Positions 1 to 64,000 of a stretch of 64,000 bases of DNA are shown piece by piece (position 1 is the stretch's first letter; the number at the start of each line of letters is the position of its first letter). Below the pieces are notes generated by a model. That model was not told where the DNA came from and searched no databases. It saw nothing but the letters and a program-made list of their open reading frames with translations. The DNA is from Meridianimaribacter flavus (GTDB lineage: Bacteria; Bacteroidota; Bacteroidia; Flavobacteriales; Flavobacteriaceae): NCBI RefSeq assembly GCF_004366715.1, contig NZ_SOQZ01000004.1:1-64000 (forward strand). The letters are read 5' to 3'. The translations under genes and the position numbers were made by a program.

Positions 1-869
1 TAACTGATGATTGTGGTAACACTGCTACGCTTGTTCAAACTATTAATGTGGTAGATACTACTGCGCCTATTATTGTTGGAGACTTTGAAACAACTATAGA
101 TGTAAGCTGTTCAGATATTCCTGAAGTACCAGAATTAGTATTTGAAGACGCTTGTTCTTCTGACATAACTGTAGAGTTTAACGAATCAAATGATTCAAAT
201 GATGGTTTAGAAGATTATTCAATCACTAGAAGCTGGACTGTTACTGACGAATGTGGTAACGAAGCAATCTATACACAAATAGTAAATGTAAATGTTGAGA
301 GTACATTCACAGGATATGATACCGAACTTTGTATAGATGATTTAGCTATTGACTTATTTGATTTATTAAGTGGAGATTATGACAGTGATGGTGTTTGGGA
401 AGTTGTTTCTGGTAACGCTACGTTAGACGGAAGCATCTTTGACCCTGCAACAGCTGATCTAGGTGATTACATCTTTACTTACACTGTAGCAAACGGACCA
501 TGTCCAAGCACTGTTGAAGTAATGATTACAGTTCATGATGATTGTATTGTACTACCATGTGGCGCTGAAGATGTTGTGATTTCTAAAGCTGTTACTCCTA
601 ATGGTGACCAATGGAATGAGTTCTTTACAATCACTGGTGTTGAGGATTGTGGGTTCACTATTGAACTACAAATATTCAACCGTTGGGGAGCAAAAATCTA
701 TGAAAACTTCAATTATCAAAATGATTGGAATGGTACAGCTTCAAAAGCTTCAATAGGAAGATCTGATAAAGTACCTTCAGGAACGTATTATTATATAATA
801 AACATCAAAGGTAGTAATGGACTGCAGCTAAAACCTTTTACAGGTCCAATCTACATAGGAACCAAATAA
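1..869 (+). CDS. T9SS-exported adhesin, C-terminal part (HYR-like repeats plus CHU_C domain); 5' end outside window
   Basis: The frame is open from base 3, so only the last 289 or so residues are present. Two repeat units are visible, each ending in the T-D-x-C-G-N motif typical of HYR/Ig-like modules of large surface adhesins. The final ~95 residues are a gliding-motility-associated C-terminal (CHU_C, T9SS type B sorting) domain, recognised by VTPNGD, then FNRWG, then NDWNG and SGTYYY. From family knowledge this domain directs outer-membrane translocation by the type IX system and attachment at the cell surface. The next gene, 13 bases downstream, is a PorP/SprF protein, the usual partner of such adhesins. 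The protein is probably very large; its total length cannot be seen. Confidence 0.9.
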   Translation, partial: TDDCGNTATLVQTINVVDTTAPIIVGDFETTIDVSCSDIPEVPELVFEDACSSDITVEFNESNDSNDGLEDYSITRSWTVTDECGNEAIYTQIVNVNVESTFTGYDTELCIDDLAIDLFDLLSGDYDSDGVWEVVSGNATLDGSIFDPATADLGDYIFTYTVANGPCPSTVEVMITVHDDCIVLPCGAEDVVISKAVTPNGDQWNEFFTITGVEDCGFTIELQIFNRWGAKIYENFNYQNDWNGTASKASIGRSDKVPSGTYYYIINIKGSNGLQLKPFTGPIYIGTK

Positions 870-882
870 ATTTTAACCTATT

Positions 883-1818
883 ATGAAATTATTAAAGTTT
901 AACATAATCGTTTTTATACTGTTCAATTGCTGGACAAGTGTTGCCCAACAGTTACCTCAGTTTACACAGTATATGTATAACACTATCTCGATAAACCCAG
1001 CTTATGCTGGTAGTAGAGAAACATTAAGTATTGTTGGATTACACAGGAGCCAATGGGTTGGTCTTGAAGGTGGACCAACTACACAAACCTTGTCTATTCA
1101 TACACCGCTTAGAAACGAGAAAATTGGTTTAGGATTGTCGTTTATTAACGATGAGTTAGGTTATGAAAATTTCTCTTACCTATATGGTGACTTTTCGTAT
1201 ACTATTCAAACTGGAGAAAACACCAAACTTGCCTTTGGTCTTAAAGCTGGATTTACTCATTATAATTTAGATCAGGCTTTACTTAATGACCCTTCGGTAG
1301 TAAATGACCCTTTCTTTAATGATGTATCTAATAGATGGAGTCCAAATATTGGTACTGGTGTTTATTGGCATTCAAACAAATGGTATATAGGCCTCTCTGC
1401 TCCTAGAATTTTAAATACTGATTACAACAAAGGAAGCCAAGGAAATATTGACTATGTATCATTAGAACGTGTTAGTTACTATTTTACTGGTGGATATGTA
1501 TTCGATTTAAGCGAAACCACAAAATTCAAACCAGCCACAATGCTAAAAGCTACAAATGGAGCTCCTTTATCATTTGATATAACGGCTAACTTTTTATTTA
1601 ATGAAAAACTATGGTTAGGTGCTGCTTATAGAATGAATGAGTCTGCTGCTGCTATTGGTGGTATTGCCGATTTTCAGGTTTCAAAACAATTGAGAATAGG
1701 TTATGCTTATGAGTATCCTATTTCAGATATTAGACCTTATACAAGTGGAACTCATGAAGTTTTACTTATGTTTGAAATTTTCAAGACACAACGTGTTAAA
1801 TCACCTAGATACTTCTAA
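883..1818 (+). CDS. PorP/SprF family type IX secretion membrane protein
   Basis: 311 residues with a signal peptide ending near VAQQ (residue ~22). The mature start QxPQFTQYMYN and the early motif NPAYAGSRE are hallmarks of the PorP/SprF family, as is the repeated aromatic/Gly strand pattern of an outer-membrane barrel. Family members are outer-membrane T9SS components; SprF is needed for secretion or surface assembly of the SprB adhesin in gliding flavobacteria. Placement directly after a CHU_C adhesin and before an OmpA/PD40 protein supports a dedicated adhesin-export role here. Many paralogs usually occur per genome, so the exact substrate is inferred from the neighbour only. Confidence 0.93.
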   Translation: MKLLKFNIIVFILFNCWTSVAQQLPQFTQYMYNTISINPAYAGSRETLSIVGLHRSQWVGLEGGPTTQTLSIHTPLRNEKIGLGLSFINDELGYENFSYLYGDFSYTIQTGENTKLAFGLKAGFTHYNLDQALLNDPSVVNDPFFNDVSNRWSPNIGTGVYWHSNKWYIGLSAPRILNTDYNKGSQGNIDYVSLERVSYYFTGGYVFDLSETTKFKPATMLKATNGAPLSFDITANFLFNEKLWLGAAYRMNESAAAIGGIADFQVSKQLRIGYAYEYPISDIRPYTSGTHEVLLMFEIFKTQRVKSPRYF

Positions 1819-1829
1819 AAAAACAGATT

Positions 1830-3740
1830 ATGAAAGCAAGAATAATATTATTAATAGTTGCACTTAGTAGTACTTTTATGGTTGCTCAAAAACAGCAAGT
1901 AAAAGTAGCTGACAAGTTCTTTAAAAACTTCGCTTATCAAAAGGCTACTGAATTTTATGAAGAAGCTGTAAAAAAAGGTGATAGTAGCGAATATGTATTA
2001 ACTAGATTAGGTGATTGTTATTACAATAATTCAGATTCTGAAGGATCAGCAAAATGGTATGCTGAAGCTGTAAGATTACATAAAAATAAAATTGATCCAG
2101 AATATTTTTACAAGTACTCACAAGCGCTTAGAGGTTTAGGTAATTATGAAGAAGCTATCATTTGGTTAGAAAAATATAAAGCAGAAAATCCTGATGACGA
2201 CAGAATTGCAGGCTTAGAGTATGATAACCTTGAACTTTACGAAAAACTATCATCTACTGATGAAATTTATGTTACTATCAACACATTACCAATTAACACC
2301 AAGTTTGCCGATTTTGGTGCGTTTGAAAAAGATGGTAAGTTAATTTTCTCTTCTTCAAGAGATGGAAAAGACAAAATTTACGATTGGAATGGTGAACCAT
2401 TTTTAGACCTTTATGAAGTAGAGGTTACTGAAAAAGATGGTGTAAACACTTATGAAAAAGTAAACAAAATTAATGGACCAAAAATAAATACTGAGTTCCA
2501 TGAAGCAAATGCAGTTATTACTAGTGATGGAAAAACAATGTACTTTACTAGAGACAATGTAAATAAAAGAAACAAGTTAAAAACTGACAAAGAAGGAACA
2601 TCACATTTAAAGATTTATAAAGCTTCTTTAGTAGATAGCATGTGGCAAGATGTAGTTGAACTTCCTATTAACGACACCTACTACTCTACTGGTCATCCTG
2701 CTTTAAGTCCTGATGATAGTACATTATTTTTTGTTTCTGATCGTGATGGTGGTTATGGATCCACAGACATCTATAAAGTTGCAATACTTGGAGATAATAA
2801 ATATGGAACTCCTGAAAATTTAGGACCAGAAATTAATACAGATGGTAAAGAAATGTTCCCTTTTGTTGCCAAGGATAATACATTATACTTTTCTTCTGAC
2901 AGTAATATAAACTTAGGATTCCTGGATATTTTTAAATCAAATATATTAAAAGGTGAAAACGCTGAAGTAGAAAACTTAGGTGCTCCTTTTAATACAAGTT
3001 ATGACGACTTTGGTTTTATTATAGATTCTGACACTCAAATTGGTTACTTTTCATCAAACAGACCTGATGGAGCTGGTAGTGATGATATTTATGGATTTAT
3101 TGGTTGTTCTCAAATAATTAAAGGAACCATTAGAGACAGTTTAACTCAAAAACCTATTGCAATGGCTACCGTTAAACTAATCAACAAAGAAGGTAAAATC
3201 TTAAACGAAGTTACTGCTGATGAAAATGGAGCATATTCATTTAAAGTAAAATGTCATACTGAATATACTGTATTAGCTACCAAACCAGATTATAAAGACA
3301 ATCATAAACAAATTATGACTGGTGAAGTTAATAATGAAGAAAACACATTAGACCTAGATTTAATTCCGTTAATTATAAATAATGAAATAGTTATCAACCC
3401 TATTTTCTTTGATTTTGACAAATGGAATATAAGACCTGATGCTGCTTACGAACTTGAAAATATAGTAAGTGTAATGAGAGACCACCCAAATATGGTTATT
3501 AAAATTGAGTCGCATACTGATAGTAGAGGTAGTGATAGATATAACTTAAAACTATCAGACAGAAGAGCTAAATCAACTCATGAATATTTATTATCAAGAG
3601 GTATAGCTCCTGAAAGAATTGAAAGTGCTATTGGTTATGGTGAAACACAATTGTTAAACAAGTGTTCAAATGGTGTAAAATGTACTCCTGAAGAGCATCA
3701 ACTTAACAGAAGATCTCACTTCTATATCTTAAAAAACTAA
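1830..3740 (+). CDS. OmpA-family protein with TPR, PD40 propeller and carboxypeptidase-like domains (PorE-like)
   Basis: 636 residues. A signal peptide (to VAQ, ~20) is followed by TPR-like helices (~25-135) and PD40/WD40-like propeller blades (~160-420) with the repeating pattern S-S-x-R-D-G and G-S-D-D-I-Y. Next come a carboxypeptidase-regulatory-like beta sandwich (~425-510) and a C-terminal OmpA peptidoglycan-binding domain (~520-636) with FFDFD, SHTDSRG and NRRSHF. This order matches PorE-type proteins that anchor the T9SS to peptidoglycan. It lies 11 bases after the PorP/SprF gene and is the last gene before a strong terminator, so the adhesin, SprF-like and OmpA genes form one transcription unit. 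The PorE equivalence is inferred from architecture; paralogs exist in most Flavobacteriaceae. Confidence 0.9.
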   Translation: MKARIILLIVALSSTFMVAQKQQVKVADKFFKNFAYQKATEFYEEAVKKGDSSEYVLTRLGDCYYNNSDSEGSAKWYAEAVRLHKNKIDPEYFYKYSQALRGLGNYEEAIIWLEKYKAENPDDDRIAGLEYDNLELYEKLSSTDEIYVTINTLPINTKFADFGAFEKDGKLIFSSSRDGKDKIYDWNGEPFLDLYEVEVTEKDGVNTYEKVNKINGPKINTEFHEANAVITSDGKTMYFTRDNVNKRNKLKTDKEGTSHLKIYKASLVDSMWQDVVELPINDTYYSTGHPALSPDDSTLFFVSDRDGGYGSTDIYKVAILGDNKYGTPENLGPEINTDGKEMFPFVAKDNTLYFSSDSNINLGFLDIFKSNILKGENAEVENLGAPFNTSYDDFGFIIDSDTQIGYFSSNRPDGAGSDDIYGFIGCSQIIKGTIRDSLTQKPIAMATVKLINKEGKILNEVTADENGAYSFKVKCHTEYTVLATKPDYKDNHKQIMTGEVNNEENTLDLDLIPLIINNEIVINPIFFDFDKWNIRPDAAYELENIVSVMRDHPNMVIKIESHTDSRGSDRYNLKLSDRRAKSTHEYLLSRGIAPERIESAIGYGETQLLNKCSNGVKCTPEEHQLNRRSHFYILKN

Positions 3741-3761
3741 ACAACACTTAATTATAAGAAC

Positions 3762-3793
3762 AAAAAAACAGGCTAATAATAGCCTGTTTTTTT
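3762..3793 (+). terminator. Rho-independent terminator of the adhesin/porP/ompA operon
   Basis: A perfect inverted repeat (core acaggct / agcctgt) with a 6-base loop is flanked by seven A on the left and seven T on the right. It lies 22 bases after the OmpA stop codon. Confidence 0.9.
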
Positions 3794-4250
3794 ATACATC
3801 ATAGTTAAGTCTATTATTGCCTAACCATTGTAATTTTGAACTATTAAAAACTAAGCCTTTTAACAACCTAGAATCATTTTTTTTGTTACGGTAGTTGAAT
3901 AATCCAATTCAAACTTTAATATTAATTGTTCTTCAATAATTAAGTATGCTTCTTCTCTTCTAGCATTAATAAGAAATCCTAATGCTCACACACTTGTGAT
4001 TTATTTTCTCGTTTCCGTTAGGTTAAATATAACTCATAGACAATGTACTCAAATTTAAAGTCCTTTTAATAATTACATACTTTAATTTATCAGAGCTAAT
4101 AAAACTACTTATTTGTAGTTTGAATTATACCATGGTTAAGCTAGAAATAGTAAATGGTTTAGCAGCATGATTTATAACAGTACAACAAATGTAATTCCTG
4201 TATTTACATTAATAACCATGAATTAAATAAATAAAACCTTTAAATAAAAA
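3794..4250. other. Gene-poor AT-rich intergenic stretch
   Basis: No intact gene is visible on either strand across about 450 bases. It contains short inverted repeats (4102-4108 with 4115-4121, and aatgtaa/ttacatt near 4190-4210) that lack T-tracts. It also holds one 41-codon stop-free stretch on the minus strand that reads like protein, listed separately. Decay of an older gene is a reasonable guess but not shown. Confidence 0.5.
3860..3985 (-). pseudogene. Possible remnant of a decayed gene (41 codons, no start)
   Basis: A minus-strand frame of 41 codons ends in TAA at 3860-3862 and is cut at its 5' side by an in-frame TGA just above 3985. The encoded segment (ALGFLINARREEAYL, then an amphipathic E/L/I/K-rich stretch) has protein-like composition but no start codon or ribosome site. 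The family is not recognised. It may be chance in AT-rich DNA. Confidence 0.2.
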
Positions 4251-4272
4251 AAGACCACTAAAAAGTGGTCTT
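4251..4272 (-). terminator. Terminator of the CAP-domain lipoprotein gene
   Basis: A perfect 9-bp stem (aagaccact / agtggtctt) with a 4-base loop is preceded on the plus strand by an A-run that becomes the T-tract when read on the minus strand. It lies 26 bases beyond the stop codon at 4298. Confidence 0.85.
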
Positions 4273-4297
4273 AATTCATTAACTAATAATTAATCTA

Positions 4298-4792
4298 TTA
4301 ACGTTTTATAAAAATGTTGGTATAATACCATTTACCTTCTTCATTTTGTTCGGCAGAAATATCAAAGTCTGTAAAGTCTCCTTCAATATTTGCTCTATGA
4401 CCTTCACTGTTAATCCATGCATTTACAACTGATTGTGCTGAGCTAAAAGCATAAGCAACGTTTTCAGATACTTTAGTTGCTGATGCGTGTTGCTCTAAAC
4501 TACTTTTTCTTTGGAAAAAATTGTCATGATTTACTTGATTAACACTAACCATGTAGTCAGTATGCGAATAGGCAACAGACTTAATAATGTTTAAATTGTT
4601 CAATGGATTTAAGCCTAATTCTATTCTGTGCGCATTGATAAGCTCTAAAATTTCTATTTCAATAGTTTTTGCAGCTGGTGCGTTTTGTAATGTTATATTA
4701 TTTGCTTCATTTTCAGGGAATTCTTCAGTAGAACAAGAGAAGCTTAACATTGCAAACAATACCATAACTGGTAGGTAAAATTTAGTCTTCAT
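4298..4792 (-). CDS. CAP-domain (SCP/PR1-like) lipoprotein
   Basis: 164 residues. The N-terminus is a lipoprotein signal with lipobox LSFSC (Cys20) followed by an acidic stretch, so the protein is predicted on the outer membrane. The rest is a compact CAP domain: an early helix with NAHRIELGLNPL, the HTDYM and NHDNFF segment, SENVAY, and the closing VNAWINSEGHRANI motif. Bacterial CAP proteins of this YkwD-like type are of uncertain function; some bind lipids or act at the cell wall. It is monocistronic: the neighbouring pdxH runs the same way but is separated by about 200 bases containing a large palindrome, and its own terminator follows. Confidence 0.9.
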   Translation of the reverse strand: MKTKFYLPVMVLFAMLSFSCSTEEFPENEANNITLQNAPAAKTIEIEILELINAHRIELGLNPLNNLNIIKSVAYSHTDYMVSVNQVNHDNFFQRKSSLEQHASATKVSENVAYAFSSAQSVVNAWINSEGHRANIEGDFTDFDISAEQNEEGKWYYTNIFIKR

Positions 4793-4864
4793 AAGAGGGT
4801 TATTTAGATTTGGTGTAGTAAAATTAGAAGACTATACGTAGTAGACTGTTAATAAAATGTTAAA

Positions 4865-4953
4865 ATCGATAAAAAACATGCATTTCATCGATTTTAAATG
4901 TCAATAATCGATGAAATGCATAAAACTGAAGAATATTCTTACTTTTTATCGAT
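4865..4953. repeat. Nested palindrome cluster rich in ATCGAT
   Basis: A perfect 16-bp inverted repeat (4878-4893 with 4906-4921, arm atgcatttcatcgatt, 12-base loop) sits inside a second inverted repeat of 11 bp (4865-4875 atcgataaaaa with 4943-4953). Between the arms on the right is a 12-base palindrome, aagaatattctt (4929-4940). The site lies between the end of pdxH and the start of the CAP lipoprotein, both on the minus strand. Read on the minus strand the 16-bp hairpin is followed by a T6 run, so it may also terminate pdxH; the outer arms are not explained by that. Confidence 0.7.
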
Positions 4954-4996
4954 AAAATTTTACACTTTATCGTTTTGTAAAAGCTGAAAAAAATAA

Positions 4997-5644
4997 TTAA
5001 GGCGCAAGTCGGTTAATTGTCCAACTAGAATCTGAATTCAATTTATATTCAATTCTATCATGAAGTCTATTAGGTCTCCCTTGCCAAAACTCAATTTCTG
5101 TAGGCTTAATTAAAAATCCGCCCCAATGATTAGGTCTAGGTATATCTTTGTCATTATATTGAAGCTCTAATTCTTTTAACTTGTTATTCAATACATCCCT
5201 ATCGTCAATAATTTCGCTTTGGTTAGAAGCCCATGCTCCTAGTTGACTTCCTCTTGGACGTGTTGAAAAATAGTCGTCACTAGTAGCAGCATCAACTTTT
5301 TCAGCAATACCTTTAATGATAACTTGTCGTTCAGCTGAATGCCAAAAAAAGGAAAGACAAACATTAGGATTTGCTAGTATGGCTTGTCCTTTGTCACTAT
5401 TATAATTAGAATAAAACACAAAACCATCAGTATTAAACTCCTTTAACAGCACAATTCTACTTTTAGGGAAACCATCTAAACTTATTGTAGATAACGTCAT
5501 TGCATTAGCTTCAATTTCAGGAAAAGAAGTATCTATTTCATGAAACCATCTTTTAAACAACTCTAGAGGGTTTGCAGGAGCATCTTTTAATAAAAGCTCA
5601 TGTTTTTCATAAGATTTTCTGTAATTACTTAAGTCTGTACTCAT
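4997..5644 (-). CDS. pdxH: Pyridoxamine/pyridoxine 5'-phosphate oxidase
   Basis: 215 residues, the usual length. It makes pyridoxal 5'-phosphate by FMN-dependent oxidation of pyridoxamine or pyridoxine phosphate in the cytoplasm. Family landmarks are in order: the N-terminal helix with NPLELFKRWFHE, SLDGFPKSRIVLLKE, FYSNYNSDKG, the FFWHSAERQV strand, RPRGSQLGAWASNQS, and the C-terminal EFWQGRPNRLHDR followed by the typical ending RLAP. It stands alone on the minus strand, divergent from the STAS-like gene at 5727. The start at MSTDLSNY fits other family members. Identification is firm. Confidence 0.97.
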   Translation of the reverse strand: MSTDLSNYRKSYEKHELLLKDAPANPLELFKRWFHEIDTSFPEIEANAMTLSTISLDGFPKSRIVLLKEFNTDGFVFYSNYNSDKGQAILANPNVCLSFFWHSAERQVIIKGIAEKVDAATSDDYFSTRPRGSQLGAWASNQSEIIDDRDVLNNKLKELELQYNDKDIPRPNHWGGFLIKPTEIEFWQGRPNRLHDRIEYKLNSDSSWTINRLAP

Positions 5645-5726
5645 TAGATTTTAATATGCTTTTTTGATTAGATTTTATTTTTTTGAATAAAGTAATTCAT
5701 ATAAATTTAAGAATTATTTTAGTCCC

Positions 5727-6140
5727 ATGACATTTGAAAATAGCAAATATTTTAACCTTCTTAAACACTCAAAAGTAGAGTTTTCATTTGGTAATTTTTA
5801 TCTTTTTGACAAGTTTATAATCTCTGAAATAAATGAAGGCGTCCATTTTGACTGGGACAAAATTCAACAGGTTATTGCTGCATTAATAGATTACTATGGG
5901 TCAAATCTTAAAATTGGATATATTTCAAACAGAGTAAACCCCTACTCTATTGAACCACAATTGTGGATTAGATTTCAAAGAGATTATGGGTTTATTGTTG
6001 CTAGTGCTATGGTATCTTATACTGAACTTAATTACATAAACGCCTCTATTGAAAAGCGATTTTCAGAGATGAGTATAAAGCGTTGCGGCTCTTTAGATGA
6101 AGCTATAAACTGGATTAAAAATTTAAAGGAGTTTAAATAA
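5727..6140 (+). CDS. STAS/SEC14-like small protein, paralog of the gene at 8191
   Basis: 137 residues with no signal peptide or membrane segment. The pattern of alternating strands and helices, with INEGVHFDWD, ISNRVNPYSIEP and the C-terminal SLDEAINWIKN, resembles the short STAS/SEC14 (SpoIIAA-like) proteins common in Flavobacteriaceae, whose role is unknown. It aligns along its whole length with the gene at 8191 (shared FGxFYLFxKF, EINEGVH, NRVNxYSxEP, EAxxWxxN), so the two are paralogs flanking an AraC regulator and a hydrolase. Divergent from pdxH. The fold call is by pattern only. Confidence 0.75.
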   Translation: MTFENSKYFNLLKHSKVEFSFGNFYLFDKFIISEINEGVHFDWDKIQQVIAALIDYYGSNLKIGYISNRVNPYSIEPQLWIRFQRDYGFIVASAMVSYTELNYINASIEKRFSEMSIKRCGSLDEAINWIKNLKEFK

Positions 6141-6235
6141 TAAAATAGAACTGTCTTGCTTTTACTCTCAAAAAAGCTTATTTTAGTTAAAATATTTCCC
6201 CTTACATTATTATTTAAATTTTATAGCAATTAACA

Positions 6236-7156
6236 ATGGATCATTTTAGAACCATAGAACAATATTGTAAGGGAATAGGTATATCTAAACCTAAACATTC
6301 AGAGTTTGACATTAGAAGATTTGAGATTAACATGAAAACCGTTAATCTTAAACAACCTCCTTTTAGACATGAATTTTATGCTATTGCCATAAAAGTTGCA
6401 GGAGGTGGCAAAGCTATTTCTGGTCATCATACTGACTTTCCTACTGGTTATACCATTTTCTTTAACTCACCTTATCAAATTTTATCTTGGGATATTTTAC
6501 CCGATTGGGAAGGCTTTTACATCATTTTTAATCAAGACTTTATATCAAGATCTTCAGTGTTTAATAATATCTTGAATAGATTTCCTTTTTTAAAGATTGA
6601 AAAAGATATCCCATTAGAGATTGGACAAAAACAAGTAGACGATGTTTTAGCCATCTACGAATCAATTTATGAAGAATACCACAGTAATCATAAAGACAAG
6701 TTTCAAATTATTGAATCTCAAGTGTTACTGTTACTAAACTACATTAAAAGGTATTTTAAAAACACAAATACCACTTTAGATGTTCCTGAAGAAATTAGAA
6801 AAACAGATTTAAAAATACTAGCTCGATTTCAAACACTTATTGAGACTTCTTTTTTTCAAGACATTGATACTAACTTTGATTCTAAGCTACACTCTACCTC
6901 ATTCTATGCTGATATATTAAATGTTCATCCTAATCATTTAAATACTGTAATTAAACAAATTACAGGGCAAACAGCAAAACAGTTAATACAAAACCATGTT
7001 ATCAATTTAGCTAAATCAAGACTTATTAACACTCAACTTAGTGTAAAAGAAATCGCATACTCTCTACATTACGAATCTCCTAACAATTTTAGTAGTTTCT
7101 TTAAAAAAATGACAGGAAAAACACCAAATTATTACAGAAAAGAAAGTAATATTTGA
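6236..7156 (+). CDS. AraC-family transcriptional regulator
   Basis: 306 residues. The N-terminal ~160 residues look like a cupin-type sensing domain with several strand motifs. The C-terminal ~100 residues carry the two helix-turn-helix units of AraC/XylS proteins: HPNHLNTVIKQITGQTAKQLI for the first and VKEIAYSLHYESPNNFSSFFKK, closed by TGKTPNYYR, for the second. It would act as a cytoplasmic DNA-binding regulator. The next gene on the same strand, 76 bases downstream, is an alpha/beta hydrolase, the most likely target. The effector cannot be read from sequence. Confidence 0.92.
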   Translation: MDHFRTIEQYCKGIGISKPKHSEFDIRRFEINMKTVNLKQPPFRHEFYAIAIKVAGGGKAISGHHTDFPTGYTIFFNSPYQILSWDILPDWEGFYIIFNQDFISRSSVFNNILNRFPFLKIEKDIPLEIGQKQVDDVLAIYESIYEEYHSNHKDKFQIIESQVLLLLNYIKRYFKNTNTTLDVPEEIRKTDLKILARFQTLIETSFFQDIDTNFDSKLHSTSFYADILNVHPNHLNTVIKQITGQTAKQLIQNHVINLAKSRLINTQLSVKEIAYSLHYESPNNFSSFFKKMTGKTPNYYRKESNI

Positions 7157-7232
7157 TTTTTATAGTTTTTCCTTTGTTTTTATTTAGATACAAAGTTCTA
7201 ATAATTAGAATTTTGTATTCATAAGAAATAAA

Positions 7233-8147
7233 ATGCAAAAAAAAATATCTTTTAATAGCAAAGGCCTCAAACTTAAGGGCAACCTTTTTTACCCCAATAA
7301 CTATAGTGATAAGCAAAAATATCCTGCTATTATAGTCTCTGGAAGCTGGACAACAGTAAAAGAGCAAATGGCAGGTCTTTATGCTTCAAAATTATCAAAA
7401 AATGGGTTTATCACCTTAGCTTTTGACTTTAGTCACTATGGTGAAAGTGAAGGTGAACCTCGTTTTTTTGAAAGACCAAAACTTAAAAAAGAAGATATTA
7501 AAAATGCAGTTACTTTCTTATCAAGACAAAAAACTGTGGACACTAATAAAATTGGTGTTTTAGGCATTTGTGCTGGCGCAATGTATACATTAATGGCTGC
7601 TGCAGAAGACAATCAAATTTCTTCAGTAGTTACTGTTGCATCTTGGCTACATGATGAAGAAGCAGTAAAACTTTTTTATGGTGGAGAAACAGGTGTTAGA
7701 TCAAAAATTAAAGCTGCAAAAAACGCAAAAATTAAATACGCTATTACTGGAGAAGTAGAATACATACCAACTATATCTGAAACAGATGAAAGTGCAGCCA
7801 TGTTTGGATCGTACGATTATTACCTAAATCCTAAAAGAGGCGCAATTAAAGAATGGAGTAATGATAAGTTTGCAGTTGCTAGTTGGGAAGATTGGTTAAC
7901 AACTAATCCTATGCCTTATGCTGAAAAAATTAAAACACCAACATTAATGATACATTCAGATGGTGCTGTTTTACCTGACTACACAAAAAAATTTTATAAC
8001 ACTATACCAACTCACAACAAACAACTTATATGGATGGATACTGACTTAGAGTCACCATTTCATCAATTTAGCTTTTACGATCAAGAACCTGAAGTTAACA
8101 AAGCAATAGAATATGCTAGCCAATGGTATAAAAAACACATGAATTAA
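7233..8147 (+). CDS. Alpha/beta hydrolase with a cysteine at the nucleophile position
   Basis: 304 residues, without signal peptide. The alpha/beta-hydrolase fold is indicated by YPAIIVSGSW (oxyanion region), the DFSHYGESEGEP segment and the nucleophile elbow GICAGA. At the elbow, residue 113 is Cys where most relatives have Ser, as in dienelactone-hydrolase-type enzymes. Asp243 (HSDG) and His277 (SPFHQF) are suitable partners for a triad. The substrate is unknown. It follows the AraC gene at 6236 and precedes a STAS-like gene; the spacing of 76 and 43 bases allows, but does not prove, cotranscription. Confidence 0.85.
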   Translation: MQKKISFNSKGLKLKGNLFYPNNYSDKQKYPAIIVSGSWTTVKEQMAGLYASKLSKNGFITLAFDFSHYGESEGEPRFFERPKLKKEDIKNAVTFLSRQKTVDTNKIGVLGICAGAMYTLMAAAEDNQISSVVTVASWLHDEEAVKLFYGGETGVRSKIKAAKNAKIKYAITGEVEYIPTISETDESAAMFGSYDYYLNPKRGAIKEWSNDKFAVASWEDWLTTNPMPYAEKIKTPTLMIHSDGAVLPDYTKKFYNTIPTHNKQLIWMDTDLESPFHQFSFYDQEPEVNKAIEYASQWYKKHMN

Positions 8148-8190
8148 TAGCCTTCAAATATTAACCAAACAACCTCAAAAACACTTTACT

Positions 8191-8682
8191 ATGCGACTAG
8201 AACTAACACGTTATTACAAAGAAAACAGTTCGTACAAACTGAAACTGTCTTTTGGAACATTTTATTTATTTAGTAAATTTTATGTTGCCGAAATCAATGA
8301 AGGAGTCCATTTAAGCTACAATAAGTTAAAAGTTATTTTTCAAGAAATAACTGATTTTTATGGTAAAAATGCTAAAATTGTATGTATTGCAAACAGAGTG
8401 AACACCTACTCTACCGAACCTATAGTATTTAATATACTTGATGATGAATTCCCTATTTTAAAAGCAAGTGCTTTTGTTACTTATAGCGACAAAGCTTTTA
8501 AAGTATCAACTTTAGAAAAAATTATCATTAAGAATAATGTATTAAGATTTAGATCTTTGGCCGAAGCTTTGCATTGGGCAACTAATTATGACCTCAAATC
8601 ATCAAAATCAAATGATTTTCCATCTTTAGATAACAACACATTATCAAATACTGATGAAGCTTCCTCTCGAAAATCTTCATAG
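8191..8682 (+). CDS. STAS/SEC14-like small protein with a C-terminal extension antisense to rnz
   Basis: 163 residues. The first ~130 residues align with the gene at 5727 (FGTFYLFSKF, EINEGVH, NRVNTYSTEP, SLAEALHWATN). The paralog stops where this one continues for about 30 more residues of low-complexity Ser/Asn/Asp sequence. That tail (8586-8682) is encoded on the strand opposite the last codons of rnz, so it looks like read-through after loss of an original stop codon. Function is unknown. The core call is solid by paralogy; the tail may be non-functional. Confidence 0.72.
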   Translation: MRLELTRYYKENSSYKLKLSFGTFYLFSKFYVAEINEGVHLSYNKLKVIFQEITDFYGKNAKIVCIANRVNTYSTEPIVFNILDDEFPILKASAFVTYSDKAFKVSTLEKIIIKNNVLRFRSLAEALHWATNYDLKSSKSNDFPSLDNNTLSNTDEASSRKSS

Positions 8683-9506
8683 TCATTATAACGTGTTGAA
8701 TAATGACCTAAAATTAATGATTTTGCATTAGCTAACTTAGCAATTTCAGCAGCTTCCTTTGCTGTAGAGTGCTTTGTTTTTGGAGCTAAATGTGCGTGTT
8801 TTTCTAAAAAAGTAGCCTCGTGATAAAGCACATCAGCATCTTTAATAATAGGAACAATACTTGGGTTATATGCTGTATCGCTACAAAACGCATAGCTTTT
8901 AACTGGAGCTGGAGCTTTAGTAAGCTCACTATTTTTAATTAGCTCTCCATTATTATCTACAACATCTGCTCCTTGTTTTAACTTTCTATAATACGCAACA
9001 TCAATATCATTATTTAATATTGCATTCATATCTAGTTTTCGCTCTCCAGGTTTTTCTTTAAATAAAAACCCATTAGTGTACACTCGATGGTCTAAAGGAA
9101 TTGTATGAACTTCTACTTTATCGTCTTCAAAAATTAATTCAGACTTTGTTGAAGTTAACTCATGAAAAATCAGTTTATAATTTGTCCATGATTCGGCTAA
9201 CTTCATTTGGAGTGTAATGACTTCCTTAAGTCCTTTTGGCCCATAAATATGCAAATCAGTTTCTCTGGTTAAAAGCCTAAAAGTTGATATTAAACCAACT
9301 AAACCAAAATAATGGTCACCATGAAGATGTGAAATAAAGATATGTTTTATACGATTGAACTTAATCTTAGCTTTTCTTAACTGCACTTGTGTGCCTTCGC
9401 CACAATCAATTAAAAACATGTGGTTTTTAATTTGCAATACTTGAGACGTTGGGTTTGTATCTATTCGTGGAGTTGCACTATGACAGCCAAGGATTGTTAG
9501 TTGCAT
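8586..9506 (-). CDS. rnz: Ribonuclease Z (tRNA 3' endonuclease)
   Basis: 306 residues, normal for bacterial RNase Z. This metallo-beta-lactamase enzyme trims the 3' trailer of tRNA precursors. Visible motifs are the N-terminal GCHSATPR, the zinc site FISHLHGDHYFG (His60, His62, Asp64, His65), the flexible-arm region, FCSDTAY, YHEATF, KHSTAKEAA and LILGHYSTRY. It is the last gene of pyrR-pyrB-STAS-rnz, with a 9-base gap from the STAS-like gene. Its 3' end overlaps the convergent gene at 8191 by 97 bases, an unusually long tail-to-tail overlap. Confidence 0.97.
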   Translation of the reverse strand: MQLTILGCHSATPRIDTNPTSQVLQIKNHMFLIDCGEGTQVQLRKAKIKFNRIKHIFISHLHGDHYFGLVGLISTFRLLTRETDLHIYGPKGLKEVITLQMKLAESWTNYKLIFHELTSTKSELIFEDDKVEVHTIPLDHRVYTNGFLFKEKPGERKLDMNAILNNDIDVAYYRKLKQGADVVDNNGELIKNSELTKAPAPVKSYAFCSDTAYNPSIVPIIKDADVLYHEATFLEKHAHLAPKTKHSTAKEAAEIAKLANAKSLILGHYSTRYNDYEDFREEASSVFDNVLLSKDGKSFDFDDLRS

Positions 9507-9515
9507 GTAGTTGTT

Positions 9516-9848
9516 TTAAAATCCTAAATCGCGCTCAATTTCTTCCATTTCAATAATATCATAAGCTTCTTGCAGTGTAGGAACTACAACAATTTCATCT
9601 GGAGTTTCATCTAAATTGGTTTTATCAGTAACTATAACAAACGAATGTTTTGATGCTCTATGTGTATTTGAAATACTTAAAAATTCTACTATTTGTTCTA
9701 AAGGAATTTTATTTAAACTAGTAAGATTAACAATTACATTGTCATTTTTAAAACGCTCATACATTACTTCAAGCTTTTTTACTAGTTCAACAACCGTAGC
9801 TTTTTCTTGTGTAATGATAGTTGTATTTCCGTCTTTGTCAAAAATCAT
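9516..9848 (-). CDS. Small STAS-like protein coupled to rnz
   Basis: 110 residues with no export signal. A strand-helix pattern (FDKDGNTTIITQEK, VIVNLTSLNKIP, HSFVIVTDK, IVVVPTLQEAYDIIEMEE) resembles STAS/anti-sigma-antagonist-like folds. In flavobacterial annotations this family is sometimes mislabelled ribonuclease Z because it sits directly upstream of rnz; no nuclease motif is present here. It lies 6 bases after pyrB and 9 before rnz, so it is translated within the pyrimidine/tRNA-processing operon. Function is unknown. Confidence 0.8.
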   Translation of the reverse strand: MIFDKDGNTTIITQEKATVVELVKKLEVMYERFKNDNVIVNLTSLNKIPLEQIVEFLSISNTHRASKHSFVIVTDKTNLDETPDEIVVVPTLQEAYDIIEMEEIERDLGF

Positions 9849-9854
9849 AATAAA

Positions 9855-10784
9855 TTAGTGTTTAATTTTTGAAGCTAATAAATAAATTACAGCCATTCTA
9901 ACTGCTACTCCATTTTGAACTTGATCTAAAATAATAGCTTGGTCAGAATCTGCAACATCACTCGTGATTTCGACACCACGATTAATTGGTCCAGGATGCA
10001 TTATTGTAATTTCTTTATCAAGACTGTTCAATAACGCTTTATTAACTCCATATTGCTGAGTGTACTCTCTTGTTGAAGGGAAATAGCTTATATCCATTCG
10101 TTCGTTTTGAACGCGAAGCATATTAGCTACATCACACCAATTAAGGGCTTTACGCAAATTAGTTTCAACTTTTACACCAAGTTTATCAATATGTTTTGGC
10201 AACAATGTTTTTGGTCCGCAAACCATAACATTTGCACCTTGAAGTTGTAATGCATATATATTTGAAAGCGCAACACGACTATGTAAAATATCACCAACTA
10301 TAACAACATTTTTACCTTTTACACTTCCTAGTCGCTCTCGTATTGAATAACTGTCTAACAAGGCTTGTGTTGGATGCTCATGAGCTCCATCTCCAGCATT
10401 TACAATACTTGCATCTACATGTTGAGATAAAAACACTCCTGCTCCAGGATTTGGGTGTCTCATAACAACCATATCCACTTTCATGGAAAGAATATTGTTT
10501 ACCGTATCAATTAAAGTTTCTCCTTTTTTTACTGAAGATTGTGATGCTGAAAAATTGATAACATCAGCAGACAATCGTTTTTCGGCTAACTCAAAAGAGA
10601 GCTTTGTACGCGTAGAGTTTTCAAAAAATAAATTAGCAATTGTAATGTCTCTAAGCGAAGGTACTTTTTTTATTGGCCTGTTAATGACTTCTTTAAAATG
10701 ATCGGCAGTTTCAAAAATAAGTTGAATATCTTGAGAGTTAAGATATTTTATTCCTAATAAGTGGTTGACACTTAATTCGCTCAT
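9855..10784 (-). CDS. pyrB: Aspartate carbamoyltransferase, catalytic subunit
   Basis: 309 residues. It condenses carbamoyl phosphate with aspartate, the second step of de novo pyrimidine synthesis. Diagnostic motifs are FFENSTRTKLSFE (carbamoyl-phosphate site), HPTQALLDSYSI, VVIVGDILHSRVA and MHPGPINRGVEI. No PyrI regulatory subunit is visible nearby, so the enzyme probably works as a catalytic trimer, with control through the adjacent pyrR. It lies 4 bases after pyrR and 6 before the STAS-like gene, which implies a single mRNA. Confidence 0.98.
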   Translation of the reverse strand: MSELSVNHLLGIKYLNSQDIQLIFETADHFKEVINRPIKKVPSLRDITIANLFFENSTRTKLSFELAEKRLSADVINFSASQSSVKKGETLIDTVNNILSMKVDMVVMRHPNPGAGVFLSQHVDASIVNAGDGAHEHPTQALLDSYSIRERLGSVKGKNVVIVGDILHSRVALSNIYALQLQGANVMVCGPKTLLPKHIDKLGVKVETNLRKALNWCDVANMLRVQNERMDISYFPSTREYTQQYGVNKALLNSLDKEITIMHPGPINRGVEITSDVADSDQAIILDQVQNGVAVRMAVIYLLASKIKH

Positions 10785-10788
10785 AGAT

Positions 10789-11328
10789 TTAATTATTTAT
10801 TAAGTAAACCGAGTCTTCTCCATCATTTTCAGCCCAATTTACTTTTACTTTTTCTTTGTTAATAGCATCTACCTGACGACCTCTATAATTAGGTTGTATT
10901 GGTAAATGCCTACTAAAACGTCGGTCAATTAAGGTTAAAAGTTCTATTTCGTTAGGTCTTCCAAACGATTGAATTGCTGTTAAAGCAGACCGTATACTTC
11001 GTCCTGTATATAAAACATCATCAATAAAAACCACATTTTTATTTTCAACTAAGAAGTTAATTTCGGTAGTATTAGCTTCAAGGGTTTTTTCTCCTCGTCT
11101 AAAATCGTCTCTAAAAAAAGTAATATCTAAATGCCCTAACTGAATGTTTTTTACTTTATAGTCTTCAGTTAACATTTTAGCTAAACGATTAGCTAAATAC
11201 TTCCCTCTAGGCTGAATACCTATTAAAACTGTGTTGGAAAAATCGTTGTGGTTTTCAATTAATTGACAAGCCAATCTATGAAGAATGATGTTTACCTCTT
11301 TTGCATTAAGTAACACTTTTTGACTCAT
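10789..11328 (-). CDS. pyrR: Pyrimidine operon regulator / uracil phosphoribosyltransferase PyrR
   Basis: 179 residues from the chosen start MSQKVLLN. The PRPP-binding loop VVFIDDVLYTGRS is unmistakable, with IGIQPRGKYLA earlier and LIDRRFSRHLPIQ, YRGR towards the end. PyrR proteins convert uracil to UMP and in many bacteria bind pyr mRNA; RNA binding in Bacteroidota is not established here. An in-frame ATG 39 bases upstream (11367) is rejected because a good -7 promoter box (11354-11361) lies between the two starts. First gene of the pyrR-pyrB-STAS-rnz operon. Confidence 0.95.
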   Translation of the reverse strand: MSQKVLLNAKEVNIILHRLACQLIENHNDFSNTVLIGIQPRGKYLANRLAKMLTEDYKVKNIQLGHLDITFFRDDFRRGEKTLEANTTEINFLVENKNVVFIDDVLYTGRSIRSALTAIQSFGRPNEIELLTLIDRRFSRHLPIQPNYRGRQVDAINKEKVKVNWAENDGEDSVYLINN

Positions 11329-11353
11329 ATTGTATCCAAACGTATTTGGAGAA

Positions 11354-11361
11354 CAAAGATA
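11354..11361 (-). promoter_or_regulatory. -7 promoter box of the pyrR operon
   Basis: Minus-strand TATCTTTG matches the Bacteroidota -7 consensus TAnnTTTG. It lies 25 bases before the pyrR ATG at 11328. No convincing -33 TTG at the usual spacing was found. Confidence 0.6.
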
Positions 11362-11402
11362 ATGCAAAATTTTTACGCAGTTTGCATAAACTCTAAAAAA
11401 GT

Positions 11403-11434
11403 AAAAAGAAGCCTATTTAAGGCTTCTTTTTTTT
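11403..11434. terminator. Terminator downstream of the T9SS substrate gene
   Basis: A perfect 12-bp stem (aaaaagaagcct / aggcttcttttt) with a 5-base loop carries T-runs on both strands. It lies 16 bases beyond the stop of the minus-strand gene at 11450. Confidence 0.9.
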
Positions 11435-11449
11435 AGTTGTCAAAATAAA

Positions 11450-12196
11450 TTAATATCTAACAAACTTGACAGACTCACTGTTTTTATTATTGTATAAGTT
11501 TAAAACATAAACTCCTTTGTTTAAATAAGATGTATCAATAGATTGTAAAACATCACTTGAATCTCCTTTAGCCAATTGCTTACCGTCTAATCCATAAATA
11601 CTAAATTCAAAAAAATCGATATTATTTAATAAATCTATTTTATTGTCCTTTACTAAAACTTTAAAGTCTTGTTGATTTGCGCTTTCTAAACCTAAAGTAC
11701 TATCATACTCACTAACCATGGTAATTGATGTTCCATTTAAAAGATTGGTTAAAACACCTCCAAGTCCTGAAGTTTTATACACTCTCAAATAGTAAACATC
11801 ACCTGGGTTAATATTATTGATAACAACTTCAAAGCTACCTCCAACAACCAATAAAACTCCGTAAGAATCACATCCTATTTCTTGAAGATTTCCAATATCT
11901 CCTGATGGTGCTAATAAAATTTGGTAATCAACACTAGTTATTAAAGAAACACCAGCGCTTACCATACCAATTGTAACTTTGTTATCTCCTCCTGAGACTT
12001 CATGCATATAAAACACATCATCAGTAGCTCCACACGCAGGATTTAATCCCGAAGGAGTAGCTGAGTTAAAATCTAAAACATTTACAGCTACAGCAGTTCC
12101 ATCTACTTCTATAGCATCATTAATCGTGTTTCCATTTTGAGCTACTAAGAGGGTAGCCATCAAAAATCCGGTTAAAAAAAGTACATTTTTTTTCAT
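11450..12196 (-). CDS. Secreted protein with T9SS type A sorting domain
   Basis: 248 residues. A signal peptide (MKKNVLFLTGFLMATLLVAQ) is followed by a ~140-residue beta-rich domain with two Cys (in NPACGATDD and IGCDSYG). The C-terminal ~70 residues form a Por secretion tail: DFKVLVKDNKIDLL, SIYGLDGKQL, then DTSYLNKGVYVLNLY and KFVRY. By family knowledge this tail routes the protein through the type IX system for surface attachment or release. The passenger domain is not recognised. Monocistronic, with its own terminator at 11403-11434. Confidence 0.9.
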   Translation of the reverse strand: MKKNVLFLTGFLMATLLVAQNGNTINDAIEVDGTAVAVNVLDFNSATPSGLNPACGATDDVFYMHEVSGGDNKVTIGMVSAGVSLITSVDYQILLAPSGDIGNLQEIGCDSYGVLLVVGGSFEVVINNINPGDVYYLRVYKTSGLGGVLTNLLNGTSITMVSEYDSTLGLESANQQDFKVLVKDNKIDLLNNIDFFEFSIYGLDGKQLAKGDSSDVLQSIDTSYLNKGVYVLNLYNNKNSESVKFVRY

Positions 12197-12440
12197 AATA
12201 TAAAAATTTAGGGTTAATAAAAAGACTGCTTTGTTCTTGATTGAACTATATCTTGTCTAATTACAAAGTGCACTCTATAATTATGAAAAAATTTAAAACT
12301 TATTTTAACAAATAATCATTAAAATCGTTATTTTAATACTTATTTACTATTAATTTAACAAACAAAAGCATAAATAACAACGATTTAATTAAATATTATG
12401 TGAAATACATAAAATTTTAACATTTAATATGAAAAACATA

Positions 12441-12471
12441 AAAAAGCCTTACAGAAACTGTAAGGCTTTTT
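12441..12471 (-). terminator. Terminator of rpsA
   Basis: A perfect 14-bp stem (aaaaagccttacag / ctgtaaggcttttt) with a 3-base loop lies 25 bases beyond the rpsA stop codon. The A-run on its left becomes the T-tract on the minus strand. The remaining AT-rich DNA from 12197 to 12440, upstream of the T9SS substrate gene, shows no other feature. Confidence 0.9.
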
Positions 12472-12495
12472 AAAAAATTGGTTTTGGGTCAAATA

Positions 12496-14331
12496 TTACT
12501 TCTTCCCGTCCATTTTATCTTTAAGAGCTTGCAACGCGTCGTTAGCATCACCTAAAGTAGGTTTTGCTTCAGCAGCTTGAGCTTCTGCTTTTTTAGCAGC
12601 AGCTTTTACGTTTGCAATTTCTTCTTCTTTAAAGATTGCTGTATGAGAAGCAACTACTCTCTTGAATTCTTTATTGAACTCAATGATTTTGAATTCTGCT
12701 TCTTCACCTTTCTTAAGTTTCTTACCATCTTCTTTCTCTAAGTGACGAGAAGGAACAAAAGCAACGATATCTTCGTTAAACTCAACAGTTGCACCTTTGT
12801 CAACGATTTCAGAAATTTCAGCAGTGTGAGTTGTATCTAAAGCAAACTCAGTCTCATACTTATCCCATGGGTTATCAGTAGTTTGTTTGTGACCTAAAGA
12901 TAATTTACGTCCTTCTACGTCTAACTCAAGAACAACAACTTCTAACTTGTCTCCTACGTTACAGAACTCGCTTGGGTGTTTAATTTTCTTAGTCCAAGAT
13001 AAATCAGAGATATAAATTAATCCGTCGATACCTTCTTCTAATTCAACAAATACACCAAAGTTTGTAAAGTTACGCACAATACCAGTGTGTGTAGAACCTA
13101 CAGGGTATTTTCCTGTAATATCAGTCCATGGGTCTGGAGTTAATTGCTTAATACCAAGTGACATTTTACGATCTTCTCTATCAAGAGTTAAGATAACTGC
13201 TTCAATTTCGTCTCCTACAGATACGAAATCTTGAGCTGAACGTAAATGTGTTGACCATGACATTTCAGATACGTGAACTAATCCTTCAACACCTTCTTCT
13301 ACTTCAATAAATGCACCGTAATCAGCAATTACAACAACTTTACCTTTTACTTTGTCACCTACTTTTACAGTTTCACCAAGTGCTTCCCAAGGATGCTTGC
13401 TTAATTGTTTTAAACCTAATTGGATTCTAGATTTATCTTCATCGAAATCTAAAATTACAACGTTAAGTTTTTGGTCTAATTCAACAATCTCATTTGGATG
13501 GTTGATACGAGACCAAGAAAGATCAGTAATGTGGATTAATCCATCAACACCACCAAGATCAATAAACACACCGTATGACGTAATGTTTTTAACAACACCT
13601 TCTAATACTTGTCCTTTTTCTAATTGACCAATGATTTCTTTCTTTTGTTCTTCAATATCAGCTTCAATAAGAGCTTTGTGAGATACTACTATGTTTTTGA
13701 ATTCGTGGTTGATTTTTACAACTTTAAATTCCATAGTTTTATTTACGTACTGGTCGTAATCTCTAATTGGTTTTACATCGATTTGAGAACCTGGTAAGAA
13801 TGCTTCAATACCAAAAACGTCAACGATCATACCTCCTTTAGTTCTACATTTTACAAAACCGTTTACGATTTCACCAGTGTCATGTGCATTGTTTACACGA
13901 TCCCATGCTTTGATAACACGAGCTTTACGGTGAGATAATACTAATTGTCCTGTTGTGTCTTCACGAACGTCAATTAATACTTCTACCTTGTCACCAACTT
14001 TTAAATTTGGGTTGTAACGGAACTCATTTAATGAGATTACACCTTCAGATTTTGCGTTGATGTCGATGATAGCATCACGATCAGTAATGTGGATTACTTC
14101 TCCTTCTACTACTTCATCATCTAAAGTATCTACGAAATTTTCAGATACTAATTTTTCAAATTCTTCTAATTGCTTGTCGTCAACTTGGTCAATTCCTTCT
14201 TCGTAATTGTGCCAGTTAAACTCTTTTAAGAATTTTTCAGGATTTGCTTGCGCTTCAGATACTACTGGAGCTTTAGCTGCTACTGCTTCAGTTGCTTCAA
14301 CTTCTGCTTGTTTTGCTTGTTTTTCAGCCAT
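12496..14331 (-). CDS. rpsA: 30S ribosomal protein S1
   Basis: 611 residues. Repeated S1 RNA-binding domains start near residue 70; repeat boundaries are seen as G-x-V-x-x-x-x-x-G-x-F/I-V stretches (for example VKNITSYGVFIDLGGVDGL and VRNFTNFGVFVELEEGIDGL). N- and C-terminal tails are Ala/Lys/Glu-rich. S1 helps 30S subunits bind mRNA; this matters in Bacteroidota, where Shine-Dalgarno sites are weak. It follows cmk on the same strand, as in many bacteria, but has its own promoter at 14452-14483 and a ~115-base leader that could allow autoregulation. Confidence 0.97.
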   Translation of the reverse strand: MAEKQAKQAEVEATEAVAAKAPVVSEAQANPEKFLKEFNWHNYEEGIDQVDDKQLEEFEKLVSENFVDTLDDEVVEGEVIHITDRDAIIDINAKSEGVISLNEFRYNPNLKVGDKVEVLIDVREDTTGQLVLSHRKARVIKAWDRVNNAHDTGEIVNGFVKCRTKGGMIVDVFGIEAFLPGSQIDVKPIRDYDQYVNKTMEFKVVKINHEFKNIVVSHKALIEADIEEQKKEIIGQLEKGQVLEGVVKNITSYGVFIDLGGVDGLIHITDLSWSRINHPNEIVELDQKLNVVILDFDEDKSRIQLGLKQLSKHPWEALGETVKVGDKVKGKVVVIADYGAFIEVEEGVEGLVHVSEMSWSTHLRSAQDFVSVGDEIEAVILTLDREDRKMSLGIKQLTPDPWTDITGKYPVGSTHTGIVRNFTNFGVFVELEEGIDGLIYISDLSWTKKIKHPSEFCNVGDKLEVVVLELDVEGRKLSLGHKQTTDNPWDKYETEFALDTTHTAEISEIVDKGATVEFNEDIVAFVPSRHLEKEDGKKLKKGEEAEFKIIEFNKEFKRVVASHTAIFKEEEIANVKAAAKKAEAQAAEAKPTLGDANDALQALKDKMDGKK

Positions 14332-14451
14332 GTGCTGATAATTAATTTGTATTCTGTATGTTTAAAAAGATTTATGCGAACACACACAGAAGTGTTATTG
14401 TTTGTTTTGTTTGTTTCCTTCCTATCTTTTTCAACTCGCTAAAAAGGAGTG

Positions 14452-14483
14452 CAAAAATACAATTTATTTATTGTAATACCAAA
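14452..14483 (-). promoter_or_regulatory. rpsA promoter (-33 TTTG, -7 TATTTTTG)
   Basis: On the minus strand TTTG (14480-14483) is followed after 20 bases by TATTTTTG (14452-14459). This is a close match to the Bacteroidota vegetative promoter. It predicts a leader of roughly 115 bases before the rpsA ATG at 14331. Confidence 0.75.
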
Positions 14484-14530
14484 TAAATAATTGAAGTATA
14501 AATTATTGGTTTTTAACGCGTAATAAGTGC

Positions 14531-15226
14531 TTATGCGTTTTTAGCAATGGTTTGTTTTGCTAGCTGCAAAATGGTTTCAAATTGCTCACTTAATGTAAGG
14601 TTAGAATTATCTATTTCTATAGCGTCTAAAGCTTTGGTAAGTGGAGAGTCTTTTCTGGTGGAATCTATCCTATCTCTGGTTTCAACATTTTTTAAAACGT
14701 CTTCAAAACTCACATCGTCACCGCGTTCTTTCAATTCTTCATAACGCCTCACTGCTCTTGTATTTGCAGATGCTGTCATAAACAATTTAAGCTCTGCATC
14801 AGGAAAAACAACTGTACCAATATCTCTACCGTCCATAACAACACCCTTGTCTTTTCCCATTTGTTGTTGCTGTTTTACCAATTGCCTACGAACTTCGGGA
14901 ACTGTTGCTACTTGACTTACAAATTTTGAAACTTCTAATGTTCTAATCTGCTTTTCAACATTTACAGAATTTAAATATACCTCAGCAAAACCTAGCGTTT
15001 CATTAAACTTAAATGAGATATTTATATCATCTAATTGATTGATTAATGCTTCTGTATCAAAACAGTCTTCTGCTATAAGGCTATTTTGCATCGCATATAA
15101 AGTTACAGCTCTATACATTGCTCCTGTATCCACATACACATAGCTTAAAGCTTTTGCTAATTGTTTAGCAACTGTACTTTTTCCTGTTGAGGAAAATCCG
15201 TCTATAGCAATAGTAATGTTTTGCAT
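14531..15226 (-). CDS. cmk: (d)CMP kinase
   Basis: 231 residues from the chosen start MQNITIAIDG. It phosphorylates CMP and dCMP in pyrimidine salvage and nucleotide supply. The Walker A segment GFSSTGKSTVAKQLA, the DTGAMYRAV motif, VVMDGRDIGTVVFPDA and the late RDxxDSTRxxSPL motif are all present. In-frame ATGs 6 and 21 bases upstream (15232 and 15247) are possible starts, but the family normally begins two to three residues before ITIAIDG. It lies between rpsA and a secreted unknown gene on the same strand. Confidence 0.96.
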   Translation of the reverse strand: MQNITIAIDGFSSTGKSTVAKQLAKALSYVYVDTGAMYRAVTLYAMQNSLIAEDCFDTEALINQLDDINISFKFNETLGFAEVYLNSVNVEKQIRTLEVSKFVSQVATVPEVRRQLVKQQQQMGKDKGVVMDGRDIGTVVFPDAELKLFMTASANTRAVRRYEELKERGDDVSFEDVLKNVETRDRIDSTRKDSPLTKALDAIEIDNSNLTLSEQFETILQLAKQTIAKNA

Positions 15227-15253
15227 TAGCATGTTTTTATTTATCAAAATTAG

Positions 15254-16150
15254 TTATTTTTTAATAAGATCATAAACTTTATCAGTCAACTTAATAACTT
15301 CAAAATTAGTGCCTTCTATGGTTCCCATTTCATTGTTATACAAGGATATATTACCTTTTTTGTCTTTTACATAAGAGTATGCATAACTTTTACTCTCATT
15401 ATCAAAAACATCTCTAATAAAAATAACTAAATCTTCATTAGATGGTAATCCACAATAAATATCAGTTGAAAAATACACAGTAAAACCCTCTAACAATGAA
15501 TATCCTTTTACCAATCCATCTTCACTAATAACCAAATCATTAGAAAGTAAATTATCATTAATATCTTTAAGAACATAATTTCCTACTAAATTCTTACTCC
15601 TTGTATAATAGTATAAAGGATTAGGATATTGATAGTCCTTATTGAAGGTTGATTTCACTCGTTTGTATTTAATAATCTCCTCTGTATGTTCTTTATTTTT
15701 TGGTCTATATAGAGTAACTGTACTGTTTTGAGAATCTAAAGATAAATAAGACACCCAATCATTATTAAATTCACGAAAATCTATTATCTTATAAAACCCT
15801 AATGAATCTTTTGAGTTTAAATCCACACTAAAACTACCTTGTTCACTTATAGTGTCTTTATTTTTCACAACATATTTAGACACTTCAGGATGTAAAAAAT
15901 GGTCGTGTAAAACAGAATATCCTATATTAAGAATTCCATTTTTATTTTCGGATGTATTAATTCTTAAAGCTACAGGATAACTATAATCAAAAGCATTTTT
16001 ACTTTTTATTGCACTATTATTCTCTTCAAAAGCATTATAATATTCTTCAGCAATCCAAACTCCATTCAAAGTGCTTATTTCAATTAGGTTGGTTTGTGAA
16101 AAAACATTTACACTAAATGCTAAAAGGAAAAAAGATAATTTATTAAACAT
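15254..16150 (-). CDS. Secreted protein of unknown function
   Basis: 298 residues. A signal peptide ends at FSQ (residue ~19) with no lipobox Cys. The mature part starts with a LNGVWIAEEYYNAF segment reminiscent of lipocalin-like or heme-binding-type strand starts, then alternates short strands and loops; there are no recognised catalytic motifs. It lies 7 bases after porQ and 27 before cmk on the same strand, so it is probably cotranscribed with both. Whether it has a role in type IX secretion is unknown. Family not recognised. Confidence 0.75.
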   Translation of the reverse strand: MFNKLSFFLLAFSVNVFSQTNLIEISTLNGVWIAEEYYNAFEENNSAIKSKNAFDYSYPVALRINTSENKNGILNIGYSVLHDHFLHPEVSKYVVKNKDTISEQGSFSVDLNSKDSLGFYKIIDFREFNNDWVSYLSLDSQNSTVTLYRPKNKEHTEEIIKYKRVKSTFNKDYQYPNPLYYYTRSKNLVGNYVLKDINDNLLSNDLVISEDGLVKGYSLLEGFTVYFSTDIYCGLPSNEDLVIFIRDVFDNESKSYAYSYVKDKKGNISLYNNEMGTIEGTNFEVIKLTDKVYDLIKK

Positions 16151-16157
16151 AGACTGG

Positions 16158-17177
16158 TTATCTCAAATCTATTTGCAACCCAAAGAAACTTGTGTTTGAA
16201 GCTCCTGTATATCTTGCATGCGTATAACTGAATCGCATTTTGTTGAGTTTTATTCCAACTCCAAAAGATAATCCTGAAAAGTTACGTTGGTCAACAATTC
16301 TTAATTCTTCTGATCTTCTAAAGTTATACCCTAATCGAACATTAAACCCTCTATCAGGAAATAACTCTACTCCTAGTATTGTATGACGTAGTACTTCATT
16401 TAAAAAGCCTACTTTTTCTTGGGTTTGTTCGCCATCTAGGTCTGTAGTTGCTCTTGCAGGATTAGAAAAACCAATTGGCCACTCTTGAAGGTTTTCTAAG
16501 GTTAAGTGCCATCTAATTGGTACGTTCTCTAAAGTTTGCGACATACCAAAATTGATTTCTAAAGGTAAACTCTCATTTAAACCTGCATAAGTTTTAAGCT
16601 GCGCTCCAAGATTTCTAACGGTTAATGCTGCATGAAAATCTAATCTTTCATTTATATACATTATTCCTAAATCTAATGCACCTCCAATAGAGTTGTATTG
16701 TTCCAATTTTGAAGTGATTATTTTAAGGTTTGCTCCTGCATAAAAATCGGAAAACCCTATTTGCTTTGCATAACCTAAAGATAAAGCAGCTTCATTTCCT
16801 GTAAAAGAACCTGTAGATACTCCGTTGATATCATAACCATCAAAACTACCATAATTAATATAGGTCATCCCAATATGAAATGTTTGCACTCGTCTGTCCC
16901 AAGTATATGCATAAGCAGCAGTACCATAACTAATACCTCCCAAATAGCTTGAATAATTAAGTGCTAACTGGTTATCCATTTCATCATTAATAGTTGCAGG
17001 ATTGTATAAAGGACTGGTTACATCATAATCATAATTGGTAAGCACTTTACCTCCTAATGCAGCTTGACGAGGAGATGATACCAAATTTAAAAACTGGTAC
17101 GTAGACTCTCCACCAACTTGAGCATAAATTGATGAAGTGACAATGCAAAATAAAAAAATAAAAACCCTCTTTAGCAT
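16158..17177 (-). CDS. porQ: Type IX secretion system protein PorQ
   Basis: 339 residues. A signal peptide (to IYAQ) precedes the family signature GGESTYQFLNLVSSPRQAAL, followed by an FadL/PorV-like outer-membrane barrel rich in Gly and aromatic strand endings, finishing in FFGLQIDLR. PorQ belongs to the PorV-like barrels and is part of the T9SS attachment machinery that handles C-terminal sorting signals at the cell surface. It heads a minus-strand run porQ, secreted unknown, cmk. The strong N-terminal signature makes PorQ more likely than PorV. Confidence 0.92.
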   Translation of the reverse strand: MLKRVFIFLFCIVTSSIYAQVGGESTYQFLNLVSSPRQAALGGKVLTNYDYDVTSPLYNPATINDEMDNQLALNYSSYLGGISYGTAAYAYTWDRRVQTFHIGMTYINYGSFDGYDINGVSTGSFTGNEAALSLGYAKQIGFSDFYAGANLKIITSKLEQYNSIGGALDLGIMYINERLDFHAALTVRNLGAQLKTYAGLNESLPLEINFGMSQTLENVPIRWHLTLENLQEWPIGFSNPARATTDLDGEQTQEKVGFLNEVLRHTILGVELFPDRGFNVRLGYNFRRSEELRIVDQRNFSGLSFGVGIKLNKMRFSYTHARYTGASNTSFFGLQIDLR

Positions 17178-17240
17178 AAGTCTGCAAAGTAAACAAATCT
17201 ATCTTAAAACGAAGACATCATTGTTTTATTTTTATGCTAT

Positions 17241-17269
17241 AAAAAAACCTCAACAAATTGTTGAGGTTT
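17241..17269 (-). terminator. Terminator of lon
   Basis: A 10-bp stem (aaacctcaac / gttgaggttt) with a 5-base loop lies 5 bases beyond the lon stop; the A7 run on the left is the T-tract on the minus strand. Confidence 0.85.
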
Positions 17270-17273
17270 AAAC

Positions 17274-19724
17274 TTATAAGGCCTTTGCATTTTTAACCTT
17301 TTGGTTAGTGAGTGCAAGCTTTAAAACATCACTCATATCGGTAACATAGTGAAATTTGAGACCTTTTAAATATTCAGGCTTTATTTCGTCTATATCACGC
17401 TTGTTGTCTTCACAAAGTAAGATTTCTTTTATTCGAGCACGTTTAGCAGCCAATATTTTTTCTTTAATTCCACCAACAGGTAACACTTTTCCACGAAGCG
17501 TAATCTCACCTGTCATCGCTAAACTACTTTTAACTTTACGTTGCGTAAATAAAGACACTAAAGAGGTTAACATAGTTACACCTGCACTTGGACCATCTTT
17601 AGGAGTAGCTCCTTCAGGTACGTGAATGTGTACGTTATATTTATCAAACACTTCTGGGTTTATACCAAACTCATCAGCATGCGATTTAATATACTCCATA
17701 GCAATGGTAGCAGACTCTTTCATCACCTTTCCTAAGTTACCAGTAATAGTTAAATTACCTTTTCCTTTAGAAAGTATTGATTCTATAAACAAAATATCGC
17801 CTCCTACTCTAGTCCAAGCTAATCCTGTAACAACTCCTGCTACATTATTATTTTCATATTTATCGCGTTCTAGCTTTGGTGCTCCAAGTACTTCTACAAT
17901 ATCATCATTACTCACTTTTACATTGTACTCCTCTTCCATAGCAATGTTTTTTGCTGCATAACGCACCATTTTTGCTACTTGTTTTTCCAATCCTCTAACA
18001 CCAGACTCTCTAGTATAACCTTCTACAATTTTTTCTAATTGTGGTTTTGCTATTTTAAGGTCTTTAGGTTTTAAACCATGTTCTTCAAGTTGTTTTGGCA
18101 GTAAATGTCTTTTTGCGATTTCAACTTTTTCTTCAATAGTATAACCGCTTACATTTATAATTTCCATTCTGTCTCTTAAAGCAGGCTGAATGGTATTTAA
18201 GCTATTAGAGGTTGCAATAAACATCACTTTAGAAAGGTCAAATCCCATTTCTAAGAAGTTATCATAAAACTCACTGTTTTGCTCAGGATCTAACACTTCT
18301 AACATTGCAGATGAAGGATCGCCTTGATGCGAATTAGACAGTTTATCTATCTCATCTAACACAAACACTGGGTTTGATGTTCCTGCCTTTTTAAGACTTT
18401 GAAGAATTCGTCCAGGCATTGCACCAATATAGGTTTTACGATGTCCTCTAATTTCAGCTTCATCTCGCAAACCTCCTAATGACATCCTTACATACTCTCT
18501 TCCTAAAGCTTCAGCAATAGACTTCCCTAAAGACGTTTTACCAACTCCTGGAGGTCCATAAAGACAAAGGATTGGAGATTTCATATCATTACGCAATTTT
18601 AAAACTGCCAAATATTCAATAATTCGACGTTTTACGTCATCTAATCCATAATGGTCTCGGTCTAAAACTTTTTTAGCGTGTTTTAAATCGAAGTTATCGT
18701 CACTAAACTCATTCCAAGGTAAATCTAAAAATAAGTCTAAGTAATTACGTTGAATAGAATACTCTGCAACTTGCGGATTCATTCGCTGTAATTTAGATAA
18801 TTCTTTATCAAAATGCTCGCCTACTTTTTCATCCCAAACTTTATCCTTAGCACGTTGACGCATTTCTTCTACTTCCTCTTCATACGAAACACCTCCAAGT
18901 TCTTCTTGAATGGTTTTCATTTGTTGATGTAAAAAGTACTCACGTTGCTGTTGGCTCATGTCGCTTTGCACTTTAGACTGAATGTCGTTTTTAAGCTCCA
19001 GCTTTTGGAACTCAACATTCATATACTTTAAAGTCGTTAACGCACGCTCTTTTAAATCGTTTATCTCTAAAAGCTCTTGCTTTTCCTTTACTGTAAGATT
19101 CATGTTTGAAGACACGAAATTTACCAGAAACGAATTGCTTTCAATGTTTTTAATTGCAAAAGTAGCTTCGGTAGGAATGTTTGGGCTTTCCTTAATGATT
19201 TGAAGCGACAATTCTTTTATAGAATCTATTATTGCCGAAAACTCCTCGTTATCAACAGCTGGTTTAGCTTCTGCCACATCTTTGATAGTTGCTGTTATAT
19301 AAGGTTTTTCAGAAACTATTGTATCAATCTCAAAACGTCTTTTACCTTGTATAATAATAGTAGTATTACCATCAGGCATTTTTAAAACTTTAAGGATTTT
19401 AGCTACTGTTCCTTTTTTATAAATGTCGTTTCCTGTTGGGTTTTCGATAGTTTCATCTATTTGAGAAACCACACCTATTACCTTACTACTTTTATTAGCA
19501 TCGTTAATAAGCTTTATAGACTTGTCTCTACCTGCTGTAATTGGAATAACCACTCCAGGAAACAAGACTGTATTACGTAATGGTAATATTGGTAATGTTT
19601 CGGGTAGTGCTTCATTATTTATTTCTGCTTCATCTTCAGGTGTCATTAGTGGGATTAACTCTGAATTTTCATCGAAATCCTGTAATGACAAACTGTCAAG
19701 ACTTAAAAAATTAGATTTTGCCAT
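17274..19724 (-). CDS. lon: ATP-dependent protease La (Lon)
   Basis: 816 residues from the chosen start MAKSNFLS. Domains in order are an N-terminal substrate domain (~45-240, [19 protein letters not shown]), an AAA module with Walker [14 protein letters not shown] and Walker [11 protein letters not shown], and the S16 peptidase domain with catalytic Ser in [10 protein letters not shown] and Lys in [13 protein letters not shown]. Lon degrades misfolded and regulatory proteins in the cytoplasm. An in-frame ATG 45 bases upstream (19769) would add [15 protein letters not shown], which is atypical. Divergent from the sigma factor gene at 19956. Confidence 0.98.
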
Positions 19725-19955
19725 ATATCTTTTGTAGGTCATTCTGTCATTATAAATAACAAAATGCATTTTAATTAATCATTAAATATTCAAAACAAAT
19801 GCTGATAATCAACAATTTAACATATCAACAAAGTTATTTACCTTTATATAATTTCAATAGTTATGCCATTACCAAAATATCACAGTAAAAACTTTTTTCA
19901 ATTAAAGTGTAACAAATTAAAAACACATACATCTTTATACTAAAGCATTTGTTTT

Positions 19956-20516
19956 TTGACACTAACCAATCAAAATATAGAGCAGCTACTACAGCTATGT
20001 AAATTAGGCAACCAAAACGCGCAAATGGAAGTCTACAACCGGTATTACAAAGCTATGTATAATACTGCACACCGAATTGTAAAAGACAGCTTTGAAGCTG
20101 AAGATATCATGCAAGATTCTTTTTTAACCGCTTTTACAAAATTAGACAGCTTAAAAAACGTGTCGACTTTTGGATCATGGTTAAAACGAATTGTAGTAAA
20201 CAATAGTATTTACCATTACAATAAAAACAGTAAATACAGTGATGTTCCTTTAGATAATGTAATGTATAAAATTGAAGATGAGCAAGGGATTGCCGAAGAT
20301 TATGAATTTACCAATCTAAAAGCAACCCAAGTTATGCAGAGTATGAAGCAGCTTAAAGAAAATTACCAAGTTAGCTTAACACTGCATTTAATTGAAGGTT
20401 ATGATTATGAAGAAATCTCGGAAATCATGAATATATCACACGCCAATTGCAGAACAATGATATCTAGAGCTAAAGAAAGTTTGAGGCAAAAACTTCAGCC
20501 ATTAGCTGAATTATAA
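19956..20516 (+). CDS. ECF-type RNA polymerase sigma factor (TTG start)
   Basis: 186 residues. Region 2 is seen at residues ~25-95 (NRYYKAMYNTAHRIV, EAEDIMQDSFLTAF, FGSWLKRIVVNNSI) and region 4 at ~130-180 (YQVSLTLHLIEGYDYEEISEIMNIS, then CRTMISRAKESLR). The start is TTG; no earlier ATG is in frame and the next ATG would remove the start of region 2. The gene at 20526, 9 bases downstream, has a single membrane segment and looks like the partner anti-sigma factor. Two exported repeat proteins follow and are likely members of its regulon, by position only. Confidence 0.93.
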   Translation: MTLTNQNIEQLLQLCKLGNQNAQMEVYNRYYKAMYNTAHRIVKDSFEAEDIMQDSFLTAFTKLDSLKNVSTFGSWLKRIVVNNSIYHYNKNSKYSDVPLDNVMYKIEDEQGIAEDYEFTNLKATQVMQSMKQLKENYQVSLTLHLIEGYDYEEISEIMNISHANCRTMISRAKESLRQKLQPLAEL

Positions 20517-20525
20517 GTAAACGAT

Positions 20526-21089
20526 ATGGAAAAAGATAACTTAAAGAATTTGTTTGAAAAGCTAGATGGTCAATTTGACATTGAAACTCCATCTATAGGT
20601 CATCAAGATCGTTTTTTGAGTAAATTAAAAACTCAAGATACTAAAGTAACAACGGTTGAATCCAAAGGTAAAAACATTTGGAAACCTTTAATGGCTGTTG
20701 CTGCATCAGTAATACTATGTTTAAGTCTTTTTACTATTACTCAGCAAGAACCTGAAGTAAAAGATTTAGCTAGTGTGTCTCCAGAGTTATCAAAAACTCA
20801 AGATTTCTTTACAACAGCTATAAACAAAGAATTAGCATTACTTAAAGATGAGCGTTCTCCTGAAACCAAAGTTTTGGTTGACGATGCTTTAAAGCAGTTA
20901 AACATTTTAGAAAAAGAATACGAATTACTAAAAGTTGACCTTACTGAAAGTGGAGATGACAAACGAGTTATTTATGCTATGATCTCAAATTTTCAAACCA
21001 GAATTGACGTATTACAATCAGTACTAGAAAACATAGAACAAGTTAAACAATTAAAGCAACAAAATAATGAAATCAAAAATACTATATAA
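20526..21089 (+). CDS. Probable membrane-bound anti-sigma factor
   Basis: 187 residues. A cytoplasmic N-terminal ~50 residues is followed by one membrane segment (WKPLMAVAASVILCLSLFTI, ~52-72) and a periplasmic, heptad-like Leu/Lys/Glu-rich C-terminal part (~90-187). No HxxxCxxC zinc anti-sigma motif is present. Its position 9 bases after the ECF sigma gene and its topology are typical of flavobacterial anti-sigma factors. It overlaps the next gene by 23 bases, suggesting translational coupling. The role is inferred from context. Confidence 0.7.
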   Translation: MEKDNLKNLFEKLDGQFDIETPSIGHQDRFLSKLKTQDTKVTTVESKGKNIWKPLMAVAASVILCLSLFTITQQEPEVKDLASVSPELSKTQDFFTTAINKELALLKDERSPETKVLVDDALKQLNILEKEYELLKVDLTESGDDKRVIYAMISNFQTRIDVLQSVLENIEQVKQLKQQNNEIKNTI

Positions 21090-22161
21090 CCTGTTTTTAA
21101 CCTTGGTTTTAGTGATGCCACTATCTGTTATAGCTGGTGGAACAAGCTTAAAAGGCAAACACACTAAAGAAAAAACCATTAAAAAAGAGTTTACTGTTAA
21201 CAGTGATGCTCTATTAAGAATAAAAAATAGCTATGGTAATATCAATGTAGCTACCTACGAAGGCAACACAACATCTATTGAAGTGGTTATAAAAACCAAC
21301 GGAAATGATTTAGACGAGGTTCAAAAAAAGCTTGATGAAATTACTGTTGAATTTAACGCAACATCAAACGAAGTTGAAGCAAAAACCATTTTCAATAAAA
21401 ACAAATCAAAGTCTTGGTGGAATTGGGGAAAAGGTAACAATATTAATATGGAAATTAATTACATAGTCAACCTTCCTATTACCAACAATGTCGATTTAAA
21501 CAACGACTATGGTAGCATTACACTTGATAAGCTAGAAGGAAGCGCTATAATAAGATGCGATTACGGAAAGATTACCACAAAAGAATTAATGTCAGACAAT
21601 AACATACTAAGCTTTGACTATACTAAAAACTGCTACTTTGAGTATATAAAAAGTGGTAAAATCAATGCTGATTACAGTGGGTATACTGTTGCAAAAACGA
21701 AAAATCTTGAAATTTCGGCAGACTATACAGACTCTACAATTGAAGTTGCTGAAAATGTAAGTTACAATTGTGATTATGGTTCAATTACCATTAATAACGC
21801 AAACAACGTAAATGGCAAAGGGGATTATCTAACTCAAAGACTTGGCAACATTTATAAAAATGTAAAATTGAATGCTGATTATGGTTCTATAAAAATTGCT
21901 AAAATGGCTGCAAATGCAGGAAGTGTATTGATAGAGTCAGATTATGTTGGAATTACAATTGGCTACGATCCTGGATACAACTTTAATTTTGAAATTGATT
22001 TAGAGTATGCATCCCTAAAAATTGATGATGCTGTTGAAATTTCTAAAAAACGAATTGAATCTACTGACAAATATTACTTAGGACATAAAGGAAACCCAAA
22101 TAGCGGAAACAACATTAAAATCACTTCAGACTATGGAAGTGTAACACTAAAAGAGAATTAA
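21067..22161 (+). CDS. Exported DUF4097-like repeat protein (beta-solenoid)
   Basis: 364 residues. A signal peptide ends around VIAGG (~25). The mature chain contains at least eight copies of a short motif of the form (N/C/A/S)-D-Y-G-S-I-x-(I/L), spaced about 20-35 residues apart, for example NDYGSITLD, CDYGSITIN and SDYGSVTLK. Such regular strand-turn repeats suit a right-handed beta-solenoid like the DUF4097/adhesin-type families. It starts inside the anti-sigma gene (23-base overlap) and is followed 20 bases later by a GIN-domain protein. Its role is unknown; it is presumably exported and controlled by the upstream sigma factor. Confidence 0.8.
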   Translation: MKSKILYNLFLTLVLVMPLSVIAGGTSLKGKHTKEKTIKKEFTVNSDALLRIKNSYGNINVATYEGNTTSIEVVIKTNGNDLDEVQKKLDEITVEFNATSNEVEAKTIFNKNKSKSWWNWGKGNNINMEINYIVNLPITNNVDLNNDYGSITLDKLEGSAIIRCDYGKITTKELMSDNNILSFDYTKNCYFEYIKSGKINADYSGYTVAKTKNLEISADYTDSTIEVAENVSYNCDYGSITINNANNVNGKGDYLTQRLGNIYKNVKLNADYGSIKIAKMAANAGSVLIESDYVGITIGYDPGYNFNFEIDLEYASLKIDDAVEISKKRIESTDKYYLGHKGNPNSGNNIKITSDYGSVTLKEN

Positions 22162-22181
22162 TCAAAAAACACAACTAAACA

Positions 22182-22892
22182 ATGAAAAAATCAATCTTAT
22201 TTTTAGCCTTTTTAGCATGTTCGTTTATTGTAAACGCACAAAAAATAAAAGGCAATGGAAACATGACCACTATTACCAGATCAACATCAGACTATGATGG
22301 TATAAAATGTGCTGGTTCGTTTGATTATATTTTAGTAGCAGGAACTGAAGGAAACATAACTATCGAAGGTGAAGAAAACCTTTTAGAGTATATAGTTACC
22401 GAAGTTAAAGGTGGAAACCTTATCGTTAAAACCGAAAACAATGTTAACCTTAGAACAAGTAAAGGGAAAACTATTAAAATTACCATTCCTTTTAAAGATA
22501 TCAATAATGTATCGCTTGCTGGTTCTGGAGACCTTTGGAACGAAGATAAAATTACCTCTACAAACCTCGACGTAGCTTTAGCTGGTTCTGGTGATGTAGT
22601 ACTTAACGTAGAGGCTTCTTCTATAGTTGGAAAACTAGCTGGCTCTGGCGATTTAACGCTTAAAGGAAACACCAATGAGTTAGAAGCTAAAGTTTCAGGA
22701 TCAGGAGATTTTCATGGCTTTAATTTGCAGTCAAACCACACAAATGTAGCTGTTGCAGGTTCTGGTGATGCTGAAGTTGTGAGTAATATAAGTTTAAAAG
22801 CAAGAGTTGCAGGTTCTGGTGATATAGAATATAGAGGAAACCCAAAAACTGAAGATACTAAAGTTGCAGGCTCAGGAAGTATTAGCAACTAA
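22182..22892 (+). CDS. Head GIN domain (DUF2807) exported protein
   Basis: 236 residues. A signal peptide ends at VNAQK (~21). The rest is a DUF2807 head-GIN domain with about seven near-identical turns of the form A-G-S-G-D (LAGSGDLWN, LAGSGDVVL, LAGSGDLTL, VSGSGDFHG, VAGSGDAEV, VAGSGDIEY, VAGSGSISN), roughly one per 20 residues. This predicts a beta-solenoid built from repeated Gly-Ser turns. It is the last gene of the sigma/anti-sigma cluster, ending at a strong terminator. The molecular function of the family is not known; it occurs widely in Bacteroidota envelopes. Confidence 0.88.
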   Translation: MKKSILFLAFLACSFIVNAQKIKGNGNMTTITRSTSDYDGIKCAGSFDYILVAGTEGNITIEGEENLLEYIVTEVKGGNLIVKTENNVNLRTSKGKTIKITIPFKDINNVSLAGSGDLWNEDKITSTNLDVALAGSGDVVLNVEASSIVGKLAGSGDLTLKGNTNELEAKVSGSGDFHGFNLQSNHTNVAVAGSGDAEVVSNISLKARVAGSGDIEYRGNPKTEDTKVAGSGSISN

Positions 22893-22913
22893 AATAATTT
22901 CATCAATCAATTA

Positions 22914-22955
22914 AAAAAGCCACTCAATCCCATTACTTAGGAAGAGTGGCTTTTT
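22914..22955. terminator. Bidirectional terminator between convergent genes
   Basis: A 12-bp perfect stem (aaaaagccactc / gagtggcttttt) with an 18-base loop serves both the plus-strand GIN-domain gene and the minus-strand lipoprotein gene at 22976. Confidence 0.85.
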
Positions 22956-22975
22956 ATTTTTATCGTTTATATTTC

Positions 22976-23836
22976 TTAATACGTAATATTAATAACACCT
23001 GAAGTAATACTAAGGTCTCCTCCATCTGCATTGGTAACTACTCCTCCAAAAGAACCAACTAAATTTCCAGCTTCATTAACTGTTATATTTGATACAAAAT
23101 CAAATGGAGGTCCTAATTCTGAAGGATAAAATACTGATGTTAATGTTAATTCAAAAGTATCATTAATTAAACCTTCTCCTGTAGTATCAACAGGTACTTC
23201 AAAATAAATTGAATATACAGATCCTGGAGATGTATCTACTCCTGTAACTTTTACCATTCCGTTTTCAACAGCTACACTAATATCTTCAAAATCAATTGGA
23301 GCTGTACCTGCAAAAAGGCTTAGTTCTTGATCAGGGTTTTCAACATTTACAACACATTCGCCTAAATCATCAACAATCGCTTGTAAGCTTCCGTCGTTAT
23401 CTCCACATTCGGCAATTTGGTTTTCTAAAGCCAATTTGTAAGCATTACAATAGTCAGCATAATTATCGTCAGTTGCATTATTAAAGTTTACCTCAGCTAA
23501 GTTAGTTGCGTTCGCTAAAGCTTCACAATCATCAAATCCGTTAGGATCTGAACAATCTCCTAAAGCGTCGATACTAGATTGAATGCTTCCATCAGGATCA
23601 CCACAAGCTGCTAATAAGTTTTCTAATGCGGTTTTGTACGCAGAACACAATTGAGTATAGTTATCATCAGTAACCGAAACAAAAGCTAAAGCAGCTGTAG
23701 CTACTTCTTGTGCTGCAGCTTCACAATTTAAATTTCCTGAGTTTGATGTATCTATTTCACTATCTAATGGTTCATTTTCGCAAGTAAATGCTGATAAAAG
23801 AATAAATAGAGAAAATAAAAAACTGAGTTTTTTCAT
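22976..23836 (-). CDS. Modular lipoprotein with two Cys-rich repeats, copy 1
   Basis: 286 residues from MKKLSFLF. The lipoprotein signal has Cys19 (SAFTC) followed by ENEP. Two ~58-residue repeats follow (~37-155), each with a C...C...C...C pattern containing (D)DNYxxxCxAYKxALENxxxxCGDxDGSxQ. The C-terminal ~115 residues are a beta-rich domain with no recognised family. The first ~158 residues nearly match the next gene upstream (23909), while the C-terminal halves are unrelated. The start used here is the ATG before the signal peptide; an ATG 30 bases upstream (23866) lies in a stretch shared by both copies. Confidence 0.78.
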   Translation of the reverse strand: MKKLSFLFSLFILLSAFTCENEPLDSEIDTSNSGNLNCEAAAQEVATAALAFVSVTDDNYTQLCSAYKTALENLLAACGDPDGSIQSSIDALGDCSDPNGFDDCEALANATNLAEVNFNNATDDNYADYCNAYKLALENQIAECGDNDGSLQAIVDDLGECVVNVENPDQELSLFAGTAPIDFEDISVAVENGMVKVTGVDTSPGSVYSIYFEVPVDTTGEGLINDTFELTLTSVFYPSELGPPFDFVSNITVNEAGNLVGSFGGVVTNADGGDLSITSGVINITY

Positions 23837-23866
23837 AATAGTTTTGAGTTGAATTTTTACAAACAT
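23361..23866 (-). repeat. 506-bp duplicated segment, copy 1
   Basis: This segment, from the untranslated leader to the end of the second Cys-rich repeat, has a collinear, highly similar counterpart at 24501-25006 with no length change. Similarity stops abruptly at the conserved DDLG codons. Confidence 0.85.
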
Positions 23867-23908
23867 AATGCTTTAAGTCTCAAAGATAAAATTGAGTGTC
23901 CCTTTTTA

Positions 23909-24976
23909 TTAATTAAAATACTGACTAAAACGAACTCTAAAAGTACCTTCTGTTACTTCAATTGAGTTTCCATTGCTATCATATAACACACAATTAAATG
24001 TTCCTGTTACTATTTGTCTATACACTTCGTTTCCATTACTTAATGTGTAGTTTGCAGATTCTGAATTTGTAATTTGAAATTGACTGTTTGATTGATCACC
24101 TGAAGCACTAGTATACCAGCCTCCTTCAAGACCTGTAGGATAATACTCCATATGCATACCTTGTTCTAAATTTCCTTCATCATTTAAAGCGTCATAACTA
24201 CCAACAGTAAAAATAGAATTAAATACACTAGTTTCATTAGTATAATTGCATCCTCCGTTGTAAAAATAATCGAAGTTTATATTTGCGGCTGGTAATTGAT
24301 TAAAAGGAAGTGAAGAAGCCAATGTACCATGATAACCTATTATACAATTATCGTCTTCAAAATCTAAAACACTAAAACCAGACCCATCTCCTGTAAGATA
24401 ATTATCACTGGTTCCTGTTTCCATAATTATTGATTCTCCATTAAATAAACCTGTTATGTAGAATTCTGCGCTAGACACTGGAGAACTATTGTTACAATCA
24501 CCTAAATCATCAACAATCGCTTGCAAGTTTCCGTCGTCATCTCCGCATTCGGCAATTTGGTTTTCTAGAGCCAACTTGTAAGCATTACAATAATCAGCAT
24601 AATTATCATCAGTTGCGTTATTAAAGTTTACCTCTGCTAAGTTAGTTGCGTTCGCTAAAGCTTCGCAATCATCAAATCCGTTAGGGTCAGAACAATCTCC
24701 TAAAGCATCGATACTAGATTGAATACTTCCATCAGGATCACCACAAGCTGCTAACAAGTTTTCTAATGCTGTTTTGTAGGCAGAACATAATTGAGGATAG
24801 TCTCCTTCTCCAGCAGAAATAAAAGCTAAAGCAGCAGTTGCTACTTCTTGTGCTGCAGCCTCACAATTTAAATTCCCTGAATCAGTTGCATCTATTTCAC
24901 TATCTAATGGTTCGTTTTCGCAAGTAAATGCTGATAAAAGAATAAATAGAGAAAATAAAAAACTGAGTTTTTTCAT
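23909..24976 (-). CDS. Modular lipoprotein with two Cys-rich repeats, copy 2
   Basis: 355 residues from MKKLSFLF. Lipoprotein signal and two Cys-rich repeats are almost identical to those of the gene at 22976; differences cluster around FISAGEGDYPQLC. The C-terminal ~195 residues form a different beta-rich domain with its own Cys pair, NCIIGYHG and GGCNYTNE, of unknown family. The protein is presumably an outer-membrane or surface lipoprotein with a shared anchor-and-repeat part and a distinct functional domain. Separated from copy 1 by about 70 bases; the two may be cotranscribed. Confidence 0.78.
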   Translation of the reverse strand: MKKLSFLFSLFILLSAFTCENEPLDSEIDATDSGNLNCEAAAQEVATAALAFISAGEGDYPQLCSAYKTALENLLAACGDPDGSIQSSIDALGDCSDPNGFDDCEALANATNLAEVNFNNATDDNYADYCNAYKLALENQIAECGDDDGNLQAIVDDLGDCNNSSPVSSAEFYITGLFNGESIIMETGTSDNYLTGDGSGFSVLDFEDDNCIIGYHGTLASSLPFNQLPAANINFDYFYNGGCNYTNETSVFNSIFTVGSYDALNDEGNLEQGMHMEYYPTGLEGGWYTSASGDQSNSQFQITNSESANYTLSNGNEVYRQIVTGTFNCVLYDSNGNSIEVTEGTFRVRFSQYFN

Positions 24977-25006
24977 AATAGTTTTGAGTTGGGTTTTTAC
25001 AAACAT
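24501..25006 (-). repeat. 506-bp duplicated segment, copy 2
   Basis: Counterpart of 23361-23866, including the same leader immediately before the ATG (cataatagttttgagttg in plus-strand reading). The identical length and low divergence suggest recent duplication or gene conversion. Confidence 0.85.
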
Positions 25007-25017
25007 AATACTTTTAA

Positions 25018-26352
25018 TTAATTTTCAGGATTAGATTTAGGCACTCTGAACAATAAAATTATTCCAAATAAGAAAAACAGAAATAGAAATACAATAGCAT
25101 TTCGCATTGTACTTATGTGGTCAACAATAGCAAAAATAGCCATACCGATAACGATTCCTATTTTTTCAGCTACATCATAAAAACTAAAATATGAGGTTGA
25201 ATCTTCAGTTTCTGGTAAATATTTTGAATACGTAGAACGTGCCAAAGCTTGTATTCCTCCCATTACTAAGCCTACAAATGCAGCAGTAACATAAAAGTGT
25301 ATTGGCAATGTTACAAAGTAAGCACATACACATAAGAGCATCCATATAGCATTAATTACAATTAGCGTGTATTTGTTTCCAAAACGCTTTGATGCTCTCG
25401 AAGTCAATACAGCTCCTAATACAGCTACTAATTGAATTACTAGTATGCTCACTATTAATCCTGTTCTTTTTTCATTATCATCAGCCCAAAGAATTTCTTT
25501 TTCACCAAAGTATACAGCCATTAACATAATGGTTTGTACAGCCATACTAAACACAAAAAACGCATACAAATAACGTTTTAATCTTAGGTTTTGCTTAAGC
25601 TCTTTCCAAACCGATTTAAGCTCAGTAAATCCGTTAAAAATTACACTTTTGGTTACTTTATGACCTTTAGATGTTCCTTTTGGTAATACATAAAATGTGT
25701 ACTGACTAAATATAATCCACCATAACCCAACTGTTATAAATGAAATTCTCATAGCTTCTATTGAAGCTGTATTTCGAGACTCTTCGGTTGTACCAACATC
25801 AAATCCAAACCACTCAGGAAACATAACCATAAAAAGGTTAAGAATTAATAATAACACGCTACCTATGTAGCCCAAACTAAATCCTTTTGCACTTATGCTA
25901 TCCTGTTGGTCCTCGAACGCGATGTCTGGTAAATACGAATTATAAAACACCAAACTTCCCCAATATCCTATAAGTCCCATAAAATAGAACAGTAAACTAA
26001 CGTGAATTAAATCTTTACTAAACCAATACAAGCCTATACAACCTAAGCCACCAACATAACAGAAAAACTTCATGAACGTTTTTTTGTTTCCTACAAAATC
26101 GGCAATACCTGAAAGTATTGGTGATGAAAACGCAACCACAAGAAAGGTAAACGCTGTTACAATTTCAATTAAAACGGTTTGTTTAAATTCATATCCAAAT
26201 GCCGAAACCAGTTCGGTTTTTGTTGCAAATAAACTCCCATAAAACAATGGAAAAATAGAAGATGCTATAGTTAAAGTATATACTGAATTTGCCCAATCAT
26301 AAAATGCCCAAGCATTAAGAAGTTTTTTACTTCCCTTTTGAAGTTCTGCCAT
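25018..26352 (-). CDS. MFS transporter of the UMF1/Atg22-like family
   Basis: 444 residues with about 12 hydrophobic membrane segments. The N-terminus NAWAFYDWANSVYTLTIASSIFPLFYG is the hallmark of the UMF1 (Atg22-like) branch of the major facilitator superfamily; FADFVGNKK-type and FGNKYTLIV loops and ALARSTYSKYLPE further support it. The substrate is unknown; yeast Atg22 exports amino acids from the vacuole, but that cannot be transferred. It lies upstream of the two modular lipoproteins on the same strand and downstream of an M48 protease terminator, so it probably has its own promoter. Confidence 0.9.
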   Translation of the reverse strand: MAELQKGSKKLLNAWAFYDWANSVYTLTIASSIFPLFYGSLFATKTELVSAFGYEFKQTVLIEIVTAFTFLVVAFSSPILSGIADFVGNKKTFMKFFCYVGGLGCIGLYWFSKDLIHVSLLFYFMGLIGYWGSLVFYNSYLPDIAFEDQQDSISAKGFSLGYIGSVLLLILNLFMVMFPEWFGFDVGTTEESRNTASIEAMRISFITVGLWWIIFSQYTFYVLPKGTSKGHKVTKSVIFNGFTELKSVWKELKQNLRLKRYLYAFFVFSMAVQTIMLMAVYFGEKEILWADDNEKRTGLIVSILVIQLVAVLGAVLTSRASKRFGNKYTLIVINAIWMLLCVCAYFVTLPIHFYVTAAFVGLVMGGIQALARSTYSKYLPETEDSTSYFSFYDVAEKIGIVIGMAIFAIVDHISTMRNAIVFLFLFFLFGIILLFRVPKSNPEN

Positions 26353-26365
26353 AGTTAGTTAAAAT

Positions 26366-26392
26366 AAAAAGCTGCCCTTTTTAGGACAGCTT
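26366..26392 (-). terminator. Terminator of the M48 peptidase gene
   Basis: A 9-bp stem with one G-T pair (aagctgccc / ggacagctt on the plus strand) and a 6-base loop; the A-run on the left gives the T-tract on the minus strand. It lies 36 bases beyond the peptidase stop. Confidence 0.8.
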
Positions 26393-26427
26393 CTAAAGTA
26401 ATCAAATATTTTTAGAATTTGGTGTTA

Positions 26428-27243
26428 TCATTTAAACGATGTTACACCAAACTTTTTTGCTTCAGCTTTTGCCTTTGCAGCATTCTTTGTAAGATTAGCA
26501 ATTCTTGTTTCGTTTGAAGGATGCGTACTTAAAAACTCAGGTGGTGCTTGTCCTCCACTTTGTGCTTGCATACGTTTCCAAAGTTCAGCACATTCATCAG
26601 GATTATAGCCTGCAATAGCCATAATCATTTGTCCAATCTCATCAGCTTGCGTTTCATGACTTCTACTAAAAGGCAACATTCCTAGTACATTTGAACCTAC
26701 TCCATAAGATTGGTTAAATATATTTCTGGTTTGCTCATCTTTTATAGCAAAATTACCTGCTACTGCAAGACCTTGTTGTATATATGCAGCACTCATACGT
26801 TGTTGTCCATGGTTTGCTAAAGCGTGTGATACCTCGTGTCCCATAATAGCTGCTACTCCTGTTTCACCATTTGCTATTGGTAAAATACCTGTGTAGAATA
26901 CAATTTTTCCTCCAGGCATACACCAAGCATTTACAGTTTCGTCATTAACTAGATTATATTCCCATTGGTAATCTTTTAAATACCCTTCATAGCCATTAGC
27001 ATTTAACCAACGCTCAGCAGCAACTGCAATACGTTGACCAACACGTTTAATCATTTCAGCATCAGCAGTTCCTGTAACTACTTTGTTTTCAGTTAAAAAT
27101 TGATCGTATTGCGAAAATGATGATGGAAACAATTGGTCGTTAGATACAAATGCCATTGTTTTTTTCCCTGTAAAAGGGTTTGTTGCACAAGATAAAAACA
27201 GTAATACTGTACCTAATGCAACGATGCTTTTTCTATAGTTCAT
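26428..27243 (-). CDS. M48-family metallopeptidase lipoprotein (LoiP/YcaL-like)
   Basis: 271 residues. The signal ends in the lipobox FLSC (Cys19). The zinc motif HEVSH lies in AIMGHEVSHALANHGQQR, and the third ligand Glu is in SRSHETQADEIGQMIM. C-terminal FLSTHPSNETRIANL is the usual closing motif of this family. By family knowledge such proteins (LoiP, BepA-like) degrade or repair outer-membrane proteins from the periplasmic side. Monocistronic with its own terminator. Confidence 0.94.
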   Translation of the reverse strand: MNYRKSIVALGTVLLFLSCATNPFTGKKTMAFVSNDQLFPSSFSQYDQFLTENKVVTGTADAEMIKRVGQRIAVAAERWLNANGYEGYLKDYQWEYNLVNDETVNAWCMPGGKIVFYTGILPIANGETGVAAIMGHEVSHALANHGQQRMSAAYIQQGLAVAGNFAIKDEQTRNIFNQSYGVGSNVLGMLPFSRSHETQADEIGQMIMAIAGYNPDECAELWKRMQAQSGGQAPPEFLSTHPSNETRIANLTKNAAKAKAEAKKFGVTSFK

Positions 27244-27348
27244 TATTGATGGTGTTAAATGTTATTAGTTATAAATTTACAAAAATCATTCCATACAATT
27301 ATGACACATAACATCATAAATTGTCACAATTAACTTACAGTTTAGTTC

Positions 27349-29754
27349 TTATTCTCCCACTAAGTGAAGCTCGGTAAAGTCTTTATCAACTATCATACTA
27401 TTGTCTCCATTCATCTTAACATTAGCTAATGGAATATCGACATTATCAATTTGGATACTAGAAACCTTAAATGGTAATCCATGGAATTTTACTAAAAACT
27501 GCTGATAGTTTGCTGTAAACTTACCTTCTTTATGTTGCTGAATAATAAGCTGATTTGGCTTTCCTGTTAACTTAAACGTTCTAAAACTATAACGTCCTTT
27601 TATGTAGTCATAACCATCATGTGCATCATCATAAAATAGAGAATCTTCTTTACCTTCTTTGTAATATACATCTAATACAACTTGGTCTATTTCTTTTTCG
27701 TCTACATACTGCTGAACAGGATATTTTGGGATAATTGCTCCTTCTTTTACAAAAATTGGCATACTATCAATATCAGCATCAACCCACATTTCCTTTCCTC
27801 CATTCACAATTTCATTTGTCCAGAAATTGAACCATTTTCCTCTAGGTACAAACATGCGTCTGCCTCTTGCATTTTGTTCTAAAATTGGACAAACCAATAT
27901 TTTTTCACCAAAAATAAACTCGTCATTTCTGTAATGCGTGTGAACGTCTTCTTGATCAAACAACATTAATGATTTTAACATTGGAATACCTTCTTCTACA
28001 TACTGCCAAAATGTAGTATATAAATATGGAAGTAATTGGTAGCGAAGTTCAATAAACTTTCTAACAATATCTGTTACGTCTTCATCAAAAGCCCATGGTT
28101 CTTGATCGCCATGATCACCAGAAGAATGTACTCTACAAAATGGGTGAAATACTCCTAACTGAATCCAACGAGTAAAAAGCTCACCTTGTGGCTGTTCTGC
28201 AAATCCACCTATATCGCTACCAGCAAATGAAAAACCAGACATTGCCATACGTTGTGCTTGTATGTTTGCTATCCATAAATGCTCCCATGTTGCAACGTTA
28301 TCACCTGTCCAAGTTGATGTATATCTTTGAGTTCCTGAATAGGCTGCTCTTGTAATTACAAATGGTCGTTTTGGATAAGAGTACTTTTTTAATCCTTGAT
28401 ATGTAGCTCTTGCCATTTGCATACCATAAATGTTATGCGCTTTTCTGTGGCTACAAGGGTTACCATCATAATCGTGTCTTACATCGTTAGGGAAAGTTTT
28501 ATTAGGAACTTCCATAACTGCAGGCTCGTTCATATCGTTCCAAACTCCTTTTACACCAATGTCTTCAACAAGCTCTTTGAATAAACCTGACCACCATTCT
28601 CTAACTTCAGGATTTGTAAAATCAGGGAAATAACATTCCCCAGGCCATACTTTACCTTTCATGTATGGTCCATCAGCACGTTTACAGAAGTAATCTTTAT
28701 CTAAAGCTTCTTTAAACACACTGTATTCCATATCTATTTTAATTCCTGGATCAATGATAACAACAGTTTTAAAACCATCGTCTGATAGTTCTTTAACCAT
28801 TCTCTTAGGATCAGGAAAATAGTCTTTATTCCAAGTAAAACATCTAAAACCATCCATATAATCAATATCTAAATAGATAGCATCACATGGTATTCTTAAC
28901 TCTCTAAATTTTTGGGTGATTTCTTTTACTTTACTTTCTGGATAATAGCTCCATTTACATTGGTGAAAACCTAATGCCCAAAGTGGTGGCAGTTGATGTG
29001 GTTTTCCTGTTAAATCTGTATAATTAGCAACTACATCGCTCATTTGAGGACCATAAATGAAATAGTAGTTCATTTCGCCTCCTTGAGCCCAAAAACTAGT
29101 GACGTTGCGTCTTTCATTAGCAAAGTCAAAAAATGACCTAAAGGTATTGTCAAAGAAAATTCCGTAGGCTTTTTTATTATGCAATGCTGTATAAAACGGT
29201 ATTGTTTTATAGATTGGGTCTGTATTTTTACCATAAGCGTAAGAATCGGTTACCCAGTTTTCAAAGCGTTTTCCTTTTAGGTTAAGCTTTGCAGGTTTAT
29301 CTCCAAGACCAAAGTAACTTTCACCATCATGAGAGGCTTTGCTCATTTTTACAATATTGCCTCCAAACTCATAGCTTTCTTCCCAATGAAACCCTAATTC
29401 GTCTTCGTTTATCAAACTTCCATCAATCGCATCAAACAATGACACTCTAAGGTCTAGTTTTGAAATTTCACAAATTAGTTTTGAAGTTGTGACTTTATAA
29501 ACTTCTTCTTGCTCTTCAATCTCAAGTTTATTATATCCTCTACTTGCATATTTGGTTATTGCATAAGAAAAATCGTTTTCAAAATTGCCTGTTGTTGTAA
29601 ACCTAAATCTCAACACACTATCTCTAACCACTGTTAATTCTAAAACAACATCATTATCGGTTTTAAAATACAAGGTATCAACATCTTTGCTATACGAAAC
29701 AATTTTTGAAGGAAATAAGTTTCCTTTATATTCTAATTCAGTATTTACAATCAT
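27349..29754 (-). CDS. Glycoside hydrolase family 31 (alpha-glucosidase-type)
   Basis: 801 residues with no export signal, so probably cytoplasmic. An N-terminal beta-sandwich (~1-230) is followed by the (beta/alpha)8 barrel, with the nucleophile Asp407 in GVWNDMNEP and the acid/base Asp485 in WTGDNVATW, then C-terminal beta domains (~600-801). GH31 enzymes mostly cleave alpha-glucosidic or alpha-xylosidic bonds. Its neighbour, 95 bases upstream on the same strand, is the glycogen branching enzyme, which suggests use of alpha-glucan or maltooligosaccharides. Exact specificity cannot be fixed from sequence. Confidence 0.93.
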   Translation of the reverse strand: MIVNTELEYKGNLFPSKIVSYSKDVDTLYFKTDNDVVLELTVVRDSVLRFRFTTTGNFENDFSYAITKYASRGYNKLEIEEQEEVYKVTTSKLICEISKLDLRVSLFDAIDGSLINEDELGFHWEESYEFGGNIVKMSKASHDGESYFGLGDKPAKLNLKGKRFENWVTDSYAYGKNTDPIYKTIPFYTALHNKKAYGIFFDNTFRSFFDFANERRNVTSFWAQGGEMNYYFIYGPQMSDVVANYTDLTGKPHQLPPLWALGFHQCKWSYYPESKVKEITQKFRELRIPCDAIYLDIDYMDGFRCFTWNKDYFPDPKRMVKELSDDGFKTVVIIDPGIKIDMEYSVFKEALDKDYFCKRADGPYMKGKVWPGECYFPDFTNPEVREWWSGLFKELVEDIGVKGVWNDMNEPAVMEVPNKTFPNDVRHDYDGNPCSHRKAHNIYGMQMARATYQGLKKYSYPKRPFVITRAAYSGTQRYTSTWTGDNVATWEHLWIANIQAQRMAMSGFSFAGSDIGGFAEQPQGELFTRWIQLGVFHPFCRVHSSGDHGDQEPWAFDEDVTDIVRKFIELRYQLLPYLYTTFWQYVEEGIPMLKSLMLFDQEDVHTHYRNDEFIFGEKILVCPILEQNARGRRMFVPRGKWFNFWTNEIVNGGKEMWVDADIDSMPIFVKEGAIIPKYPVQQYVDEKEIDQVVLDVYYKEGKEDSLFYDDAHDGYDYIKGRYSFRTFKLTGKPNQLIIQQHKEGKFTANYQQFLVKFHGLPFKVSSIQIDNVDIPLANVKMNGDNSMIVDKDFTELHLVGE

Positions 29755-29849
29755 AAGTCAAGGTTAATATACATAACAAAAAAACGTATAAGTTACCACA
29801 TATAAAACATTAGTTTATAAGAATTATTAACTATAACGTTTTCGAAAAT

Positions 29850-31763
29850 TTATTTTGAATATTTAAACGCTACCATACCTAAAGGTGGAATAGTAATCTC
29901 TACAGAATGCTTTCTATACTGCCAATCTTTTTTCTCTGACTTAAGCGTTTTGTTTTGATATTCACCTGTACCATTGTATGACTTTAAATCACTATTAAAG
30001 ATTTCTTTAAGTGTTCCTTGTTTGGGTAATCCTATCCTATAGTCTTCCCTAGGAATTGGCGTCATATTACACACCACAATAATGTTATCTTTTACTAGCT
30101 TACCTTTTCTTAGATAGACGAGTACAGAGTTTTCAGAATCGTTATAATCTATCCATTCAAAACCGTCGTTTGAAAATTGCTTTTGATGTAAAGCAGGTTC
30201 ACCTTTGTACAGTGTATTCAAATCTTTTATAAGTGTTTGAACACCTTTATGAACATCATACTGTAATAAATGCCAATCTAAACTTTGTTGAAAATTCCAT
30301 TCTTCGCTTTGCCCAAATTCGGCTCCTTGAAACAGCAAGTTTGCTCCAGGATGTGTAAACATGTAACTATACAGCAATCGTAAATTTGCAAAGCGTTGCC
30401 ATTCGTCACCTGGCATTCTACCTAGTAAAGAACGTTTACCATACACAACTTCGTCATGTGATAAAGGCAGCATAAAATTCTCTGAAAATGCATAGGTCAT
30501 TGAAAACGTTAAATCATTTTGATGATGCTTTCTATAAATAGGTTCTTTTGCAAAATATTGAAGTGTATCGTGCATCCAACCCATCATCCATTTCATACCA
30601 AATCCTAAACCTCCTAAAAAAGTTGGTTTTGATACCATTGGATATGCTGTAGATTCTTCAGCAATGGTTTGTACATCAGGAAACAAACTATAAACGGCTT
30701 CATTCATTTCTTTCATAAAATCAATAGCCTCAAGGTTTTCTCTACCTCCAAACTTATTTGGTTCCCACTCTCCTTCTTCTCTTGAATAGTCTAAAAACAA
30801 CATAGATGCCACAGCATCAACCCTTAAACCATCTGCATGATAATGATCTAACCAAAAAATAGCGTTACTAATTAGAAATGATTTTACTTCATTTCGACCA
30901 TAGTTAAAAATTAGGCTTTTCCAATCAGGATGATAGCCTTTTCGCTTATCAGGATGTTCGTACAAATGTGAGCCATCAAAAAAACCGAGTCCGTGAGCAT
31001 CTTCTGGGAAATGTGATGGTACCCAATCTAGAATAATTCCTATGTCATTTTGATGAAGTTTATCTACCAGAAGTTTAAACTCTTCAGGATACCCAAAACG
31101 CGATGTTGGTGCAAAATATCCTGTAATTTGATAACCCCAACTTGGGTCATAAGGATATTCCATTACTGGCATCAACTCTACATGTGTAAAGTTCATGTCC
31201 TTTACATAGCTTACCAACTCGTCAGCTAATTCTCGATAAGACAAAAACCGATTGTGTTCTAGCTTTCGTTTCCAAGACCCTAAGTGCACCTCGTATACTG
31301 AAAATGGAGCGTCCAAAGCATTATTAGCTTTACGCTTTTTCATCCATTTGGCATCATCCCAAGTATAATTTTCATCATCCCAAACTATTGAAGCTGTTTT
31401 TGGAGGATGTTCGCATCGTCTTGCGTAAGGGTCAGCTTTTTCAGTTATTATATCAGCATTATTACTATGTATTTTATACTTATACACACTACCTTTCCCA
31501 ACATTGGGTATAAAGCCTTCCCATATTCCGCTAGAATCCCAACGTACATTAAGTTGGTGTTGTTCATCTTCCCAAAAGTTAAAATCACCTATAACCGAAA
31601 CAGCCTTAGCGCTTGGAGCCCAAACAGCAAAATACGTCCCTTTTACTCCATTTAAAGTAGTAATGTGAGATCCAAACTTTTCATAAAGTCTGTAATGCTT
31701 TCCTGCTTTGAAAAGACCAATATCAAATTCTGTAAACAAACTATAGGCTACTACCTTTTCCAT
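29850..31763 (-). CDS. glgB: 1,4-alpha-glucan branching enzyme
   Basis: 637 residues. A CBM48-type N-terminal module (~30-130, YFAVWAPSAKAVSVIGDFNFW) precedes the GH13 barrel: EVHLGSW, MEYPYDPSWGYQ, DWVPSHFP, DGLRVDAVASML with nucleophile Asp316, IAEEST with acid Glu369, and LSHDEVVYGK with the third carboxylate. It introduces alpha-1,6 branches into glycogen. No glgA or glgC is in the window; the GH31 gene downstream is the only linked alpha-glucan enzyme. Identification is firm. Confidence 0.97.
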   Translation of the reverse strand: MEKVVAYSLFTEFDIGLFKAGKHYRLYEKFGSHITTLNGVKGTYFAVWAPSAKAVSVIGDFNFWEDEQHQLNVRWDSSGIWEGFIPNVGKGSVYKYKIHSNNADIITEKADPYARRCEHPPKTASIVWDDENYTWDDAKWMKKRKANNALDAPFSVYEVHLGSWKRKLEHNRFLSYRELADELVSYVKDMNFTHVELMPVMEYPYDPSWGYQITGYFAPTSRFGYPEEFKLLVDKLHQNDIGIILDWVPSHFPEDAHGLGFFDGSHLYEHPDKRKGYHPDWKSLIFNYGRNEVKSFLISNAIFWLDHYHADGLRVDAVASMLFLDYSREEGEWEPNKFGGRENLEAIDFMKEMNEAVYSLFPDVQTIAEESTAYPMVSKPTFLGGLGFGMKWMMGWMHDTLQYFAKEPIYRKHHQNDLTFSMTYAFSENFMLPLSHDEVVYGKRSLLGRMPGDEWQRFANLRLLYSYMFTHPGANLLFQGAEFGQSEEWNFQQSLDWHLLQYDVHKGVQTLIKDLNTLYKGEPALHQKQFSNDGFEWIDYNDSENSVLVYLRKGKLVKDNIIVVCNMTPIPREDYRIGLPKQGTLKEIFNSDLKSYNGTGEYQNKTLKSEKKDWQYRKHSVEITIPPLGMVAFKYSK

Positions 31764-31887
31764 ATTGAGAATTAAACACTAAATGTACATAATTAAATAC
31801 ACTGTAAAAGTATTATTTCTTTTAAATAAATGTAATTTTAAGCTAATGGTTTCGACCAAAACCATAAAAAATTGAAAATTTAGAATT

Positions 31888-32376
31888 ATGAAAAAGCTCT
31901 TTTTATTATTTGTTGTAGGAATGTTATTTAGCTGCAATACTGTAGCGCAAAAAACAAAAACTACAAAAAAAGACGTTTACAAAGTGAACAAAACTGATGA
32001 AGAATGGAAACGCGTTTTAACTGATGAACAATTTTATGTATTAAGAGAAAAAGGCACTGAAAGACCTCACACAGGCAAGTACAATTTACACTTTGAAAAA
32101 GGGACTTATGCTTGTGCTGCTTGTGATGCTCAATTATTTGAAAGTGGAGATAAGTTTATGTCAGATTGTGGTTGGCCCAGTTTTGACAATGCCATTGAAG
32201 GTACTATAAAATATAAAGAAGATCGCTCTTTAGGAATGGTTCGCACCGAAATACTTTGTGCCAATTGTGGAGGACATTTAGGACACATTTTTAATGATGG
32301 ACCTACTGCAACAGGAAAGCGTTTTTGTGTAAACTCTGCGAGTTTAAACTTTGACGCTAAAGCTGAAAAAAATTAG
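31888..32376 (+). CDS. msrB: Peptide-methionine (R)-S-oxide reductase, lipoprotein form
   Basis: 162 residues. The N-terminus is a lipoprotein signal (lipobox MLFSC, Cys16), so this MsrB is predicted to be exported and membrane-anchored rather than cytoplasmic. The catalytic domain has two zinc CxxC pairs (YACAACD, LCANCGG), CGWPSFDNAI, and the resolving/catalytic segment RFCVNSASLNF. It reduces R-methionine sulfoxide in oxidised envelope proteins. A short inverted repeat (atggttt / aaaccat, 31846-31865) lies just upstream without a T-tract. Confidence 0.94.
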   Translation: MKKLFLLFVVGMLFSCNTVAQKTKTTKKDVYKVNKTDEEWKRVLTDEQFYVLREKGTERPHTGKYNLHFEKGTYACAACDAQLFESGDKFMSDCGWPSFDNAIEGTIKYKEDRSLGMVRTEILCANCGGHLGHIFNDGPTATGKRFCVNSASLNFDAKAEKN

Positions 32377-32399
32377 CACCTAGTCATTGACATAAGTGT

Positions 32400-32407
32400 T
32401 ATCTTTA
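32400..32407 (+). promoter_or_regulatory. -7-like box immediately before the DinB gene
   Basis: TATCTTTA (consensus TAnnTTTG with one mismatch) ends 5 bases before the ATG at 32413. Transcription from it would give a leaderless or near-leaderless mRNA. Confidence 0.45.
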
Positions 32408-32412
32408 CACTT

Positions 32413-32943
32413 ATGGAAAACACAATAATTTCTGGCATAATCAAGCAGTTTGAATACTACAAAACTGCTGCTGACAAAACATTTGACCAGCTATCTTTTG
32501 ATGATATGAATTGGCAACCTAATGATACTTCAAATAGTATTTCTATAATTGTTAAACACATGGTAGGAAATATGTTGAGTAGGTGGACCAATTTTTTAAC
32601 AGAAGATGGTGAAAAAGATTGGAGGCATCGCGAACAAGAATTTGTGGCAACTTACACAACTAAAAACGATGTTTTGCAAGCATGGGAAAAGGGTTGGAAC
32701 TGTTTGTTTGACGCTATACAACCACTTAAAGATTCTGATTTAGAACGTATAGTTTACATTAGAAATGAAAAGCATACTGTAGCTGAGGCTATCTTTAGGC
32801 AATTAGGACATTACCCTTATCACATCGGTCAAATTGCTTATATAGGAAAATTGCTAAAAGAGAACCATTGGAAATCATTATCTATTCCCAAAGGACAATC
32901 TGAAGCATTTAACAAAGAAAAATTCAACAAGAACAGAAATTAA
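32413..32943 (+). CDS. DinB/DUF1572-family protein
   Basis: 176 residues, no export signal. Four-helix DinB-like pattern: an N-terminal helix, FDQLSFDDMNWQP, the metal-ligand helix IIVKHMVGNML, and a late YPYHIGQIAYIGK helix supplying further His ligands. Family members bind a divalent metal through three His and some act as thiol-dependent transferases; the substrate here is unknown. It ends by sharing a TTAA with the convergent NDH-2 gene, so the two genes overlap by 4 bases. Confidence 0.85.
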   Translation: MENTIISGIIKQFEYYKTAADKTFDQLSFDDMNWQPNDTSNSISIIVKHMVGNMLSRWTNFLTEDGEKDWRHREQEFVATYTTKNDVLQAWEKGWNCLFDAIQPLKDSDLERIVYIRNEKHTVAEAIFRQLGHYPYHIGQIAYIGKLLKENHWKSLSIPKGQSEAFNKEKFNKNRN

Positions 32944-34244
32944 CTTTTTTTCACTTCAGATTTTACAATGTGATGTTTTTTATAAGGCCTAATAATTAGT
33001 CGTGCTTCCCTATCAAAACGAATGTAATTATACACCCAGTTTATAAAAACAATTGCTCTGTTTCTAAATCCTATTAAAAAGAATAAGTGAACAAACATCC
33101 AAACAAACCATGCAAACACACCTTGAAATTTAAACGACTCTAAATCTACAACCGCTTTATTACGACCTACTGTTGCCATTGATCCTTTATCGTTATACTT
33201 AAAAGGTTTCATGGGTTTACAATCTATTAATCTCACCAAGTTATCTCCAAGTTGTTTTCCTTGTTGAATAGCAGGTTGAGCCATCATAGGATAACCTTGC
33301 GGAAAATCTTCGGTTTGCATACAAGCAATATCACCTACAGCAAAAATGCTATCAAACCCTTTTACTTGGTTAAATTCGTTTACCACTACTCTATTACCTC
33401 TTGTAATGTAATCTTGAGCATCTAATCCTTTTATGGTAGCACCTTTAACACCTGCAGCCCAAACAACAGTTGCAGTTTCAAAAGTAACATCGGTATTTGT
33501 AGTTACCGTTTTACCATCATATCCTGTAACTCTTAAATCTTTCCAAATGTTAACACCTAGTTCTTCAAGAAAATCTTCAGCTTTTTTAGAAGCCTTTTCA
33601 CTCATTTCTTTCAACACTCTGTCACCAGATTGCACAAGATTTATTTGTGCTAAACGCGTATCTAAATCAGGATAATCTTTAGGTAAAATGCCTTTCTTTA
33701 TTTCGGCTAAAGCACCAGCTAATTCTACTCCTGTTGGTCCTGCTCCTACAATTACAAAATTCATTAAAGCATTACGCTCATCAAGGTCTGATGTGAGTAA
33801 CGCATCTTCAAAATTCTCTAAAATTAAACTTCTAAGGTTAAGCGATTGTGGTATGCTTTTCATAGCCATACTATGCTTTTCAATCGATTGGTTACCAAAA
33901 TAATTGGTTTCAGAACCTGTTGCAATAACTAGATAATCGAACTTTAAATCTCCAATATCAGACTTAACTATTTTATTTTCGGCATCAATCTCCTTCACAT
34001 TTGCCATTCTAAAGAAAATATTAGGAAAATTCTTCAATATTTTTCGCAATGGATATGCTATAGAATCAGGTTCTAATCCACCTGTAGAGACTTGATATAG
34101 TAAAGGCTGAAACGTGTGATAATTGTGTTTATCCAATAAAACAACTTGTGCTTCTTTTTTTGATAATCTTCTGGCAAGAGAAATGCCTGCAAATCCACCA
34201 CCAATAATAACAATGCGTGGATAACTCACTCTAGGTATATTCAT
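32940..34244 (-). CDS. NAD(P)/FAD-dependent oxidoreductase, NDH-2 type
   Basis: 434 residues. The N-terminal FAD-binding motif RIVIIGGGFAGISLARRL, the NYHTFQPLLYQVSTG segment, the second nucleotide site VIVGAGPTGVELAGAL and FAVGDIA match type II NADH:quinone dehydrogenases. The C-terminal ~60 residues are hydrophobic and amphipathic (FAWFVWMFVHLFFLIGF), fitting a monotopic membrane anchor. It would pass electrons from NADH to menaquinone without pumping protons. Divergent from lpdA with about 115 bases between. Confidence 0.93.
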   Translation of the reverse strand: MNIPRVSYPRIVIIGGGFAGISLARRLSKKEAQVVLLDKHNYHTFQPLLYQVSTGGLEPDSIAYPLRKILKNFPNIFFRMANVKEIDAENKIVKSDIGDLKFDYLVIATGSETNYFGNQSIEKHSMAMKSIPQSLNLRSLILENFEDALLTSDLDERNALMNFVIVGAGPTGVELAGALAEIKKGILPKDYPDLDTRLAQINLVQSGDRVLKEMSEKASKKAEDFLEELGVNIWKDLRVTGYDGKTVTTNTDVTFETATVVWAAGVKGATIKGLDAQDYITRGNRVVVNEFNQVKGFDSIFAVGDIACMQTEDFPQGYPMMAQPAIQQGKQLGDNLVRLIDCKPMKPFKYNDKGSMATVGRNKAVVDLESFKFQGVFAWFVWMFVHLFFLIGFRNRAIVFINWVYNYIRFDREARLIIRPYKKHHIVKSEVKKS

Positions 34245-34360
34245 AAAGCTTAACTTTCAATACAAAGGTAGCAAAACATATAATTTTTTGTTAGCTAAAT
34301 TCATATTTCAATTTAGGTTTTGTAAATTCGTAGCTTCAAAATAAGACAAAACAAATTCTC

Positions 34361-35737
34361 ATGAGTAAATACGATATTATTGTTCTTGGAAGTGGTCCTG
34401 GAGGCTACGTAACTGCTATTAGAGCTTCTCAATTAGGTTTTAAAACTGCAATTGTTGAAAAAGAAAGTCTAGGTGGTGTGTGCTTAAATTGGGGTTGTAT
34501 TCCAACAAAAGCATTGTTAAAATCTGCACAAGTATTTGAATACTTAAAACATGCTGAAGATTACGGATTATCAGTTAAAGATGCTGATAAAGATTTTGAT
34601 GCTGTTGTAAAACGTAGTCGTGGTGTAGCAGATGGTATGAGCAAAGGTGTTCAGTTTTTAATGAAAAAGAACAAAATTGACGTTATTGAAGGGTATGGAA
34701 AAGTAAAACCTGGAAAGAAAGTTGAAGTTGATGGTAAAGACTACAGTGCTGACCATATTGTAATAGCAACTGGAGCACGTTCTAGAGAGTTACCTAGCTT
34801 ACCACAAGATGGTAAAAAAGTAATAGGTTACCGTGAAGCAATGAGTTTAAAAGAGCAACCTAAAAAGATGATTGTTGTAGGTTCTGGAGCTATAGGTGTT
34901 GAGTTTGCTTACTTTTACAACTCTATGGGAACTGAGGTAACTATAGTTGAGTACTTACCTAATATTGTTCCTGTTGAAGATCAAGACGTATCTAAACAAC
35001 TAGAACGTAGCTTTAAGAAAAGTGGTATTAAAATCATGACTTCAGCCGAAGTAACTAAAGTTGACACTTCAGGAAAAGGTGTTAAGGCTACTGTAAAAAC
35101 ATCTAAAGGAGAAGAAGTTCTTGAAGCTGATGTAGTATTATCTGCAGTAGGAATTAAAACCAATATTGAAAACATAGGATTAGAAGACGTAGGTATTGTT
35201 GTTGATAGAGATAAAATTTTAGTAAATGATTTCTACCAAACCAATATACCTGGTTATTACGCTATTGGAGACGTTACTCCTGGTCAAGCATTAGCTCACG
35301 TAGCCTCTGCTGAAGGAATTCTTTGTGTTGAAAAAATTGCAGGAATGCATGTTGAAGCTTTAGACTACGGAAACATTCCTGGTTGTACATATTGTACTCC
35401 AGAAATTGCTAGCGTTGGTTTAACCGAAAAACAAGCTAAAGATCAAGGTATCGATATTAAAGTTGGAAAATTCCCATTCTCGGCTTCTGGTAAGGCAAGT
35501 GCTGGTGGAAATAAAGAAGGCTTTGTAAAAGTTATTTTTGATGCCAAATATGGTGAATGGTTAGGATGCCACATGATTGGTGCTGGAGTAACTGATATGG
35601 TTGCTGAAGCTGTTTTAGGTAGAAAACTAGAAACTACAGGTCATGAAGTATTAAAAGCAGTACATCCTCACCCAACAATGAGTGAAGCAATTATGGAAGC
35701 TGTTGCAGATGCTTATGATGAGTGTATTCATATCTAA
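34361..35737 (+). CDS. lpdA: Dihydrolipoyl dehydrogenase (E3)
   Basis: 458 residues. It reoxidises dihydrolipoamide in 2-oxoacid dehydrogenase complexes or the glycine cleavage system. The redox disulfide lies in GGVCLNWGCIPTKAL (Cys41, Cys46), a variant common in Bacteroidota in place of CLNVGC. FAD site VLGSGPGGYVTAIRA, NAD site VVGSGAIGVEFAYF, GDVTPGQALAH, and the C-terminal dimer motif HPHPTMSE follow. It stands apart from any E1/E2 genes, so the complex it serves cannot be told. A shared terminator follows. Confidence 0.97.
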   Translation: MSKYDIIVLGSGPGGYVTAIRASQLGFKTAIVEKESLGGVCLNWGCIPTKALLKSAQVFEYLKHAEDYGLSVKDADKDFDAVVKRSRGVADGMSKGVQFLMKKNKIDVIEGYGKVKPGKKVEVDGKDYSADHIVIATGARSRELPSLPQDGKKVIGYREAMSLKEQPKKMIVVGSGAIGVEFAYFYNSMGTEVTIVEYLPNIVPVEDQDVSKQLERSFKKSGIKIMTSAEVTKVDTSGKGVKATVKTSKGEEVLEADVVLSAVGIKTNIENIGLEDVGIVVDRDKILVNDFYQTNIPGYYAIGDVTPGQALAHVASAEGILCVEKIAGMHVEALDYGNIPGCTYCTPEIASVGLTEKQAKDQGIDIKVGKFPFSASGKASAGGNKEGFVKVIFDAKYGEWLGCHMIGAGVTDMVAEAVLGRKLETTGHEVLKAVHPHPTMSEAIMEAVADAYDECIHI

Positions 35738-35758
35738 ACAAAACAAACTAATAGATAT

Positions 35759-35789
35759 AAAAAGCAATCCTTAATTTGGGTTGCTTTTT
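35759..35789. terminator. Bidirectional terminator between lpdA and an outer-membrane barrel gene
   Basis: A 12-bp stem with one G-T pair (core aagcaatcc / gggttgctt) and T-runs on both strands, placed between two convergent stops. Confidence 0.85.
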
Positions 35790-35790
35790 T

Positions 35791-36267
35791 TTATAATACA
35801 AGTCCCATTCCTATGAACAATCCATTAGGAGCTATTTCTTCAAATCCTATGGTGTATTTCATGTGAGCATCTAATGAAGGTGTGATATTATAAGACGCAC
35901 TTATATCTGCTCTTACCTTAAATTTACTAGAGAAAAAATCAAAAAAGTAATTAAGACTAGGTCCTGCAAGTAAGTTAAAATTGTTAGCCACTTCATATTT
36001 GGCATAAATAGGAGCATTTATAAACTTAAAATCACTAAGCCCAATGTATAACACTTCAGGTTGCAAAGAAAAGGTTTCGTTAATTTCAAACTCAGTACAA
36101 GCACCTAAATAAAATCCTGTTTCAGTTTCAGTGTTTGCTCCAAAATTAGCTTCTTCTACATTAAAAAACGTAAGGTTTAAACCTCCTTTAACCCCAAAAT
36201 TCACTTCATTTTGTGAATGCATTGTAAATGTTGAAATACAAAAAAATAGTAATAGATTAAATCTCAT
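35791..36267 (-). CDS. Small outer-membrane beta-barrel protein
   Basis: 158 residues. A signal peptide (to MHSQ) precedes FGVKGGLNLTFF, the typical first strand of the PorT/OmpX-like barrel family. Eight or so alternating strands follow, ending in GLFIGMGLVL. No enzymatic motif is seen. Its neighbours are two more genes for small envelope proteins on the same strand. Function is unknown; a general porin-like or structural role is usual for the family. Confidence 0.82.
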   Translation of the reverse strand: MRFNLLLFFCISTFTMHSQNEVNFGVKGGLNLTFFNVEEANFGANTETETGFYLGACTEFEINETFSLQPEVLYIGLSDFKFINAPIYAKYEVANNFNLLAGPSLNYFFDFFSSKFKVRADISASYNITPSLDAHMKYTIGFEEIAPNGLFIGMGLVL

Positions 36268-36298
36268 GGTTAGTTATGTAATTGGTTAAATTATGTAT

Positions 36299-36808
36299 CT
36301 AGAACTTAAATCTAGAGCCTAAATTAAAAGAAGAACGTGATTTACCTTGATAATGTTGTGTATTAAAACCCTCATTCTCAAACTGCTCAGTCATTAACAA
36401 ATTAAATCGCGCATAAATATTCAAATTATCATTAACATCATATTGAACTCCAGTAGTCATGGACATGGAGTATTCGCGTGGAACTCCTGTATTATCTGTG
36501 AGAATATTAACTTTTGGACCAGCCATTACACTAAATTTATTTGTAACTCCATATTTTAAAAGAAAAGGATATTCTAAATAATTAAAATGTGGTGTAAAGG
36601 TTTTATGCAGTTCTGTTCTCAAGGTCCAATCATCTCCAAGTATGTCGTATTCTGAAAAATAGCTACCATAAAAGTAATTAATCCCTAAATCTGAATTCAA
36701 GACTTCGTCACTTTGTGTAAAAGAATCTACTGGTTGAGTGCTCGTTTCTTGAGCGTTAATAGTTTGAAAAAGACCAACTAATAACAGGCTAGAAATTAAT
36801 CGTTTCAT
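36299..36808 (-). CDS. Putative outer-membrane beta-barrel protein
   Basis: 169 residues. A signal peptide (MKRLISSLLLVGLFQTINAQ) is followed by strand-rich sequence with aromatic residues at strand ends: DLGINYFYG, FLLKYGVTNKFSVMAGP, NLNIYARFNLLM and a final RSSFNLGSRFKF ending in Phe, as outer-membrane barrels usually do. The segment KYGVTNKFSVMAGPKVN resembles KYEVANNFNLLAGPSLN in the neighbour at 35791, so the two are probably distant paralogs. Spacing of 31 bases suggests they share a message. Confidence 0.72.
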   Translation of the reverse strand: MKRLISSLLLVGLFQTINAQETSTQPVDSFTQSDEVLNSDLGINYFYGSYFSEYDILGDDWTLRTELHKTFTPHFNYLEYPFLLKYGVTNKFSVMAGPKVNILTDNTGVPREYSMSMTTGVQYDVNDNLNIYARFNLLMTEQFENEGFNTQHYQGKSRSSFNLGSRFKF

Positions 36809-36915
36809 ATGGCTGAGTATAGTATTTTACACTAATTTACAACAACATAGAATAAATATTTCACAAAAGAACCTTAAATTATAGCTTAAAAAAAGTTAAT
36901 TTATTAATCATAACT

Positions 36916-37335
36916 TTATAAAAAGCTTTGAATACCAAGCTCATAGCTTTGTAAACCAAAACCAACTATTACGCCTTTTGCATTAGGAGAAACATAGGAT
37001 ACATGTCTAAACTCTTCCCTATCAAATGTGTTGGAAATATGAACTTCTACAACAGGTGTTTCAATGGCTTTTACAGCATCACCTATACCAACAGAAGTAT
37101 GTGTATAAGCAGCAGCATTTAATACAATACCATCATAAGCACCATAACCAGCTTCATGAAGTCTATTAATAATTTCGCCTTCAATATTTGACTGAAAGTA
37201 TTCTATGTTTACGTTTTTATACTTTTCTTGTATTGTATCAAAAAACTCATTAAAAGTTAAGCTACCATATATATTGGTTTCACGTTTACCTAGCAAATTT
37301 AAATTAGGTCCATTAATAATAATTAGTTTCTTCAT
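36916..37335 (-). CDS. aroQ: 3-dehydroquinate dehydratase, type II
   Basis: 139 residues, the normal length. Third step of the shikimate pathway, with trans elimination of water from 3-dehydroquinate. The flexible-lid motif GPNLNLLGKRE, the FQSNIEGEIINRLHEAG segment with its conserved Glu, NAAAYTHTSVGI, VEVHISNTFDREEFRH and the ending GFGLQSYELGI are all present. It lies among four unrelated outer-membrane barrel genes, and the recombinase gene xerD is on the opposite strand beyond two of them. Confidence 0.97.
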   Translation of the reverse strand: MKKLIIINGPNLNLLGKRETNIYGSLTFNEFFDTIQEKYKNVNIEYFQSNIEGEIINRLHEAGYGAYDGIVLNAAAYTHTSVGIGDAVKAIETPVVEVHISNTFDREEFRHVSYVSPNAKGVIVGFGLQSYELGIQSFL

Positions 37336-37363
37336 ATAGTAAAGATATTAAAAAAAGGTATAA

Positions 37364-37393
37364 AAAAAGCCGAAGCAATTGCTTCGGCTTTTT
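37364..37393 (-). terminator. Terminator of the barrel gene at 37414
   Basis: A perfect 13-bp stem (aaaaagccgaagc / gcttcggcttttt) with loop aatt lies 21 bases beyond the stop. The T-tract is present on both strands. Confidence 0.92.
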
Positions 37394-37413
37394 ATAACTA
37401 TTATTTCTTTTAA

Positions 37414-37959
37414 TTAGAAATGTAAAGCAAATCCAATTCTGAATTCAAAGATTCCTTCATCAGTGAAATCTTCGTTCATTGAAAGATTGTATCTTAAACC
37501 TGGCTCAATGCTGATGTTATCAGCTACAAACCAAGCATATCCACCTTGTAATCCAACCCATAATGGAGACTCATCACCATAAACATCATCACCAGAAGCA
37601 CCAGTTAAATCAACTTGTACTGGGAATTGGCTAGCGATATAGTACTTAGCACCTAACTTATAGCTGAAAGAAGAAGCGCCATCGTAATCGTTGTATCCTA
37701 AACCAACTTTTACAGCTAAATCATCCATAACAAAATAACCACCTTCAGCACCTATTGACCATATTGTAGTTCCATCTACAGATAATAAACCAAAACCTGT
37801 ATTAGCACTGTGTCCATACATGTCAGCACCAAAACCAGTGTTAGCTTCAACAAGGATACTTCCTTTAGATAAAGCAGTTGATCCGTTATCAGAATCTTGA
37901 GCGTTTACATTAGATAATCCTAATACTGCAGCAGCAGCAAATAAAAATAATTTTTTCAT
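37414..37959 (-). CDS. Outer-membrane beta-barrel protein
   Basis: 181 residues. The signal peptide MKKLFLFAAAAVLGLSNVNAQ is cleaved after Ala-Gln. A typical 8-stranded barrel follows, with SILVEANTGFGADM, AVKVGLGYNDYDG, PLWVGLQGGYAWFV, SIEPGLRYNLSMN and C-terminal FRIGFALHF, ending in Phe. Strand ends carry Gly and Tyr. No similarity to a specific porin is recognised. It is flanked by its own terminator and by another barrel gene with the same orientation; both lie between aroQ and xerD. Confidence 0.85.
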   Translation of the reverse strand: MKKLFLFAAAAVLGLSNVNAQDSDNGSTALSKGSILVEANTGFGADMYGHSANTGFGLLSVDGTTIWSIGAEGGYFVMDDLAVKVGLGYNDYDGASSFSYKLGAKYYIASQFPVQVDLTGASGDDVYGDESPLWVGLQGGYAWFVADNISIEPGLRYNLSMNEDFTDEGIFEFRIGFALHF

Positions 37960-38070
37960 AATTGATTAAGTTTTTTTTTAATTGAGTTTGCGAAAGTATG
38001 TAGAAGTTTTTTATCTACACAACATTTTAACAAGAATTTTCTTAACCTTTTAAGTATCAGAACATAAAAA

Positions 38071-38094
38071 AAGCCGAAACGAATGTTTCGGCTT
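38071..38094 (-). terminator. Terminator of the barrel gene at 38116
   Basis: A perfect 10-bp stem (aagccgaaac / gtttcggctt) with a 4-base loop. The A-run on the left provides the minus-strand T-tract. The stem core resembles that of the terminator at 37364. Confidence 0.88.
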
Positions 38095-38115
38095 CATTTT
38101 TTATGTTTTGGAATA

Positions 38116-38610
38116 TTATAACCCAAACTCAATACCTAAAGAAATCGCATCGAAAGATCCACCATCAACACTTACTCCCTTATAAGATAAAACGATATCT
38201 AAAGATTCGCTTACTCCATATTGTACTTTAGGAGCATAGTAAAATCCACCATCGTTACCATCTGGACTTAGTCCTATTGCGTATCCTAAGTCAGCTCCTA
38301 AAGTAAATTCTTCAGAAACAGCAAAACGACCAGCAGCAGCTATTGGTAAAAATCCTGCATCGTCTACATCAATAGATGTTCCTAATACTTCAACAGAATC
38401 TCCAAAATAGTGATGATAACCAGCAGCAACACCTGCATTGAAGCTTTCAGAAACTTCCCATAAATAATTTGCGTCTAAATTAACTCCAAAAGTGTAAGAG
38501 TCTCCAGCATCTCCAATTGGTAATGCAGCACTAATTCCTGCATTAAAATCTTGGGCTTTAGCAGTAAACCCAAAAGCTACCATAGCAGCTAATAACATTA
38601 ATTTTTTCAT
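38116..38610 (-). CDS. Outer-membrane beta-barrel protein
   Basis: 164 residues from MKKLMLLAAMVAFGF, a signal peptide cleaved after AKAQ. Barrel strands include NAGISAALPIGDAG, YTFGVNLDANYLW, NAGVAAGYHHYFG, TLGADLGYAIGLS, YYAPKVQYGV and the last strand AISLGIEFGL. An in-frame ATG 42 bases upstream (38652) is not used, because the ATG chosen begins a canonical signal peptide. Divergent from xerD. Similar in size and design to the barrel at 37414, and possibly an old paralog. Confidence 0.84.
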   Translation of the reverse strand: MKKLMLLAAMVAFGFTAKAQDFNAGISAALPIGDAGDSYTFGVNLDANYLWEVSESFNAGVAAGYHHYFGDSVEVLGTSIDVDDAGFLPIAAAGRFAVSEEFTLGADLGYAIGLSPDGNDGGFYYAPKVQYGVSESLDIVLSYKGVSVDGGSFDAISLGIEFGL

Positions 38611-38684
38611 AATATTTAAAGTTTTTAAATTGATTATTAGCAAACTAAACACTTTTTTTTGAATTTTTCACATTTTTATCGCTA

Positions 38685-38762
38685 GTTATTAACAATTTTA
38701 TAAACATTAATTTTTAAGTTGTTAATTATCAATGATTTAAAAAACACGTTATTAACAATTTT
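38685..38762. repeat. 15-bp direct repeat in the barrel/xerD divergent region
   Basis: gttattaacaatttt occurs at 38685-38699 and again at 38748-38762, with the related inverted form gttaatta between (near 38721). The region lies upstream of both divergent genes. It could be an operator or simply AT-rich drift. Confidence 0.4.
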
Positions 38763-38793
38763 TAAGAAATATACGACATATGACGTACTGATT

Positions 38794-38827
38794 TTGACTA
38801 ATTTACAGTAAAAAAGTACTATTTTTA
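38794..38827 (+). promoter_or_regulatory. Putative xerD promoter
   Basis: TTG (38794-38796), 23 bases, then TATTTTTA (38820-38827), one mismatch from the Bacteroidota -7 consensus. It ends 4 bases before the xerD ATG, predicting a leaderless message. Confidence 0.45.
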
Positions 38828-38831
38828 CCCA

Positions 38832-39743
38832 ATGAAATGGCTAAATGCACTCAACGATTATAAACATTATCTCAAAATTGAAAGAGGGTTGTCTGATAAC
38901 TCAATTACTAATTATGAGTATGATGTTCAAAAACTCATCATCTATTTAGAAGAGAATAACATTAATCAATCGCCTGATGTAATTGATTATGATACTATAC
39001 AACCATTCATTTACGAATTATCAAAATCTCTTAATGCTAGGTCACAATCGCGTTTAATATCTGGTTTGCGTAGTTTTTTTAGCTATTTGGTATTTGAAGA
39101 TTACAGAACCACAAATCCTTTAGACCATATAGAGTCGCCTAAAATAGGCCGAAAACTACCAGACACTTTAAGTATTGAAGACATTGACTCGCTTATAGCT
39201 GCTATTGATATTACCAAAGAGTATAATGGTATACGAATTGGTGAACGCGATAGGACTATACTAGAAACACTTTACAGTTGCGGATTGCGTGTAAGCGAAC
39301 TTACTAACCTAAAGCTGTCTGACCTTTATTTTGATGAAGGTTTTATAAAAGTTACAGGTAAAGGTAATAAGCAACGGTTTGTGCCTATTGGAAAAAACAC
39401 TCAAAAGTACATTAACATCTATAAAAACGAAGTGCGTACAACTATTAATGTTCAAAAAGAGTTTAAAGACACTTTATTTTTAAACAATAGAGGAAAACAG
39501 CTTACTCGTGCTATGATATTTACAATTATTAAACAGCTAGCAAAGAAAACTGGTCTTCAAAAAACTATTTCTCCACATACATTTAGACATTCGTTTGCTA
39601 CTCATTTATTAGAAAATGGTGCCGATTTAAGAGCTATACAACTTATGTTAGGTCATGAAAGTATTACCACTACCGAAATTTATATGCATGTTGATAGAAC
39701 TCACTTAAAAGACGTACTTACTCAGTTTCATCCAAGAAAATAA
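38832..39743 (+). CDS. xerD: Site-specific tyrosine recombinase (XerC/XerD)
   Basis: 303 residues. The N-terminal SAM-like DNA-binding domain (~1-95, YLKIERGLSDNSITNYEYDV) and the catalytic domain (~110-300) are complete. The active residues are Arg153 (CGLRVSEL), Lys177 (GKGNKQ), His249 and Arg252 (HTFRHSFATHLL), His275 (GHESITTT) and the nucleophile Tyr284 (IYMHVD). Length and lack of a mobile-element context point to the housekeeping dimer-resolution recombinase acting at dif with FtsK. XerC versus XerD cannot be separated with certainty from this copy alone. Confidence 0.93.
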   Translation: MKWLNALNDYKHYLKIERGLSDNSITNYEYDVQKLIIYLEENNINQSPDVIDYDTIQPFIYELSKSLNARSQSRLISGLRSFFSYLVFEDYRTTNPLDHIESPKIGRKLPDTLSIEDIDSLIAAIDITKEYNGIRIGERDRTILETLYSCGLRVSELTNLKLSDLYFDEGFIKVTGKGNKQRFVPIGKNTQKYINIYKNEVRTTINVQKEFKDTLFLNNRGKQLTRAMIFTIIKQLAKKTGLQKTISPHTFRHSFATHLLENGADLRAIQLMLGHESITTTEIYMHVDRTHLKDVLTQFHPRK

Positions 39744-39775
39744 TGTTCTTCATAATTTTTTCTAAAAATCAGTCA

Positions 39776-39783
39776 TATCTTTG
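39776..39783 (+). promoter_or_regulatory. -7 promoter box of the histidine kinase gene
   Basis: TATCTTTG is an exact TAnnTTTG match, 57 bases before the ATG at 39841. No clear -33 TTG is seen. Confidence 0.55.
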
Positions 39784-39840
39784 TGACCCTTTTTTAGATT
39801 ATGTGTCTTAACACAAAAGCCCTTACATCAATCAAAACTT

Positions 39841-41001
39841 ATGGAAAATAGCAAGCTACTCTACATAGAATGCTTAAATAATGATAAATATCTCGAAGAG
39901 TTAATTACTGATAGTTATAAATGGCGTTTTGCTTTAGAAAACTCAAATATTGGTGTTTGGGATTGGAATGCAAAAACTAACGAAGTGTTTTATTCTGAAG
40001 AGTCTAAACAAATGATAGGCTACGAAGATTATGAAATTGGAAACACATCAGACGAATGGGACAAAAGAGTTCATCCTGAAGATAGAGAAGCCTATTACAG
40101 AGACTTTAATGCACACTTAAGAGGCGAACTTGACATCTATATAAACGAACATAGAATACGCTGTAAAGACGGAAGTTATACGTGGATTTTAGATAGAGGT
40201 AAAGTTATTAGTAAAGATAATGATGGTAAACCTACAAGAATTATTGGTACACACTCCAATATTACCAAACGTAAAGAAGTTGAAGAGGCATTAAAAATAA
40301 ATCTTGACCTTATAACTAATCAAAACGATAGGTTACACAACTTTACTCATATTGTATCTCATAACCTACGCACACACGTTGGTAACTTTGAGAGTATTTT
40401 AGAGTTTTATGACCAAGCTAGTTCTGAAAACGAAAAGGAAGACATGGTTAATCATTTAAAAACTATTTCAAAATCTTTAACTGAAACCATAACCGATTTA
40501 AATTCTATCATTAGTATTAAATCAAAGTCAGATACCAAAGCACTTAATCAAAGAGTAAACTTAAGAGAGGTTGCAAAAAAAGTTCTGGAAAGCTTAGTAC
40601 TTGATATTAAAAAACATAATGTTTTAATTGAAAATCTTATTCCTGAAACAATTTATTTAAATACCAACGTAAGTTACTTAAATAGCGTTATACACAATTT
40701 AATTTCAAACAGTATTAAATACAGTAGTAAAACACGTCAACCCTTAATAACATTAAATTGCGATGTAACTATTAACACTATTCAACTTACTGTTAAGGAT
40801 AATGGTATTGGTATAGATTTAAACAAACATGAAGACAAGATTTTTCAGCTTTACCAAACATTTCATGGCACTCAAAGAGAAGACTCCAAAGGCATAGGTT
40901 TATATATTACAAAAACCCAAGTAGAAGCTCTTGGAGGAACTATTGAAGTTGATAGCACTCCTAACCAAGGTACTTGCTTTAAAGTCACATTAAACACATA
41001 A
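39841..41001 (+). CDS. PAS-domain sensor histidine kinase
   Basis: 386 residues without membrane segments, so a cytoplasmic sensor. A PAS fold with PAC tail covers ~25-145 (NIGVWDWNAKTNEVFYSEESKQMIGY, then IIGTHSNITKRK). A HisKA-like dimerisation helix has the phospho-acceptor His174 in SHNLRTHV; the ATPase domain has N-box NLISNSIKYS, G1 DNGIGID and G2 GIGLYITKTQVEALGG. No response regulator is adjacent, so its partner is unknown. It is monocistronic and ends at a strong bidirectional terminator. Confidence 0.93.
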   Translation: MENSKLLYIECLNNDKYLEELITDSYKWRFALENSNIGVWDWNAKTNEVFYSEESKQMIGYEDYEIGNTSDEWDKRVHPEDREAYYRDFNAHLRGELDIYINEHRIRCKDGSYTWILDRGKVISKDNDGKPTRIIGTHSNITKRKEVEEALKINLDLITNQNDRLHNFTHIVSHNLRTHVGNFESILEFYDQASSENEKEDMVNHLKTISKSLTETITDLNSIISIKSKSDTKALNQRVNLREVAKKVLESLVLDIKKHNVLIENLIPETIYLNTNVSYLNSVIHNLISNSIKYSSKTRQPLITLNCDVTINTIQLTVKDNGIGIDLNKHEDKIFQLYQTFHGTQREDSKGIGLYITKTQVEALGGTIEVDSTPNQGTCFKVTLNT

Positions 41002-41030
41002 AAAAAAGCACCTTTTTAGGTGCTTTTTTT
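41002..41030. terminator. Bidirectional terminator between the kinase gene and rny
   Basis: A perfect 12- to 13-bp stem (core aaagcacct / aggtgcttt) with loop tttt and T/A runs on both sides, directly after the kinase stop codon and 22 bases beyond the rny stop. Confidence 0.9.
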
Positions 41031-41052
41031 ACGTTGTAGTAGTTTATATATT

Positions 41053-42630
41053 CTATTTAGCAATATTAACTGCTCTTGTTTCTCTAATTACAGTAACTTT
41101 AACCTGACCAGGATACGTCATATCTGTTTGGATTTTTTGTGAAATCTCAAACGATAAGTTTGCTGCTTGATCATCAGATACCTTTTCACTTTCAACAATT
41201 ACACGAAGCTCTCTACCTGCTTGTATTGCATAAGCTTTATTAACTCCTGTAAATCCAAATGCAACGTCTTCAAGGTCTTTTAACCTTTGAATATAAGAAT
41301 CTAGCACTTGTCGTCTTGCTCCTGGTCTTGCTCCTGAAATAGCATCACACACCTGAATAATTGGCGATAATAAAGTAGTCATTTCTATTTCGTCGTGGTG
41401 CGCTCCAATAGCGTTGCATACTTCTGGTTTTTCACCATATTTTTCAGCCCATTGCATTCCTAAGATAGCGTGAGGCGTTTCGATATCAGCTTCACTATCT
41501 GGCACTTTTCCTATATCGTGTAATAAACCAGCACGTTTAGCTAGTTTTGGGTTTAGGCCTAATTCTGCAGCCATTACACCACATAGCTTAGCAACTTCAC
41601 GAGAGTGTTGTAATAAGTTTTGTCCGTAAGACGAACGGTACTTCATACGTCCTACAAGCTTTATAAGTTCAGGATGTAATCCATGAATTCCTAAATCAAT
41701 TACAGTACGCTTACCTACTTCAATAATCTCCTGCTCTATTTGTTTCTGCGTCTTTTTAACAACCTCTTCAATACGTGCAGGATGAATTCTACCATCAGTT
41801 ACCAACTTGTGTAACGATAAACGCGCTACTTCTCGTCGCACAGAGTCAAAGCATGATAAAATGATTGCTTCAGGTGTGTCATCAACAATAATCTCTACTC
41901 CTGTTGCAGCTTCAATAGCTCTAATGTTTCGACCTTCACGACCAATAATGCGTCCTTTAACGTCATCAGATTCGATATTGAAAACCGATACACAGTTATC
42001 AATAGCTTCTTCAGTACCTATACGCTGAATGGTGTTAATAATAATTTTCTTTGCTTCTTGTTGAGCGGTAAGTTTAGCTTCTTCTATTCTATCTTGAATA
42101 AAGGCCATTGCATCAGTTTTAGCTTCACCTTTAAGTGACTCTACCAATTGTGCTTTAGCATCTTCAGCAGAAAGTCCTGAGATAACTTCTAATTGCTGAA
42201 TTTGGCTTTTATGCGCTTTTTCGAGCTCTACTTTTTTCTTCTCTAAAAAGTCTAAACGAAAATCATAATCTTTGATTTTTGCGTCTAGTTCTTGATTGGC
42301 TTTTTTACTTTTTGAAAGCTCGTTAGATACTTGAGACTCTTTATCTCTAGTCCTTTTTTCAGCTTCAGCCATTTTTTTATCTCTAGATAAAATCACCTTT
42401 TCGTGTTCAGACTTTAGCTCGATAAACTTTTCTTTTGCCTGAAGTATTTTATCTTTTTTAATCGATTCTCCTTCGGAGTTTGCTTGCTTTATAATTGAAT
42501 CTGCTTCACTTTTAGCATTCTTAATAAGCTTTGATGCGTTGCTTTTTTCTAATGATTTTGCAACTATATATCCAAGTATTACTCCTAATACTATTCCTCC
42601 AACAATTAATAAAATTGTGTTCGTTTCCAT
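41053..42630 (-). CDS. rny: Ribonuclease Y
   Basis: 525 residues. An N-terminal membrane anchor ([18 protein letters not shown]) is followed by a long coiled coil (~30-170), a KH RNA-binding domain ([22 protein letters not shown]) and an HD phosphohydrolase domain ([21 protein letters not shown]). RNase Y starts mRNA decay from the membrane. The last gene of a minus-strand group coiled-coil protein, zapA, 6S RNA candidate, rny, though the 6S terminator lies between. Identification is firm. Confidence 0.97.
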
Positions 42631-42651
42631 GTTTAGTTAGTGTTTATATAT

Positions 42652-42819
42652 AAAAAAAGCCTACATCAGTTGAGCATTTTGTATAAACTCCTTAAAAACA
42701 AGTTTAGGGCTAACAAGCTGATCAAGGATCCATTCAAAGATGGCTTGCTTTTACAACTTAAACTCACCCTTTTTAAAGAATTAACGTTGAGTTTATCAAA
42801 AAAAATAACTAATGTAGGC
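42652..42819 (-). ncRNA. ssrS: 6S RNA candidate (6S-Flavo-like)
   Basis: Read on the minus strand, 5'-gcctacattagtt (42819-42807) pairs over 13 positions (one G-U) with aactgatgtaggc (42671-42659), followed at once by T7 (42658-42652). Inside, ataaactc pairs with gagtttat, gagttta with taaactt and agcaagc with gcttgtt, giving a rod with a closing stem, central bubble and terminal stem, total about 168 bases. That is the 6S RNA design, which mimics an open promoter and binds RNA polymerase holoenzyme. The gene lies just downstream of zapA, as ssrS does in Escherichia coli. Structure is seen; identity is inferred. Confidence 0.78.
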
Positions 42820-42848
42820 AGTAACCTTATGTTTTATTTAAAAGAACG

Positions 42849-43142
42849 TTAGGCTGATAAATGTTTGTGTAATAGTTCATCAAGTGCTGATAACTTGTTT
42901 TGAACTTCTTCACTCACGTTTGCCTTATCTATTTGTTTTTGCTCTACCTGAGATGCAAACTGTAACGCACACATGGCTAATACATCTTGCTTATCTCTGA
43001 CAGAATAATTCTGCTCAAACTGAGAAATCATGTCTTCAATTTTCTTTGCAGCTCTTCTCAAACCTTCTTCTTGGCTTGGAGCAATCGTTAAAGGATATAC
43101 TCTATTTGCTATTGAAAGCTTTATTTTAAGCTGTTCTGCCAT
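42849..43142 (-). CDS. zapA: Cell division protein ZapA
   Basis: 97 residues. The N-terminal IKLSIANRVYPLTIAPSQEEGLRRAAKKI segment is the ZapA head domain that binds FtsZ; the C-terminal half is a coiled coil (VRDKQDVLAMCALQFASQVE). ZapA cross-links FtsZ protofilaments and stabilises the division ring. It follows a small coiled-coil gene by 17 bases and precedes the 6S RNA candidate. The length is normal. Confidence 0.93.
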   Translation of the reverse strand: MAEQLKIKLSIANRVYPLTIAPSQEEGLRRAAKKIEDMISQFEQNYSVRDKQDVLAMCALQFASQVEQKQIDKANVSEEVQNKLSALDELLHKHLSA

Positions 43143-43159
43143 GATTTATTTTACTAACA

Positions 43160-43450
43160 TTATTCAGATAATTGCGCAATACAATGGTCAATATCCCTGA
43201 TTAATGTATTTATTTTGAGCTTAGTTTCTCTATTATCTTCGCCACTGCCAAGTAATGAATTTGCCATTTTTAGAGCTTCATACTTTTCAACCCAAGAACT
43301 TATTTCTTCTTGTTGTTGAATATTTTTTTGTTGTTGTACTGCTAATTCTTCTGAAAGTTTAGCATTGGTTTGCCTTAAAACCTCTAGTTTGTGCAAAACC
43401 TTGCTAATTTTATTCTCTAAAGAATCTACAATATCTTCAATTTTACTCAT
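43160..43450 (-). CDS. Small coiled-coil protein upstream of zapA
   Basis: 96 residues with almost continuous heptad pattern (IEDIVDSLENKISKVLHKLEVLR, then AKLSEELAVQQQKNIQQQEEI). There is no signal peptide. By size and position before zapA it resembles the ZapB-like coiled-coil partners of the divisome, but no sequence motif proves it. It has its own well-formed promoter (43475-43505) and probably shares an mRNA with zapA. Confidence 0.78.
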   Translation of the reverse strand: MSKIEDIVDSLENKISKVLHKLEVLRQTNAKLSEELAVQQQKNIQQQEEISSWVEKYEALKMANSLLGSGEDNRETKLKINTLIRDIDHCIAQLSE

Positions 43451-43474
43451 TTACAAATTTCAATACTGTTGAAA

Positions 43475-43505
43475 CAAAGTTAACATACCAAATCAAAAAT
43501 TACAA
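43475..43505 (-). promoter_or_regulatory. Promoter of the coiled-coil/zapA/6S group
   Basis: On the minus strand TTG (43505-43503), exactly 20 bases, then TAACTTTG (43482-43475). This is a good Bacteroidota promoter, ending 24 bases before the ATG at 43450. Confidence 0.75.
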
Positions 43506-43631
43506 TTGTTTTACAATAAATTTTAAAATATTTAATTAATAGTATGATAAGCAATCAATATTTTATGAATAACTCTTTATGCTTTTGAAGATTACATTCA
43601 AATTAATATTTTAGCTATTATAATTCCATAT

Positions 43632-45323
43632 ATGAAATACCTTTTTTTAATCCTTTTTTGCTCGCAATTCTATAGTGCTTACGCACAATACCCTCAAGAT
43701 TACTTTAGGAATCCTTTGGATATTGACCTTGTTTTATCTGGTACATTTGCTGAGTTGCGTTCTAACCACTTTCACTCAGGATTAGACATTAAAACACAAC
43801 AACGCACAGGCTTAAAGGTTTATGCTGCTGCTGAAGGTTATGTGAGCAGAATTAAAATATCACATTATGGTTATGGTAAAGCGTTGTACATTACTCATCC
43901 TAATGGATATACTACGGTTTATGCACATTTAGAGAAATTTTCGCCAAGAATTGAAGAATACATCAAGCAGTGTCAATACCAAAAAGAAACTTATGAAGTA
44001 GAGGTCTTCCCTACTCCTGACGAGCTTCCTATTACAACTGACGAAATGGTTGCGTTCTCAGGAAACTCAGGGTCTTCTGGCGGACCACATTTACACTTCG
44101 AAATTAGAGATAATGCTGAAAGACCTATAAACCCAATGCTCTTTGGCATGGATGTAAAAGATTCTAAAAAGCCTTTAATTTCTGGTATTTATGCGTATCC
44201 TAAAGACGAAAATTCGCATGTGAACAATTCAAAAAAACGTGTTGAACTGAGATTAATACCAAATAAAAATGGTGATTATTCCGTTGAAAGTGTTGAAGCT
44301 TATGGAAATATTGGGTTTGGTATAGTAAGTTATGACCAATTAGATGGAGCCAATAATAAAAATGGTGTTAGTAACATTCAAACCTTTTTTAATGGCAACA
44401 AGAGTTTTGAAATGGATTTTAAGCGTTTTAGTTTTAACGAAACCAAACACATCAATCGTTATATAGATTTTGAAATCTACAAAACCAAACGCTCAAGAGT
44501 TCAAAAATTATTTGCACAATCTGGTAATACACTTAGCATGCTTAAAGATTTAGATAATAATGGGTATTTAATTGTTGAGGACAGCACATCTTCGGTTTAT
44601 AAAATTAGAGTTAAAGATTTTAAAGACAACGATGCGTGGATTACCATTCCTATTATTGGAAAAAAAGAAGTCAAAAAAGAACAAGAAGAACTCAACGATA
44701 TTAAACCGTTACACTTTGCGTATGCCAACCAAGTGACTACTTTAGAAAAAGGTAATGTTTCAGTTTATATTCCTAGCAATACGTTTTACGACGACCTTCA
44801 CTTAGATTTTAATGTTAGTAGCGACACCCTATTAATGCATAAAGATGTGGTGCCATTACTTAAAAGCTACACCATAAATTATGACATAAGTAATTATAAC
44901 AATGTTGATAAAGACAAACTGTTTATTGCTGAACTTGTTGGGTATTACCAAAGACCATCTTATGTACATACAACCCGAAAAGGAGATGTGCTTTCAGCTA
45001 GAACAAAATCCTTAGGAACATTTGCTTTACAAAGCGATTTAGTAGCTCCTACTATTACTCCTGTTAATTTTACCAATGGTAAGTGGATGAGTAAATCTTC
45101 CGAATTGAAAGTGAAAATAGCCGATGATATTTCAGGTATTAGTAATTACAGAGCTACTGTAAACGGAAAATGGATTTTAATGGAGTATGAATACAAAACA
45201 GGTGTATTAACCCATAATTTTGACGATGGTATTGTTACTGATACCGAAAATAAATTAAAAATAATTGTTACTGATAATGTAGGAAATAGTTCTACTTTTG
45301 AAGCAACCTTTTTCAGAAAATAA
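43632..45323 (+). CDS. M23-family metallopeptidase (LytM-type), secreted
   Basis: 563 residues. A signal peptide ends at AYAQ (~19). An M23 domain covers ~25-165, with zinc ligands in HFHSGLDI (HxxxD) and HLHFEIRD and with the usual YGKALYITHPNGYTTVYAHL core. It is followed by ~390 residues of beta-sandwich-like sequence. Such enzymes cut peptidoglycan cross-links or act as divisome activators in the periplasm. All metal ligands are intact, so it should be active. A TonB-dependent receptor gene follows after 12 bases. Confidence 0.92.
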   Translation: MKYLFLILFCSQFYSAYAQYPQDYFRNPLDIDLVLSGTFAELRSNHFHSGLDIKTQQRTGLKVYAAAEGYVSRIKISHYGYGKALYITHPNGYTTVYAHLEKFSPRIEEYIKQCQYQKETYEVEVFPTPDELPITTDEMVAFSGNSGSSGGPHLHFEIRDNAERPINPMLFGMDVKDSKKPLISGIYAYPKDENSHVNNSKKRVELRLIPNKNGDYSVESVEAYGNIGFGIVSYDQLDGANNKNGVSNIQTFFNGNKSFEMDFKRFSFNETKHINRYIDFEIYKTKRSRVQKLFAQSGNTLSMLKDLDNNGYLIVEDSTSSVYKIRVKDFKDNDAWITIPIIGKKEVKKEQEELNDIKPLHFAYANQVTTLEKGNVSVYIPSNTFYDDLHLDFNVSSDTLLMHKDVVPLLKSYTINYDISNYNNVDKDKLFIAELVGYYQRPSYVHTTRKGDVLSARTKSLGTFALQSDLVAPTITPVNFTNGKWMSKSSELKVKIADDISGISNYRATVNGKWILMEYEYKTGVLTHNFDDGIVTDTENKLKIIVTDNVGNSSTFEATFFRK

Positions 45324-45335
45324 AATTTACAGCAT

Positions 45336-47801
45336 TTGAAACCACTTACCAACTATCTACTTTTGTTTTTCTTCGCCATGTCTACAATGGCTTTTTCACA
45401 AAACGCTACCATTAGAGGTGTAATACTGGATGAAAACGATACTCCTATTTATGATGTAAATATCAAAGCAGGTGATTTAGGAACAGCAACAAACATAAAC
45501 GGGTTTTACGAACTAAAAATACCAGCCAACCAAGACGTAACTATTGTTTTTACACATTTATCACATAAACCAATAACACAAACTTTTAACCTAAAAAGTG
45601 GTCAAGAACTGGAATTTAACCCAGTAATGAAAGTTGATGTAGAGCAAATAGGTGTTGTTGTAATTAACACAAACACAAGACAATCAGTAACTGGAGTAAC
45701 CACAATAGCTCCCGAAATGATTAGAACCATAAAAGGTGCGCAACCAGGAGTTGAAAACATCTTAAAAACCTTACCAGGTGTAAATATTTCCAATGAATTG
45801 AGTACACAATATTCAGTAAGAGGTGGAAATTTTGATGAAAACTTGGTATATGTTAACGAAATTGAAGTGTATCGTCCGTTTTTAATTCGTTCAGGTCAAC
45901 AAGAAGGATTGAGTTTTGTGAATACTGACTTGGTTCAAAATGTAGATTTTTCAGCTGGTGGTTTTCAAGCAAAGTATGGAGACAAACTATCTTCGGTATT
46001 AGATATTACGTATCGAAATCCAATAAAGTTTGGTTTAAGAGCAGACTTAAGCTTACTTGGAGGAAGTATTGCTGCTGAAACTGTGAGTAAAGACTCTAAG
46101 TTTTCAGGTATTGTAGGGTTGCGCTATAGAGACAATAGTCTTTTAATAAACTCTTTAGAAACCGAAACTAATGTAGTTCCTGTTTTTGCAGATGCTCAAA
46201 CCTATTTAACGTATAAGTTTTCTGATAAATTTCATTTAAATTTCCTTGGAAACCTTTCACTTAACAAATACGATTTTAAACCTCAAAACAGACAAACCAA
46301 CTTTGGTACTATAGATAATCCTGTAGCTTTATTGGTGTTTTATGAAGGTCAAGAAAAAGACCGTTACCAAACTGCTTTTGGAGCATTTAAAACTAATTAT
46401 TTTGTAAATGATGACCTAACCTTAAAACTCATTACTTCTGCGTATCACACGACTGAAGAGGAATACTTTGATATTTTAGCACAATACAGACTAGGTGAAG
46501 TCAATAGCAATATTGGAGACGAAGACTTAGGTGAAGTGGAGTTTAGCGAAGGTATTGGCTCTCAACTTACGCATGCTAGAAATAACCTTGATGCTGTAAT
46601 TGTAAATGTTGAGCACAAAGGAGACTATAAAATTGATGAAGAAAGCACACTTGAGTGGTCAACAAAATATACTCATGAAGATATTAGAGACCGTCTAGTA
46701 GAATGGGAAGTTATTGATAGTGCAGGTTTTTCAATAAACCCACCAAATATTGATGCGTTTAACGATCAACCTTACTCGCCTTACGAAGGACCACTTGTCG
46801 CATTCCAAAATGTAAGAGCAACCAATAAAGTACTTATTGATCGTTTACAAGCCTATTTACAATATAGCAAGCGTACAAAACTAGGAGAACACGACGTGTT
46901 TTATAACGCTGGAGTACGTGTGCACAACTGGAATGTTAGTGGTGACGCTATTGAAAGTAAAAGCCATACAGTATTTAGTCCAAGAGCTCAATTTGCCATA
47001 AAACCAAATTGGGAAAAAGACATGCTATTTAGGTTTGCTGCTGGTATGTACTACCAACCTCCTTTTTATAGAGAATTAAGAGACTCTTCTGGTGTAGTAC
47101 AACCAGATGTAAAAGCACAAAAATCAGTTCATTTTGTATTAGGAAACGAATACAGTTTTGAACTTTGGGACAGACCGTTTAAACTTGTATCTGAAGCCTA
47201 TTACAAAAATCTGTCTGATGTAAACCCATACACTTTAGAAAACGTTCGTATTCGTTATAGAGCAAAAAACAATGCTAAAGCCTATGCTTATGGTCTTGAC
47301 TTAAGACTTAATGGTGAGTTTGTAAAAGGTACAGAAAGCTGGTTTAGTTTTAGCTACCTTAAAACCGAAGAAAACATTGAAGACAGAGGATATATTGCAA
47401 GACCAACAGATCAACGTTTAAAATTTGGAGTACTGTTTCAAGATTATGTACCAAGTATTCCTGATTTAAAAATGTACCTTAATTTGGTTTATAACACAGG
47501 TGTTCCAGGAGGTTCACCAAGTTATGCTGACCCATACGACTACCAAAACAGATTGAGAGACTACAAACGTGCCGATTTAGGTATAAGCTATGTGCTTGTT
47601 GACCAAAACAAAACCTATAATAGTAGTTGGAAACGTCATTTTAAAGAACTTACCATAGGTTTTGAAATCTTTAATATGTTTGACGTACAAAACTCAATTA
47701 CCAATACTTGGGTAAGAGATGTGTATAGTAAGCGTCAATATGCTATTCCAAATTACTTAACACCAAGAGTATTTAATGTAAGGTTGTCTACTCGATTTTA
47801 G
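45336..47801 (+). CDS. TonB-dependent outer-membrane receptor (TTG start)
   Basis: 821 residues. A signal peptide ends at AFSQ. A carboxypeptidase-like CarbopepD_reg domain (~22-110, ATIRGVILDENDTPIYDVNI) is followed by the plug domain (TLPGVNISNELSTQYSVRGGNFDENLVYVNEIEVY) and a barrel ending in RVFNVRLSTRF. The start is TTG, needed to include the signal peptide; no ATG in frame fits. Substrate unknown. There is no SusD partner next to it, so polysaccharide uptake is not indicated. Probably cotranscribed with the M23 gene. Confidence 0.92.
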   Translation: MKPLTNYLLLFFFAMSTMAFSQNATIRGVILDENDTPIYDVNIKAGDLGTATNINGFYELKIPANQDVTIVFTHLSHKPITQTFNLKSGQELEFNPVMKVDVEQIGVVVINTNTRQSVTGVTTIAPEMIRTIKGAQPGVENILKTLPGVNISNELSTQYSVRGGNFDENLVYVNEIEVYRPFLIRSGQQEGLSFVNTDLVQNVDFSAGGFQAKYGDKLSSVLDITYRNPIKFGLRADLSLLGGSIAAETVSKDSKFSGIVGLRYRDNSLLINSLETETNVVPVFADAQTYLTYKFSDKFHLNFLGNLSLNKYDFKPQNRQTNFGTIDNPVALLVFYEGQEKDRYQTAFGAFKTNYFVNDDLTLKLITSAYHTTEEEYFDILAQYRLGEVNSNIGDEDLGEVEFSEGIGSQLTHARNNLDAVIVNVEHKGDYKIDEESTLEWSTKYTHEDIRDRLVEWEVIDSAGFSINPPNIDAFNDQPYSPYEGPLVAFQNVRATNKVLIDRLQAYLQYSKRTKLGEHDVFYNAGVRVHNWNVSGDAIESKSHTVFSPRAQFAIKPNWEKDMLFRFAAGMYYQPPFYRELRDSSGVVQPDVKAQKSVHFVLGNEYSFELWDRPFKLVSEAYYKNLSDVNPYTLENVRIRYRAKNNAKAYAYGLDLRLNGEFVKGTESWFSFSYLKTEENIEDRGYIARPTDQRLKFGVLFQDYVPSIPDLKMYLNLVYNTGVPGGSPSYADPYDYQNRLRDYKRADLGISYVLVDQNKTYNSSWKRHFKELTIGFEIFNMFDVQNSITNTWVRDVYSKRQYAIPNYLTPRVFNVRLSTRF

Positions 47802-47807
47802 AGGAAT

Positions 47808-48428
47808 ATGATGCGGAAAATATTGTTTCCAATAATAGCATTAATACTTTTCTCTAGCTGCAAATCAGAAAGTAAAGAAAGAGAAAACACATTAGCAAGT
47901 AATAAAACTACTTCTAAAGCATCTAAGCTAACTGAACAATACAACCTATTTGTTGACCAATTTCCAATAATTGAAACTCCTATTAAAATAAAAGCTTGTG
48001 ATGATGATTTTAGTGAGTTTATCCAATTAAACGACACAAACAACATTCTTGGTAGAGAAGAATTCAATTACATCTATGGAAAAATTAAAATTAATAAAGA
48101 GTATATTGCTGTAATAACACTAGAAGAAGCTGAGTGTTTTATGCCAATATTAACAACTTTCAAGAGTAATGGTGAAATAGTTAATTCAAAAGAATTGATG
48201 ATTGGACGTTGTGGATCTGACCCATGTTTTGAATGTGAAGAATTAATGGAAATAGATAATGATTTAAATATTTATGTTGCTTTTAATTCTCGTTATTTTA
48301 ATTGTGATGAAAATGGAAACGAAATAATAGGAACTGATAAAAAAGAAGTTATTTACAAAACAGGAAAAATCACAAAAGAAGGAATTATTAAGTTAACAAA
48401 TGAAGTAAAAAAACAAAACCCTGATTAA
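47808..48428 (+). CDS. Lipoprotein of unknown function
   Basis: 206 residues. Lipobox LFSSC (Cys18) follows a short hydrophobic stretch, so it is a predicted lipoprotein. The mature chain has Cys in KACDDDF, EECF, GRCGSDPCFECEE and YFNCDENG, a pattern suggesting disulfides. No family is recognised. The start is one of two consecutive ATGs, 6 bases beyond the TonB receptor stop and after a gagg stretch. It is likely expressed with the receptor. Confidence 0.7.
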   Translation: MMRKILFPIIALILFSSCKSESKERENTLASNKTTSKASKLTEQYNLFVDQFPIIETPIKIKACDDDFSEFIQLNDTNNILGREEFNYIYGKIKINKEYIAVITLEEAECFMPILTTFKSNGEIVNSKELMIGRCGSDPCFECEELMEIDNDLNIYVAFNSRYFNCDENGNEIIGTDKKEVIYKTGKITKEGIIKLTNEVKKQNPD

Positions 48429-48476
48429 ACTATAACCAAGGTTTTTCTATTAGTACTAGGTAAAAATTTAATACCT

Positions 48477-49217
48477 TTAAATTTTAGTAAATTTAGCAGT
48501 CATATCGGTTGTAGATTTTTGACCTTCAATACTCATCGTCATATTGATTTTTGATAATGTAGGCATACCAGAATCTCTATCTATATCCATAGTTCCAGTA
48601 ATATCACCAGAAGCAGTACCCGAAATACTACCAGAAATATCAACTAAAACATTATTACGATTGATAGCTTTCACTTTGTATATAAAGTTAAACGTCATTG
48701 CGTTATCGACCTTAGTTTTTGTCCAAGTATCACCAACAGCAACTTCCTCTTTAGGGTAAATTACACTACCTGATTGATCTGCAAAGTCTGCAGCACCTTC
48801 AATGTCACTAGGCTCAACTCTAGTTTCTAAAATATTACCTAAATTATCACCTTTAGTTATAATTGTTGCCGATAACATAGGTTCCAATCGAGTCTTCATC
48901 ATTTGTCCTGTTTCATCTAATTCATCATGTTTTTTATTTGTATCATAAGATACAGCCAATTGATCTTGTCTCATATCCATTGCCATTCTAGTAATTTTCG
49001 CATTACTTTCATAGGTGTCACCAGTGACCTTAGTTATATCATACTGCATATCTATTTGCATATCATTGGTTATAATATCATCACCAATTACTTGCGACAT
49101 GCTCATACTCATAGCATATTTTTGTCCTTCAACATAATTTAAACGAAGTAACACTTTTTCTTGCGCAGCACTTAGCATGCTTACACCTAACAAAAGCAGT
49201 ATTAAAATTTTTTTCAT
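48477..49217 (-). CDS. DUF6263-family exported protein
   Basis: 246 residues. A signal peptide ends at SAAQ. The mature domain starts with LLRLNYVEGQKYAMSMSM, a Met/Gln-rich strand, and continues with DTWTK near the middle and a C-terminal strand series (GSISGTASGDITGTMDID), matching the DUF6263 pattern common in flavobacteria. The biological role is unknown. Its 5' side faces the cassette-like insert beginning near 49289. Confidence 0.72.
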   Translation of the reverse strand: MKKILILLLLGVSMLSAAQEKVLLRLNYVEGQKYAMSMSMSQVIGDDIITNDMQIDMQYDITKVTGDTYESNAKITRMAMDMRQDQLAVSYDTNKKHDELDETGQMMKTRLEPMLSATIITKGDNLGNILETRVEPSDIEGAADFADQSGSVIYPKEEVAVGDTWTKTKVDNAMTFNFIYKVKAINRNNVLVDISGSISGTASGDITGTMDIDRDSGMPTLSKINMTMSIEGQKSTTDMTAKFTKI

Positions 49218-49288
49218 CTTTATTGATTTGTGGTTAATTATTTGAAAGCTAATATAGATAAAATAAAAAGACTACTTACAGTAATGTC

Positions 49289-49321
49289 TTGTAACAACTT
49301 AATTGAAAAATAGTATCTTTA
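49289..49321 (+). promoter_or_regulatory. Putative promoter of the cassette gene at 49372
   Basis: TTG (49289-49291), 22 bases, then TATCTTTA (49314-49321), one mismatch from the Bacteroidota -7 consensus; the ATG is 50 bases downstream. Confidence 0.45.
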
Positions 49322-49328
49322 ATCCAAG

Positions 49329-49366
49329 TAACTGACGGTTATACGAGACTGTTGTATGCAAGCTGA
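49329..49366 (+). other. Cassette-boundary-like sequence
   Basis: The stretch taactgacggttatacgaga and its continuation gactgttgtatgcaagctga precede the ATG by a few bases and hold an imperfect inverted repeat (atac / gtat). Very similar leaders precede many unrelated orphan genes in Flavobacteriaceae, to my memory, and the following gene ends in gctaacaatg. Both recall recombination sites of gene cassettes. No integrase is in the window. Confidence 0.35.
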
Positions 49367-49371
49367 AAAAA

Positions 49372-49866
49372 ATGAATTCTTTTGACTTAAATGATATTTT
49401 TAAAAAGAATGTAGGTGAATTTATACTTACATTTTCAGAAATTGAATTTGGTCTAGGTGTTATGATTTCATATTTAGAAAATGGAATTCAAGATACCCCT
49501 TTAAAACCTGATATAATTGGACTTAACTTGGATGATAAACGTAAGCGGATTAGAAACGGATTAAAGGAAAATTCAGAATTATCGAAGTTGTGGAGTAAAA
49601 TTGAAGGCAAAATTTCGGATTGTAATGAATTTCGGAGATTAATTGCTCACGGAATTGTATCTAACCATTTACCTAATCCAAGTTTACAAGGTTTGATTAA
49701 GGTAAAAACGAGAAATGGTGTCAAAGGATTTAAATTTAAGGATATTACTAATGAAGAAGTAGAAAAAAAACTTAAAAAACTAATTGATATAAATTCAGGT
49801 AAAATCGGTCTTGGAGTTTTAAATTCTGAAATTAAAGAATGGAAAAAAATAAAAAGTCAGTGCTAA
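49372..49866 (+). CDS. Orphan cassette gene; possible HEPN-like protein
   Basis: 164 residues, no signal peptide. The predicted fold is mostly helical. The segment CNEFRRLIAHGIVSN contains R88-x4-H93, the arrangement typical of HEPN ribonuclease motifs (often R-N-x-x-A-H), in a plausible helix. No other family marker is recognised, so HEPN is a suggestion only. The gene sits in a ~1.1-kb plus-strand island inserted between minus-strand neighbours, with cassette-boundary-like sequence before its ATG and its stop codon forming part of gctaacaatg. Confidence 0.6.
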   Translation: MNSFDLNDIFKKNVGEFILTFSEIEFGLGVMISYLENGIQDTPLKPDIIGLNLDDKRKRIRNGLKENSELSKLWSKIEGKISDCNEFRRLIAHGIVSNHLPNPSLQGLIKVKTRNGVKGFKFKDITNEEVEKKLKKLIDINSGKIGLGVLNSEIKEWKKIKSQC

Positions 49867-49897
49867 CAATGTACAAATGAAATCAATGTAAATAATT

Positions 49898-50401
49898 ATG
49901 AAAAAACAAGTTCTGATAATATTTTTACTTCTGATTTCAATGAAATCTTTTGCTTGCTCTTGCGAATGCAATTGGAATTGTCGATTTGGAGCAATCTCTG
50001 ATAATCAAGAGTTTGTTGCACTAATCAAAGTAATTGAATATTCGGACTTTTTAGAAGAAGAAACCTACGGTTACGATGGAAAAATGCCTTATTCAATGAC
50101 AGTTGAAGTGGTTAAAAAGTATAAAGGTTCTGAATCTCGAAAAAGATTTAAAGTTTGGGGAGATAACGGAATTCTATGTCGACCATATATTACAGAATTT
50201 GAAGTTGGAAAATATTATTTAATTGCACCATCCAAAATAGAAAATGATTTAGATGATGAACAAAATGGAGATTATGATTTTTTCTCTTGTTGGAACGATT
50301 ATTTGAAAGTAGATTATGACAAAAAAATAGCTTATGGAGAATACTCTTGGTGGCGGAAAGAAATAACTCTTGAGAAGTTTGAACAGAAACTCGAAAAATA
50401 A
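49898..50401 (+). CDS. Secreted Cys-rich protein of unknown function, cassette gene
   Basis: 167 residues. A signal peptide (MKKQVLIIFLLLISMKSFA) is followed at once by a Cys-rich start (CSCECNWNCRF) and later single Cys at ILCRPY and FFSCWND. The strand pattern VALIKVIEYSD, TVEVVKKYKGS, KRFKVWGDNG, YYLIAPSK resembles the tissue-inhibitor-of-metalloproteinase-like (NTR) fold seen in secreted proteins starting CxCxC, though this is only a resemblance. It is 31 bases after the gene at 49372 and belongs to the same insert. Confidence 0.65.
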   Translation: MKKQVLIIFLLLISMKSFACSCECNWNCRFGAISDNQEFVALIKVIEYSDFLEEETYGYDGKMPYSMTVEVVKKYKGSESRKRFKVWGDNGILCRPYITEFEVGKYYLIAPSKIENDLDDEQNGDYDFFSCWNDYLKVDYDKKIAYGEYSWWRKEITLEKFEQKLEK

Positions 50402-50427
50402 CTGTTTATGATATAGTTAACTACTTC

Positions 50428-51057
50428 TCAATCTTTCCTTAACCAACCCAATACGCTGGTTTCATCAATAATCCATTTTCCGTTCACTTGTTTTAAACCT
50501 AATTGGTCTCTAGATTGTTTTCCAACGTTTTGTTGTACAATTTCAACATAACTATCTTCTACTCTACTCACAATAGCTACATGTCCATAAGGGTTAAACA
50601 TATTTCCTTTAAAGACAGCCAAATCATTAACTTTTGGTTTACTACTACTACCATTAGTGTATTGTAGTAAATTCCTATCTCTATTGATGCTGCCATCTGC
50701 TATTTCAGTATTAAAAAAATCGACAGCATGTCCATAACTATTAGGCATTTTATGGTTGAGATGTTCGTAGTAATAGCGTTTTACAAATTCAACACACTGC
50801 CATTTTAAACCAAGATTATAACCGTCTTTGGTTAAATGCCTACCAGAAGTATTCCCTATACTTTTATTGTAAATAACATACACTTCGTTAAATACATCTA
50901 GTGTATCACCAATGTTTTTAACCTTAAAGGTTTTAGGAGATTGAGCTGTTAGTTGTTGCAACTCTTGAGTAATCACAACGTCTTGCTTAGGTTCTTGTTT
51001 ACAAGACACAAGCAATAAAGCAACAATAACTACTACAATTGGGTTAGTTTTCAACAA
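50428..51057 (-). CDS. CHAP-domain lipoprotein (putative peptidoglycan amidase)
   Basis: 209 residues. Lipobox LLVSC (Cys19) marks a lipoprotein. The C-terminal CHAP domain (~80-205) has the catalytic Cys in LKWQCVEFVKRYY and His in YGHVAIVSRV, with the expected downstream VEIVQQN. CHAP enzymes are amidases or endopeptidases acting on peptidoglycan or glutathionyl-spermidine. The start ATG lies inside the end of the cysteine desulfurase gene (14-base overlap), so translation is probably coupled. Confidence 0.9.
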   Translation of the reverse strand: MLKTNPIVVVIVALLLVSCKQEPKQDVVITQELQQLTAQSPKTFKVKNIGDTLDVFNEVYVIYNKSIGNTSGRHLTKDGYNLGLKWQCVEFVKRYYYEHLNHKMPNSYGHAVDFFNTEIADGSINRDRNLLQYTNGSSSKPKVNDLAVFKGNMFNPYGHVAIVSRVEDSYVEIVQQNVGKQSRDQLGLKQVNGKWIIDETSVLGWLRKD

Positions 51058-52189
51058 AATCTTTTAAAACCTCTATAACGTAGTCCACTTCGTCTTTAGT
51101 ATTAAAACTACTAAACGAAAAACGTACCGAAGGTTTTTTTAGTTGTTCTTCATCTAGTATTTGAGACAACACATGAGAGCCTAAAGTACTTCCGCTTTGG
51201 CAAGCACTTCCTTTAGAACATGCAATTCCTTTTAAATCCAACTGAAAATGTAACATTGGTGCTTTTTCTGGTGCAATTGGCAAACATACATTAACCAGTG
51301 TGTATGTGCTGCTTTCAAAACACTTACTAGCTCCATTAAAGCTAGCTTGTGGCAAAACATCTTGCAGCTTAGTAATGAAATAATGCTTTAAATCTGATAT
51401 ATAAGCAGTTTCTTCTTCTAGAGTGTTGTAGCTTATATTAAGAGCTTCTTCCATACCTACAATATCGTGTATAGCTTCGGTACCTGCTCTAAAACCACGC
51501 TCTTGCTCTCCTCCAAATACTGATGCTTTTAAACCAGAGTTTTTTCTTATGTAAGCAAATCCTACACCTTTTGGACCATGAAATTTATGTGCACTAGCTG
51601 TAATAAAATCAACAGCTACATCTTGTAAATCTATTTTATAATGTCCAACAGATTGCACAGTATCACTATGAAACAGAGCTCCATTGGCTTTGCACAATTG
51701 CGCAACACGCTTTATGTCTAAAATATTTCCTATTTCGTTATTAACATGCATTAAAGACACTAAAGCTTTTTCAGTAGATGTTAATACCGTTTCTAGATGT
51801 TCAATATCAATGCTACCATCGTCTAACAATGACACAAAATGAAGCGAAACGTTATACTCATTACTCAATGCTTCTAATGTATGTAGTACCGCATGATGCT
51901 CTATTTTGGACGTTATAATATCGGTTACTCCTAAATCTCTTACAGCACTTCTAAGTATTAAATTATCGGCTTCAGTACCACCTGCAGTAAATACAATTTC
52001 TGATGCTAAAGCATTAAAATGTTTAGCAATTGATTTTCTTGAATTTTCAATTAAAGCTTTAGATGACCTACCAAAACTATGTGTAGATGAAGCATTTCCA
52101 AAATTGCTCATCATCACTTCCGTCATCTTATTCACAACCTCTGTACGCATAGGCGTGGTTGCAGCATTATCAAAATACACTTTCTTCAT
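51044..52189 (-). CDS. Cysteine desulfurase (NifS/IscS-like)
   Basis: 381 residues from MKKVYFDNAATTPM. PLP-dependent aminotransferase class V fold with the Schiff-base Lys in SAHKFHGPKGVGF and the sulfur-carrying Cys in the loop IACSKGSACQSGS. It provides persulfide sulfur for Fe-S cluster or thio-cofactor synthesis; since Bacteroidota mostly use Suf, this copy may serve tRNA thiolation. A start six codons upstream (52207) is rejected because the -7 box at 52194-52201 lies inside it. No iscU or sufE is adjacent. Confidence 0.93.
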   Translation of the reverse strand: MKKVYFDNAATTPMRTEVVNKMTEVMMSNFGNASSTHSFGRSSKALIENSRKSIAKHFNALASEIVFTAGGTEADNLILRSAVRDLGVTDIITSKIEHHAVLHTLEALSNEYNVSLHFVSLLDDGSIDIEHLETVLTSTEKALVSLMHVNNEIGNILDIKRVAQLCKANGALFHSDTVQSVGHYKIDLQDVAVDFITASAHKFHGPKGVGFAYIRKNSGLKASVFGGEQERGFRAGTEAIHDIVGMEEALNISYNTLEEETAYISDLKHYFITKLQDVLPQASFNGASKCFESSTYTLVNVCLPIAPEKAPMLHFQLDLKGIACSKGSACQSGSTLGSHVLSQILDEEQLKKPSVRFSFSSFNTKDEVDYVIEVLKDFVEN

Positions 52190-52193
52190 GCTG

Positions 52194-52201
52194 CAAAAAT
52201 A
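52194..52201 (-). promoter_or_regulatory. -7 box directly before the cysteine desulfurase ATG
   Basis: Minus-strand TATTTTTG, a full TAnnTTTG match, separated from the ATG by 4 bases. Transcription from it would start at or next to the initiation codon. Confidence 0.55.
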
Positions 52202-52253
52202 CTTCAAATAAAATTATTTGCATCTTACTGCGTTATAAGTTTATCAAATCTTT

Positions 52254-52261
52254 TATTTTTG
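52254..52261 (+). promoter_or_regulatory. -7 promoter box of the Asp-rich lipoprotein gene
   Basis: TATTTTTG, a full TAnnTTTG match, ends 17 bases before the ATG at 52279. It is divergent from the box at 52194-52201. Confidence 0.55.
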
Positions 52262-52278
52262 TTTCCAAATCAAATACA

Positions 52279-53211
52279 ATGCGAAAAATACTCTATATAT
52301 TTTGTCTAAGTTTACTGTTAACAAGTTGCGATGATGGTGATATTCTTGAAATTGAATTAGACTTTGAAGATGACCTTACGTTGTGTGATCAATTTGAAGA
52401 TGAATACAGCTTATATAAGATTAAAGCAGACCCTTATGAATCGTTGAGCATTGTTTTTCCTTCCAATACTAATAATGATCAAATTTTCAATCCTCCAACT
52501 GATGAAATTCCTTTTGAAGGTACTATAACTGGAAGTGTTAGGTTTATTTACAGAACTTATGATGGAAATCCAGAAAATCTTTTCTGTACTCTTGTTCCTG
52601 GTTCAGACGTTAATATTATTAGCGATAATGAAAGTGAATCAATAGATATAGATTTCACCTCTACTTTTGTGGATGATGATGATGATGGAATTCCTTCTGA
52701 ATTTGAAGATTTAAATGGTAATGGTAATTATGATGACGATGACTTTGATGGAGATGGTATACCAAACTATATCGACCAAGATGATGATAATGACAATGTA
52801 TTAACCATTAACGAAAATCATAATTTTAGTACTGAAGATGGCTTAGCTAATGCTGTAAACACTGATAACGACACGTACGACCACGATAACGATCCTACAA
52901 CTCCTGAAATACCTTTACCTAACTATTTAGATAATGACGATGATGGTGATGGTGTGTTAACGCGTTATGAGGATGAAGATATGGACAAAAACCCAACTAA
53001 CGATTTTGCTACAGATTCAACTATTGCAAGGTATTTAGACGCAGATGCTGCTGATACTTTTGTGGTTGATGAGTTTATAGACAATACATACACTAGAACA
53101 GTGACCACGAATTTTGAAATTAATGATCCTTTCAATTTAGGTGCTTTAAGTATGGATTATTACTTCTTTGGAACTTATGAAACTACAATTACGTTTCCTG
53201 AAGAAGACTAA
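52279..53211 (+). CDS. Asp-rich lipoprotein with calcium-binding-type repeats
   Basis: 310 residues from MRKILYIFCLSLLL. Lipobox LLTSC (Cys16) is followed by an acidic DDGD stretch. The middle (~135-240) carries thrombospondin type 3-like Asp repeats: DDDDDGIPSEFEDLNGNG, DFDGDGIPNYID, DDNDNV, DNDDDGDGVLTRYED, the pattern of calcium-binding loops in Bacteroidota surface proteins. No enzymatic domain is recognised. A start 120 bases upstream is excluded because it would lie before the -7 box and inside the desulfurase region. Overlaps the Smr gene by 4 bases at the shared stop. Confidence 0.85.
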   Translation: MRKILYIFCLSLLLTSCDDGDILEIELDFEDDLTLCDQFEDEYSLYKIKADPYESLSIVFPSNTNNDQIFNPPTDEIPFEGTITGSVRFIYRTYDGNPENLFCTLVPGSDVNIISDNESESIDIDFTSTFVDDDDDGIPSEFEDLNGNGNYDDDDFDGDGIPNYIDQDDDNDNVLTINENHNFSTEDGLANAVNTDNDTYDHDNDPTTPEIPLPNYLDNDDDGDGVLTRYEDEDMDKNPTNDFATDSTIARYLDADAADTFVVDEFIDNTYTRTVTTNFEINDPFNLGALSMDYYFFGTYETTITFPEED

Positions 53212-53759
53212 TTCACGTTTTGGTAAATATAAACCTCAGTAGCTCCTAAACCGTATTTTTTGTAGTCTGCGTCGTAAAACTTGATGTTGTCATAGCGTCG
53301 AAACAATGTTTCTAACTCCATTTTTAGAACGCCTTCTCCTACGCCATGAATAAATACGATTTTTTGAATTCGCTTTTTTATTGCAAATTCTAGTTGCCGT
53401 TGAGCTGTATCTAACTGTAAAGTTAACTTTTCATGACTAGTCATTCTAGAATCATGATCAGTAAGCTTGTGTATGTGAAGATCAACTTCCATTGCAGGAT
53501 TATTACGCTCTTTAGGCTTTATCTTAGGAAGTTTTCGTCTTTGTTGCTGCTCTTTTTCTTGAATAACAGCACTAGCACTTTGGGTTGAAAACAATTCAGA
53601 TTGTATTGAAGCATCAGTTTTTATAAGTTCGCTTGCAGGAAATTCAAACACAAAACCATCAGGAGTTTCAATACTCACTTGTGCATCTGAAGTTTTTAAA
53701 ACAACACCAGAAATGTCTTCATCTAACACTGAAACTTTATCGCCTTTTTTAAATTTCAT
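53208..53759 (-). CDS. Smr/MutS2-like domain protein
   Basis: 183 residues, cytoplasmic. An N-terminal Tudor/KOW-like part (~1-50, KFKKGDKVSVLDEDISGVVL) is followed by a basic linker and a C-terminal Smr domain (~90-183) with EVDLHIHKL and the signature IVFIHGVGEGVLK, ending in YGLGATEVYI. Smr domains are nucleases or nucleic-acid-binding modules linked to ribosome rescue and recombination control. It is a short, stand-alone version without MutS ATPase. It starts 4 bases inside the next gene upstream. Confidence 0.88.
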   Translation of the reverse strand: MKFKKGDKVSVLDEDISGVVLKTSDAQVSIETPDGFVFEFPASELIKTDASIQSELFSTQSASAVIQEKEQQQRRKLPKIKPKERNNPAMEVDLHIHKLTDHDSRMTSHEKLTLQLDTAQRQLEFAIKKRIQKIVFIHGVGEGVLKMELETLFRRYDNIKFYDADYKKYGLGATEVYIYQNVN

Positions 53760-53965
53760 TGTGCAGTATCATTATTAGAGTCGTTAGTGTCATCATTTTT
53801 ATATTTACTAGGAATATTACGAGAAGTCCTGTAAATACCCATCATTAATAGTACAATTCCTGCCATTAGCAAATAAACACTTTGTCCATCACCTGCTTTG
53901 GCATAAATTGCAATAATTCCGCCAGATAAAATCAAAATAAAATTTATTGTTCTTGATAAACTCAT
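53756..53965 (-). CDS. Small two-segment membrane protein
   Basis: 69 residues from MSLSRTINF. Two hydrophobic segments (INFILILSGGIIAIYA and SVYLLMAGIVLLMMGIY) are joined by a short loop KAGDGQ; a charged, Asn/Asp-rich tail follows. No known family. The last codons overlap the Smr start by 4 bases, so the two genes form a small operon. An earlier in-frame ATG (54022) would add an atypical hydrophobic stretch and is not preferred. Confidence 0.7.
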   Translation of the reverse strand: MSLSRTINFILILSGGIIAIYAKAGDGQSVYLLMAGIVLLMMGIYRTSRNIPSKYKNDDTNDSNNDTAQ

Positions 53966-54087
53966 GTGTTTGCCTATTAAAAATATGTTATCTATAAAGT
54001 AATAGATACAAAAGTAAAGCATTAAGCTAAATCGTTCAAATTTTCACTAAAAAACAAAGAAACCTTAGTTTCATTTTTAACTTTTTT

Positions 54088-54095
54088 TACATTTG
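54088..54095 (+). promoter_or_regulatory. -7 promoter box of the DUF2752/CCC cluster
   Basis: TACATTTG matches TAnnTTTG and lies 19 bases before the ATG at 54115. Confidence 0.55.
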
Positions 54096-54114
54096 TAAGA
54101 ACTAAAACAGTACC

Positions 54115-54396
54115 ATGTCGCAATACGAAGACTATATGTTACCTTGCTTAAACAAAAAGTTGTTTGGCTTTGAGTGTATGGGTTGTGGCATGCAACGATC
54201 GGTTGCTCTTATTCTTGAAGGCGACTTTATTGGTGCATTTTTTATGTATCCTGCTATTTATACACTTATACTCCTTTTTGGGATGCTAATAGTAAATGCG
54301 CTTAAGATTTATGAAATTTCTCAAAAAATTATTCTTACATTGGTAATCATTAACATCGTTATTATTGTAGGTAACTTTTTACTAAAAATAATCTAA
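54115..54396 (+). CDS. DUF2752 small membrane protein
   Basis: 93 residues. The diagnostic motif of DUF2752 is present as MLPCLNKKLFGFECMGCGMQRS, with C-x-G-C-G and a following Arg. Two membrane segments follow: FFMYPAIYTLILLFGMLIV and IILTLVIINIVIIVGNFLL. The Cys motif could bind metal or be redox-active; function is unknown. First gene of a group of four small membrane-protein genes on this strand; a second DUF2752 gene ends the group at 55076. Confidence 0.85.
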   Translation: MSQYEDYMLPCLNKKLFGFECMGCGMQRSVALILEGDFIGAFFMYPAIYTLILLFGMLIVNALKIYEISQKIILTLVIINIVIIVGNFLLKII

Positions 54397-54411
54397 TCAA
54401 AACTTAAAATT

Positions 54412-54744
54412 ATGGAACAACAAAAACTCAACCCAACTATTGTTTATGTATTAGCAATTTTAGGATTACTATGCTGCTGCTTTGGAGGTTTAGGATTTAT
54501 CCTTGCTGGTATTGCTTTTTTTATTGCACAAAGTAAATTAAAGCAAGCGCAAGCAAACCCTGAAAATTATGACCAACAAAGTGTAAAAGCAATGAATACT
54601 GCAAAAATTGTAGCAATGGTAATGCTAATAATAAACATAGCATATTTAATTTTTACTATATACCGAATTTCAACAGTTGGTTGGGATGAGATGATGGAAC
54701 AGTCCAGAGAAATGATGGAACAGTACCAACAACAAAATCAATAA
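54412..54744 (+). CDS. CCC-motif membrane protein
   Basis: 110 residues. Two hydrophobic segments, the first carrying three consecutive Cys (GLLCCCFGGLGFILAG), the feature that names this flavobacterial family; the second is VAMVMLIINIAYLIFTIY. The linker KLKQAQANPENYDQQSVK and the Met/Gln-rich tail are charged and probably cytoplasmic. Function is unknown. It lies 15 bases after the first DUF2752 gene and is followed by a strong terminator. Confidence 0.82.
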   Translation: MEQQKLNPTIVYVLAILGLLCCCFGGLGFILAGIAFFIAQSKLKQAQANPENYDQQSVKAMNTAKIVAMVMLIINIAYLIFTIYRISTVGWDEMMEQSREMMEQYQQQNQ

Positions 54745-54749
54745 ATGAG

Positions 54750-54773
54750 AAAAGCGACCAAATGGTCGCTTTT
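54750..54773 (+). terminator. Terminator inside the small-membrane-protein cluster
   Basis: Stem aaaagcgacc / ggtcgctttt with a short aaat-type loop and T-run, starting 6 bases after the CCC-motif stop. A near copy recurs at 55491-55521. Confidence 0.85.
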
Positions 54774-54813
54774 TTTATTACATTTGAACACTAACTAAAC
54801 AAAAAATTATTAC

Positions 54814-55089
54814 ATGGAACAAAAACCTACAAGACCTAATAGTTACTTAGCCTTAGCTATAATAAGTACCATTTTATGCTGTTTACCTTCTGGTATTGTG
54901 AGCATTATTTACGCTACAAAAGTTAATTCATTATATGAAGATGGAAAGTATGATGAAGCAGTACGTGCCTCTAAGAATGCAAAAACTTGGGGAATTGTTT
55001 CTGTGGTTATTGCACTTGTAGGATGGCTACTTTATATTTTAATCTTTGGAGTTGCAATGCTTGGAGCAATTGCTAATGGTGGTTACTAA
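54814..55089 (+). CDS. CD225/dispanin-family membrane protein
   Basis: 91 residues. A first hydrophobic segment with two Cys (LALAIISTILCCLPSGIVSIIYA) is followed by the conserved loop KVNSLYEDGKYDEAVRASKNAKTW and a second segment (GIVSVVIALVGWLLYILIFG). This is the CD225/dispanin layout also found in eukaryotic IFITM proteins. Bacterial members have no assigned role. It overlaps the downstream DUF2752 gene by 14 bases. Confidence 0.88.
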   Translation: MEQKPTRPNSYLALAIISTILCCLPSGIVSIIYATKVNSLYEDGKYDEAVRASKNAKTWGIVSVVIALVGWLLYILIFGVAMLGAIANGGY

Positions 55090-55489
55090 GTCAAAAAAAA
55101 TAGTAATATATACAAGTATAGTGATAGTGTTTTTAGGAATGCTATCACTATATTTTTTTTGGAATCCGTCTAACCACGCTTTTTTTCCTAAATGTCCTTT
55201 TTATGCTTTTACAGGCATTTTCTGTCCTGGTTGTGGTAGTCAAAGAGCAATACACAAGTTAATTAATGGTGAAATTGTTGAAGGTATAAGACACAACTAT
55301 CTAATACTTCTTCTATTTATAGTTTTAGGGTATCAGTCTATCTTATTTTTGCTTAACAAGTTCACCTCAACGACCTATAAAAACCTGACTCATAAACCAA
55401 TTACTACAAAAGTAATTTTAGTAATTGTTATTCTGTTTTGGATACTTAGAAATATTAGTGTTGTTCCGTTTACCGAGTTAGCACCTTAA
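55076..55489 (+). CDS. DUF2752 membrane protein
   Basis: 137 residues from MVVTKSKK. A first membrane segment (YTSIVIVFLGMLSLYFFW) precedes the motif FPKCPFYAFTGIFCPGCGSQRA, the DUF2752 Cys signature, and two further hydrophobic segments follow. The start chosen sits 14 bases inside the CD225 gene; an earlier ATG (55046) would lie deeper inside it. Function unknown; it is a paralog of the gene at 54115 with an added N-terminal membrane segment. Confidence 0.85.
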   Translation: MVVTKSKKIVIYTSIVIVFLGMLSLYFFWNPSNHAFFPKCPFYAFTGIFCPGCGSQRAIHKLINGEIVEGIRHNYLILLLFIVLGYQSILFLLNKFTSTTYKNLTHKPITTKVILVIVILFWILRNISVVPFTELAP

Positions 55490-55490
55490 C

Positions 55491-55521
55491 AAAAAAAAGC
55501 AACCAAATGGTCGCTTTTTTT
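55491..55521. terminator. Bidirectional terminator closing the small-membrane-protein cluster
   Basis: Stem aaaagcaacca / tggtcgctttt with one A-C mismatch and long A/T runs, 1 base after the DUF2752 stop. The sequence repeats that at 54750-54773 with a single difference in the arm. Confidence 0.8.
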
Positions 55522-55543
55522 CTTATAAATTATTGTCAGCTTT

Positions 55544-55993
55544 TTAAAACAAGGAAGCTCCAACTACTGCTCCTATTAAAATTAAAGCGTATAAAGAAAT
55601 AACTACAATAGTAAAAATCCCGATAAACTTATAGTGAGATTTTAGATTTGCAAACGCCTTTTTAAAATCTTGATTATTGCTTAGTCTTAACGCACTTTTC
55701 ATGTTTTTAGAAAACCTAAATAAGTACAACACAGGAAACAAATAAACAAGCGCTAAAACAACATATACAAACGCTACACCTACAGCGTATCCTGCTCCAT
55801 ACGCTCCATCAAATCCACTGTTTGCAATGCCTCCTGAAATGGCCATAATCAATGCTCCAATAAGCATAAAACCTATTCCTACAAATCCTAATATTGATAA
55901 AATATAAGACCATTTAGATGTTTCTTTTAAATAATCAATAATCGCTTGATTAACGTCTAGTTCAAAGCTTTTAAAAGCTGATTGTTGTTCCAT
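55544..55993 (-). CDS. DUF5362-like membrane protein
   Basis: 149 residues from MEQQSAFKSFELDV. After an amphipathic N-terminal helix, hydrophobic segments lie at ILSILGFVGIGFMLIGALIMAI, GYAVGVAFVYVVLALVYLFPVLYLF and IFTIVVISLYALILIGAVVG, with a cytoplasmic SKNMKSALRLSNNQDFKKAF loop. The pattern matches DUF5362 proteins. Its ATG lies 5 bases beyond the rocD stop, so it is the downstream gene of a rocD operon. Function unknown. Confidence 0.75.
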   Translation of the reverse strand: MEQQSAFKSFELDVNQAIIDYLKETSKWSYILSILGFVGIGFMLIGALIMAISGGIANSGFDGAYGAGYAVGVAFVYVVLALVYLFPVLYLFRFSKNMKSALRLSNNQDFKKAFANLKSHYKFIGIFTIVVISLYALILIGAVVGASLF

Positions 55994-55997
55994 AAAT

Positions 55998-57242
55998 TTA
56001 GTTTTCAAATTGTTTTAATGTCTTTGTTATAATTGACACACAGTCTAACAGTTGCTCCTTATTCATTACTAAAGGTGGTGCAAATCTAATAATATTACCA
56101 TGTGTTGGTTTAGCTAAAAGACCATTATCTCTTAATGCCAAACAAATGTTCCAAGCTGTATCGCTATCTTCATCATCATTTATAACAATAGCATTTAGCA
56201 ATCCTTTTCCTCTAACTAAATTAACGGTAGAACTTGTTGCAATGTATTTATTCATTTCCTCACGGAATAATTGTCCTAATGTTTCAGCATTTTCAGCTAG
56301 CTGCTCGTCTTTAACCACTTCTAAAGCAGCAATAGCAACAGCAGCAGCAACAGGATTACCACCAAAAGTACTTCCGTGGTTTCCTGGTTTAATCACATTC
56401 ATAATGTTATCGTTTGCTAACACAGCCGAAACAGGATAAGCACCTCCAGATAATGCTTTACCAAGAATTAACACATCTGGTTTTACATTTTCATGGTCAA
56501 CAGCTAACAACTTTCCTGTTCTAGCAATACCAGTTTGCACTTCGTCTGCAATAAAAAGTACACCATGGGCTTCACATAACGCCTTTGCTTTGGCTAAATA
56601 CCCTTCACTTGGCACATAAACTCCTGCCTCTCCTTGTATTGGCTCAACCATAAAACCTGCTACGTTAGGATTGTTTTTTAAAGCAGTTTCTAAAGCTTCT
56701 AGATTATCGTATTCAATTTTTATAAACCCTTTAGTGTAAGGTCCAAAGTTTTTACGTGCTACAGGATCGTTACTAAACGAGATAATTGTAGTTGTTCTTC
56801 CATGGAAATTGTTTTCGCAAACAATAATTTCAGCATCGTTTTCAGAAATACCTTTTACTTCATAAGCCCATTTTCTACAAAGCTTTAAAGCCGTTTCAAC
56901 AGCTTCAGCTCCTGTATTCATTGGTAATAATTTATCAAACCCAAACATTTCAGTTGCAAACTGCTCATACTTTCCTAGCATATCGTTATAAAATGCTCTA
57001 GAAGTTAAGGTTAATGTTTTTGCTTGCGATACCATAGCATCTACAATTTTTGGGTGACAATGTCCTTGGTTAACTGCTGAGTAAGCCGATAAAAAATCAT
57101 AATATTGCTTCCCTTCTACATCCCAAACATGGACACCTTCTCCTCTACTCAACACTACAGGTAACGGATGGTAATTGTGTGCACCATACTTGTTTTCTAA
57201 ATCTATCGCTTGTTGCGATGTTAATTGGTCTAAAACAGCCAT
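55998..57242 (-). CDS. rocD: Ornithine-oxo-acid transaminase
   Basis: 414 residues. Class III PLP aminotransferase with [12 protein letters not shown]-type N-terminus (here [21 protein letters not shown]), [16 protein letters not shown], the [15 protein letters not shown] segment, [17 protein letters not shown] and the Schiff-base Lys in [17 protein letters not shown]. It converts ornithine and a 2-oxoacid to glutamate semialdehyde and glutamate in arginine/proline metabolism. The 240 bases upstream hold a strongly structured region (57279-57402) that could be its leader. Confidence 0.96.
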
Positions 57243-57278
57243 TTTAAAAAAATTTTAATTGTGAAAAAATAACCATTC

Positions 57279-57402
57279 CTGCTCTACCTTTATTCTTTCA
57301 TAAGCGTTGCGCAACCATTTTTGAAGTTATGGTGACGCTTAGAAAAAGCAGCGTGGGAGAGAAATCATCCCTAGAGGATGTAAATTTAGTAATTTCTGCA
57401 CG
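57279..57402 (-). ncRNA. Structured RNA candidate between rocD and rlmD
   Basis: Two compound hairpins abut. Hairpin A (57279-57351): ctgct/agcag, then tttc/gaaa, taagcgt/acgctta and accat/atggt with bulges. Hairpin B (57352-57402): cgtg/cacg, agaaat/atttct and catcc/ggatg with a 5-base loop and an 11-base bulge. On the minus strand this would be the 5' leader of rocD, ending about 35 bases before its ATG. The rlmD -7 box lies outside it. No known riboswitch motif is recognised. Strand and function are inferred. Confidence 0.4.
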
Positions 57403-57454
57403 ATTTATAAATAATCACTATCAATTTTAAGTGTAGAATTTTATAAAATGCCAC

Positions 57455-57462
57455 TATCTTTG
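57455..57462 (+). promoter_or_regulatory. -7 promoter box of rlmD
   Basis: TATCTTTG, an exact TAnnTTTG match, 19 bases before the ATG at 57482. No clear -33 TTG. Confidence 0.6.
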
Positions 57463-57481
57463 CAATCAAAATTTTAAGCAC

Positions 57482-58933
57482 ATGGCAAGACGAGAACGCA
57501 ATAAGTTTGTAAAACGTGGCGAAACGATAGACATCTTAATAGAAGATTATGCCTTTGGTGGTAAAGGTATAGGACGTATTAGAAATGAACATGGTGAGTT
57601 TGTTGTTTTTGTGCCTAATACTTTACCTGGTCAGTTAGTTAAAGCTCAGGTTAAAAAATCGAGTAAAAAATATGCCGAGTGTAAGTTGCTTGATGTTTTA
57701 AAACCTTCTGAAGATGAAGTAGAAACTCCTTATCAAGATATTCCTGGTGCACCTTATATTCAGCTTCCAATAGACAAACAGCACGACTATAAAACGCAAA
57801 GTACATTAGAACTTTTTAAGCGTATTGGAAAAGTAAAAGATATTGAAAGCAAGTTTGATGAGTTTGTAAGTTCACCTAATACATTTCATTATCGTAATAA
57901 AATGGAATATGGCTTTTCAGCTATTGGTTATAATCGTGAAGCTAAAACTGACGTAGACGAGTTTACACTTGGGTTTAAACGTCGTGGTCTTTGGTGGTGT
58001 GGTGATAACTTAAATAGCGATTCTGGTTTATTCGATGCGCAGTTAGAAAACCACCTTAAAGACATTAGAGCATATTGCGAAAACACAGGATTAGCACCAT
58101 GGCATGCTCCTAAAAAAGAAGGGTTTTTCCGCTTTTTCGTGGTAAGAAAATCCTATAAAACCAATAAGCTGCTATTCAATTTAGTGACTACTTCTTATGA
58201 TTTAGACCAATTTGATTTAGATGCATTTGCTAACTATTTAGTAGAATTGTTTGGAGATAGAGTTGCTGGTTTATTACATACCATTAATGACGAAATTGGA
58301 GATAGAACCATTGCTACCACTGGAAGCATAAGCTTAGTTTATGGTGAAGACAAAATAGTTGAAGAACTACTAGGTCTTAATTTTGAAATTAGCATGAAAA
58401 GCTTCTTTCAAACCAACCCAAAATGTGCAGAAAAACTATACTCTAAAGTAGCTGATTATGCTTTAGAAAATAAAGACGCTATAGACAATACCGTTGTTTT
58501 AGATTTATTTTGTGGTACAGGAACCATAGGACAAATAGTTGCTAGCAAATCCAACAATGCTAAAATTGTTGGTGTAGATATTGTAGCTTCAGCCATTGCA
58601 GATGCTAAAGAAAATGCCAAACGAAACAACATTAAAGGCTTAGAATTTTATGCTGCTGATGTTGGTAAATTCTTAACCGAGCATCCTGAGTTTAAAAACA
58701 AAATAAGAACCATTATCTTAGATCCTGCTAGAGCTGGTATTGCGCCAAAAACTTTAAATAAAATAATAAACCTAGGCGCAGAACGTTTGGTTTATGTATC
58801 TTGCAATCCAGCCACACAAGCTAGAGATACTGAGCAATTAATGCAGTCAGGATATGAAATAAAAAAGCTTAGTCTTGTGGATCAGTTTCCACATACAGCA
58901 CATATTGAGACTGTGGTTTTATTTGAAAAGTAA
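57482..58933 (+). CDS. rlmD: 23S rRNA (uracil-C5)-methyltransferase, RlmD/TrmA family
   Basis: 483 residues. A TRAM domain (~8-68, VKRGETIDILIEDYAFGGKGIGRI) precedes the SAM-dependent methyltransferase domain with DLFCGTGTIGQIVA, the QTNP motif (SFFQTNPKCAE), LDPARAGI and the catalytic Cys in YVSCNPATQARD, then GYEIKKLSLVDQFPHTAHIE. These are the marks of the RumA/RlmD group methylating U1939 (or U747) of 23S rRNA. The four Fe-S Cys of E. coli RlmD are not visible at the usual place, as in many Bacteroidota members, so position specificity is uncertain. Confidence 0.92.
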   Translation: MARRERNKFVKRGETIDILIEDYAFGGKGIGRIRNEHGEFVVFVPNTLPGQLVKAQVKKSSKKYAECKLLDVLKPSEDEVETPYQDIPGAPYIQLPIDKQHDYKTQSTLELFKRIGKVKDIESKFDEFVSSPNTFHYRNKMEYGFSAIGYNREAKTDVDEFTLGFKRRGLWWCGDNLNSDSGLFDAQLENHLKDIRAYCENTGLAPWHAPKKEGFFRFFVVRKSYKTNKLLFNLVTTSYDLDQFDLDAFANYLVELFGDRVAGLLHTINDEIGDRTIATTGSISLVYGEDKIVEELLGLNFEISMKSFFQTNPKCAEKLYSKVADYALENKDAIDNTVVLDLFCGTGTIGQIVASKSNNAKIVGVDIVASAIADAKENAKRNNIKGLEFYAADVGKFLTEHPEFKNKIRTIILDPARAGIAPKTLNKIINLGAERLVYVSCNPATQARDTEQLMQSGYEIKKLSLVDQFPHTAHIETVVLFEK

Positions 58934-58984
58934 GCTATTACAAAAAATCTTGTGTAGACTATCACTGAAAAAAGAAAAATTATA

Positions 58985-59509
58985 ATGATAAAAAAAATTA
59001 GCGTCTTAGTCTTTTTAATTGCTGTCCTATTTTTAGGCTGCGAAAGAGATGACATTTGTTCTGAAGCAACAGCAACTACGCCACATTTAATCATACGTTT
59101 TTATGACGTTAATGATACTGATGAACCAAAAACTGTAAGACAACTTACTGTTACTGGTCAAGGTGTCGAAGATGAAATTGTTTCCAGCACAACTACTGAC
59201 TCTATACTCTTACCGCTAAGGTTTCAAAACGAAGGTGAAACCATATCTACTTTCTTTGAATTAAAAAAAGACACCGACTACGACACTAATGGTAACGATA
59301 GTAACGCTTCAAATACCGATGTTATTGAAGTAAGCTACACACCAGAATTTATATACGTATCAAGAGCTTGTGGTTATAAAAGTATATTTGCAGGTACTGA
59401 AATTGACGTCATTGAAGCCGATGACGATGACGTATGGATTATAAACGCATTAACCGTAAACACTACAATTGAAGATGAAAAAGCAGCACACATCAATATC
59501 TATCATTAG
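58985..59509 (+). CDS. DUF6452-family lipoprotein
   Basis: 174 residues. Lipobox LFLGC (Cys19) is followed by an ERDDICSEATATTPHLIIRFYD start with a second Cys. The rest is beta-rich and ends in IEADDDDVWI and NTTIEDEKAAHINIYH, matching DUF6452 proteins. The gene is directly followed, with a 35-base overlap, by a DUF6048 barrel; this pair occurs together in many Flavobacteriaceae. The molecular role is unknown; a lipoprotein partner of the barrel is a fair guess. Confidence 0.85.
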   Translation: MIKKISVLVFLIAVLFLGCERDDICSEATATTPHLIIRFYDVNDTDEPKTVRQLTVTGQGVEDEIVSSTTTDSILLPLRFQNEGETISTFFELKKDTDYDTNGNDSNASNTDVIEVSYTPEFIYVSRACGYKSIFAGTEIDVIEADDDDVWIINALTVNTTIEDEKAAHINIYH

Positions 59510-60230
59510 TCTGGTATTTTTGATGTTATGCTCCATAACATCATTTTCGCAAAATACAAGTGAACAAGAAGACAGCGAAACATCTAATGACACTCTTGTT
59601 TTTAAACAAAAATATGGATTGAGACTAGGTATAGACCTTAGCAAACCTGTGCGTTCTTTTTTAGATGACGATTATACTGGGTTTGAAATAAATGCCGATT
59701 ACAGACTTACCAAAAGACTTTATCTAGCAGGAGAATTAGGTACTGAAGAAAACAACTTAGTTACTGATTACCTCGATGTCACTTCAAAAGGAAGCTACTT
59801 TAAAGCTGGAGTTGATTACAACATGTACCTAAACTGGTTAGACATGGAAAATATGATATATGGTGGACTTAGAGCTGGAGTAAGCACCTTTAGTCAAACA
59901 TTAAACAATTACACCATTTACAATCCTGACCAATACTGGAATGAGCCTTTTTCTCCTTCAGATACTAAAGAGTTTGATGGTTTGTCAGCTATTTGGGCTG
60001 AACTTATTATTGGTATTAAAGCCGAGACTTTAAACAATTTATATGTTGGATTAAACCTTCAACTAAAAGGGTTAGTAAGCGAAAATGCACCTAGCGATTT
60101 TGAAAATCTTTACATTCCTGGATTTAACCGAACCTATGACAGCGGACGTTTTGGAATAGGATTTGGATACAATATTTCTTACCTAATACCTATCTACAAA
60201 AAAGATAAAAAAGTCGCTAAAGAAGACTAA
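59475..60230 (+). CDS. DUF6048-family outer-membrane barrel protein
   Basis: 251 residues from the ATG MKKQHTSISII; a TTG two codons earlier (59469) is less likely. A signal peptide ends at TSFSQ. Barrel strands include KYGLRLGIDLSKPVRSF, FEINADYRLTKRLYLAGELG, YFKAGVDYNMYLNW and FGIGFGYNISYLIP, fitting DUF6048. It overlaps the DUF6452 lipoprotein gene by 35 bases, which points to coupled translation and a joint function in the outer membrane that is not yet known. Confidence 0.87.
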   Translation: MKKQHTSISIISLVFLMLCSITSFSQNTSEQEDSETSNDTLVFKQKYGLRLGIDLSKPVRSFLDDDYTGFEINADYRLTKRLYLAGELGTEENNLVTDYLDVTSKGSYFKAGVDYNMYLNWLDMENMIYGGLRAGVSTFSQTLNNYTIYNPDQYWNEPFSPSDTKEFDGLSAIWAELIIGIKAETLNNLYVGLNLQLKGLVSENAPSDFENLYIPGFNRTYDSGRFGIGFGYNISYLIPIYKKDKKVAKED

Positions 60231-60268
60231 AAAATTGTGTATCTTTTCAATGAAAATGATCACAATTT

Positions 60269-60793
60269 ATGGACAAGGAAAGCATTGCTGAACTTTTAGA
60301 ATCGAAGCATCAGATTTTAATTGATGTGTTAAGTTCTCAAGATGATGAAAAATGGCAGCAAGGTCCTGAAGGAAAATGGACTTCTGGCCAGCAAGCATTA
60401 CATTTACTTCAAAGCATAAAACCACTTAACGATGCATTAAGTCTTCCTAAGTTTATTATTAAATATCGGTTTGGAAAAGCCAATAGAACTGTGAGAGATT
60501 ATACAACTGTTGTAAATAGATACCAAGAACGATTACAAGAGTCTAAAGGTATAGTTTATGGTCCATCAAAAAATATGAAAGTTCCTTTACTAAAAGACAA
60601 AAACTACATTTTAAACCGCTTACAGGTTGAAAACAAAAAACTACAATACAAAACTCGAAAGTTATCTGACAAACATTTAGACACACTTATTTTACCTCAT
60701 CCTTTAATGGGAAAAATGCCTTTACGAGAAATAATAATGTGGACTGCTTATCATGTAGAGCACCACACAAAACAGTTACAAGAAAACTATTAA
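60269..60793 (+). CDS. DinB-superfamily protein
   Basis: 174 residues with no export signal. Helical bundle pattern with metal-ligand His in QQALHLLQSIKPL and in the C-terminal WTAYHVEHHTKQLQ, the usual DinB/DUF664-type arrangement. Compared with the DinB protein at 32413 the two share only the fold-level pattern. The substrate is unknown. It is preceded by a TATCTTTT stretch about 20 bases before the ATG and may have its own promoter. Separated from the next gene by 18 bases. Confidence 0.82.
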   Translation: MDKESIAELLESKHQILIDVLSSQDDEKWQQGPEGKWTSGQQALHLLQSIKPLNDALSLPKFIIKYRFGKANRTVRDYTTVVNRYQERLQESKGIVYGPSKNMKVPLLKDKNYILNRLQVENKKLQYKTRKLSDKHLDTLILPHPLMGKMPLREIIMWTAYHVEHHTKQLQENY

Positions 60794-60811
60794 TCAATTA
60801 ACTATATACTT

Positions 60812-61279
60812 ATGAAAAAAACACTTCTATTTATCGCATTTTTAACACTTTCACTTAATGCCAATGCACAATACGTTAACGTTTGGAAAGATGGTAAACT
60901 CACCTTTGAAACAAAACAAAAAATTGATACTGAAGGAGATGAAGATGAAACCGATTATGATGGAGAAAATGATGTTTTAGGCATAAATATGCAAATTGTT
61001 ACTATTAACCAAAACGTTGATAAAAATTCAAACACTCTTAAACTTGTGAGCAGAGAAGGTTGTAAAAATATGTATATGGATATTATTGAAGATGGTCGTC
61101 CTTTTTTACCTAACTATATGAGCCACTACACAGTTTGTCGTGATGGTGAAGATTATGTTTTAAATGCTGTAATTTATAGAGAGGACAATAAAAAAGCATA
61201 TGATATAAACCTATATTGCTATGATATTAGTGTAAAACAAGGTGTTAAAATTCTGGAGTCCTTCAAGTTTTTAGACTAG
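60812..61279 (+). CDS. Small secreted protein of unknown function
   Basis: 155 residues. A signal peptide ends at ANAQ (~19) with no lipobox. The mature part has VWKDGKLTFETKQKID, an acidic EGDEDETDYDGEND loop, and three Cys (GCKN, TVCRDGED, YCYD). No family recognised. Its stop codon shares CTAG with the convergent methyltransferase gene, giving a 4-base overlap. Confidence 0.7.
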   Translation: MKKTLLFIAFLTLSLNANAQYVNVWKDGKLTFETKQKIDTEGDEDETDYDGENDVLGINMQIVTINQNVDKNSNTLKLVSREGCKNMYMDIIEDGRPFLPNYMSHYTVCRDGEDYVLNAVIYREDNKKAYDINLYCYDISVKQGVKILESFKFLD

Positions 61280-62433
61280 TCCATATATTTAGCTTTCTTA
61301 CTGCCTTCATACATTTCGTATTTTACTAAACGAGATTCTAATTTAGCATTAAACAGTTTTATTTTTCGTGAAGGTCGTAAGCCTACAAACTTTAACGCAT
61401 CTAAATTAGAGGTAATAAACCAAGCATGAGTTCCTGGGTAACCTTGTTTTAGGGTATCACCAATATTGGTATAAAACTTCTCCATGTCAATATCTAAACG
61501 CTCTCCATAAGGTGGATTAAAAACCATGTGCAACTTTTTATCTCCTGCTTTTTGGGTCTTAAAAAAGTCTTCATGCTGAATGCTTATGAACTCATCTAGA
61601 TGTGCATTTTTTATATTGTCTTTTGCTTTTTTAACAGCACTTGGTGACTTGTCGTAACCTATGATTTTATGATGAAAATCTCTGGTCTTTTTCAATAAAG
61701 ACTCTTCAATGGTTTCAAATAAATCCACGTCCCAATCCTGCCATCTTTCAAAAGCAAATTCTTTTCGCATTAAATTAGGCGGAATATTACAAGCTATCAT
61801 TGCTGCTTCGGCTAAAATGGTTCCACTACCACACATTGGGTCCATAAAATCACTCTGTCCATCCCAACCAGATAACATAATTAATCCTGCAGCTAGCACT
61901 TCGTTTATTGGTGCAATGTTGGTAGCTGTTTTATAGCCTCTTCTGTGTAACGATTCTCCTGATGTATCTAACGAAATGGTACATTGTTGCCTATCGATAT
62001 GGACATTTATTTTTAAATCAGGAAAACGCAAATCTACATTAGGTCGCTCTTGAGTAGTATCTCTAAATTTATCTACAATAGCATCTTTTGTTTTTAATGC
62101 AATGTATTTTGAATGTGTAAACACATTAGAATGTACTGTAGCATCAATTGCCAAAGAACCTGTAGGTTTCATGTAGTTTTCCCAAGGCATTTTGTACACC
62201 TTATCATATAAATCTTGTTCAGTTACAACTCTAAACGTTTTTATGGGTTTAAGAATTTTTATGGCTGTTCTTAATCCTAAATTGGCTTTGTACATAAATC
62301 CTTTATCACCAACAAAGCTTACATTTCGCACACCTTTTTTAATGTCTTGTGCTCCTAATTGCAATAGCTCCTTTTCTAGTAAATCCTCAAAGCCAAATAA
62401 GGTTTTGGCAACCATTTTAAAATTATTCTCCAT
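61276..62433 (-). CDS. THUMP-domain class I SAM-dependent RNA methyltransferase (RlmL N-terminal-like)
   Basis: 385 residues from MENNFKMVAKTLFGFE. An N-terminal THUMP domain (~50-160) precedes the Rossmann methyltransferase part with DPMCGSGTILAEAAMIA (SAM site) and the catalytic MVFNPPYGERL. This resembles the RlmL/YcbY N-terminal domain making m2G2445 in 23S rRNA, or Trm14-like tRNA enzymes; the exact target is not certain. Starts further upstream are unlikely because a -7 box (62464-62471) lies between them and this ATG. Confidence 0.92.
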   Translation of the reverse strand: MENNFKMVAKTLFGFEDLLEKELLQLGAQDIKKGVRNVSFVGDKGFMYKANLGLRTAIKILKPIKTFRVVTEQDLYDKVYKMPWENYMKPTGSLAIDATVHSNVFTHSKYIALKTKDAIVDKFRDTTQERPNVDLRFPDLKINVHIDRQQCTISLDTSGESLHRRGYKTATNIAPINEVLAAGLIMLSGWDGQSDFMDPMCGSGTILAEAAMIACNIPPNLMRKEFAFERWQDWDVDLFETIEESLLKKTRDFHHKIIGYDKSPSAVKKAKDNIKNAHLDEFISIQHEDFFKTQKAGDKKLHMVFNPPYGERLDIDMEKFYTNIGDTLKQGYPGTHAWFITSNLDALKFVGLRPSRKIKLFNAKLESRLVKYEMYEGSKKAKYMD

Positions 62434-62463
62434 ACATAAATGCCTTATAGTACTTTCAAAATT

Positions 62464-62471
62464 CAAAAATA
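62464..62471 (-). promoter_or_regulatory. -7 promoter box of the THUMP methyltransferase gene
   Basis: Minus-strand TATTTTTG, a TAnnTTTG match, 30 bases before the ATG at 62433; it decides between this start and an upstream ATG at 62526. Confidence 0.5.
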
Positions 62472-62532
62472 CTTTATTTTTGCCAATGCTTATAAACTGT
62501 AAGACGATATTCTTAGAAAATTCCACTAGTTG

Positions 62533-63201
62533 ATGAACAAATATTTATTTCCTGTATATGCAGTAATTTTGGGTGTTTTAATCGTATTGATTTACAAAAA
62601 GAAGAACCTACACTCTAAATTACTACTATCCTTTAGTGGTGCGTTTTTATTAGCTTTAACGCTTTTTGAATTACTCCCAGACGTTTATCATCACTTAGAA
62701 GCCAAAAAAACAGGCTTACTTATAATGACAGGTATTCTTATACAGGTTATTTTGGAGTTTTTCTCAAAAGGTGCTGAACATGGTCACGTTCATCATGAAG
62801 ACACCAAGGAATTTCCATGGTTACTTTTTATAAGTTTATGTATTCATAGCTTTTTAGAAGGGTTCCCAATACATCAACATAACGATATTGTTTATGGTGT
62901 ATTAGTACACAAAATACCAATAGCTATAGTAATTACAGGGTTTTTACTAGAATCAAGATGTAATAAATTACAAGTAGTTCTGTTTTTAATTTTGTTTACT
63001 GCAATGACGCCTTTAGGAACATTTATTTCTAATCATACAAGTATGCCAGCCAACTATGTAAATGCAATTAACGCTATTGTAATTGGTATATTTTTTCATA
63101 TTTCTACAGTTATTCTTTTTGAAAGTGATGAAGGACATAAATTTAGCTTAACCAAACTAGTTGCCATATTACTAGGTATTGGAATGGCTTATGTAATTTA
63201 A
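62533..63201 (+). CDS. ZIP-family divalent metal transporter
   Basis: 222 residues from the ATG MNKYLFPVYAV. Seven to eight membrane segments are visible. The metal-site helices carry HSFLEGFPIHQHND and VHKIPIAIVI (TM4/TM5 His-Pro motifs of ZIP), and a His-rich loop EHGHVHHED lies before them. ZIP proteins bring zinc, iron or manganese into the cytoplasm. It follows the methyltransferase divergently and is 5 bases before a DUF4268 gene. Confidence 0.9.
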   Translation: MNKYLFPVYAVILGVLIVLIYKKKNLHSKLLLSFSGAFLLALTLFELLPDVYHHLEAKKTGLLIMTGILIQVILEFFSKGAEHGHVHHEDTKEFPWLLFISLCIHSFLEGFPIHQHNDIVYGVLVHKIPIAIVITGFLLESRCNKLQVVLFLILFTAMTPLGTFISNHTSMPANYVNAINAIVIGIFFHISTVILFESDEGHKFSLTKLVAILLGIGMAYVI

Positions 63202-63206
63202 AAGGT

Positions 63207-63635
63207 ATGTTTAGTAAAGAAGAATCAAGACGACTGCGTCAAGACTTTTGGATAAGCTTTGGAAAATCATTTCCAAGAAAATGGACGCTATACGATACCA
63301 AAATAAAAGGCTTTAGCTTTAAATTTCATTTTGACACAAAAAAAGCACTCATAGCGCTAGACATTGAAGACGATTTAGAAAACCGAATTACCTACTGGGA
63401 AAAACTAGTATCACTAAAATCTATTTTAACTCAAGATTACTTACCTAACGTCATTTTTGAAGAAGAATATTTTCTAGAAAATGGTAAAGAGATATCAAGA
63501 ATTTACCTTCCTTTAGAACAAAAGGTGTCTATTCACAATAAAAATACATGGCAAGATGTAATGGTGTTTTTCAATGAAAATATGAGCAAGTTTGAAGATT
63601 TCTTTGAAGATTACAAAGAGGTAATCAAGGATTAA
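63207..63635 (+). CDS. DUF4268-family protein
   Basis: 142 residues, cytoplasmic. The motif MFSKEESRRLRQDFWISFGKSF and WTLYDTKIKGFSFKFHFDTKKALIALDIE are typical of DUF4268, a small family of PD-(D/E)XK-like appearance whose function is not established. It is translated 5 bases after the ZIP gene and so likely shares its mRNA; it ends just before the convergent GNAT gene. Confidence 0.83.
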   Translation: MFSKEESRRLRQDFWISFGKSFPRKWTLYDTKIKGFSFKFHFDTKKALIALDIEDDLENRITYWEKLVSLKSILTQDYLPNVIFEEEYFLENGKEISRIYLPLEQKVSIHNKNTWQDVMVFFNENMSKFEDFFEDYKEVIKD

Positions 63636-63636
63636 T

Positions 63637-64000
63637 TTATAGGTTTTTAACCATTCGGTAATCGTCCATCACAAAACCATTTCCTATATCCATTACCAAT
63701 GCTTCAACGGTTTTAAACCCTAGTTTTTCATAAGCTTTAATAGAATTGACATTGTACTTATTCACTGTCAACTCAATGCTATTGCAATGTAACGTGTTAG
63801 CTCTACGTTCAACAAACTGCATTGCTGTTTTTCCTATTTTCTTTCCTCTGTAATTAGAAAGCACATAAATCTTACTTAAAAACAAAGCGTCTCGCTTTTT
63901 CTTAATGCAAATATATCCTACAGGCACAATTTCAAAAGTGATCAAATAATACTCAAAACCTTCTTTTACTTGCTGATGTATAGCTTTTTCTGATTGAAAC
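63637..64000 (-). CDS. GNAT-family N-acetyltransferase, N-terminus outside window
   Basis: The frame is open to the window edge, so the gene begins upstream of base 64000. The visible ~121 residues contain the GNAT core: IYVLSNYRGKKIGKTAMQFVERRA (acetyl-CoA pyrophosphate loop, R/Q-x-x-G-x-G/A), a TLHCNSIELTVNKYN strand and NSIKAYEKLGFKTVE, the usual motif B ending. A TTG at 63945 inside the frame is not the true start because coding sequence continues before it (KEGFEYYLI). It is an acetyltransferase of unknown substrate. Confidence 0.85.
   Translation of the reverse strand, partial: FQSEKAIHQQVKEGFEYYLITFEIVPVGYICIKKKRDALFLSKIYVLSNYRGKKIGKTAMQFVERRANTLHCNSIELTVNKYNVNSIKAYEKLGFKTVEALVMDIGNGFVMDDYRMVKNL

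Follow-up and report, generated by a model that had tools for sequence, protein, structure and literature searches.

Comparison of leader sequences across Flavobacteriaceae predicts that the rocD mRNA begins with a small H-type pseudoknot that would control rocD in cis. Its most likely role is that of a metabolite-binding riboswitch, a reading to which we assign a probability of roughly one half. The element is described here in the leader of the ornithine aminotransferase gene of Meridianimaribacter flavus, within a window of 64,000 nucleotides (the whole stretch of DNA that was analysed), and its homologs are compared across the family.

In the window the element lies between rocD and the divergent rlmD gene, at the 5′ end of the rocD leader (Table 1). 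The initial annotation had taken this region for the rocD leader on the minus strand, and the equivalog match of the adjoining reading frame bears this out. A covariance model built from the long form of the element (R1) recovers a single match in the genome of origin (E = 8.4e-14). A pattern of the form TA-N0-2-TTT[GA] is found no more than 36 nt upstream of the element at 211 of 228 loci, versus 45 in a control window, and this candidate −7 box lies most often 10-11 nt 5′ of the element; we infer that transcription of rocD begins a few nucleotides before the first stem. The spacer that leads to rocD is A/U-rich and has no obvious competing helix. A terminator search of the window leader found none 3′ of the element; its sole match, a terminator-like hairpin (CATCCTCTAGGGATG, 57380-57366 on the minus strand), overlaps the 5′ strand of S1, is present in this genome only and not conserved, and is probably due to chance. 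The only Rfam match in the window is a 6S-Flavo RNA (RF01685, 114 bits) at positions 42685-42792 of the minus strand.

Table 1. Features of the rocD leader element and its surroundings in the window (RNA letters refer to the transcribed strand).
Feature	Position	Strand	Evidence or remark
rocD, ornithine aminotransferase	55998-57242	minus	TIGR01885 (ornithine--oxo-acid transaminase) equivalog, 665.9 bits
A/T-rich spacer, element to rocD AUG	57243-57274	minus	32 nt in window; 27-35 nt in most loci
Whole conserved element, rocD leader pseudoknot (predicted), long form	57275-57371	minus	homologous leaders at >200 rocD loci
S2 3′ strand, G-C-AGGAAU, one-base bulge at 57281	57275-57282	minus	columns 52-56 invariant; bulge column free, 67 changes
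Loop 3, 72 nt in window	57283-57354	minus	few nt in minimal forms; length varies among loci
UAAAGGUA, conserved single strand	57285-57292	minus	alignments; long form only
P2 arm 3′ strand, GAAAGA, long form	57294-57299	minus	same pairing, with 57342-57347
Variable P2 arm tip, species-specific	57300-57341	minus	2 to about 45 nt in relatives
P2 arm 5′ strand, UUUUUC, long form	57342-57347	minus	98% of cells paired with 57294-57299
ACGCUG, conserved single strand	57349-57354	minus	alignments; long form only, absent from minimal forms
S1 3′ strand, UCCC (N17, C18, C19, X20)	57355-57358	minus	pair 7-17 covariation; shuffle and slide controls
S2 5′ strand, AUUUCUC (= S1 loop)	57359-57365	minus	no changes in 6 of 7 columns; C16 coupled with position 50
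Loop 1, U8 G9, invariant	57366-57367	minus	no tree changes in 228 sequences
Upstream AUG inside element	57366-57368	minus	no conserved peptide starts here; 219 loci split 78/73/68 among the frames relative to rocD
S1 5′ strand, GGGA (X4, G5, G6, N7)	57368-57371	minus	pairs with 57355-57358
Candidate Bacteroidetes-type −7 box, TAAATTTA, TAnnTTTG-like	57381-57388	minus	pattern match; about 10 nt 5′ of element
rlmD, divergent from rocD	57482-58933	plus	TIGR00479

The conserved core is predicted to be an H-type pseudoknot of two stems. The first stem (S1) has the consensus NGGN/NCCN, written X-GG-N7 / N17-CC-X′, and its loop, UGAUUUCUC, would pair as the second stem (S2, AUUUCUC / G-N-AGGAAU) with a downstream strand, GNAGGAAU, located about 31 nt before the start codon. 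The geometry fits this type of fold, with a first loop (L1) of 2 nt (UG), no nucleotides between the stems (L2) and a third loop (L3) of at least about 3 nt, which ranges from a few to about 130 nt and ends in A. Minimal forms span some 30 nt, and an additional hairpin arm in loop 3 distinguishes the long form, to which the element of the window belongs. In the long form this loop reads CACGCUG, followed by a hairpin of five or six U-A, U-G or C-G pairs with a free tip and then by UAAAGGUA. Among the long forms, positions 27-28 and 88 of alignment A1 alternate together between GCUGCU..GAAAGAAU and GCUGAA..GAAAGGAU; from the alignment, this alternation (U-A versus A.G) appears to be a coupling of non-Watson-Crick type at the foot of the P2 arm. 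At one locus (L349), a minimal-form element harbors an insertion of about 120 nt in loop 3 with both conserved halves intact.

Additional blocks occur at other rocD loci between the element and the start codon. Thirteen loci (L010, L023, L028, L041, L043, L053, L059, L061, L078, L097, L109, L110 and L149) share a conserved block of about 75 nt, absent from the window, that consists of a hairpin CTCGC..GCGAG, then ATTTAATTATTAATGTTTGC, and a second hairpin ending in AAACCTTAAATT; this block may represent either a second element or a mobile repeat. Five further loci (L040, L045, L054, L073 and L094) have a different insert at this place, with the hairpin GATATCCATTTGTTTGGATAT.

The distribution of the element was established with several searches. 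When the intergenic region was used as a DNA query, 209 of 397 Flavobacteriaceae genomes gave matches, in two blocks split by a variable gap and directly before rocD, and the leaders of the 80 nearest rocD loci, obtained through an independent protein-based search, also have the element directly before the gene. The R1 model matched 288 of the 397 genomes, once in each except for one fragmented assembly with two matches. These matches fall into two groups, about 175 with E <1e-9, which correspond to the long form, and about 110 whose E values range from 1e-5 to 0.05. In all of the strong matches that were inspected, rows with an intact rocD start lie before rocD. Nearly all of the weak group was covered by re-searching 80 genomes, whose loci were fetched or read, and proved to be the minimal form (GGAUGAUUUCUCUCC, a few nt, AAGNAGGAAU), likewise before rocD. 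Five weak matches (L228, L247, L248, L249 and L251) were discarded as noise, being neither before rocD nor proper carriers of both halves. Among 63 genomes with no R1 match, 54 have rocD, and the loci examined in unmatched genomes yielded ten diverged or longer elements that strict filters had missed (L333-L337, L340, L342, L345, L349 and L350); together with the 288 matches, these put the prevalence at no less than 298 of 397 Flavobacteriaceae genomes.

Outside the family, a search with a minimal-form model over 395 genomes across the phylum returned nothing convincing, and rocD itself is common in other families of the order. Among the leaders read, the element was encountered beyond Flavobacteriaceae in two tiny sister families only (L300-L302, GGGTGATTTCTCCCC), whose pattern matches were examined individually. 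Part of one large genus (g127) retains rocD and has lost the element; at these loci (L260-L268) the entire leader is gone, and the start codon follows the −7 box at some 20-30 nt. This distribution places the origin of the element close to the root of the family and shows that loss is possible.

Conservation and covariation were assessed on 228 distinct leaders along a tree of their rocD proteins (length 24.6), with the significance of couplings obtained by simulation along the tree, following the idea of R-scape. Of the 27 core columns, 15 are without change and two others have one change or nearly none, giving 17 columns with 0-1 changes among 228 sequences, versus 26-101 changes in flanking columns on the same tree. 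Positions 7 and 17 are paired in all 228 sequences without a mismatch (A-U in 212, G-U in 10, G-C in 5 and U-A in 1), and each of the five changes at N17 shares its branch with a compensating change at N7 (simulation mean 0.19, maximum 3; 0 of 4000 simulations). In the long forms, pair 4-20 is 97% paired and has four coincident changes (0 of 4000 simulations); in the short forms, X4-X20 is not significant alone (p 0.24). In S2, coincident changes at positions 16 and 50 occur on 12 branches, where 3000 simulations gave a null mean of 1.7 and a maximum of 6, and the composite is 97% pairable, versus 79% expected. Replacement of C16 by U goes with A in place of G50, or with U plus an adjacent A, so that pairing is kept with the bulge shifted.

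When all pairs are tested together, 16-50 and 4-20 reach E 0.003 and 7-17 E 0.16, the latter because few sequences carry a change, and the support for 7-17 is thus that of the branch-coincidence test. In paired cells and double changes, the proposed structure exceeds all shuffled and all slid controls. Five of the seven S2 pairs never vary, and the predicted stem rests mainly on one covarying pair and on fixed complementarity. RNAalifold, being blind to pseudoknots, returns only the S1 hairpin, extended by pairs 9-16 and 10-15; we favor S2 over this extension since position 16 couples with 50. An earlier S2 pair, 17-49, was dropped because variants with C17 or A17 keep A49 and position 17 covaries with 7.

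Much of this departs from the architecture originally put forward for the region. The initial annotation had described two adjoining compound hairpins with far more order than their surroundings. The single-sequence fold is in fact ordinary, with a z-score of −1.53 on the minus strand, for which 16 of 200 shuffled sequences do equally well, and −1.14 on the plus strand, and the minimum-energy helices of either strand were set aside as neither significant nor the conserved ones; with so unremarkable a fold, only comparison can decide. The comparison points to a single H-type pseudoknot in place of the two hairpins. The hairpin CATCC/GGATG, within 57372-57402, is not conserved and belongs to promoter-proximal DNA with 49-101 parsimony changes per column among relatives, and the other (57300-57341) is a variable insertion within loop 3, the free tip of the P2 arm. 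The block had also been delimited at 57279, a boundary that cuts through the S2 3′ strand (57282-57275), the conserved half. An alternative pairing of gctctacc with gggagag, offered as a hint of a switch, came near the long-range helix in the wrong register, the supported one joining AUUUCUC to G-N-AGGAAU. The underlying claim of a conserved structured RNA in the rocD leader that belongs to no known Rfam class is, on the other hand, strongly supported by conservation, by the absence of Rfam 15 matches and by covariation, which is present in relatives as the annotation had asked (pairs 7-17 and 16-50, and 4-20 in the long forms). The concern that the block might be a repetitive palindrome is removed by its single-copy occurrence in its own genome and in 287 of the 288 matched genomes.

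Several properties of the element are those expected of a riboswitch. It is a conserved structured leader tied to one metabolic gene family, and an invariant core with little covariation is typical of ligand-binding RNAs. The small size of the minimal form, for an aptamer, counts against this reading. More tentatively, we propose a new riboswitch class, among the smallest aptamers known (about 30 nt in the minimal form), that would sense ornithine or a near neighbor (arginine, proline, glutamate or pyrroline-5-carboxylate) and control ornithine aminotransferase across Flavobacteriaceae. The associated gene is always rocD alone, so no second regulon member points to the ligand. The presence of proB was considered as a guide and abandoned, as the gene is found in the genome of origin and falls below the cut-off in several element-bearing relatives.

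Under the riboswitch model, the putative ligand would come from the metabolites around ornithine, arginine, proline or glutamate, with ornithine as a first guess, and could bind at the junction of S1 and S2, where L1 (UG), an invariant U.G pair and the S2 bulge would meet. Binding would stabilize the pseudoknot and bury the purine-rich strand GNAGGAAU, which, when free, may help the 30S subunit to load about 31 nt downstream, on the A/U-rich leader; the additional loop 3 arm of the long form might buttress the fold. Against the model, no terminator follows the element, and for Shine-Dalgarno occlusion of the classical kind the S2 strand lies a long way from the start codon; such pairing is in any case hardly used by Bacteroidetes.

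The main rival to the riboswitch reading is a protein-binding operator, in which an RNA-binding protein (RocD itself as an autogenous repressor, or a ribosomal or global regulator) blocks or aids translation of rocD. Other autoregulatory mRNA pseudoknots are bound by proteins, and a short core of very high identity with few covarying pairs, located at the mRNA 5′ end before one target gene per genome, would suit such a site. Counting against it are the want of a candidate protein and the loss of the element in part of g127, where rocD stays and so does not need it. We regard as unlikely a passive role, in which a fixed 5′ pseudoknot guards the mRNA end or serves as a ribosome standby site with no sensing. 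Such a role would agree with the proximity of the element to the inferred transcript start and with an A/U-rich spacer of nearly fixed length at most loci, yet a mechanical structure would not require 17 invariant bases, and at some loci the spacer is lengthened to 50-195 nt and the element is kept.

Two further explanations are very improbable. The AUG within the element could start a MISLPR-like peptide sensing arginine or ornithine, making the leader an attenuator: AUG, or GUG or UUG, is always found at positions 7-9, and in many long forms the frame encodes MIS(L/F)PR and stops directly after the arginine codon. However, this AUG stands in random frame with respect to both the downstream half and rocD across the 219 loci, the peptide ranges in length from five codons to no stop at all, the variable codons alter the residue (CTC to TTC, CCC or CAC) while synonymous sites are fixed, and changes at position 7 have their counterpart at position 17; these features largely refute a conserved leader peptide. 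An operator at the DNA level, to which a transcription factor would bind immediately after the promoter, is comparably hard to sustain: the element directly follows the −7 box, but its wobble pairs, the G-U to G-C compensation and the insertion of up to 120 nt between its halves (L349) fit an RNA and not a DNA site. Finally, chance or mere kinship of the rocD-rlmD intergenic regions, suggested by the adjacency of rlmD at 104 of the 175 loci with enough upstream DNA, is refuted by the persistence of the element at the other 71 and by an unchanged core whose flanks accumulate 26-101 changes on the same tree.

The element constitutes a well-supported orphan regulatory RNA class in a family, Flavobacteriaceae, that is dominant in marine and freshwater settings, and its link is to a single enzyme where arginine, proline and glutamate metabolism cross. 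Its natural minimal and long forms illustrate how an aptamer-like pseudoknot gains an accessory arm, and it bears on the control of translation by mRNA structure in bacteria that hardly use Shine-Dalgarno pairing. Should the proposal of an ornithine-type riboswitch hold, a small aptamer class would control ornithine aminotransferase family-wide and would be, to our knowledge, the first riboswitch for the ornithine/arginine/proline/glutamate branch in bacteria.

Searches of Rfam 15 at gathering cut-offs, among them the models for preQ1, SAM-II, Flavo-1 and T-box, gave no match in the window leader or in ten further loci; the best result of a relaxed scan, carA at 17.4 bits versus the 100 needed, was dismissed as chance. 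In the open literature, to which the search was directed, we found no paper naming the element or its core sequence. The preQ1-I and preQ1-II riboswitches are likewise small H-type pseudoknots at the mRNA 5′ end with a purine-rich S2 strand, and preQ1-II has an extra loop 3 hairpin like that of the long form; they differ in conserved bases and in gene, and the S2 strand of the rocD element lies about 31 nt from the start codon. SAM-II is also an H-type pseudoknot leader RNA, with translational control, but has another sequence and serves methionine metabolism instead of rocD.

The closest published analogue in theme is the odc1 (uORF-25-1) motif of Alphaproteobacteria, a leader pseudoknot of ornithine decarboxylase that shares with our element an ornithine-metabolism gene and an upstream start codon (PMC8632094). 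That motif comprises a large hairpin P1, a sequestered ribosome-binding site and a strictly conserved 11-residue peptide, whose uORF lies by definition two nucleotides from the main start codon (PMC8632094). The rocD element, of a different lineage and fold, has neither P1 nor a sequestered ribosome-binding site or conserved peptide, and its upstream AUG, in random frame, is separated from the rocD AUG by about 57-200 nt. Within Flavobacteriaceae, a survey of Flavobacterium psychrophilum reported 64 structured 5′ regions that, like our element, have no Rfam match, several of them conserved across genera; its main text names neither rocD nor ornithine (PMC9723704). As described in that main text, the flavobacterial Rfam motif Flavo-1 has no assigned function and occurs indistinctly in sense or antisense (PMC9723704); it is unlike the rocD element in not preceding one particular gene, and does not match the window or the ten further loci. 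On these comparisons, we rate the rocD element as a new family among leader pseudoknot regulators.
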